Shown here one piece after another: positions 1 through 34,763 of a DNA stretch of 34,763 bases. The stretch comes from Psychromonas hadalis ATCC BAA-638 (GTDB taxonomy: Bacteria; Pseudomonadota; Gammaproteobacteria; Enterobacterales; Psychromonadaceae): NCBI RefSeq assembly GCF_000420245.1, contig NZ_ATUO01000021.1, positions 1 to 34,763 of the forward strand, read 5' to 3'. The first letter of the stretch is position 1. Every line of letters starts with the position of its first letter. The notes under the pieces are model-generated. The model searched no databases. It saw only the letters and a program-made list of their open reading frames with translations, and had not been told where the DNA came from. Position numbers and translations under genes: made by a program.

Positions 1-782
1 CGTTTCTATGGCGTCTTTATCTAGCTCTGCATCATTACTAATCAAATAGTATACCCTTCACTGCCATCTTTGTTTTTAAAGGTTTGTCGATGTAAAACAA
101 CGAGAATATCCATTGCTTTTACCCAACCGTAAATTGGAGTGTCTGACCAATCTAATGAATCAATGCGTTGAAAGCGCCCTTGTAATTTATCTTCTTTGCT
201 AAGCGCTATTAAGCGATTGCTTTTTAGTGCCAATAAAAAATATTTTATCATGGATAAATTTCATATTACCGATGGATGAAAACCCACTGTCAGCCAATAC
301 ATAACGCCATTTTAACTTATTTTGTTTACATGCTTTGAGGATCTCAATCAAATCATCATTCTTAGTTGTTTCACTTTTTCTTTTTATTTTCCTCGTGGAA
401 ATGTCAGAGTATTGAATCGGTTTCGTTATTAGTTTAAAGGCAACTGGAGGCTCGTTCCATTAGCAAATTAATACCTTTCACAGAACGACCAACAGTATGA
501 TCAAAGTGCCAGTTAATAAGCTCATTTCCACTGGAATAAGGCTTTTCTTGAACAGTATCATCAAAGATTAATACACTTTCATCAGATTCTATTTCACGTA
601 CTTTTTTTTACATTTTGCCACAAATCTGCTGAGCTAAACTGCTTGTGTGAAAGAAAGCGAGTAATTTAATCGTGGCTAATTTCTCCAGCTAAAAGGTTAG
701 ATAAGCCTGTTGCCGTTGTGTAACTAAATGAGGTGACAAGATAATCAATGTACAGCTTAAATATTTTTTTGTTTTTATTCAT
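1..782 (-). pseudogene. Degenerate DDE (IS4/IS701-like) transposase, 3' end off the window
   Basis: Conceptual translation from ATG at 782 gives a transposase-like N-terminus (MNKNKKIFKLYIDY...), then an in-frame stop, a frameshift at the T-run near 603-610, and the segment ESDESVLIFDDT with the first catalytic Asp. Further on (about 450-250) another frame gives KWRYVLADSGFSS with the second Asp, and the frame shifts again before LIALSKEDKLQGRF near 200. The pieces are collinear, so this is one gene with at least four lesions and a short internal deletion near 450. It cannot make an active transposase. The family assignment rests on the DDT...DSGFSS spacing and remembered relatives. No clear IS terminal repeat was found to its right, and the left part lies outside the window. 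Confidence 0.8.
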
Positions 783-846
783 CGCTTCATTTTAGCTGTT
801 TTTAAAATGAAAGGTTAGTATTACTGCGTAACATCAGTTAATAAAG

Positions 847-961
847 TGGTCAGAATTTGCGTAGGAAAATAGTTAAGAGCAAGGCACACGATTGCGTAAT
901 AGCTGGTTATTGCGATTGAGTGCAGCGAAGATATTAACTTTTTAACAAGCAAAAATGACCA
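847..961. repeat. Candidate 115-bp imperfect inverted-repeat element
   Basis: The segment opens with TGGTCAGAATTTGC and closes with GCAAAAATGACCA, which are near reverse complements. The inner arms (AGTTAA... and ...TTAACT) also partly pair, so the whole stretch could fold into a long imperfect hairpin. It fills the gap between the transposase remnant and the fadD pseudogene. No second copy is present in this window, so its repeat status is not proven here. Confidence 0.4.
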
Positions 962-1005
962 AATACTTAGGCTGATTGGTATAATCCACTATTTTAAGTC
1001 TCACT

Positions 1006-2604
1006 ATGTTCAAACCTCGGCTAAAAAATTATCCAGAAAACTGTGCGCCAACAATACCAACACCAGAATTTAGCTCATTGGTTGATCTTTTTGAAAATAG
1101 TTTTCAACACTATGCAAAAGAGTGTGCTTTTATCAGTATGGATAAAAATTTGACTTATCAGTAATTTGATAAACGATCACAATATGTAGCGACTTATCTG
1201 CAGCAAATATTAAAATTAAAGCAGGGGGCACGGGTTGCGATTATGATGTGCAGTATCCCATCGCATATTAAGGGGTGTTACGTGCAGGTTTAGTGGTCGA
1301 CCCTCTGTACACAGCAACCGAGTTACAACATCAACTTAAAGACTCAGGTGTAGAAGCTATTTTCATCCTCTCAAATTTCGCCTCAACCTTAAAGAAAATA
1401 GTAAAGCAAACGGCACTGAAACACGTTGTACTAACTTCAATAGGGGATGAATTAACACGACTAAAGCGTAATATGGTTAATTTTTTTATTACGCATATAA
1501 AAAAAGGGTACCTAAGTATAAACTGCCCGATGCTCATCGTTACCGAGAAATGATGGCGTTAGGCGTCCAAGGTCAATATATTCGACCGATCATCAAAAAA
1601 CAAGATATCGCATTTATTCAGTATACAGGTGGAACAACGGGCATATCAAAAGATGCTACCTTAACGCACGCTAATATGATTGCAAGCTTGCAACAAGCAG
1701 AAGGGCTATTCAATCCGTGAGAAAGGAGGAAGCATTGTCACTGCACTGCCTCTTTATCACACTTTTTCATTAACCGTGAACTGTCTGTTTTTTATAAAAA
1801 AAGGCAACAGTAATATATTGATCACCAATCCAGGTGATATTCCTGCATTTATTAAAATACTTAAAAAACAACCATTTCATTATTTTACGGGGTTAAACAC
1901 CCTGTTTAATACACTTTTGCAATCTCCGTTAATCAACAGTGTTGATTTTAGTCATCTAAAAGTAACCTTAGCGGGTGGCATGGCAACACAACAAAGTATC
2001 GCTAATGACTGGAAAAAACTCACTGGTTGTACTGTGATTGAGGTAACAGAGTGTGCACCGATGGTCAGTGTTAACTTTCCTTTTAATAACAGTATTGGCT
2101 TACCTCTGCCGAGTACGGATATTCGCCTTGTTTTAGAAAATGGGCTTATTGTTGAAAATTAGGATCAAGCGGGAGAGATAGAGATAAGAGGTCCACAAGT
2201 GATGTCTGCTTATTAGAATAATCAACAAGAAACAGATTATGTTTTAAAAGAGGGCTGATTTTAAAGTGGTGATATTAGCAGGATTTTTACACCTTGTTGA
2301 TCGTAAAAAAGAGTTGATTTTAGTGTCTAGCTTTAATGTTTTCCCTAACGAAATAGAAGGGGGTGTTAGCAAACTTACAGGTGTTTTAGAGAGTCCTGCT
2401 ATCGGTATTGAAGATAAGAAAACAGGCGAAAAGGTAAAATTATTCGTGGTATTAAAGGATCATTCAATTACCATTGAAACAATAAAGAACCACTGTAAAA
2501 ATTATTTAACCGCTTAAAAATGACCAAAACAGGTTGAGATTGTGACGGAATTACCGAAGAATAATATCGGTAAGGTGCTAAAACGTTTGCTTAAAGAGCG
2601 ATAG
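1006..2604 (+). pseudogene. Long-chain fatty acid-CoA ligase pseudogene (fadD-like)
   Basis: From ATG at 1006 the translation follows FadD-type acyl-CoA synthetases, which activate fatty acids for beta-oxidation, but it is broken throughout. There is an in-frame TAA at 1162, a frameshift near 1250-1275 (the frame continues as VLRAGLVVDPLYTATELQHQ), another near 1530, one near 1690, a stop at 2161, and a TGA plus frameshift near 2255-2270. The AMP-binding motif is recognisable near 1620-1680 as [16 protein letters not shown], where relatives have GA rather than DA after the Lys. The C-terminal VDRKKELILVSSFNVFPNE and the final NNIGKVLKRLLKER are preserved. About nine bases are missing from the GYGLTE motif region. 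The tail overlaps the 3' end of the convergent lpxH by about 14 bp. Lesion number and spread argue for decay, not sequencing error. Confidence 0.9.
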
Positions 2605-3322
2605 TTTTAATGTGCAACTTAAGGCTATTTTTATCTGCTTCAAGGTAACTGTAGCTATTAAACCAATCACCTACATCAAAACGTTGATAAGATTTATTAT
2701 CTCTCTCGAATTGATGCTCTGCAACTTGATGTGTATGCCCATGAATAAGGGTTTGGCAACCATGTTTTAATAATAAGCGTTCTACTTCAGCTTGTGTCAC
2801 ACCCATCATATTACTGTTTTTATAGCGTTTTTTAGATTGGCTTGCGGTTCTAATTTTCCAACCCATTTTTTTACGAAAGCGTAATGGCAATAGGTTAAAG
2901 ATAGATTGTAAAAAAGGATTACGAATCACTTTACGCATTTTCTGATAATTTTTATCGGCTAAACAGAGTGTATCGCCGTGCATTAACAATACTTTTTTAC
3001 CATACAAATCTATCTCATGATGTTCAGGAAGAAGTTGCATGGTGGATTGTGTTGCGTATCGTTTACCAATCATAAAATCACGATTACCGTGAATATAAAA
3101 AATAGGGATATCATTATTGACCGAATAGTCGCGCATTTTTTGCGCAATGTTATCCATCAAACTTGTATGCTCATCATCACCTATCCACACCTCAAACAAG
3201 TCACCCAAAATATATAATGCATCAATATTTTTAGTTTTTGTGTCTAAAAATGAAAAGAATGCGTCAGTGATTTTCGGGTGATTCTCACTAAGATGTAGAT
3301 CAGCAATAAAGAGCGTTGACAT
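2591..3322 (-). CDS. lpxH: UDP-2,3-diacylglucosamine diphosphatase LpxH
   Basis: Cleaves UDP-2,3-diacylglucosamine to lipid X and UMP, the fourth step of lipid A synthesis, at the inner face of the cytoplasmic membrane. The 243-residue product has the calcineurin-like metallophosphoesterase motifs in order: D8-L-H10, GD41LFE, GN80RD, H115GD and GHTH near residue 195. Its length matches E. coli LpxH (240). I chose the ATG at 3322; the frame stays open to a TTG at 3331, but MSTLFIADLHLS aligns with the family start. The ATG lies one base after the stop codon of ppiB, and no strong Shine-Dalgarno is seen, so translation is probably coupled. ppiB-lpxH divergent from cysS is a conserved gammaproteobacterial arrangement. 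Confidence 0.95.
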   Translation of the reverse strand: MSTLFIADLHLSENHPKITDAFFSFLDTKTKNIDALYILGDLFEVWIGDDEHTSLMDNIAQKMRDYSVNNDIPIFYIHGNRDFMIGKRYATQSTMQLLPEHHEIDLYGKKVLLMHGDTLCLADKNYQKMRKVIRNPFLQSIFNLLPLRFRKKMGWKIRTASQSKKRYKNSNMMGVTQAEVERLLLKHGCQTLIHGHTHQVAEHQFERDNKSYQRFDVGDWFNSYSYLEADKNSLKLHIKTIAL

Positions 3323-3323
3323 A

Positions 3324-3818
3324 TTAACCAACCGTTACATGAGTGATGAATACATCTTCAAGCGGAACATCTTGGTGAACAAAACCAAAGTTGCCTGTTG
3401 CAACACCTTTAATTTTATCGACGATATCAAAACCATCAACTACTTCTGCAAATACACAGTAACCCCAGCCATCATTTGTTTCTGATTTAAAATCTAAGAA
3501 TTTATTATCGTTAATATTGATAAAAAACTGCGCAGAAGCAGAATGAGGCTCCATAGTACGTGCCATTGCAATCGAATACTTTTTGTTTGAAAGACCATTG
3601 TTTGCTTCATTTTTAACGGGTTTGTTGGTTTCTTTCTCTTCCATACCTGATGCAAAACCACCACCTTGTACCATGAAACCATCAATCACGCGGTGGAAAA
3701 TGGTGTTGTCGTAGTGACCTGATTCAGCGTATTGAATAAAGTTAGCAACCGTTTTGGGGGCTTTCTCTTCATTTAATTCAAGTTTAATATCGCCAAAGTT
3801 TGTGTGTAACGTAATCAT
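3324..3818 (-). CDS. ppiB: Peptidyl-prolyl cis-trans isomerase B (cyclophilin)
   Basis: Cytosolic cyclophilin that speeds cis-trans isomerisation of Xaa-Pro bonds during folding. The 164-residue product is the family's usual size and carries the signature [14 protein letters not shown] (about residues 42-55, with the catalytic Arg), SAQFFIN (about 94-100) and the tail [19 protein letters not shown]. No signal peptide is present, as expected for PpiB as opposed to periplasmic PpiA. It is the first gene of a two-gene unit with lpxH and is divergent from cysS across a 127-bp gap that should hold both promoters. Confidence 0.95.
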
Positions 3819-3945
3819 TATCAGATCCTGTTCTTATAAAAAACGCTATCATACCTGATCCCGTTAATTCATTAAATACAAAGGGTGAATTTGTTACTTG
3901 TGTAGGTTAGAATCTGTTTTTATTTCGTTTATAGATGGAAGAGTA

Positions 3946-5334
3946 ATGTTAAAGATATACAACACACTAACAAGACAAAAAGAGCAATTTAAACCTATTA
4001 TTGCAGGCAAAGTGGGCATGTATGTGTGTGGTGTTACCATCTATGATTATTGTCATATTGGTCATGGGCGTACTTTTGTTGCTTTTGATACTGTGGCACG
4101 CTACCTACGCTTCAGCGGTTATGATTTGACTTTTATTCGTAATATTACTGATGTTGACGATAAAATTATTAAACGAGCAAACGAAAATGGTGAAACGTGC
4201 GATCAATTGACCACACGTTTTACAAAAGCGATGCACAAAGACTTTGATGCCTTAAATATGTTGCGTCCTGATTTAGAGCCTTGTGTGACCGATCATATGC
4301 CTGAAGTTATTACTATGATTGAAACCTTAATCGCTAAAAAGCATGCTTATGTGGCGATGAATGGTGATGTGCTATTTTCAGTAGAAAGTTATGCAGATTA
4401 CGGCAAACTCAGCGGTCAAAACTTAGCGATGTTACAAGCCGGCTCACGTGTTGATGCACAAGAAAAACAGAGTAAAAATAACCCTCTTGATTTTGTATTA
4501 TGGAAAATGGCAAAACCTGATGAGCCATTTTGGATTTCTCCTTGGGGAGAAGGTCGCCCAGGTTGGCACATTGAGTGTTCAGCGATGAACAATAAACATT
4601 TAGGTACCGTGTTTGATATTCATGGCGGTGGCTCTGATCTATCTTTTCCACATCATGAAAATGAAATCGCACAATCATGCTGTGCGCATCACGGTGAATA
4701 TGTAAATACGTGGATGCATTCAGGTATGGTGCAGGTTGATAAAGTGAAAATGTCTAAGTCATTGAATAATTTTTTCACTATCAAAGATGTGTTAGAAGTG
4801 TATGACAGTGAGTCAGTGCGTTACTTTTTGATCTCTGGTCATTACCGTAGTCAACTTAACTATTCTGAAGATAATCTCAAACAAGCGCGTGCAAGCTTAG
4901 AGCGTTTTTACACTGCTATTCGTGATATCGATATGAGCAATGTTGAAATTGATAAAAACAATCACTTTTATCAAAAATTCTGTTGTGCAATGGATGATGA
5001 CTTTAATACCCCAGAAGCATTAGCGGTATTATTTGATCTCACCAAAGAGCTTAACCGTCTAAAAACATCGGACAAAAAACAGGCTTGTGAACTTGCAGCG
5101 TTGTTAGTGACACTGGCAAATGTGCTCGGGTTACTCTATCAAAATGCTGATCAGTTTATGCAAGGTGACGAATCAAGTGACGAAGTTGCAATAATTGAAG
5201 CGCTTATTAAACAGCGTAACGATGCGCGTACTAATAAGGATTGGCCAAGTGCTGATGATGCGCGTGATAAACTAAGCGCCCTCAACATCGTACTTGAAGA
5301 TGGTGCAAATGGCACTACGTGGCGTAAGCAGTAG
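3946..5334 (+). CDS. cysS: Cysteinyl-tRNA synthetase
   Basis: Charges tRNA-Cys with cysteine (class I synthetase). The 462-residue product follows E. coli CysS (461) closely. Visible features are zinc ligand Cys28 in YVCGVTIYD, the HIGH motif as CHIGHGR (36-42), the WHIECSAM segment with another zinc ligand, [14 protein letters not shown] (zinc-binding His and Glu), and the KMSKS loop near residue 265. The frame stays open 16 codons further upstream, but [13 protein letters not shown] at 3946 matches the family N-terminus and has a GGAAGAG ribosome site just before it. It is transcribed divergently from ppiB. Confidence 0.97.
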
Positions 5335-5659
5335 TATAATATGCGTAAGCGATGAGTGTAAATGCGCTTTTAATGATTTTCACTTCATTATCAACCATTC
5401 ATAATAAATCTTCTGCGTTTTAAAGAAAAAGGTGACAAGTCGCTCTAAAGTCAATAAAATACATTACAAATATATTTTTGTTGAATTGTGACTTGAAAGA
5501 GGTTTACTTATTTTTTAACTTCGCATTACCACACACGGATTGTATGATTTTTACAAAATGCAGAAATGGAAACTTCGCAATTTAACGCTCCATCTCTCCT
5601 ATTGAATTCTTCCTCTCCTGCACTCAGCATATTAATTAAAACAATAGGTTTTATATCAA
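5335..5659 (+). other. 325-bp gene-free gap between cysS and wecB
   Basis: No convincing ORF, tRNA or repeat was seen. A possible sigma-70 promoter for wecB is TTCGCA (5520-5525), 17 bases, then TATGAT (5543-5548); this is a weak match. I looked for the ops/JUMPstart element (GGCGGTAG core) often found ahead of polysaccharide operons and did not find it. The ribosome site ahead of wecB is also weak (an AGG near 5645). Confidence 0.4.
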
Positions 5660-6781
5660 ATGAAAAAAATACTGACGGTTTTTGGCACGCGTCCAGAAGC
5701 GATTAAAATGGCACCACTTGTCCACAAACTGGCGGCTGAAAAAAATTTAGAAAGCAGAGTCTGCGTGACCGCACAACATCGTGAAATGTTAGACCAAGTG
5801 TTAAATCTATTTGAAATTATCCCCGATTATGATTTAGATATTATGAAGCCAGGACAAGATCTGTTTGATGTTACTGGTAATATTTTATCAGGTTTAAAGG
5901 GAGTACTTGATGATTTTAAACCTGATCTTGTATTGGTGCATGGTGATACAACGACAACCTTTTCTGCCTCTTTAGCTGCATTTTATAAGCAGATAAAAAT
6001 TGGCCATGTGGAAGCAGGATTGCGCACGGGTAATCTTTATTCGCCTTGGCCAGAAGAAGCAAATCGTACATTAACAGGTGTGTTAACACATTATCATTTC
6101 GCGCCAACACAGGGTTCAAAAGACAATTTAATTCGAGAGCATGTAGCCGATGATCGCATCATCATTACAGGTAATACGGTGATAGATGCATTGTTATGGG
6201 TAAAAGAAAAGTTAGATGGCGATAAAAATGTTAGCGCTGAACTGGCTAAAAGCTTCCCTTTCTTAGATGAAAACAAAAAATTAATCTTAGTAACTGGGCA
6301 TCGCCGTGAGAGTTTTGGTGGTGGTTTTGAGCGTATCTGTGAGGCGCTAGCGAATATTGCTAACGCTAGACCTGATGTACAAATTTTGTATCCAATGCAT
6401 ATGAACCCAAATGTACGTGAGCCTGTTAATCGCATTTTATCTGGCCTTGATAATGTATTTTTGATTGAGCCACAAGACTATTTGCCTTTTGTTTATCTCA
6501 TGAATCGTAGTTACCTCATTATCACTGATTCAGGTGGTGTACAGGAAGAAGCCCCATCTTTAGGTAAACCGGTACTGGTTATGCGTGATACCACAGAGCG
6601 CCCTGAAGCCGTTGCAGCGGGTACGGTTAAATTGGTTGGCACTGATACACAGTGCATTACACAAAGCACATTAGCATTACTCGATGATCAAGCGTTATAT
6701 AACAGCATGGCAAAAGCACACAACCCTTATGGTGATGGACAAGCATGTGCTCGAATTGTAAAAGCGTTATTAGCAGATTAA
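5660..6781 (+). CDS. wecB: UDP-N-acetylglucosamine 2-epimerase (non-hydrolysing)
   Basis: Interconverts UDP-GlcNAc and UDP-ManNAc in the cytoplasm, supplying ManNAc-type sugars for enterobacterial common antigen-like or capsular glycans. The 373-residue product has the family landmarks: [13 protein letters not shown] at the N-terminus, [13 protein letters not shown] (about 94-106), VEAGLRTGN (about 117-125), [11 protein letters not shown] (about 212-222) and the UDP-binding segment [16 protein letters not shown] (about 290-305), followed by RDTTERPEA. It is followed after 30 bp by wecC, its usual pathway partner, so the two are probably one transcript. Confidence 0.95.
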
Positions 6782-6811
6782 TCAAAATCAGTAAAAATTA
6801 AGGAAAATAAA

Positions 6812-8050
6812 ATGTCGATTAAAAAAGTATTAGTGGTTGGTTTAGGTTATATCGGTCTACCTACCGCCGCCGTTATCGCATCACGAGGCATGGATGTAGT
6901 GGGTTTGGATGTAAACCAAGAAGCGGTTGATACCATCAATAAAGGTGAAATTCATATTGTTGAACCTGATTTAGATATCGTCGTTCGTGCTGTGGTGATG
7001 ACGGGAAAATTGCGTGCTACTACCGAAGCTGAAGTTGCCGATGTCTTTATGATTGCGGTGCCAACCCCTTTTAAGGAAGACCACTCTCCTGATCTTTCTT
7101 ATATTCAAGCAGCTGCTAAAACGATTGCACCGGTACTTGAAAAGGGTAACTTAGTTATTTTAGAGTCAACCTCTCCCGTGGGTACGACAGAAAAATTAGC
7201 GGGTTGGCTTAAAGAGGCGCGTCCTGATTTGAGCTTCCCACAAGATAAAGGGGATACCGCAGATATCAATATTGCGCATTGTCCTGAGCGTGTATTACCC
7301 GGTTATGTATTACAAGAGTTAGTTTCTAATGATCGCGTTATTGGTGGGATCTCTAATCGTTGTAGCGAAAAGGCGGTTGAACTGTACAAAACATTTGTTC
7401 GTGGTGAATGTATCATCACCAATGCACGTACTGCTGAAATGGCTAAATTAACAGAAAACTCATTCCGTGATGTGAACATTGCCTTTGCTAATGAACTGTC
7501 TGTTATTTGTGACAAACTAAAAATCAATGTGTGGGAATTAGTGAAACTTGCTAACCGTCACCCTCGTGTCAATATTTTAAATCCAGGTCCTGGTGTAGGG
7601 GGTCATTGTATTGCGGTTGATCCGTGGTTTATTGTTGATAGTTGCCCAGAAGAAGCAAATATTATTCGTCAAGCGCGCTTAACTAATGATGCCAAACCAT
7701 TTTATGTTATCGATCAAATAACAAAAGTCGCTGATGAATTCAAACGTCCAGTTATCGCATGTTTAGGCCTTGCATTTAAAGCAGATATTGATGATCTGCG
7801 TGAAAGTCCTGCACTGCAAATTGTACAAGAGTTAGCAATACGCAATATTGGAGATATTATTGCGGTAGAGCCAAATATTCAGAGCCTCCCTAAAAATCTT
7901 AGCAAAGAGGGTGTTCAATTGGCAACATTAGAAGCCGCGCTAGAGGTTGCTAATGTTGTGGTTGTGCTTGTTGACCATAAAGAGTTTAAAGCGGCTGATA
8001 GCACGCAATTTACAACGAAAGTTGTGATTGATACACGCGGTATTATTTAG
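6812..8050 (+). CDS. wecC: UDP-N-acetyl-D-mannosamine dehydrogenase
   Basis: Oxidises UDP-ManNAc to UDP-ManNAcA with two NAD+, using the product of the preceding wecB. The 412-residue product belongs to the UDP-glucose/GDP-mannose dehydrogenase family. It has the N-terminal Rossmann motif GLGYIGLPTA (about 10-19), the central ESTSPVGTTE, the catalytic Cys in GVGGHCIAVDPWF (about 255-267) and LGLAFKADIDDLRESPA in the C-terminal UDP-binding domain. The ATG is preceded by a good AAGGAAA ribosome site. The wecB/wecC pairing favours ManNAcA over glucuronate as product, but the exact sugar is inferred. Confidence 0.92.
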   Translation: MSIKKVLVVGLGYIGLPTAAVIASRGMDVVGLDVNQEAVDTINKGEIHIVEPDLDIVVRAVVMTGKLRATTEAEVADVFMIAVPTPFKEDHSPDLSYIQAAAKTIAPVLEKGNLVILESTSPVGTTEKLAGWLKEARPDLSFPQDKGDTADINIAHCPERVLPGYVLQELVSNDRVIGGISNRCSEKAVELYKTFVRGECIITNARTAEMAKLTENSFRDVNIAFANELSVICDKLKINVWELVKLANRHPRVNILNPGPGVGGHCIAVDPWFIVDSCPEEANIIRQARLTNDAKPFYVIDQITKVADEFKRPVIACLGLAFKADIDDLRESPALQIVQELAIRNIGDIIAVEPNIQSLPKNLSKEGVQLATLEAALEVANVVVVLVDHKEFKAADSTQFTTKVVIDTRGII

Positions 8051-8056
8051 CTTATT

Positions 8057-8101
8057 AGAGAATAGAGTGGAAGGTTTTTGCACCTTTTCTTTATTTTCTC
8101 T
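8057..8101 (+). terminator. Possible stem-loop between wecC and the sugar transferase gene
   Basis: AGAGAATA and TATTTTCTCT flank an inner AAGG/CCTT pairing, giving an imperfect T-rich hairpin just after the wecC stop. It could attenuate read-through into the next gene. Pairing was judged by eye. Confidence 0.3.
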
Positions 8102-8127
8102 ATTTTACATGTATTTAAAGGAAGCAC

Positions 8128-9528
8128 ATGACACAGAATAGTTATGTAAAAGATAACATTAATCAGTTTTCTGGACTGTATCGTTTTATTGATTTCATAG
8201 TGATTCAAGCATTGTTGTTAATCTGTATCAGATTCTATAATGCCACATTGACTGATACTTACATCATGCTTGGATTAATCGCATCTATCTCTTTTTTTCT
8301 GTTTGCTGAAAGTGTGCAACTGTACCGATCATGGCGTACAGGTATTACCTCTCGTTTAGCTTTGTATACACTTTTAAGTTGGGCAAGTGGTGTGTTTTGC
8401 GTGGCACTGTATCTCTTTTTTAGTAAAACAAGTGTTGATATTTCACGTGTGGTGATCGGTTTTTGGTTTCTCTGCTCAGCGCTTGTTTTAGTTTCATGGC
8501 GATTGTTATTTCGTTTGTATATTTTTAAACGTCGTCGTATGGGTTTAAATACGCGTAGTGTCGCTATTTTTGGCTTAACTCCCTCGGGGATCCGCCTTGC
8601 TAACGAATTTATCAATCGCCCCGAAACGGGTTTTACACTGGATGGTTTTTTTGATGACAGGGAAGTAAAACGCTTACCTGAAAAGTATAAAAACAATTTA
8701 CAAGGTTCAGTCGATACCGGCGTTGAGTTAGCTCGCGCTGGGAAATTTGATGTCGTGTATATCGCTTTGCCTTTAGCCGCTCAAAAACGCATTGAGCTGA
8801 TTTTACGTTCACTTGGTGATACTACGGTAGATGTACATTTAGTACCTGATTTCTTCACCTTTAATCTTTTACATGCGCGCCTTAGCTATGTTGGTAATAT
8901 TCAGACCATTAGTGTTTATGAATCTCCGATGAGTGGTCTTGCATCATTGGCGAAAAGGTTTGAAGACATTGTGCTAGGTGCACTTATTCTTATCGCAATT
9001 ACTATTCCTATGTTATTGATAGCATTACTTATTAAGTTTGATTCTAAAGGTCCTGTATTTTTTAAGCAGAAACGTTATGGTTTAGATGGTAAAGCGATTA
9101 ATGTTTGGAAGTTTCGCTCTATGACGGTGGCGGATAACGGTGCAGTGGTTAAGCAAGCGACAAAAGGTGATGCTCGTATTACTAAACTAGGTGCAATATT
9201 ACGCAAAACGTCATTAGATGAATTACCTCAGTTTATCAATGTATTACAAGGACATATGTCTATTGTTGGCCCTCGACCTCATGCGGTTGCACATAATGAG
9301 GAGTATCGACATTTGGTTGATTTTTATATGTTACGCCACAAAGTGAAACCGGGCATTACCGGGTGGGCACAAATAAATGGTTGGCGTGGTGAAACAGATA
9401 CCTTGAATAAGATGGAAAAACGCATCGAGTTTGATTTAGAGTATATTCGTAATTGGTCTATTTTGTTGGATTTAAAAATTATATTTGCTACTATTTTTAA
9501 AGGTTTTATTAATAAAAATGCTTATTAA
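8128..9528 (+). CDS. Undecaprenyl-phosphate sugar phosphotransferase (WcaJ/WbaP-type)
   Basis: Transfers a sugar-1-phosphate from its nucleotide sugar to undecaprenyl phosphate, the priming step for exopolysaccharide or O-antigen repeat units. The 466-residue product has four N-terminal membrane segments (about residues 17-120), a Rossmann-like cytosolic domain (about 145-260, starting SVAIFGLTPSG), one more membrane segment near 285-305 and the C-terminal sugar transferase domain. The latter has KFRSM, DELPQFINVLQG, MSIVGPRPHA and KPGITGWAQINGWRG. This layout and length match the polyprenyl glycosylphosphotransferase family. The sugar is not readable from sequence; glucose-1-phosphate is usual for close WcaJ relatives. 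It has an AAGGA ribosome site. No glycosyltransferase or flippase genes follow, so the rest of the pathway is elsewhere. Confidence 0.9.
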   Translation: MTQNSYVKDNINQFSGLYRFIDFIVIQALLLICIRFYNATLTDTYIMLGLIASISFFLFAESVQLYRSWRTGITSRLALYTLLSWASGVFCVALYLFFSKTSVDISRVVIGFWFLCSALVLVSWRLLFRLYIFKRRRMGLNTRSVAIFGLTPSGIRLANEFINRPETGFTLDGFFDDREVKRLPEKYKNNLQGSVDTGVELARAGKFDVVYIALPLAAQKRIELILRSLGDTTVDVHLVPDFFTFNLLHARLSYVGNIQTISVYESPMSGLASLAKRFEDIVLGALILIAITIPMLLIALLIKFDSKGPVFFKQKRYGLDGKAINVWKFRSMTVADNGAVVKQATKGDARITKLGAILRKTSLDELPQFINVLQGHMSIVGPRPHAVAHNEEYRHLVDFYMLRHKVKPGITGWAQINGWRGETDTLNKMEKRIEFDLEYIRNWSILLDLKIIFATIFKGFINKNAY

Positions 9529-9532
9529 TAAA

Positions 9533-9652
9533 CAATACCTTCGCCAATTTTGATTTAAGCCTAAAATGGAATTTTACATCAATATAAATAAAATGCTTAC
9601 AGGCAAAAAAGTCAGCCGAAATGGGGTGGTTTCCATTCTGGCAAAGATATTG
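9533..9652 (+). repeat. CAATACC-bounded MITE-like element, copy 1
   Basis: A 120-bp element with ends CAATACCTTCGCCA and ...GGCAAAGATATTG, flanked on both sides by ATAAA (a 5-bp target duplication). It matches the segment at 34478-34596 along most of its length, including CTTACA near the middle and a CCATT..GGC right arm. It begins four bases after the stop codon of the sugar transferase. The right half is a weakened version of the hairpin that is perfect in copy 2. Confidence 0.8.
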
Positions 9653-9657
9653 ATAAA

Positions 9658-9683
9658 GAAGCCTCAATTTGAGGCTTCTTGTT
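9658..9683. terminator. Bidirectional rho-independent terminator
   Basis: GAAGCCTCA and TGAGGCTTC form a tight stem with a very short loop. On the minus strand it is followed by TTTATC and serves the end of the letA-letB-rsmF operon. On the plus strand it is followed by a weaker TTGTTAAAATTT and would end the wec/sugar transferase transcript. Confidence 0.75.
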
Positions 9684-9693
9684 AAAATTTAAA

Positions 9694-11139
9694 TTAAAAT
9701 TCAAACAGGTTATTATCGCGAATTAATTCTCGAGGTAAGTTATTTTTAAGGCGGTTATTAAGCGCTTTACCAAGGCTAATTACTTGACCACGGTAACTCA
9801 CTAACACTTCACCTGATGCCCCCTCTGTTTCAAGGCCCCTAATGTCCTTACCTTGGTAATATGCTTTTGCCTGTGAGGCATCGAGTTCAATAATATTCTT
9901 GCTTGCCTGTTTTTCAAAAGCCGTTATAAATTCATGTTGCGTTTTAAAGCCATTTTTACGTACATTACCAAACTCTTCTGCAATTTTTATCCCTAATCGA
10001 GAAAAACGAATCTGGTTCATCAGTGGTTTGATATTATCAGGAAATAACCAAAATTCTTTGTCGCGCTGATACAACATGCCATCAATATGAGTGATGCCAA
10101 ATTGCCTTTTAAAATAGTCGTAAAGCTCCGACTCTTTTTGACGCGTAGGGCGAATAAATGGCAATCGACCTAAGCGTTTTTTAGCAAGTTCAGGGTTACT
10201 TTTAGCTGTTTTACGCAGTGCTGCGACAAAAAAACCTTCACTGTCATAAACCTGTGGCCAAATATGTAAAAAACCCTCTTTAGTACGTGTTTTATTTGCA
10301 TCGGGGAATAGATTGTTAAGATCTAAAAACTCAATGGAATCAGGAAAGCTATTTTTTAGGAAATGGCAGACATCTTGATTCTCTTCATGGCTTAATGTGC
10401 AAGTCGAGTAGACTAATATGCCTCCCACCTTTAAAGCATGAAAAGCACTTTCAATTAATCCCTTTTGTATTAATGAAATATCATCAATTGCTTGTTGCTT
10501 CCAATTTTTCATTGCCGATTTATCTTTGCGAATGGTGCCTTCACCCGAACAAGGTGCATCCAATAAAATCGCATCAAAAGTGTGCGGTAGCCAACTGCCA
10601 AATACCTTTGCATCAAAATGGGTGAGTGCCACATTTTTTATACCACAACGCTGAATGTTCGCGTGTAACATCTTGATGCGACTTGAAGAAAATTCATTGG
10701 CAATAATCAGCCCTTGGTTGTCCATTTTAGCCGCTATTTGTGTGGTTTTTGATCCCGGTGCAGCAGCTGCATCTAATAGTGTCGTCTGCGGTGTTGCTTC
10801 AAGAAAATGAAAGAGGGCCGCAACAGGCATCATTGAACTGGCTTCTTGAATATAAAATAGTCCTGCTAAATGCTCAAAACTGTTACCTAAAGGGGTAATT
10901 TCATTTTCTATTGCTATCCAAAATCCCTCACAGCACCAAGGGATTGGAGTGAGTTTCCAATTATGTTCAGTCGCGCGTTTTTTAAAGTCTTCAATGGATA
11001 TTTTTAATGTGTTGACGCGAATAGCGCGACGTAATGGTTGATGGCAACTGTTTACAAAGTCTTGCAGTGAAAGATGCTCTGGTAATATTGTTTTCATTTT
11101 ATCGATAAAAATTTGGGGTAGCAGTTTATTGTTTTCCAT
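9694..11139 (-). CDS. rsmF: 16S rRNA (cytosine-1407-C5)-methyltransferase
   Basis: Methylates C1407 of 16S rRNA with S-adenosylmethionine. The 481-residue product (E. coli RsmF 479) has the SAM-binding motif LLDAAAAPGSKTTQIA (about 118-133), the catalytic Cys pair of the NOL1/NOP2/Sun family in LLDAPCSGEGTIRKD and VYSTCTLSHEENQ, and a C-terminal PUA-like extension ending GQVISLGKALNNRLKNNLPREL. The ATG at 11139 was preferred to an upstream GTG at 11148 because ATG is the stronger start and the length fits. It is the last gene of the letA-letB-rsmF operon, the same order as yebS-yebT-rsmF in E. coli. Confidence 0.95.
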   Translation of the reverse strand: MENNKLLPQIFIDKMKTILPEHLSLQDFVNSCHQPLRRAIRVNTLKISIEDFKKRATEHNWKLTPIPWCCEGFWIAIENEITPLGNSFEHLAGLFYIQEASSMMPVAALFHFLEATPQTTLLDAAAAPGSKTTQIAAKMDNQGLIIANEFSSSRIKMLHANIQRCGIKNVALTHFDAKVFGSWLPHTFDAILLDAPCSGEGTIRKDKSAMKNWKQQAIDDISLIQKGLIESAFHALKVGGILVYSTCTLSHEENQDVCHFLKNSFPDSIEFLDLNNLFPDANKTRTKEGFLHIWPQVYDSEGFFVAALRKTAKSNPELAKKRLGRLPFIRPTRQKESELYDYFKRQFGITHIDGMLYQRDKEFWLFPDNIKPLMNQIRFSRLGIKIAEEFGNVRKNGFKTQHEFITAFEKQASKNIIELDASQAKAYYQGKDIRGLETEGASGEVLVSYRGQVISLGKALNNRLKNNLPRELIRDNNLFEF

Positions 11140-11166
11140 TGTATTCACTATTTTTATTTATTGTTT

Positions 11167-13845
11167 TTAAGGTTTAGGAATCGCTAACGTCCAAGTTAAC
11201 CATCTTTCTTTAAACTCTTTTTTAAGTTTAAAATGGCTAAATGCATCGGCAACTTTTTGCAGTTTTTTATTATCATCAGTGCTCATATTAATCCCCCCTT
11301 TAATAAGCGAGGTAAGCGACGTTGATTTAAGACTTGCACCCGTAATACCAATATTTAAATTAAACCCTGAAGCGGGCCAAAAAATAGAGTTTTTACGAAT
11401 AAGGTGTGCGTATTGAGGGTAGATATTAAGGGTTATCTCAACGCCTGAAGCATCGTTGCTTAGCTGTTTATCTATCACTTCACCTATCTGAATTTGGCGG
11501 TGGTAAACAGGGCTTGAGATGTCTGTTGAGCCTGCATTATCGGCGACTAAAATAAGGGCTAAACCAATGTTTTTATTCGCAAGTGTGGGGGCTGCACCTT
11601 CTCCTTTAAAAAGGGTGGTTAATTTACCTTTGCCGGGTAATACGTTGAGGTAAATACCACTAATTAGTGTGCCTAAGTTTTTAGCGCCAGAGAGTGATAT
11701 CTCGCTGCGAATGATCCAAAAACGGGTACCTTCTTTTGTTACCTGTTTTACAAACTGTGGGTTAATGTCCACACTCGCTTCAACGTGATTTTTCTTATTC
11801 AATTTTAATGCACTTATTTTACCTACCACTAACCCTTTTAGGCGCAGTTTAGTGCCCACTTGTAAGTCATAACCCTCATCAAAAATAAGTTTTATTTTTT
11901 TCGGGGGTTGCGTTGCATCTTGATAACTATTAAAGAGTTTATAAGCACCATTTTTAAAGCGATTATTAACATTGCTCGGCGCACTATCAACCGCAATGCC
12001 ACCCGCTGCAATAGAAAGCAATGACGCGGCTTCTATTTTTATGCCCGATAAACCAGCATCTATTTTAAAGCCACTGATATTCCAAAATAGGCTCTCTTTT
12101 TTAATAAGGTGTTTATATTGGCCTTTAATCGCGAGTGTAGTGCGCATCAAACCCGACTCATCAATGGCGAAATGACTCACTTCACCAATAGGGAATTTAT
12201 GATAATAAACAGGTGAGCCTTCGCTAATAGAAGGAAGTTGTTCACTGAGCAAAGAAACGAACAGGGGTTTGCTAAATACATTCTTGCCGAGTTTTGCCAT
12301 CGCTTTGGAGGGGTATAAACGAAAGCGCGTATTTTTGTTGATAGACGTGATTTTTTTTGATTTTTTTACTGGGAATTTATTGTATAAACCAATCCCACCA
12401 GTGAGTAAGTTTTGCAATGGTGTTACTTGAATCTCAAGCCCTTTTAAAGATGCCTTAATATTGACACCACTTAACAGATAAAATTGGCTACTGGTATTGA
12501 TTAAATACTGGTATTGATGGTTGATGTGGATAATTGCTTCAATAAACTTGCCATTTTTTGCAAAGTTAAGCTGGTTAATATTACCTATTTTAAGCCCTTT
12601 GTAAGAGATAGGGTCGCCCGCATTAAGGCCTGTCGCATCATCGGTTAATAATAGTAATGATAATACAGGTGAAAGTGGCGTTGCGGTTTGTTGCACGATA
12701 AAACGGTGCTGTGTTTTTTGTTTTTGTTCTGTTTTTGCCGCTGGCGAAAAGCCGATGTAATCCCCTGTTATTAAGTTACCAATATTCTTAATACTGGAAA
12801 ATGACAGGGCAGTTCTCTCTAACCAAAACTGCGAACCTGCATTTATCATCTCACTAAACTGCGGATTAATGGTGGCATGTGCAATAAACTGCTTTTTTTC
12901 TAGCGAGTATTGAATATCGGTGATACGGCCAATACCGTGGCCTTTAAAAAGAATGCCTGCTCCTTTAGGCAGGTTAGTTATATTATTTAAAACCAACTCA
13001 ATATTAATTCCTGCATTACTTTTGTCGATATTATCAAAAAGCGTAAAAGGGCTATTATCTGATATTTTTTTACTCTCTCGGGGTGAACTAAAGGTAATAC
13101 CACCTGCAATCAGCGAACTGATACTATCAAGCTTAAAATCGAAACCAGTGCGAGAAATGTTGGCACTTAACCCACTGATATTCCAAAACTTGGTCTGCTC
13201 TTTAATCAGGTGGCTATATTTTTTGTCGATAAAAGCGTTGATATTAATAAACTGATCACTTTTATCTAAGCGCACTCTGACCACTTCACCAACCTTTATT
13301 TTTTTATAAAAAAGTGGTGTTCCAACACTGATTGAACCTGCATTTTCGTTTTTTAGATTAACCAAAAGCGCATTATCTGGAATGGTGATGGGCTGCTCTG
13401 AAACAGCGGTAAAATTTGAAACATCATCACCACTGCCCGGGTGCAGGTTAATATAACTGCCCGAAAAAAGTGTATCCAAACCTGTGATAGAGGTAAGAGA
13501 GGCTTTAGGGGAGACCAACCAGAATTGTGTTTTTTCACGTAACATAAATTTAGCATGAGATTCAATCTCAACCATCACGTTTACGCCATTGCTACTATCA
13601 AGTTCTACTTTTTTTACAGTGCCAACGATAACGCCTTTATAACGAACACGGGTTTTATCGACGATGATACTTTCTGCATTTTCAAAATGTATCTTAATGG
13701 TTGTTTTAGCATGGGTAATGTTTTCAAACAGGATCCACAAGCCTAAAATAGCCGCCACAATAGGTAAAAACCAGATAGGGGAGATTGAGCGAATATTCAC
13801 TGATTTTGCTTGGTTTTCTAAAATGTGTTCAGTCATTATATTCAT
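11167..13845 (-). CDS. letB: LetB/YebT-type MCE tunnel protein
   Basis: Periplasm-spanning MCE protein thought to carry lipids between inner and outer membranes together with LetA. The 892-residue product has one N-terminal membrane anchor (about residues 23-42, PIWFLPIVAAILGLWIL) and then seven MCE repeats. Each is marked by a G-x-x-L/V-x-Y/F-K-G-x-x-x-G-x-(V/I) core, for example VRYKGVIVGTV, FYKKIKVGEV, LFKGHGIGRI, SYKGLKIGNI, YYHKFPIGEV, RLKGLVVGKI and YHRQIQIGEV. Seven repeats and about 880 residues distinguish LetB from PqiB (three repeats). The C-terminal RWLTWTLAIPK resembles the E. coli tail. The gene overlaps the end of the second letA half gene; ATGs at 13845 and 13836 are both possible, with AGGA close to the first. 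Confidence 0.93.
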   Translation of the reverse strand: MNIMTEHILENQAKSVNIRSISPIWFLPIVAAILGLWILFENITHAKTTIKIHFENAESIIVDKTRVRYKGVIVGTVKKVELDSSNGVNVMVEIESHAKFMLREKTQFWLVSPKASLTSITGLDTLFSGSYINLHPGSGDDVSNFTAVSEQPITIPDNALLVNLKNENAGSISVGTPLFYKKIKVGEVVRVRLDKSDQFININAFIDKKYSHLIKEQTKFWNISGLSANISRTGFDFKLDSISSLIAGGITFSSPRESKKISDNSPFTLFDNIDKSNAGINIELVLNNITNLPKGAGILFKGHGIGRITDIQYSLEKKQFIAHATINPQFSEMINAGSQFWLERTALSFSSIKNIGNLITGDYIGFSPAAKTEQKQKTQHRFIVQQTATPLSPVLSLLLLTDDATGLNAGDPISYKGLKIGNINQLNFAKNGKFIEAIIHINHQYQYLINTSSQFYLLSGVNIKASLKGLEIQVTPLQNLLTGGIGLYNKFPVKKSKKITSINKNTRFRLYPSKAMAKLGKNVFSKPLFVSLLSEQLPSISEGSPVYYHKFPIGEVSHFAIDESGLMRTTLAIKGQYKHLIKKESLFWNISGFKIDAGLSGIKIEAASLLSIAAGGIAVDSAPSNVNNRFKNGAYKLFNSYQDATQPPKKIKLIFDEGYDLQVGTKLRLKGLVVGKISALKLNKKNHVEASVDINPQFVKQVTKEGTRFWIIRSEISLSGAKNLGTLISGIYLNVLPGKGKLTTLFKGEGAAPTLANKNIGLALILVADNAGSTDISSPVYHRQIQIGEVIDKQLSNDASGVEITLNIYPQYAHLIRKNSIFWPASGFNLNIGITGASLKSTSLTSLIKGGINMSTDDNKKLQKVADAFSHFKLKKEFKERWLTWTLAIPKP

Positions 13846-14491
13846 TGTCCTGAAGTTTATTGTTTTGATTCTCTTGAGAATCCCAAATTAAACGTGTATC
13901 AAAGCTATTGGCTGCAAAGAGGGTAGAGATCACCACTATCGTAAAAGAGGAGGCTGCTACCCCAGGATAAACGGAGAGTAGGTGGCCTTTATCAAATACC
14001 GAAACCATGATGGAGATAATAAATAGATCTAATATTGACCAACGACCTACCCAGTCTACAAAAGTAAAAATGAGTAACTGTTTTTTTGCCGAGAATTTCC
14101 AGTGCAGTTGCACAGAAAGAGCGATAAAAATAAGTGCCACAAGTTTTAAAACCGGCACCACAATTGAAGCGACAAAAACAATCAGTGCAATGCCGAACAT
14201 ATCACTCTCTAGCAATGAAATAATGCCACTAAAAATAGTATCAGGATAGAGAGTATTGTTCTTAAGTAGATAAGTAATAGGATAAATATTGGCTGGGATG
14301 ATGAAGATGAGTGCTGTAATTAATAATGCCCATGTTTTTTGCAGGCTATCTTTTTTGCGCAGTGAAATTTTTTGATGACAGACCGGGCACTGTGTTGTGT
14401 CCATGTTATGTTCACTATAGTTTCCACAAACAGAGCAAACTTGTAATGCTTGCTCTTTGCCCGTTTTCCCTGCTATCGCTACCTTTTTCAT
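13829..14491 (-). CDS. LetA C-terminal half (PqiA-domain membrane protein)
   Basis: Inner-membrane PqiA-domain protein, partner of LetB in the lipid transport system. This 220-residue product starts with a zinc-ribbon-like pair of Cys motifs (CSVCG and CPVCH) and then has four hydrophobic segments, roughly at residues 63-80, 105-130, 140-160 and 175-200. It corresponds to the second half of the single 427-residue E. coli LetA (YebS). The preferred ATG at 14491 overlaps the upstream stop as ATGA, which points to translational coupling. An in-frame start at 14512 would add seven residues. Overlap with letB at its own end suggests tight co-translation. Confidence 0.85.
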   Translation of the reverse strand: MKKVAIAGKTGKEQALQVCSVCGNYSEHNMDTTQCPVCHQKISLRKKDSLQKTWALLITALIFIIPANIYPITYLLKNNTLYPDTIFSGIISLLESDMFGIALIVFVASIVVPVLKLVALIFIALSVQLHWKFSAKKQLLIFTFVDWVGRWSILDLFIISIMVSVFDKGHLLSVYPGVAASSFTIVVISTLFAANSFDTRLIWDSQENQNNKLQDNEYND

Positions 14492-15081
14492 AAGCTTTGA
14501 TATTTTTCCCAATATTTATGATTACTATAGTTACTGATAATAGTCATGTTTAATAGCAGTAAACCGACAAAAAAATAGAAACCTAAACCGAGATAGAGAT
14601 CGGCATAATTCATCAATTTAAAAATAGCCACCATTAAACTAACCATATAGACCTCTAACATCGACCAGTGTATTAGTAGACGTGTGATTTTAAACAGCTT
14701 AGGTAAATAAGTCGACTTGTAGTTAATCGCTAAGTAACCACTGCTAATTGCAATGCTTAAAATAAGTAGAGTCGGCGCTATTGCCGCGCAAAGAATAACC
14801 ACAAAAGAGACCAGAGGCGCGCTATCGATCATCATCATTGCACCTTGCAAAAGGTTAGTTTCTTCCGTGATCCCAAGCAGATGTATTGAAAATAGAGGTA
14901 AATTAAAAGCGGGTATGGTCATCATAAGTGCCGTTAAGCAAAGTGCAAATAACCCCGCAGGGTTACACCAGCTATTTTTATAGATAACCCGATCACAACG
15001 AATACATTTTGCTACATGGCCCATTTTCATCTCTGGAATCTCAGATGTCATATCACAATGTCGACAGATGATTGTTTTCAT
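14488..15081 (-). CDS. LetA N-terminal half (PqiA-domain membrane protein)
   Basis: First gene of the minus-strand lipid transport operon. The 197-residue product opens with two CxxC motifs (CRHC and CIRC), a likely zinc-binding ribbon, followed by about four membrane segments (near 45-65, 85-115, 125-150 and 160-180). It matches the first PqiA domain of LetA/YebS. Together the two half genes equal one LetA, in different frames with a four-base ATGA junction. Neither half shows decay, so this is probably a natural two-gene form of LetA and not a recent frameshift. A promoter-like sequence from the end of the adjacent repeat element points at this gene. Confidence 0.85.
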   Translation of the reverse strand: MKTIICRHCDMTSEIPEMKMGHVAKCIRCDRVIYKNSWCNPAGLFALCLTALMMTIPAFNLPLFSIHLLGITEETNLLQGAMMMIDSAPLVSFVVILCAAIAPTLLILSIAISSGYLAINYKSTYLPKLFKITRLLIHWSMLEVYMVSLMVAIFKLMNYADLYLGLGFYFFVGLLLLNMTIISNYSNHKYWEKYQSL

Positions 15082-15111
15082 TCAATAAGTTTCTATTAAT
15101 AAGTTGGGTTA

Positions 15112-15139
15112 ATTCTACCCGTTACCAACCAAGGTGCTT
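15112..15139 (-). promoter_or_regulatory. Candidate letA promoter at the left end of the 222-bp element
   Basis: Read on the minus strand: AAGCAC, a 16-base spacer, then TAGAAT. It is the mirror counterpart of the yebG-facing TTGCAC-16-TATAAA at the other end of the element. The -35 is weak and the -10 good. It lies about 30 bp ahead of the letA start codon. Confidence 0.4.
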
Positions 15140-15340
15140 TATTCAGTCGTCAGCTCGGACACTAAGGCAAGGCGCAGTATGATGACCTTACGAGAGATTA
15201 ATCCTCTATCGATATTGATTAAATGCCAGCATTTAACAATTCGTTAGAAAGTATCGATTGAATCAGTTAGACCTTCAGCTTTCTGCCTAGAATCTGTTCA
15301 GCTCATCGTTTGCTGAATTTTGCACTTTGAATGATAACGG
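15119..15340. repeat. 222-bp MITE-like element with 28-bp terminal inverted repeats
   Basis: Bases 15119-15146 and the reverse complement of 15313-15340 match at 21 of 28 positions by eye (both start CCGTTA and end ATTCAG). Both ends lie next to a TA after one more base, which could be a TA target duplication. There is no ORF inside. The right end has a nearly exact second copy ahead of queA (28025-28051). The element fills most of the gap between the divergent letA and yebG genes. Confidence 0.65.
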
Positions 15341-15347
15341 CTATAAA
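15320..15347 (+). promoter_or_regulatory. Candidate yebG promoter at the right end of the element
   Basis: TTGCAC, 16 bases, TATAAA. The -35 lies in the element's terminal repeat and the -10 straddles its junction with flanking DNA. The same arrangement with the same spacing occurs ahead of queA. The LexA-like site lies about 47 bp downstream of the -10, so a second promoter closer to yebG is also possible (TTGCAT at 15369). Confidence 0.45.
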
Positions 15348-15393
15348 CCTTGAGTATACTAACAAAAGTTGCATTTTTCACAAAAAACATTTA

Positions 15394-15409
15394 CTGTATA
15401 TATAACCAT
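15394..15409 (+). promoter_or_regulatory. Candidate LexA (SOS) box ahead of yebG
   Basis: CTGTATATATAACCAT matches the gammaproteobacterial consensus CTGT-N8-ACAG fully in the left half and centre but imperfectly in the right half. yebG is a known SOS gene in E. coli with a LexA box in this position, which raises confidence. Confidence 0.55.
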
Positions 15410-15447
15410 GAATAATTGAAATAACAAAATAAAAAGAAGAGGCTACC

Positions 15448-15720
15448 GTGGCAGTCATCATTAAATACATTGTAGAAAGAAAAGGTGTTGAAAAAATGAC
15501 CTTTACCAGTAAAAAAGAAGCAGATGCTTACGATAAAATGCTTGATAGCGCCGATCAACTTGCTGAGTTTTTAAGTGCAAGCTCAGTGACATTAGATGAT
15601 CAACAACTTGAAGAGTTAGGTTTATACCTTGCAAGCAATAAAGAGGTGGTACAAGGGTTATTTAAAGGTAATACATTTCCCGCTGTCGAGGAAAATGCTG
15701 AACAAATAACAGATAAATAA
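15448..15720 (+). CDS. yebG: YebG family SOS-induced protein
   Basis: Small cytosolic protein of the YebG family, induced by DNA damage in E. coli; its molecular function is not known. The 90-residue product keeps the family's most conserved stretch, MTFTSKKEADAYDKMLD (about residues 16-32), and the N-terminal MAVIIKYIVERKG matches MAVEVKYVV of E. coli. The start is a GTG at 15448 with GAAGAGG a few bases upstream. The C-terminal third is divergent. A LexA-like box lies about 40 bp upstream. Confidence 0.9.
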   Translation: MAVIIKYIVERKGVEKMTFTSKKEADAYDKMLDSADQLAEFLSASSVTLDDQQLEELGLYLASNKEVVQGLFKGNTFPAVEENAEQITDK

Positions 15721-15750
15721 GCTCCTTGCGTAATTGAGTCTTTAAAATCC

Positions 15751-15825
15751 CCGTGCTTTACTTTAAAATGCACGGCCAATTTATGGATTAATTACTAACT
15801 ACATATGCTTTTTGGTTTGAAGCAT
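15751..15825 (+). promoter_or_regulatory. thrS leader with two small hairpins
   Basis: CCGTGC/GCACGG (15751-15756 with 15770-15775) and ATGCTT/AAGCAT (15805-15810 with 15820-15825) form two short stems between yebG and thrS. E. coli ThrRS represses its own mRNA by binding anticodon-like hairpins in the leader. The second hairpin here is suitably close to the ribosome site, but its loop lacks an obvious CGU, so an operator role is only a guess. The first may be a weak yebG terminator. Confidence 0.3.
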
Positions 15826-15845
15826 CACTGTGAGGATAAAATCAG

Positions 15846-17753
15846 ATGCCAATTATTACACTTCCCGACGGTAATCAACGTCAATTCGATAACACCACTT
15901 CAATTTTAGAAATTGCAGCCGACATCGGTCCAGGTCTTGCAAAAGCATGTATTGCGGGTCGTGTTGATGGTCAACTTGTGGATGCGTGCGATCCTATCGA
16001 AAATGATGCCAGTATCTCAATTATTACCGCAAAAGATGAAGATGGTTTAGAAATTTTACGTCACTCTTGTGCGCATCTTTTAGGGCATGCAATTAAGCAA
16101 CTTTATCCAAAAGCAAAAATGGCGATTGGTCCAACGATTGATAACGGTTTCTATTACGACATCGACGTAGATGTTGCGATTAACGATGAAGAGTTAGCTA
16201 AAATTGAAAAGCTAATGAATAAGTTAGTTAAAACTAACTACAAAGTAATCAAAAAGAAAGTGTCTGTTGATGAAGCGATTGCAGTTTTTAAAGAGCGCAA
16301 TGAGCCTTATAAACTAGAGATCTTAGAAGGTATCCATAAAGATGATCGTCCGGGTCTTTATTTTCATGAAGAGTATGTTGATATGTGTCGTGGTCCACAC
16401 GTACCAATGATGAAATTCAGCCAATACTTTAAGATAATGAAAGTGGCGGGTGCATACTGGCGTGGTAATTCAGACAATAAAATGTTGCAACGTATTTATG
16501 GCACAGCATGGGCTGACAAAAAACAGCTTAAAGCCTACCTGAAACGTCTTGAAGAAGCTGCAAAACGTGATCACCGTAAAATTGGTAAACAGTTAGACCT
16601 TTATCATATGCAAGAAGAAGCGCCAGGTATGGTGTTTTGGCATGCAAATGGCTGGACTATTTATCGTGAATTAGAAAAATATATTCGTGAGCAAACAGAA
16701 GCTTATGGTTATGAAGAAGTTAAAGCACCACAGATTTTAGACCGTTCTTTATGGGAAAAATCAGGCCATTGGGGTAAGTACAAAGACAATATGTTCTGTA
16801 CTTGTTCAGAAAATCGTGATTACGCCATTAAACCGATGAACTGCCCAGGTCATATTCAAATCTTTAACCAAGGCCTTAAATCATACCGCGACTTACCATT
16901 GCGTATGGCTGAGTTTGGCTCTTGTCATCGCAACGAACCTTCTGGCTCACTGCATGGTTTAATGCGCGTTCGTGCGTTCACACAAGATGATGCACATATT
17001 TTCTGTACAGAAGCGCAAATACTGGATGAAGTCTCATCTTGTATTCAGATGGTCTTTGAGTGTTACAAAACATTTGGTTTTGAAAACATTGAAGTTAAAT
17101 TGTCAACACGTCCAGATCAACGTGTGGGTGATGATGCAACATGGGACAAAGCAGAGACGGCACTTGCAGATGCATTAACTAAAAATGACATTGATTTTTC
17201 ATGGTTACCGGGTGAAGGTGCTTTCTATGGACCTAAAATTGAATTTACTTTGTATGATTGTTTAGGTCGTGCGTGGCAATGTGGTACAATACAACTCGAC
17301 TTCTCAATGCCTGGTCGTTTAGATGCGTCATTTGTGGGTGAAGACAACGAACGTCATACACCTGTAATGATTCATCGTGCTATTTTGGGTTCACTTGAGC
17401 GCTTTATCGGTATTTTAACCGAAGAGTATGCAGGATTTTATCCGACGTGGTTATCACCAAAACAGGTTGTGGTAATGAATATTACCGACAAACAAGCTGA
17501 TTTTGTGCATGAAGTTGTAAATAAATTGAAAAAATCGGGCATTAGAGCCATTTCGGACTTGAGAAATGAGAAGATAGGCTTTAAAATCCGCGAGCATACA
17601 TTAAAACGTGTTCCATACTTACTTGTCGTTGGAGACAAAGAAGTAGAAGCAAATGAAGTTGCGGTAAGAACACGTAAGGGTGATGACCTAGGTAAACTCA
17701 AAGTTGAAGACTTTGTGAACCAAATTAAAGAAGAGATCATCGCTCGTCGATAA
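15846..17753 (+). CDS. thrS: Threonyl-tRNA synthetase
   Basis: Charges tRNA-Thr and edits mischarged serine (class II synthetase). The 635-residue product (E. coli 642) shows an N-terminal TGS domain (1-60), the editing domain with [16 protein letters not shown] (about 73-88) and CRGPHVP, then the catalytic core with zinc-site Cys in [10 protein letters not shown], motif 2 [16 protein letters not shown] and the conserved [14 protein letters not shown]. The anticodon-binding domain starts at about residue 535 ([10 protein letters not shown]). A GTGAGGATA ribosome site precedes the ATG. It is the first gene of thrS-infC-rpmI-rplT. Confidence 0.97.
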
Positions 17754-17761
17754 CTACTATT

Positions 17762-17777
17762 GGAGGAATTTGTTATA
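17762..17777 (+). promoter_or_regulatory. infC ribosome-binding site and AUA start codon
   Basis: GGAGG at 17762-17766 is a strong Shine-Dalgarno. Eight bases later lies ATA (17775-17777), followed by AAAGGTGCA, which aligns with the ATT-AAA-GGC start of E. coli infC. No ATG, GTG or TTG sits at proper spacing; the in-frame TTG at 17760 lies just before the Shine-Dalgarno and overlaps it. A rare start codon is the known basis of IF3 self-control. Confidence 0.7.
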
Positions 17778-18317
17778 AAAGGTGCAAGAAAAGCCCCGCA
17801 GCAGGGCAATAAACATCGCTTGAATGAAGAGATCACTGGTCACGAAGTTCGTTTATCAGACTCAGATGGCAAGCCTGTTGGTGTTGTTTCTTTAGAAGAA
17901 GCAAAAAACATGGCGTTTGATGAGAATCTTGATCTAGTTGAGATAAGTCCTAATGCAGAGCCACCAGTGTGTCGCATCATGAATTATGGCAAATTTCTCT
18001 ATGAAAAGAGTAAATCCGCAAAAGAACAGCGGAAAAAGCAAGTTCAGGTCCAGCTGAAGGAAATTAAATTCCGTCCTGGAACTGACGAAGGCGATTATCA
18101 GGTAAAACTACGCAACCTGACTCGCTTTTTAACCGAGGGCAACAAGGCTAAAGTAACACTACGTTATCGTGGTCGTGAAATGGCACATCAATCACTTGGA
18201 TTGGATCTGTTAAACCGTATTAAAGCGGATTTAGCAGAGATATCTAATGTTGAATCTTTCCCGAAAATGGAAGGTCGACAAATGGTAATGGTACTTGGTC
18301 CTAAACGTGCTAGCTAA
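17775..18317 (+). CDS. infC: Translation initiation factor IF-3
   Basis: IF3 binds the 30S subunit, checks the start codon and tRNA, and keeps subunits apart. The 180-residue product equals E. coli IF3 in length. It has the signature [18 protein letters not shown]-like stretch (residues about 57-74, here [17 protein letters not shown]), the linker [17 protein letters not shown] and the C-terminal domain with [16 protein letters not shown] and YRGREMAHQ. Translation appears to begin at an AUA codon, in place of the AUU used in E. coli. Discrimination by IF3 against such codons would give autoregulation. It starts 21 bp after thrS. Confidence 0.93.
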
Positions 18318-18348
18318 GGCATTAAGTAGTGGTTCGCCACTCGCCTTA
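18315..18348 (+). promoter_or_regulatory. Stem-loop in the infC-rpmI gap (possible L20 operator)
   Basis: An outer TAAGGC/GCCTTA stem encloses AGTGG-TTCG-CCACT, a five-pair stem with the very stable UUCG tetraloop. The hairpin starts at the infC stop codon and lacks a T-run, so it is not a terminator. In E. coli, L20 represses rpmI-rplT through RNA structure in this region. A matching role here is inferred from position. Confidence 0.5.
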
Positions 18349-18386
18349 CTGGTTTATATTAACCTTAGAACAATGCGGAGTTCGCA

Positions 18387-18584
18387 ATGCCTAAAATGAA
18401 AACGAACAAAGGTGCTGCAAAGCGCTTTAAAAAGACTGCCTCTGGCGGCTTTAAGCGTAAGCAATCACACTTACGTCATATCCTTACTAAAAAATCTACT
18501 AAGCGTAAGCGTCATCTACGTGCACAAAGCATGGTAGCAAAAGTAGACGTACCTAGTGTCAAAAGAATGTTACCATTCGCTTAA
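18387..18584 (+). CDS. rpmI: 50S ribosomal protein L35
   Basis: Large-subunit ribosomal protein. The 65-residue, strongly basic product has the L35 signature [16 protein letters not shown] at its start and [10 protein letters not shown] near residues 36-45, and is full length. CGGAG precedes the ATG. It is in the usual place between infC and rplT. Confidence 0.97.
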
Positions 18585-18600
18585 TTGTAAGGAATAAAAA

Positions 18601-18957
18601 ATGCCAAGAGTAAAACGTGGTGTACAAGCGCGTGCACGTCATAAGAAAGTACTAAAACAAGCTAAAGGTTATTACGGAGCTCGTTCACGTGTTTATCGTG
18701 TAGCAGTTCAAGCAGTAACTAAAGCGGGTCAATACGCTTACCGTGACCGTCGTCAACGTAAACGTGTTTTCCGTCAACTATGGATTGCACGTATTAACGC
18801 TGCATCTCGTATTAGCGGTCTATCTTACAGCCGTTTCATCAATGGTCTTAAAAAGGCTTCTGTTGAAATCGATCGTAAGATCCTTGCTGATATCGCAGTA
18901 TTTGATAAAGCAACATTTGCTCATTTAGTTGAAGTAGCTAAAAAAGCACTTGCTTAA
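18601..18957 (+). CDS. rplT: 50S ribosomal protein L20
   Basis: Large-subunit assembly protein and known translational repressor of its operon. The 118-residue product is the standard length, starts [19 protein letters not shown] and has the conserved [20 protein letters not shown] segment (residues about 41-60). It begins 16 bp after rpmI, with AAGGAAT as ribosome site, and is followed by a strong terminator that ends the operon. Confidence 0.97.
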
Positions 18958-18982
18958 TCTTAACTGATAGCAAATAGATTTT

Positions 18983-19012
18983 AAAAGGAGACCTTGTGTC
19001 TCCTTTTTTTTT
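18983..19012 (+). terminator. Rho-independent terminator of thrS-infC-rpmI-rplT
   Basis: AAAAGGAGAC-CTTGT-GTCTCCTTTT hairpin followed by a run of Ts, 25 bp after the rplT stop. Confidence 0.93.
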
Positions 19013-19105
19013 ATCTATCTGTATCTTGTATTTTTATGTTATTTTTTATTAAATAACATAAAAATGCTGTTCCAGTTTCAATCCTCGTTATTATGGGTAA
19101 TTTAT

Positions 19106-20287
19106 ATGAATGAACTTTTCTCAAATCGAATCGCTGGTGTGCCTCCCTCTTTTATCCGTGAAATTTTAAAAGTCGCCGTTGATCCAGAAATTATCTCTTT
19201 TGCGGGCGGACTGCCTAATCGTGATCTTTTCCCTGTTGCTGCATTGCAAAAAGCAACTAATGATATCTTCGATGAAGATGGTAAAGATATTTTGCAATAC
19301 ACGGGCACTGAAGGTTATTTACCGTTGCGTGAAATGATTGTTGCAGACTATAAACGCAAAGGGCTCGATATTGATGTAGATGAAGTATTGATCACTAATG
19401 GTTCACAGCAGGGATTAGATCTTCTCGGTAAAGTATTACTTAACGAAGAAGATGAGGTGTTAATTGAAGAGCCGGGTTATTTAGGGGCTATTCAAGCCTT
19501 TGAAGTTTATCGTGCGAAGTTTATTTCCGTGCCAGTAGGGCAGGAAGGTATGGATATTACCTCCCTGAAAGAGGCATTAATAACCAGCAAAGCGAAGCTG
19601 ATGTATACCGTGCCAAACTTCCAAAATCCATCAGGTATCTCCTACAGCAATGAGAATCGCCAAGCAGTAGCAGATTGTTTACGTGAAACAAAAACCCTGT
19701 TAATTGAAGATAACCCTTATGGTGATTTGCGTTTTTCAGGTGAGAATAAGGTCTCTTTTAAAACCTTATTACCTGAGCAAACGATTCTTCTAGGCTCATT
19801 CTCAAAGATTATTGTGCCATCATTTCGTCTAGGTTGGATTGTTGCACCTTGGGTATTAATGGAAAAATTAGTCATTGCAAAGCAAGCCGCCGATCTACAC
19901 TCTAACTACTTTTGTCAGCGAGTTTTACACCGTTTCTTAAAAGATAATGACTTGCAAGCGCATATCGAAAAAATCATTTCGGTATACGGCAAACAGAAAT
20001 TAGTGATGGAAGCTGCCATTAAACGTTGTTTCCCCAAGGAGGTGACTTATCTTAATCCTGAAGGTGGCATGTTTCTTTGGGTAACACTGCCTGAGTCTTT
20101 ATCGGCTACGGAGTTATTTGATAAAGCGATTGAACAAAAAGTAGCATTTGTACCGGGCGACCCTTTCTATGTTTCTAAACGTGGTCTGAATACGTTGCGC
20201 TTAAACTTCTCAAGTGTTGATCCTGATGTGATTAATGAGGGAATTGAACGTTTAGGTAAAGTGTTATATGAGATGCTAGAAAAATAG
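19106..20287 (+). CDS. PLP-dependent aminotransferase, class I/II fold
   Basis: Likely transaminase of the 2-aminoadipate/aromatic aminotransferase type (fold type I). The 393-residue product has the family N-terminal SFAGGLPNRDLFP (residues 31-43), TNGSQQGLD (97-105) for cofactor binding, NFQNPSGISYS (171-181), the PLP ring-nitrogen Asp202 in IEDNPYGDL and the Schiff-base Lys234 in GSFSKIIVPSFRLGW. It lacks the N-terminal GntR domain of MocR regulators, so it is an enzyme alone. The frame is open 14 codons further upstream, but MNELFSNRIAGVPPS is the natural start. The substrate cannot be read from the sequence. It is monocistronic, between two terminators. Confidence 0.85.
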   Translation: MNELFSNRIAGVPPSFIREILKVAVDPEIISFAGGLPNRDLFPVAALQKATNDIFDEDGKDILQYTGTEGYLPLREMIVADYKRKGLDIDVDEVLITNGSQQGLDLLGKVLLNEEDEVLIEEPGYLGAIQAFEVYRAKFISVPVGQEGMDITSLKEALITSKAKLMYTVPNFQNPSGISYSNENRQAVADCLRETKTLLIEDNPYGDLRFSGENKVSFKTLLPEQTILLGSFSKIIVPSFRLGWIVAPWVLMEKLVIAKQAADLHSNYFCQRVLHRFLKDNDLQAHIEKIISVYGKQKLVMEAAIKRCFPKEVTYLNPEGGMFLWVTLPESLSATELFDKAIEQKVAFVPGDPFYVSKRGLNTLRLNFSSVDPDVINEGIERLGKVLYEMLEK

Positions 20288-20310
20288 TTTTTTCAAACTC
20301 ATAAGCCATA

Positions 20311-20338
20311 AAAAGCCAATCATTTGATTGGCTTTTTT
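20311..20338 (+). terminator. Rho-independent terminator after the aminotransferase gene
   Basis: AAAAGCCAATCA and TGATTGGCTTTT form a 12-pair stem with a minimal TT loop, followed by Ts. Confidence 0.93.
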
Positions 20339-20408
20339 GTTTTTAATCAAAGTGTAAAGTGTGATCTCTATTACTATCCTCCATAGAAATTAATTAATGG
20401 AGAGAGAG

Positions 20409-21344
20409 ATGACAACTGTTGATCTATCAACAAATATTGCAGGTGTAGCACTTAAGAGTTACTTAATGAATGCATCTGGCCCTAAATGCACCACGTGGGA
20501 AGAACTTGAAGTGGTTGCTCAGTCTGCATCTTCTGCAATAATGACGAAATCGTGTACCATGGAATACCGAGAAGGGAATCCTGAGCCTCGTTATAGTGAT
20601 TTGCCACTGGGATCTATTCAATCCATGGGGTTACCAAATTTAGGTTACAAAGCCTACCTTGAGATGGTGCCTCGTTTAAAAGCACTTGGAAAGCCGGTTA
20701 TTGTCAGTATTTCAGGGTTTAGTATTAAAGAGAATATTGAGATGGTCAGTGCATTTCAAAAAAGTGATGTTGATTTAATCGAAGTTAACTTTTCATGCCC
20801 TAATATTCCCGGCAAAGCACAAGTCGCTTATGATTTTGAACAAGTAGAATCTGCGTTAGCTGCATTAACGGTGCTAGGTGATAAACCCATCGGCATTAAG
20901 CTTGCTCCCTATTTTGACATGTCACACTTTATTGCCATGGCAACTATCTTAAACAAATTCCCCGTTAAATTTATTACCTGTGTGAATTCTATCGGTAATA
21001 CTTTGATCATTGATCCTGAAACAGAGAGTCCAATCATCAAACCGAAAGGGGGCTTTGGTGGGTTATGTGGTGATTATATTAAACCGGTTGGTCTTGCTAA
21101 TGTACGTGCATTCCGTGAATTACTGGATGACGATGTACAGATTATCGGTGTGGGTGGGATTAAAAATGGTGTCGATGCCTTTGAATACCTACTCGCAGGT
21201 GCTGATGCGGTGCAGATAGCAACCTGTTTTGAAAAAGAAGGTGAAGGTTGCTTTAAACGTATCGAAGATGAGTTAACCGCCTTTATGGTGAAAAAAGGTT
21301 ATACACAACTCAGTGATGCTAAAAACAAATTAAAACCTCTATAA
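20409..21344 (+). CDS. Dihydroorotate dehydrogenase, class 1A
   Basis: Oxidises dihydroorotate to orotate in pyrimidine synthesis; class 1A enzymes are soluble, FMN-containing and use fumarate. The 311-residue product has the same length as Lactococcus lactis PyrDA and shares its landmarks: FMN-site NASGPKCTTWEEL (21-33), TKSCTMEYREGNPEPRY, LGSIQSMGLPNLG (68-80), catalytic-base Cys130 in NFSCPNIPGK, VNSIGNT, KPKGGFGGLCG and the phosphate-binding VGGIKNG...ATCFEKEG. The membrane-targeting N-terminus of class 2 PyrD is absent. GGAGAGAGAG lies before the ATG at 20409, which excludes the ATG at 20397 that overlaps it. Class 2 PyrD is the norm in gammaproteobacteria, so this may be transferred or additional. 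Confidence 0.93.
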   Translation: MTTVDLSTNIAGVALKSYLMNASGPKCTTWEELEVVAQSASSAIMTKSCTMEYREGNPEPRYSDLPLGSIQSMGLPNLGYKAYLEMVPRLKALGKPVIVSISGFSIKENIEMVSAFQKSDVDLIEVNFSCPNIPGKAQVAYDFEQVESALAALTVLGDKPIGIKLAPYFDMSHFIAMATILNKFPVKFITCVNSIGNTLIIDPETESPIIKPKGGFGGLCGDYIKPVGLANVRAFRELLDDDVQIIGVGGIKNGVDAFEYLLAGADAVQIATCFEKEGEGCFKRIEDELTAFMVKKGYTQLSDAKNKLKPL

Positions 21345-21368
21345 CGTAATATTCCAATAAGATGACAG

Positions 21369-21402
21369 TTGTAATATAACTGTCACACAAGCGCAATATA
21401 CT
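21369..21402 (+). promoter_or_regulatory. Pho box and -10 of the pst operon
   Basis: TTGTAATATAACTGTCAC (21369-21386) matches the 18-bp PhoB box consensus at 16 positions by eye. TATACT (21397-21402) follows after 10 bases, the usual place for a -10 in PhoB-activated promoters that lack a good -35. TGACAGTT...AACTGTCA also forms a perfect inverted repeat here. PhoB control of the operon is inferred. Confidence 0.75.
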
Positions 21403-21431
21403 CCCAGCATCAATAATGTTGGAGAATTTTA

Positions 21432-23657
21432 ATGCACAGTGATTTATCAAACCGATTACGCGCAGATAAAAAGCGCGTAATTAAAGATAAGTTGGTTAAA
21501 TACAGTATCACGAGTGGTGGCGCGTTAGTCCTTGTCACTCTGTTACTTATCTTTGGTTACCTACTTTATGTTGTATTACCTATTTTTGCCCCGGTTACCA
21601 TTGAAGTTGAGAGGCAATTCACACAGGTTAAACAGGAGAAAATTTTAGCATTGGGGCTTGATGAGCAGAACGATATTAGCTATCAAATCAATGACCAAGG
21701 CGAGCTTTCTTTTTACTCATTACGCGAACATGACTTAGGAGAGTTATTACTGAGTCAATCTATCCTTAAAAATCACTCTGCTTTTGCTCAATCAGCGCCA
21801 AGTAGCAATAGTTATCTATTTGCTAATGAGCAGGGGCAAGTTACGCTCTTTAAAGCTGAATTTACAACTAGTTACCCTAATGATAAACGCCTGATCACCC
21901 CTAAAATCAGCTATCCATTAGGTAAATCATTAATAGAACTCGATGCGCAGGGAAAAGCCATCACAGCGATCAGTTTTGAGCTTTCAGACGAGAGCGGTGC
22001 AATTGCGGCGGTGACCAGTGATAATCGTGGTTTCTATCTTCTATTAACCGCCACCGAAGATATGATGACCGAAGATATCGTGTGGGAGCAGGAGCTTGTT
22101 GAGTTACCTTCACTGCCAAATAATGTTTCACAAATGTTATTAAGTCCTGATCTAAACAACCTCTTTGTCCGTTCACAAGATGATCTATTGGTTTACGATG
22201 TTTCTGATATTAATAATATTCGTATTAAGTCCGCATTGCCCATTAATGCACTGAATAGCCATGTTACGACCATGGCACTATTAACGGGTGCAAGTTCGTT
22301 GATGGTTGCAAATGAAAATGGCGTGATAAGCCAGTGGTTTGAAGTATTGAAAGATAACAAACGCACGCTCACTTTTATTCGTGATTTTAGTGCACAAGAA
22401 AGCGTTGTTTCACTGGTGCCAGAATACTTTCGTAAAAGCTTTTTAACCACCGATGAACAAGGCATGCTTTCACTTTTTCATGCGACAGGTGAAACACAAT
22501 TATTACATGAGAAAATAAGTGAAAATGAAACACTCTCCGTCGCATTTTCCCCTCGTGCTAATGCATTACTTATTATCGATGGGAAACAGGTTAAACTGTT
22601 TAAACTTGATAATGAACATCCTGAGATAACATGGTCTTCATTGTGGCAAGAAGTTTGGTATGAAGGTTATCCTGAGCCGAAATACCTGTGGCAATCAACC
22701 TCTGCTAGCGATGATTTTGAAGCGAAGATGAGCCTTGTGCCTATCTCTTTTGGTACCATTAAAGCCGCTTTTTATGCGATGTTATTTGCAGTGCCAATCG
22801 CGATTTCAGGGGCTATCTACACCGCTTATTTCATGTCTCCCTCGATCCGCTCTTATGTAAAACCTACCGTTGAAATAATGGAAGCATTGCCGACGGTCAT
22901 ATTAGGTTTCCTTGCTGGACTTTGGCTTGCACCGCTGATTGAGAATCAACTGCCGGGTATTATTTTACTCTTGATAAGCTTACCACTGAGTATTTTAGTC
23001 ACCGCCATGTTATGGACAACGTTACCTAAAAAAATCAGAGAAAGTATTCCAGAGGGGATTCATCCACTGATTTTATTGCCGGTGTTGTTATTAACGGGTT
23101 ATCTCTCCATGAGTTTTAGTGACACGTTGGAATTGTGGTTATTTAATGGTGATACACGTATGTATCTGACCAATGAATTAGGGATTAATTTTGATCAACG
23201 TAACTCCTTAATTGTTGGTATTGCGATGGGGTTTGCCGTTATTCCTACGATTTATACTATTGCTGAAGATGCAATATTCAGTGTGCCAAGAAGTTTAACC
23301 ATGGGCTCACTGGCATTGGGTGCGACACCTTGGCAAACCTTAGCAAAAGTGGTTATTTTAACGGCAAGTCCTGGCATATTTTCAGCCGTGATGATGGGCA
23401 CCGGACGTGCTGTGGGTGAAACGATGATTGTATTGATGGCAACAGGTAATACGCCGATCATGGATTGGAACATCTTTGAAGGGATGCGCTCATTGTCAGC
23501 CAATATCGCGGTTGAGATGCCTGAGTCTGAAGTGGGAAGTTCACATTATCGTGTGCTATTTTTAGCCGCCTTCGTACTGTTTATTTTCACTTTTATCTTT
23601 AATACTTTGGCTGAACTAGTACGCCAGCGTTTACGTGAAAAATATTCAAGCCTGTAG
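21432..23657 (+). CDS. pstC: Phosphate ABC transporter permease PstC (large form)
   Basis: Inner-membrane permease of the high-affinity phosphate importer. At 741 residues it is far longer than E. coli PstC (319). One membrane segment (about residues 29-55) is followed by a large extracytoplasmic domain of about 380 residues with beta-propeller-like, WD40-type repeats, then the permease core (from about 440) with several membrane segments. The core carries the EAA-type loop SLALGATPWQTLAKVVILTASPGI (about 624-647), which contacts PstB. A long PstC/PstA pair is known from other marine gammaproteobacteria. A GGAGAA ribosome site and Pho box lie upstream. A 97-bp mobile element separates it from pstA. 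Confidence 0.92.
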   Translation: MHSDLSNRLRADKKRVIKDKLVKYSITSGGALVLVTLLLIFGYLLYVVLPIFAPVTIEVERQFTQVKQEKILALGLDEQNDISYQINDQGELSFYSLREHDLGELLLSQSILKNHSAFAQSAPSSNSYLFANEQGQVTLFKAEFTTSYPNDKRLITPKISYPLGKSLIELDAQGKAITAISFELSDESGAIAAVTSDNRGFYLLLTATEDMMTEDIVWEQELVELPSLPNNVSQMLLSPDLNNLFVRSQDDLLVYDVSDINNIRIKSALPINALNSHVTTMALLTGASSLMVANENGVISQWFEVLKDNKRTLTFIRDFSAQESVVSLVPEYFRKSFLTTDEQGMLSLFHATGETQLLHEKISENETLSVAFSPRANALLIIDGKQVKLFKLDNEHPEITWSSLWQEVWYEGYPEPKYLWQSTSASDDFEAKMSLVPISFGTIKAAFYAMLFAVPIAISGAIYTAYFMSPSIRSYVKPTVEIMEALPTVILGFLAGLWLAPLIENQLPGIILLLISLPLSILVTAMLWTTLPKKIRESIPEGIHPLILLPVLLLTGYLSMSFSDTLELWLFNGDTRMYLTNELGINFDQRNSLIVGIAMGFAVIPTIYTIAEDAIFSVPRSLTMGSLALGATPWQTLAKVVILTASPGIFSAVMMGTGRAVGETMIVLMATGNTPIMDWNIFEGMRSLSANIAVEMPESEVGSSHYRVLFLAAFVLFIFTFIFNTLAELVRQRLREKYSSL

Positions 23658-23677
23658 TTAATAAAATAATATCTAAG

Positions 23678-23774
23678 GGTCGGCTTCAAAATTATTTGCG
23701 CTTTTGTTTTCAAAATAACCAGTCATTTCAGGATTGTTGAAAATAATTTAGCGCAAGTTATTGTGTAACGACTC
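23678..23774 (+). repeat. 97-bp hairpin MITE, copy 1 (between pstC and pstA)
   Basis: Begins GGTCGGCTTCAAAATTA and ends GTTATTGTGTAACGACTC. It aligns without gaps to the copy at 29266-29362 (read on the other strand), 82 of 97 bases identical by eye. Its ends are imperfect inverted repeats and most of its length can pair with itself. Flanks CTAAG (23673-23677) and CTGAG (23775-23779) look like a slightly diverged 5-bp target duplication. It ends 22 bp before the pstA ATG. Confidence 0.85.
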
Positions 23775-23796
23775 CTGAGTGCTAATAGGAAAATTT

Positions 23797-25455
23797 ATGA
23801 ATAAGTGGTTTAAATCGGGTACACCTTGGATCTGGATGACCGGTGGTGCAGTCAGTATCAGTCTGATCATGGTCATTGGTCTGTTTATCTTAATTGGTTG
23901 GCGAGGGCTTAGTTTTTTCTGGCCCGCAACGGTCTATGAATTTGACATGGTTGATAAGCAGGGCAATCACATGAATGTGATTGGTGAAATTTATGACACC
24001 GAAATAGTGCAAAAACAGCAACTCATTGAGGCGGGTATTACCGGTCTTGAAGATAAAGGTGATACGTTAGAGCGTTATCTGATCAAAATTGGTAATCGTG
24101 AGTATGTTGACTTAGATTTTCAGTGGATTTTAGAAACAGTGATCACTGAGAAACACATCCCTGATAATATCGTGGTATTAGAGCGCACCAAAAATGGTAA
24201 TTTTTATGGGTATATTAAAGCGATTCAAGAAAATGGTGTGGCGTTAACATTGACCCAAACAGAGCTAGAAACAGAGCTCGCTTCACGTCTTTCAATAACG
24301 CAGGCACTAAAAGATAAAGAGCATGCACTATTAAAAGGTGATATTGGGCGTATTAACTTTGACCTAGAAAAAATTCGACTTAAAAAACGTAAATTAGATC
24401 TAGATGGTCTGTTGACGACTGAAAAAATCACTGATTTTGAAAATCAGAGCCAGTTATTACGTGATGAATACCTATCACTTGAAACACAATTGTTTGATTA
24501 CCGTAAACAAGCATTGCGTGATAGCGTGGTGATCACTGATATGACGGGACGTGATGTGGTGATGCCTATCGCCACCGTGTTGGATTTTTATCTGCCCAAT
24601 AAGATGAGTTTTATTGAAAAAGTAGGGCACTGGTTTCATCAAACTGGAAAATTTGTTAGTGACGACCCTCGTGAAGCCAATACCGAAGGGGGCGTATTTC
24701 CCGCTATCTTTGGTACGGTCTTTATGGTCATGTTAATGGCAGTGATTGTGACGCCTTTTGGTGTGGTGGCTGCTATCTATCTGCACGAATATGCGCCGAA
24801 GAACAACCTCACTAAGTTTATTCGTATTGCCGTTATTAACCTTGCGGGTGTACCTTCGATTGTTTATGGGGTATTTGGTTTAGGTTTCTTTGTGTATATT
24901 GTCGGTGGCAGTATTGACCAACTTTTATACCCAGAAGCATTACCTTCACCTACGTTTGGGTCACCGGGTGTTTTATGGTCGGCATTAACACTGGCGATAT
25001 TAACCCTACCTGTTGTTATTGTATCAACAGAGGAAGGGCTGAGTCGTATTCCAAGTGCACTTCGTGAAGGATCGCTAGCATTGGGTGCAACAAAATCTGA
25101 AACGCTGTGGCGCATTATTGTGCCAATGGCAAGCCCTGCCATTATGACCGGACTTATTTTAGCGGTTGCACGTGCAGCAGGTGAAGTGGCGCCTTTGATG
25201 CTTGTTGGGGTTGTTAAAATGGCACCGACGTTGCCTGTTGATGGTAACTTTCCTTATCTGCATCTTGAGCGTAAATTTATGCACTTAGGTTTTCATATTT
25301 ATGATGTTGGTTTTCAAAGCCCGAATGTTGAAGCTGCACGACCATTAGTTTACGCGACCTCATTTTTATTGGTGACCGTGATTATCGGTCTCAACTTAGC
25401 GGCTATCGCGATCCGTAATAATTTACGTGAAAAGTACCGCTCACTAGAGCATTAA
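23797..25455 (+). CDS. pstA: Phosphate ABC transporter permease PstA (large form)
   Basis: Second permease of the phosphate importer. The 552-residue product exceeds E. coli PstA (296). An N-terminal membrane segment (about 12-38) is followed by about 250 residues of extracytoplasmic sequence with a helical, probably coiled-coil stretch (about 160-240, rich in Glu, Lys and Leu). The permease core then starts at about 300 (FPAIFGTVFMVMLMAVIVTPFG). The EAA loop is PSALREGSLALGATKSETLW. The ATG at 23797 was chosen over an upstream GTG at 23779 because TAGGAAAA precedes it and the GTG lies at the edge of the mobile-element target duplication. Confidence 0.93.
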   Translation: MNKWFKSGTPWIWMTGGAVSISLIMVIGLFILIGWRGLSFFWPATVYEFDMVDKQGNHMNVIGEIYDTEIVQKQQLIEAGITGLEDKGDTLERYLIKIGNREYVDLDFQWILETVITEKHIPDNIVVLERTKNGNFYGYIKAIQENGVALTLTQTELETELASRLSITQALKDKEHALLKGDIGRINFDLEKIRLKKRKLDLDGLLTTEKITDFENQSQLLRDEYLSLETQLFDYRKQALRDSVVITDMTGRDVVMPIATVLDFYLPNKMSFIEKVGHWFHQTGKFVSDDPREANTEGGVFPAIFGTVFMVMLMAVIVTPFGVVAAIYLHEYAPKNNLTKFIRIAVINLAGVPSIVYGVFGLGFFVYIVGGSIDQLLYPEALPSPTFGSPGVLWSALTLAILTLPVVIVSTEEGLSRIPSALREGSLALGATKSETLWRIIVPMASPAIMTGLILAVARAAGEVAPLMLVGVVKMAPTLPVDGNFPYLHLERKFMHLGFHIYDVGFQSPNVEAARPLVYATSFLLVTVIIGLNLAAIAIRNNLREKYRSLEH

Positions 25456-25500
25456 TAAAACTAAGTCACAAAATGTAGAATTTTAAAGTAGGAAAAGAAA

Positions 25501-26313
25501 ATGATCACATTACCAAAATCAACAACAGAAGCAGATGTTTTAACGCATCTTAGCGCAGATAAAACGGCCCTAGAGATAAAAAACTTAAATCTTTATTACG
25601 GTGATAAACAAGCACTGTTTGATATTTCAATGAAGATACCTAAGGGGAAAGTGACCGCCTTTATCGGTCCATCGGGTTGTGGTAAATCAACACTCTTGCG
25701 TTGCATCAATCGCATGAATGATTTGGTTGATATCTGTCGAGTAGATGGCACCATTGAATTACAAGGCACAAATATTTATGAAAAATCGGTCGATGTGGCA
25801 TCACTTCGTCGCCGTGTGGGCATGGTATTTCAACGACCGAACCCTTTCCCAAAATCTATCTACGAAAATGTGGTTTATGGTTTACGTTTACAAGGAATAA
25901 AAGATAGGCGTGTACTCGATGAAGCAGCAGAAACATCACTGCGCAGTGCTGCCCTTTGGAATGAGGTAAAAGATCGTCTACATGATAACGCCTTTGGACT
26001 TTCTGGTGGTCAGCAACAACGTTTAGTGATTGCACGTGCCGTGGCGATTGGCCCTGAGGTTTTATTATTAGATGAGCCGACTTCAGCGCTTGACCCTATC
26101 TCTACGTTAACCATTGAAGAGTTGATCACTGAGCTTAAAGAGAAGTTTACTGTGGTTATTGTCACGCACAATATGCAACAAGCCGCCCGTGTGTCTGATC
26201 AAACTGCCTTTATGTACATGGGGAAATTAATTGAGTATACAGATACCAATACCTTGTTTACTGCCCCCAAAGAGAAGCAAACAGAAGACTATATAACAGG
26301 CCGTTACGGCTAG
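25501..26313 (+). CDS. pstB: Phosphate ABC transporter ATP-binding protein
   Basis: ATPase that powers phosphate import through PstC and PstA. The 270-residue product has Walker [10 protein letters not shown] (about 56-64), the Q-loop in FQRPNPFP, the ABC signature LSGGQQQR (about 160-167), Walker [14 protein letters not shown] (about 180-192) and the switch His in [10 protein letters not shown]. The N-terminal 20 residues are an extension of low conservation. It starts 45 bp after pstA with AGGAAAAG as ribosome site. No pstS lies in the operon, so the periplasmic binding protein must be encoded elsewhere. Confidence 0.96.
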
Positions 26314-26319
26314 TTGCGC

Positions 26320-26493
26320 GTAACTATTCAGGTCGTCGCCATTTACGCCTATTTCATCGTTGAAAAATGCTCATTTAGGCAAGCTAAACTGCGCTTTTTC
26401 GCCTTGAACTGATCATAAATGGCTTAGCCCTGAACACTTACAGTCTATTTTGTATAAAAACATCTTCTATTTTAGGAGGTGCAGAATTGTTAC
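26320..26493 (+). repeat. GTAACTACTCAG-family element, copy A (between pstB and phoU)
   Basis: A 174-bp element starting GTAACTATTCAGGTCG and ending in a decayed GCAGAATTGTTAC. It matches copy B (29157-29430, reversed) end to end once B's nested insertion is removed, including GAAAAATGCTCATTTA, CTGCGCTTTTTCGCCTTGAA and ATGGCTTAGCCCTGA. At 26384-26388 it carries a single CTAAA, the empty site that is duplicated around the insertion in copy B. It starts six bases after the pstB stop and supplies most of the phoU leader. Confidence 0.85.
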
Positions 26494-26522
26494 CAAAAAG
26501 AATGAGTAAAAGGAAAAATATA

Positions 26523-27230
26523 ATGGAAGCATTAAATCTTAATCGCCATATTTCAGGGCAGTTTAATAATGAATTAGAAAGCGTACGTAACCAAGTGATG
26601 CAAATGGGGGGCTTGATTGAACAGCAACTGAGTGATGTGCTGGTTGCAATGGCTGATAATAATGTCGAATTAGCACGACAAGTGATCATAAGAGATAAAG
26701 AAGTTAACCAGTTTGAGTCTAATGTTGACCAAGAGTGTTCGCGTATTATTGCTAAACGCCAGCCTGCTGCCAGTGATTTACGCCTTATATTAACCATTAT
26801 GAAGAGTATCACTGAGCTTGAACGTATTGGTGATGGTGTTGCAGGTATTGCCTCAATGGTGATTGAGAATCATGGCAAAGAGGTGCCTTCTTTAATTGGC
26901 CTTGAAAATATGGGGCAGATTGTGTTGAAGATGTTACATAACGCACTGGATGCTTTTACGCGTCTTGATCTCAAAGCGGCTATTGCGATTCATAATGAAG
27001 ATAAAAAAGTAAATCGTCAGTACGAAAGTATCTTACGTGAATTGATGACCTTTATGATGGAAGATCCTCGCTCTATTCCCTTTGTATTAAAAGTACTTGC
27101 CTCGGCACACTCTATTGAACGAATAGGGGATCGTTGTCAAAATTTATGTGAGCAAATTGTATATTTAGTCAAAGGAGTGGATGTACGTCATGCAACCGAG
27201 GAGGAGATCAACTCGCTGTTAGTGGACTGA
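26523..27230 (+). CDS. phoU: Phosphate signalling regulator PhoU
   Basis: Cytosolic helical-bundle protein that links the Pst transporter to the PhoR/PhoB pair and keeps the Pho regulon off in high phosphate. The 235-residue product (E. coli 241) contains two PhoU repeats, each with the E/D-x-x-x-D-x-x-E/N metal-type motifs (VIIRDKEVNQFESNVD and AIHNEDKKVNRQYE) and ERIGD motifs near residues 95 and 200. ATG at 26523 was chosen because AAAAGGAAA precedes it and MEALNLNRHISGQFN matches the family start. It closes the pst operon, but a repeat element separates it from pstB. Confidence 0.95.
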   Translation: MEALNLNRHISGQFNNELESVRNQVMQMGGLIEQQLSDVLVAMADNNVELARQVIIRDKEVNQFESNVDQECSRIIAKRQPAASDLRLILTIMKSITELERIGDGVAGIASMVIENHGKEVPSLIGLENMGQIVLKMLHNALDAFTRLDLKAAIAIHNEDKKVNRQYESILRELMTFMMEDPRSIPFVLKVLASAHSIERIGDRCQNLCEQIVYLVKGVDVRHATEEEINSLLVD

Positions 27231-27397
27231 TGTTAATTATTTGATCTATTTCAGCTGTTTTGATGTTTTTTTAATTTCATTAAAAATTCTAAATTCGCAG
27301 TGCGGATAATCGAGGGCTAATTAGCGGCAAATGCAGGCTAGCTCTCGTTTCAAGCGACTATTACACCAGAAAATAAGTTACTTTTTTAATCAACTGT

Positions 27398-27406
27398 TGT
27401 TATAAT
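27398..27406 (+). promoter_or_regulatory. Extended -10 promoter ahead of the DUF4124-type gene
   Basis: TGTTATAAT is a perfect extended -10 (TGn-TATAAT). The -35 region 17 bp upstream (TTACTT) is poor, as is usual for this promoter class. It lies about 43 bp before the ATG at 27450. Confidence 0.6.
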
Positions 27407-27449
27407 TCTCGGAATAGGCAAGAGAACTTAAATTTCAGGGACTGAAAAA

Positions 27450-27895
27450 ATGAAATATATACTATTAATTTTATCGATATCGGTATCGGCATTCTCACCA
27501 ATTGCTAACAGTAATACCACACTACAACGGTTTTTAGCTGGATCGATGACAATGGTGTAATGCATTTTACCAACAAAAGACCCAAAGAAAGCGTTGTTGC
27601 TGCTGAGTTCTTAACAACGATTGATATCGAAGTCGTCAACGTGCCAGACGCGCCACGTATGAATACTCAACCTGATCAACTTCCTGCTGTTGCCCAAAAT
27701 GTACGTTCAATTGCAGAGAAAGATTGGACCTATAAAGAGCTTTCTCCAACCTGTCGCTGGATTGCAAAACGTATCTCATTACTTGAAAATATGATTGAAC
27801 AAAATTTAGATGTCTATGATGAAATTTTCCGTCAAGAGTTAAGCAAACGTCAGAAAGATTGGAATTCACAAAGTTGTTTCGCGGGTATTAGTTAA
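27450..27895 (+). pseudogene. Secreted DUF4124-type protein, frame-shifted after the signal peptide
   Basis: ATG at 27450 starts a clear signal peptide (MKYILLILSISVSAFSPIANS) that runs into a stop at 27560 in its own frame. From about 27530 the -1 frame continues as SWIDDNGVMHFTNKRPKES, the typical DUF4124 opening seen in small periplasmic proteins, and stays open to 27895. The full product would be about 148 residues with two Cys in the C-terminal part. The break falls on CGGTTTTTAGC; one extra T restores a single ORF. Mutation, sequencing error or ribosomal slippage at G-TTT-TTA are possible. A good terminator follows. Confidence 0.75.
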
Positions 27896-27918
27896 CCACT
27901 AAAAACAAAATTAATTTT

Positions 27919-27953
27919 AAAAAGCGAAGCTGAACATCCGCTTCGCTTTTTGC
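27919..27953. terminator. Rho-independent terminator
   Basis: AAAAAGCGAAG and CTTCGCTTTTT form an 11-pair stem around an 11-base loop; T-runs on both strands would let it work in either direction. Confidence 0.9.
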
Positions 27954-28024
27954 GTTTTAGAGGATATAAAAACTTCATTTTTCTTCGTGCTTTCGTGGTG
28001 AATTGTGTTTTAGATTACTATTTA

Positions 28025-28051
28025 CTGATTTTGCACTTTCAATGATAACGG
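28025..28051 (+). repeat. Solitary end of the 222-bp element family
   Basis: Matches 15313-15340 with one missing base and one substitution (core TTTTGCACTTTCAATGATAACGG shortened here to positions 28029-28051). No partner end was found within a few hundred bases, so it is either a remnant or a shared promoter sequence. Confidence 0.6.
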
Positions 28052-28058
28052 GTATACT
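28031..28058 (+). promoter_or_regulatory. Candidate queA promoter
   Basis: TTGCAC (28031-28036), 16 bases, TATACT (28053-28058), 34 bp ahead of the queA ATG. The -35 and spacer belong to the repeat end and the -10 spans its junction, exactly as ahead of yebG. Confidence 0.65.
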
Positions 28059-28092
28059 CTCGCTTTATTTTTGCGTTTGCGGATCCTACACA

Positions 28093-29148
28093 ATGAAAGT
28101 CTCTGATTTCTCTTTTAAATTACCTGAATCATTAATTGCTCGTTACCCAAAAACTGAGCGCAGTGGTAGCCGTTTACTCTCTTTAAATGGACTTTCTGGT
28201 GAGATAAATCATCTGCAGTTTCCTGATGTTATTAATCTAATCAATAAAGATGATCTGGTGATCTTTAATGATACACGGGTTATTCCTGCACGCATGTTTG
28301 GCGAAAAAGAGACCGGCGGTAAAATTGAGGTGTTAGTTGAACGTGTGTTAGACGAAAAGAGCTTTCTCGCTCATGTACGTAGTTCTAAATCCCCCAAACC
28401 GGGTTGTAAATTACGTTTAGAAAATAGCGTCGATGCGGTAATGGTACAACGTAAAGGGCCTCTGTTTGAAATACACCTCGAAGGTCAACAATCGGTGTTA
28501 GAGGTTCTAGATAGTATCGGCCATATGCCACTGCCTCCTTATATTGATAGGCCCGATGAAGAGGCAGATAAGGAGCGTTACCAAACTGTTTATAATAAAA
28601 ATCCGGGCGCGGTTGCAGCGCCCACAGCAGGGTTACATTTTGATCAAATGATTTTAGACAAGTTAACCCATAAAGGGGTCGATTTTGCCTTTGTCACATT
28701 GCATGTGGGTGCGGGGACTTTTCAACCGGTAAAAGTAGATAATATACTCGATCATCATATGCACAGTGAACTCGCAGACGTTTCCCAAGAAGTCATTGAT
28801 AAAATCATCGCAACCAAAGCAAAAGGGGGGCGTATCATTGCGGTTGGCACAACATCCGTTCGCTCGATTGAAAGTGCCGCCCATGCGACGCTCGCGAAAG
28901 GCAAGGCACTGACTCCCTATTTAGCGGAGACTGATATCTTTATCTATCCCGGTTACAAATTTCAATTGATAGATGCAATGATAACCAACTTTCATCTTTC
29001 TGAATCAACACTGTTGATGTTAGTCAGTGCTTTTTCAGGCAAAGAGAACATCGACAACGCTTATCACGTTGCAATACAAGAAAAATACCGTTTCTTTAGT
29101 TACGGTGACGCGATGTTTTTAACCAACCGCAACACAACCAATCAATAA
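28093..29148 (+). CDS. queA: S-adenosylmethionine:tRNA ribosyltransferase-isomerase
   Basis: Moves the ribosyl group of SAM onto preQ1 in tRNA to give epoxyqueuosine, the penultimate queuosine step. The 351-residue product starts [19 protein letters not shown] and has the family stretches [16 protein letters not shown] (about 55-70), GHMPLPPYI (about 144-152), YQTVY...[13 protein letters not shown] (about 163-183), [11 protein letters not shown] and [11 protein letters not shown]. The frame is open for 30 more codons upstream, but that part covers the promoter and has no family similarity. It is followed by tgt, which acts earlier in the same pathway, after a repeat element of 274 bp. Confidence 0.96.
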
Positions 29149-29156
29149 TGATTTTT

Positions 29157-29430
29157 GTAACTACTCAGTACCCCATGAAATTGAGGTGCTTTTATATAAA
29201 ATAGATTGTAAATGCTCAGGGCTAAGCCATTTATGTCTAATTCAAGGCGAAAAAGCGCAGTTTAGGAATCGTTACAAAATAACTTGCGATAAATTGTTTC
29301 CAAAAAGCCTTAAATAACTGGCTATTTTAAAAACAAAATCGTAAGTAATTTTGAAGCCGATCTTTAGTGGTTTAAATGAGCATTTTTCAACGAAGAAATA
29401 GGCTTAAATGGCAACGGCCTGAGTAGTTAC
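29157..29430 (-). repeat. GTAACTACTCAG-family element, copy B (between queA and tgt), interrupted
   Basis: Perfect 12-bp terminal inverted repeats, GTAACTACTCAG (29157-29168) and CTGAGTAGTTAC (29419-29430). The element is inverted relative to copies A and C. It spans 274 bp because a 97-bp element plus a 5-bp duplication sits inside; the remaining 172 bp align with copy A (174 bp). It starts eight bases after the queA stop and ends 55 bp before tgt. Confidence 0.9.
29266..29362 (-). repeat. 97-bp hairpin MITE, copy 2, nested in copy B
   Basis: Reverse-strand copy of the element at 23678-23774, no gaps, 15 mismatches by eye. It is flanked by TTTAG at 29261-29265 and 29363-29367, a perfect 5-bp target duplication. 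Copy A of the host repeat has only one such site (CTAAA at 26384-26388). The first 23 bases at each end pair at about 16 positions and the inner sequence continues the hairpin. Confidence 0.92.
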
Positions 29431-29482
29431 TAATTTTTAACAACAATGACACAAGTCGGACTGTCTTTCTGACTGAGGATAA

Positions 29483-30619
<1,137 letters not shown>

Positions 30620-30660
30620 TAATAAATAAAAATATTTTAATCTTAATAAGGGATATGTAA

Positions 30661-30996
30661 ATGAGTCTTTTCATTTCACAAGCACATGCAGTAACTGAAT
30701 TAGCACCAGAGCAAGGTGGTTTTTCTTTCATTTTTATGATGGTTATTTTCGCAGGTATTTTCTACTTCATGATTTATCGCCCACAAGCGCGTCGTACTAA
30801 AGAGCATAAAGGCTTAATGGAAAGCATGAGCAAAGGTGACGAAGTGTTAACATCGGGTGGTCTAATTGGTCGCATCGTTAAAATCAGCGAAGAGAATGAT
30901 TACCTGCAAATCGAACTAAACGAAAACAATGTGATTTCACTGAAAAAGGATTTTATCAGTGCTGTGTTACCAAAAGGTACACTGAAATCTATCTAG
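30661..30996 (+). CDS. yajC: Sec translocase accessory protein YajC
   Basis: Small inner-membrane protein that associates with SecDF and the SecYEG translocon. The 111-residue product has one membrane segment (about residues 19-40, GFSFIFMMVIFAGIFYFMIY) followed by the conserved RPQARRTKEHKGLMESM and a beta-rich cytosolic domain (GDEVLTSGGLIGRIVKI). It starts 41 bp after tgt; AAGGGATATG provides the ribosome site. Confidence 0.95.
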   Translation: MSLFISQAHAVTELAPEQGGFSFIFMMVIFAGIFYFMIYRPQARRTKEHKGLMESMSKGDEVLTSGGLIGRIVKISEENDYLQIELNENNVISLKKDFISAVLPKGTLKSI

Positions 30997-31002
30997 AAAA
31001 TG

Positions 31003-31032
31003 AAGCGAAATCGACAACGGTTTCGCTTTTTT
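31003..31032 (+). terminator. Hairpin with T-run between yajC and secD
   Basis: AAGCGAAA and TTTCGCTT form an 8-pair stem with a 10-base loop, followed by TTTTTTG. Placed inside a conserved operon, it probably works as a partial terminator that lowers secDF relative to yajC. Confidence 0.75.
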
Positions 31033-31084
31033 GTTTATGTCAATTAACGATCTAATTGGCAATACATGCATAAAGGATTGTATT

Positions 31085-32947
31085 GTGTTAAATAAATACC
31101 CTATGTGGAAGTATCTACTGCTTAGCTTTGTTGTGCTAATCAGTCTACTTTACGCAGCACCAAACCTATATGGTGAAGATCCCGCTATTCAAATCTCCGC
31201 TACCCGTGGCGCAAACGTTAAACTTGTTACCCTTGAAAAAGTGGAAGCATTATTAATCCAAGCCAACATTACTCCTAAGAGCACCGTACTTGAAAATGGT
31301 CAGATATTAATTCGTCTTACCTCAAGTGAAGACCAACTTATTGCTCGTGAAATCATTGATGAGCAATTAGGTGATGGTTTTGTTAATGCACTTAATTTTG
31401 CACCTGCAACCCCAGCATGGCTGGCCGCAATTGGCGGTACACCGCTTAAACTCGGTTTAGACTTACGTGGTGGTGTGCACTTCTTAATGGAAGTGGACAT
31501 GGATGAAGCGGTTGCTAAAGCACAAGAGCAGATGGTACAAGATTTCCGCTCTGAACTGCGTGAACAGAAGATCCGTTTTCGTGGTATCCGTAAAGCAAAC
31601 ACTGAAACAGGTGTTATTTTACGCTTTAAAGATGAAGTAATACTTGATGAAGCGATTGCCCACTTAAAACCAATTAATCCTGGTTTACAGTTTGTTGATA
31701 GTGAAACAAATAATGAATTTGTGTTAACTATTTCTATGACAGATGAAAAAATAAAAGCGATCAAAGAAGATGCACTGCAACAAAACCTAAGCATTTTGCG
31801 TAATCGTGTTAATGAACTAGGTGTCGCAGAGCCACTGGTTCAACGCCAAGGCTCAGACCGTATTGTGGTAGAGCTACCGGGTGTACAAGATACTGCCCGT
31901 GCTAAAGAAATTTTAGGTGCAACGGCGACGTTAGAGTTTCACCCTGTTGATTCTGTCACTGATATCAATGATGCACTTGCTGGTCGTTTACCCTCTTCAA
32001 GTATTATCTACCGAGAGCGTAACGGTCGTCCTGTTGTTGTCAAAAAGAAAATTATCTTAACAGGTAATCATATCGTTGATGCGCAATCGAGTATGGATGA
32101 GTTTGGTCGCCCACAGGTTAGTATTTCACTTGACGCAAAAGGTGGCAGTAAAATGTCGCGTTTTACCAAAAATAACATTGGTAAACCGATGGCAACTCTG
32201 TTTATTGAATACCTGCCAACGGGTAAAAAGAAAGCGAACGGTAAAGCTGAGATTGCAAAACGTGAAGAGATTGCTAACGTAGCAACGATTCAAGCACAAC
32301 TCGGTCGAAGTTTTCGTATTACCGGTCTTGATAACGCAGCTGAAGCACATAATTTAGCACTGTTATTACGTGCAGGTGCATTGATTGCTCCGATTCAAAT
32401 TATAGAAGAGCGTACTATCGGGCCAAGCCTTGGTAAACAAAACATCGATAACGGTATTAAAGCGATGACTTACGGCATGTTAGCCGTAGTGTTATTTATG
32501 TTCATCTATTATCGTAAATTTGGTGCGGTCGCTAACATAGCATTGTTGTTAAATATCGTGATGATCATTGGTTTCATGTCAATGATTCCAGGTGCAACGT
32601 TAACCTTACCCGGTATTGCCGGTATCGTATTAACGGTGGGCATGGCAGTGGATGCCAATGTATTGATATTTGAGCGTATTCGAGAAGAACTACGCGCAGG
32701 AAAATCAATACAACGTGCCATTAATGAAGGTTATGCAAATGCATTTTCAACCATTGCGGATGCTAATATCACCACGTTAATTACCGCTATTATTCTCTTT
32801 GCAGTGGGTACTGGTCCAATTAAAGGTTTTGCAGTCACACTAATGATAGGCATTGCAACGTCAATGTTCACCTCTATCTTTGGTACACGTGCTATTGTGA
32901 ATGCCCTATGGGGTGGCCGTAATGATATTAAGAAACTGTCAATTTAA
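31085..32947 (+). CDS. secD: Protein translocase subunit SecD
   Basis: Proton-driven RND-type subunit that pulls exported proteins through SecYEG on the periplasmic side. The 620-residue product (E. coli 615) has an N-terminal membrane segment (about 8-26), a large periplasmic domain starting GEDPAIQI, the conserved [15 protein letters not shown] (about 121-135), [16 protein letters not shown], and five C-terminal membrane segments from about 455 ([13 protein letters not shown]), with [18 protein letters not shown]. The start is a GTG at 31085, aligned with MLNRYPLWKY of E. coli and preceded by AAAGGATT; the frame stays open 18 codons upstream into the terminator. Confidence 0.96.
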
Positions 32948-32967
32948 AGGCAATTTAAGGATAAATT

Positions 32968-33915
32968 ATGTTGGAACTATTTAAAGCGAAAAATACCATT
33001 CGCTTTATGAAATATTCAAAGCCTGCAACATGGCTTTCAGCGCTATTGATTATCGCCTCTATTGCAAGCTTAAGCATCAATTGGATAAATTGGGGTCTTG
33101 ATTTTACTGGCGGTACATTAATTGAAGTGGGATTTGAACAACCTGCGGTGTTACCTGATGTGCGTGAAACACTTGCCGAAGCTAGTTTCTCTGGTGCGAT
33201 TGTGCAACATTTTGGCAGTAGCCGTGAGGTGATGATTCGTATTGCACCACAAGATGGTGTGAAAGGGGTTGTCATTGGTACACAAATTTTAGAAGCACTG
33301 CAAGCTGCTGACTACGGCAAGGTAGATATGCGCCGTATTGAGTTTGTTGGTCCTAATGTCGGTGAAGAGCTTGCAGAAGATGGTGGTCTAGCCATTATTA
33401 TCGCGCTAATTTGTATCATGATTTATGTGAGTGCCCGATTTGAGTGGCGTTTAGCAACGGGCTCTGTACTTGCATTAGCACACGATATCATTCTAACGCT
33501 GGGAGTGTTTTCATTCTTCCAAATTGAGTTTGATCTCACTGTTTTAGCCGCGTTAATGGCGGTTGTGGGTTATTCACTCAATGACACTATCGTTGTCTTT
33601 GACCGTATTCGGGAAAACTTCCGTTTAATGGCAACAGCAACACCTGATGAAGTGGTTGATAAATCGTTAACACAAACGTTAACACGTACCATGATCACCT
33701 CAGGCACGACCATTTTTGTACTCGCGTCACTGTTTATTGTTGGTGGTGCTTTGATACATGGTTTTGCAACCGCACTGTTAATTGGTGTTGTGGTCGGTAC
33801 CTATTCTTCAATTTATGTGGCAAGTTCATTGGCGGTTAAATTAGGCATTAATCGCGATCACATGATTCCAGAAGTGGTTGAAAAAGAGGGCGCAGATCAA
33901 GATGCGCTGATGTAA
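32968..33915 (+). CDS. secF: Protein translocase subunit SecF
   Basis: Forms the SecDF complex with SecD. The 315-residue product (E. coli 323) has an N-terminal membrane segment (about 20-40), the conserved WGLDFTGGTLIEVGF (about 45-59), a short periplasmic domain, VGPNVGEELAEDG (about 127-139) and five C-terminal membrane segments including GYSLNDTIVVFDRIRENFR. It begins 20 bp after secD with TAAGGATAAA as ribosome site, so it is co-transcribed with secD. A strong terminator follows. Confidence 0.96.
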   Translation: MLELFKAKNTIRFMKYSKPATWLSALLIIASIASLSINWINWGLDFTGGTLIEVGFEQPAVLPDVRETLAEASFSGAIVQHFGSSREVMIRIAPQDGVKGVVIGTQILEALQAADYGKVDMRRIEFVGPNVGEELAEDGGLAIIIALICIMIYVSARFEWRLATGSVLALAHDIILTLGVFSFFQIEFDLTVLAALMAVVGYSLNDTIVVFDRIRENFRLMATATPDEVVDKSLTQTLTRTMITSGTTIFVLASLFIVGGALIHGFATALLIGVVVGTYSSIYVASSLAVKLGINRDHMIPEVVEKEGADQDALM

Positions 33916-33938
33916 GAAAATTAAAGTTTCTTACTCTT

Positions 33939-33973
33939 AAATGCCACCTAGTTAAGCTAAGTGGCATTTTTTT
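33939..33973 (+). terminator. Rho-independent terminator of the sec operon
   Basis: AAATGCCAC-CTAG-TTAAG-CTAA-GTGGCATTT hairpin followed by seven Ts. The T-run touches the first base of the next repeat element. Confidence 0.92.
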
Positions 33974-34035
33974 GTAACTACTCAGGTCGTTGCCATTTAA
34001 AAACACCCAAATTTAAAGGGGTGCTGAGTAGTCAC
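33974..34035 (+). repeat. GTAACTACTCAG-family element, copy C (internally deleted)
   Basis: A 62-bp element with ends GTAACTACTCAG and CTGAGTAGTCAC (11 of 12 inverted match). Its left 27 bases match copies A and B (GGTCGTTGCCATTTAA) and its right end matches the other end of copy B (CACC..AATTT..GGGGT.CTGAG); the middle of about 110 bp is missing. Both flanks are T-rich, so a target duplication cannot be called. Confidence 0.85.
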
Positions 34036-34112
34036 TTTTATCCTATCATTTGCTTTTATGGGTAAACGTATCATATTTAAGTATTAGCGCGAGCCGTTTT
34101 AGGGAGTAAAAT

Positions 34113-34463
34113 ATGACATTTGAAGAGAAGCTAAATATAGCGCATGCGGAGCTACAAGCCGTAGGTATTTGGAAGTCTAATTATAATCCCCCACTATTTG
34201 ATTTGGCGCGCCGATTAGGTTACAAAACTGCGCCACCACACTATCGTCCATTCCTGAGTAACTTTCTACGTCAAACGTTATTATTTTTTATTGTTTGGGG
34301 TGGTTTGATGTGGTTATTCAGCTGGCAGGGCAGTGTGATTAGTGGTCATATGATGTTTATGATCAGCTCATCAGTAAGCCTGCTGTTTGGTTTTATGATG
34401 GCTGTTTATTATAAGTTCAGCGCTAAGCACCATCACCTATCTAATTGGCATGATTTTAAATAA
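34113..34463 (+). CDS. Small two-TM membrane protein (DUF6404-like)
   Basis: Function unknown. The 116-residue product has a soluble N-terminal part (1-50, MTFEEKLNIAHAELQAVGIW..., with conserved-looking SNYNPPLFDLARRLGYKTAPPHY) and two membrane segments (about 57-73 and 80-103), then a His-rich tail (KHHHLSNWHDF). This layout resembles the DUF6404 proteins I recall from Vibrio and Shewanella; the family name is from memory. GGGAGTAAA provides the ribosome site. It is monocistronic. Confidence 0.8.
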   Translation: MTFEEKLNIAHAELQAVGIWKSNYNPPLFDLARRLGYKTAPPHYRPFLSNFLRQTLLFFIVWGGLMWLFSWQGSVISGHMMFMISSSVSLLFGFMMAVYYKFSAKHHHLSNWHDFK

Positions 34464-34477
34464 TCAGACTCACTAAA

Positions 34478-34596
34478 CAATACCTTCGCCAATTTTGATT
34501 TAAGTTTAAAATGGAGTTTCACACCTGTACAAATCAAACACTTACAAGTAAAAAGTTCGCCAAAATGGGTTAGTTTCCATTTTGGCGAAGGTATTG
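34478..34596 (+). repeat. CAATACC-bounded MITE-like element, copy 2
   Basis: A 119-bp element with inverted ends CAATACCTTCGCCAA and TTGGCGAAGGTATTG, flanked by ACTAAA on both sides (a perfect 6-bp duplication). Its right half holds a perfect 13-pair hairpin, TTCGCCAAAATGG (34556-34568) with CCATTTTGGCGAA (34577-34589), so the same sequence occurs three times in the element. It starts 14 bases after the stop codon of the upstream membrane protein gene. Confidence 0.88.
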
Positions 34597-34628
34597 ACTA
34601 AAGCCTGATTATTTTATTTCAGAGAGCA

Positions 34629-34763
34629 TTAGTCCTGACGTGCGGTCACTTCTAATAAGTGGTAACCGAATTGTGTTTTTACAGGGCCTTGTACTTCACT
34701 GAACGTTGATGCTAGTCCTTACGTGCAGTCACTTCTAATAGGTGGTAGTTTTTACAGGACCTT
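34629..34763 (-). pseudogene. Duplicated C-terminal tail of a PpiC-type parvulin, partial
   Basis: Reading leftward from 34718, the frame ends ASTFSEVQGPVKTQFGYHLL and EVTARQD, the classic C-terminus of a PpiC peptidyl-prolyl isomerase, with its stop at 34629-34631 and an in-frame stop upstream at 34719-34721. Bases 34712-34763 repeat the same tail (YHLLEVTARKD then a stop at 34712-34714) but lack 11 bases covering TQFG, which shifts the frame. So two copies of the tail lie in tandem and at least one is a fragment. The N-terminal part of the gene lies outside the window, and which copy belongs to it cannot be decided here. Confidence 0.75.

Follow-up and report, generated by a model that had tools for sequence, protein, structure and literature searches.

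Two copies of a 99-bp MITE lie in the window, by which we mean the whole stretch of DNA analysed here (34,763 nucleotides; positions 1 to 34,763 of contig NZ_ATUO01000021.1, Psychromonas hadalis ATCC BAA-638, assembly GCF_000420245.1). They belong to a family known here only from Psychromonas. A DDE transposase of the IS5 superfamily, acting in trans and with a target choice like that of IS1031, is likely to move it. We give this reading a probability of about 0.73, within the limits set by a 351-contig draft, many copies at contig ends and stop-codon classes drawn from 46 insertions. New here are the siting of insertions on stop codons with built-in repair of the stop, and a nested composite that may have become a transposon. 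The features of the window are:

29265..29363, plus strand: MITE copy, subfamily B, 99 bp; starts with GG, final base T where the family has C
29262..29264, unstranded: left 3-bp target duplication TTA, from family flanks and empty sites
29364..29366, unstranded: right 3-bp target duplication TTA, from family flanks and empty sites
23677..23775, minus strand: MITE copy, subfamily A, 99 bp, from BLAST (inverted alignment)
29157..29430, plus strand: outer repeat copy B, which hosts the MITE; ends GTAACTACTCAG / CTGAGTAGTTAC
26320..26493, minus strand: outer repeat copy A (L239) with the empty site at 26384-26388, from repeat comparison
28003..29148 (ORF as listed), plus strand: queA-like gene upstream of the nested MITE (PF02547)
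29486..30619, plus strand: tgt-like gene downstream of the nested MITE (PF01702)

The nested copy, its empty sites and the family

The original prediction described two gap-free 97-bp copies, at 23678-23774 and 29266-29362, and both are present. They are inverted relative to each other, with 82/97 identical positions after reverse complementation and 51/97 in direct orientation. TTTAG was found on either side of 29266-29362, inside outer repeat copy B, as had been reported, and the unduplicated site at 26384-26388 is a single CTAAA, the reverse complement of TTTAG. The subfamily A copy is flanked by TAA (23674-23676) and TGA (23776-23778), which differ at one base. The genes downstream of it encode a PF00528 permease, an ABC ATPase and a PhoU protein, and the ORF upstream had no Pfam match at 1e-10.

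Empty sites were sought in other copies of the outer repeat, 30 of whose 40 listed matches were fetched, the copy B of the window included. The insertion point is uninterrupted in 22 of the 29 others (two of these 22, L223 and L224, probably represent the same locus on different contigs). Outer repeats that always contain the MITE, which the original prediction had named as counting against it, are therefore not what was found. One further outer-repeat copy (L026) carries a MITE at another TTA, and the same site is empty in L226. In the gap between queA and tgt, all 21 other Psychromonas loci with both genes are without the MITE and without the outer repeat. Empty sites are thus available at paralogous (22/29) and orthologous (21/21) positions, and the window copy would be a B element that entered, between queA and tgt, a repeat older than itself. 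The MITE, its transposition, its nesting and the natural empty site, all claimed from the window alone, are now supported by copy number, duplications and empty sites.

The outer repeat also forms a MITE-like family, with ends GTAACTACTCAG and at least 40 matches in the window's genome (40 of 74 candidates scored). Copy B is adjoined by TGATTTTT / TAATTTTT, 7/8 identical. Apparent 8-bp duplications occur at L225, L228, L233 and L234 as well as in the window; AAAAAATT, CATTTTTA and GAATAATT are identical on the two sides, and GAAAAGAT/GAAAAGGT are alike at 7/8 positions. We take the GTAA ends together with an 8-bp duplication to be reminiscent of IS66. Six outer-repeat copies (L227, L229, L235, L237, L244 and L249) hold other extra sequence inside the repeat, all at almost the same position, ~10 bases away from where the MITE sits.

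The window's genome (G000) is a 3.98 Mb draft in 351 contigs. BLAST with the subfamily B copy of the MITE returned at least 81 matches in it, 42 of nearly full length and 39 to half copies, these counts being lower bounds with 40 of 153 candidates scored; with the subfamily A copy as query there were at least 47 (40 of 140 candidates scored). A chance origin is excluded by the at least 42 near-full-length copies. A 24-base end pattern, allowing up to 3 mismatches, matched 144 times on the forward and 141 times on the reverse strand, while the reversed control matched 0 + 0 times. About 291 kb of fetched DNA held 272 half-units in 98 clusters, some of which are one locus split over two contigs. 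Many contigs start or finish in MITE or composite sequence, and the repeat therefore probably breaks the assembly.

Among 60 genomes searched by BLAST, 16 had matches, all of them Psychromonas: the window's own genome and 15 of 23 congeners. The absence of copies from relatives, which would have spoken against the original prediction, is therefore not what was found. The 36 other genomes of the order had no copies by BLAST (0/36). The end pattern matched 16/23 congeners, one of them (G001) by a single 3-mismatch match that is possibly due to chance. Outside the genus, 28/370 genomes had one or two end-pattern matches with up to 3 mismatches, and the reversed control matched in 20/370 such genomes and once each in three congeners; two cases with 2 mismatches (L189, L204) had just weak additional matches close by. 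A 50-base pattern found three stretches in a named-genome collection, possibly without the window's own genome, and all were Psychromonas (P. arctica DSM 14288 and Psychromonas sp. Urea-02u-13). Across the 36 genomes searched by BLAST, the 370 searched with the end pattern and the named-genome collection, no copies outside the genus were found beyond background, and a 35-base pattern had 0 matches in viral contigs. A search of openly licensed papers found, judged by the titles listed, no description of such an element in Psychromonas.

The MITE flanks are similar between four pairs of loci from different Psychromonas genomes (L044/L050, L032/L054, L043/L051 and L037/L038), and on these flanks some congeneric insertions look older than the species splits. 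One congener carries a tandem array (L055; G019 C1:218401-219311) in which the MITE recurs five times in ~203-bp units, each copy preceded by a hairpin-forming sequence.

Target duplication, ends and folding

The length of the duplication was examined in 83 elements with two recognised ends, of which 74 had 12 known bases on each side and 69 were unique insertions. Triplets adjoining the GG...CC ends were identical in 58/69 (62/77 before duplicates and flanks with N were dropped). Shuffling the right flanks 2000 times gave a mean of 33.2 identical triplets and a maximum of 45, the mean being high because nearly all triplets are TTA or TAA. In congeners, triplets were identical in 15/21 copies. 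The 11/69 insertions without an identical triplet count against our main reading. Immediately inside the left TWA stands G in 64/69 insertions, and immediately inside the right TWA stands C in 66/69; the positions just beyond TWA show no such constancy (left C 35, T 23; right G 34, A 25). The near-constant G and C are therefore part of the element, and TWA alone is duplicated: the target is YTWAR, the duplicated part is the 3-bp TWA and the element is 99 bp long.

The original prediction had inferred transposition with a 5-bp duplication; transposition stands, and the 5 bp must be replaced by 3 bp. A 97-bp element with a TTTAG-type duplication accounts for the window copy, which has TTTAG on both sides where the empty site has it once, and a 5-bp model fits 11/69 insertions. 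Set against the 58/69 that fit at 3 bp, and against the G and C that begin and end the element next to variable outer bases, this reading is highly improbable.

The element is short and non-coding, with terminal inverted repeats, as expected of a MITE. Its ends (GGAATCGTTACAAAAT / GGATCGGCTTCAAAAT) are 24-bp imperfect repeats in distinct left and right versions, alike at 18/24 positions in an ungapped alignment, and the differences between left and right are kept across the aligned Psychromonas copies. The claim that almost the whole element folds on itself was borne out, since 29265-29363 has z = -4.76 as DNA and -5.98 as RNA, and 0/200 shuffles fold as well. The fold has 38 pairs, and 93.4% of 2374 cells are paired in 63 distinct copies (of 66), as opposed to 36-54% when the same structure is slid along the copies; the reference structure is the fold of one A copy, and the pairing figures lean towards that copy. 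Double changes occur at 7/38 pairs, mainly at two, the chief one being C-G to A-U, which tracks subfamilies A and B, with another close to the loop. RNAalifold consensus folding gave only a trivial 4-pair structure.

REP/BIME repeats are not known to make a target duplication, and their partner is a RAYT transposase. Recombination, and not transposition, might have spread the family as a structural RNA or a repeat of REP type; in favour are its palindromic, mostly intergenic and numerous copies and the tandem array in one congener. The target duplications, which set the MITE apart from REP/BIME repeats, the empty sites and the nesting at exact ends all contradict this, as does a search of Rfam, in which the elements had no hit (E up to 1 in 23000-30000), and we find the idea scarcely credible.

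Insertion at stop codons

Siting relative to genes was scored, using simple ORF calls, for the 46 insertions that have 300 bp or more on each side. Thirteen fell exactly on a stop codon, 28 were intergenic, two lay at gene edges and three inside open frames; background YTWAR sites in the same stretches numbered 12, 409, 54 and 1485 in these classes. Non-genic insertions were on stops in 13/43 cases against 1.7 expected (P ~9e-9), the expectation being 5-mer-matched against all fetched DNA of the genome itself. With slightly different classes, 12 were on stops at ORF minima of 60, 90 and 150 aa (P < 1e-5 each). The zone 1-40 nt after stops was favoured too (10 observed, 57 background; 90 aa), and part of the effect is therefore a general bias towards 3' ends, while positions more than 160 nt after stops were disfavoured (6 vs 153 background; 90 aa). 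In congeners, 3/21 copies were on stops (P = 0.019), insertions common to several genomes included. The outer repeat served as a control at the 10/30 loci that were usable, with its left end misplaced in 6/10; one copy lay within 2 nt and two within 40 nt of a stop, and we give this control no weight. Our search of openly licensed papers found no earlier report of such stop-codon siting among the papers listed or in the text consulted.

One insertion touches two genes, and at all 14 gene ends touched the stop and the protein length are kept, with the same last codon. The stop is rebuilt in one of two ways: the duplicated triplet is itself TAA, or a TTA supplies TA and the G of the element completes TAG. 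At C73, where the two triplets do not match, the empty stop as reconstructed is uncertain. Any stop codon overlapping TWA is TAA in frame or TA plus a purine, and landing therefore rebuilds it if the end base is G. The excess on stop codons would arise because an insertion there does no harm, with TWA forming TAA or TA plus the G of the element, and selection against insertions in genes and far from gene 3' ends would sharpen it.

The excess could instead reflect selection for function, with copies retained because a hairpin just downstream of the stop makes the mRNA more stable or terminates it; under this alternative, we infer, the MITE would benefit its host. The hairpin is conserved, the excess drops with distance from the stop, the R end is met by 11/14 gene ends (a lean only), and flanks suggest that some insertions are common to several species. 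Against it, the double changes are confined to 7/38 pairs, and terminator-like hairpins showed no excess as targets (3/68 vs 15/429). We consider functional selection rather unlikely, and prefer harmless landing as the source of the excess.

Two kinds of structured target were tried and dropped: the terminator-like hairpins just mentioned, and target sites enclosed in predicted hairpins, which were not above background (mean 8.7 vs 10.0 pairs). A first stem test gave 4/68 vs 44/1499 at score 8 (P 0.15) and 3/68 vs 11/1499 at score 12 (P 0.02); since these came from a set of eight thresholds, the test is not relied on. By eye, six insertions lie in or beside terminators.

Self-nesting, the putative mobilising enzyme and related elements

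The MITE also inserts into itself. Twenty-two composites of ~200 bp were read, which amount to 21 loci (C104 and C220 have common flanks), counted apart from clusters that differ in length or sit at contig ends. Fifteen are B in the centre of A, two are a third subfamily in A, two are B in B and two are A in A, the last using a second site. The third subfamily was seen only nested in A among the copies read (G000 C111:3575-3775 and C178:191-391).

In the 15 loci of the 201-bp B-in-A composite, the outer triplets are identical in 12 of the 14 that could be tested. As read from alignments, TTAAG is present in 13/15 inner copies and in 0/9 solo B copies, and the composite is therefore read as one transposing unit: there was probably a single nesting, followed by transposition of the 201-bp whole. 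Separate insertions of B into resident A copies would also produce such loci. The centre is a recurrent target, taken by B in A, by the third type in A and by B in B, and an unequal inner junction (GAA left, TAA right) is common to 12/15 B-in-A and both third-type composites; since the third type has it too, the junction is no mark of a single event. The distribution of TTAAG speaks against independent insertion, one hybrid solo copy (C79) also having it, and we consider separate events rather unlikely, favouring the transposed composite. At one congeneric locus (L049 ~1800-1880; G005 C44) the right half of a MITE stops at the centre and runs into GGGGCTGTTGATC, which resembles the ends of IS5-type elements in Psychromonas; judged from this junction, an IS may use the central target too.

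A partner enzyme was sought by profile, with PF01609 in the window's genome and PF13340, PF13359, PF05598 and NF033580 in 24 Psychromonas genomes. The window's genome had 14 PF01609 matches, of which 10 were named (best IS982, IS4, IS701, ISAs1 and IS1634, though five of these 10 scored under the curated cut-off), two NF033580 matches, which are two of the IS982 loci, and no matches to PF13340, PF13359 or PF05598. Ends at 30 candidate loci matched at 14-17 of 24 positions, and shuffled sequence at 14-16/24. With PF01609 searched in the window's genome and the other four families genus-wide, no transposase with matching ends was found around the loci fetched there or in the 23 congeners. The end pattern revealed no autonomous copy in 394 genomes of the order, the window's own genome being covered among the matches listed; an autonomous copy with such ends could have escaped detection in that genome.

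It is nevertheless sound to suppose that a transposase encoded elsewhere moves the MITE in trans. The TWA duplication is common to PIF/Harbinger elements (TWA) and the IS1031 group (TNA), and we therefore infer an IS5-superfamily enzyme, of IS5/IS1031 type and PIF/Harbinger-like. The partner may have been lost or may be unsampled; in the window's genome the family may now be immobile, or its partner may be missing from the draft.

As described in the parts of the sources consulted, the IS1031 group of the IS5 family prefers TNA and makes a 3-bp repeat (PMC12016507), with which the TWA duplication of the MITE agrees. The end sequences differ: those of the one example of the group consulted, ISLrh, are GAACCTGTCTAG... 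(PMC12016507), those of the MITE are GGAATCGTTACA / GGATCGGCTTCA, and the IS5-type ends of the genus, like CTAGGGCGTGTTGATC, differ as well. We do not class the MITE as a member of the group. From the portions used, PIF/Harbinger elements are related to bacterial IS5 (PMC4482050) and duplicate TWA (TTA in mPing), with a target preference beyond the 3 bp (PMC2836001, PMC4482050). Tourist-type MITEs such as mPing thus resemble the Psychromonas element in being MITEs with a 3-bp duplication and a wider target preference; they are moved by PIF/Harbinger transposases, whereas the Psychromonas MITE is bacterial and its enzyme class is deduced. The NuwaII group of PHIS transposons has the target C|TNA|G, and for it 3 and 5 bp could not be told apart from empty sites, to judge from the text consulted (PMC4482050). 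The Psychromonas MITE has the same form of target and the same ambiguity, but NuwaII is eukaryotic, and in Psychromonas the 69 insertions clearly favour 3 bp.

Short bacterial MITE-like repeats of other kinds include RUP, which is 107 bp long and intergenic, Correia/NEMIS and ERIC; these differ in having TA at their ends (IS630-like for RUP), and stop-codon siting is not mentioned for them in the part of the source consulted (PMC2229807). BrickBuilt of Porphyromonas is a bacterial MITE with IS5-family-like ends (PMC4596501), and MITEAba12 of Acinetobacter has a matching co-resident IS (PMC6382973). Going by what was available of these two accounts, both have other ends and other duplication lengths, and for the Psychromonas MITE no matching IS was found. 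The nearest parallel to the gene-end siting is QMITE2 of Coxiella, with, in the section consulted, a single case of a copy at a gene 3' end beside the stop codon (PMC5896051). In QMITE2 the result is a longer protein, or a stop created by an indel, while in Psychromonas the duplication rebuilds the stop, at 13 insertions.

More tentatively, and with clear doubt on our part, the family could be viewed as a stop-codon-proof landing module that settles at gene ends, rebuilds the stop, places 3'-end hairpins across the genus and, by nesting in itself, gives rise to longer transposable palindromes. At the level of the main reading, a target rule that fits stop codons, combined with a first base that repairs them, offers a simple structural reason for a high copy number in a gene-dense genome. 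The family parallels Tourist MITEs in a bacterium, and its copies are numerous enough to prefer 3 over 5 bp clearly, a choice that, in the source consulted, had been left undecided for the related eukaryotic NuwaII group, and its nested form may be a new, longer transposon.
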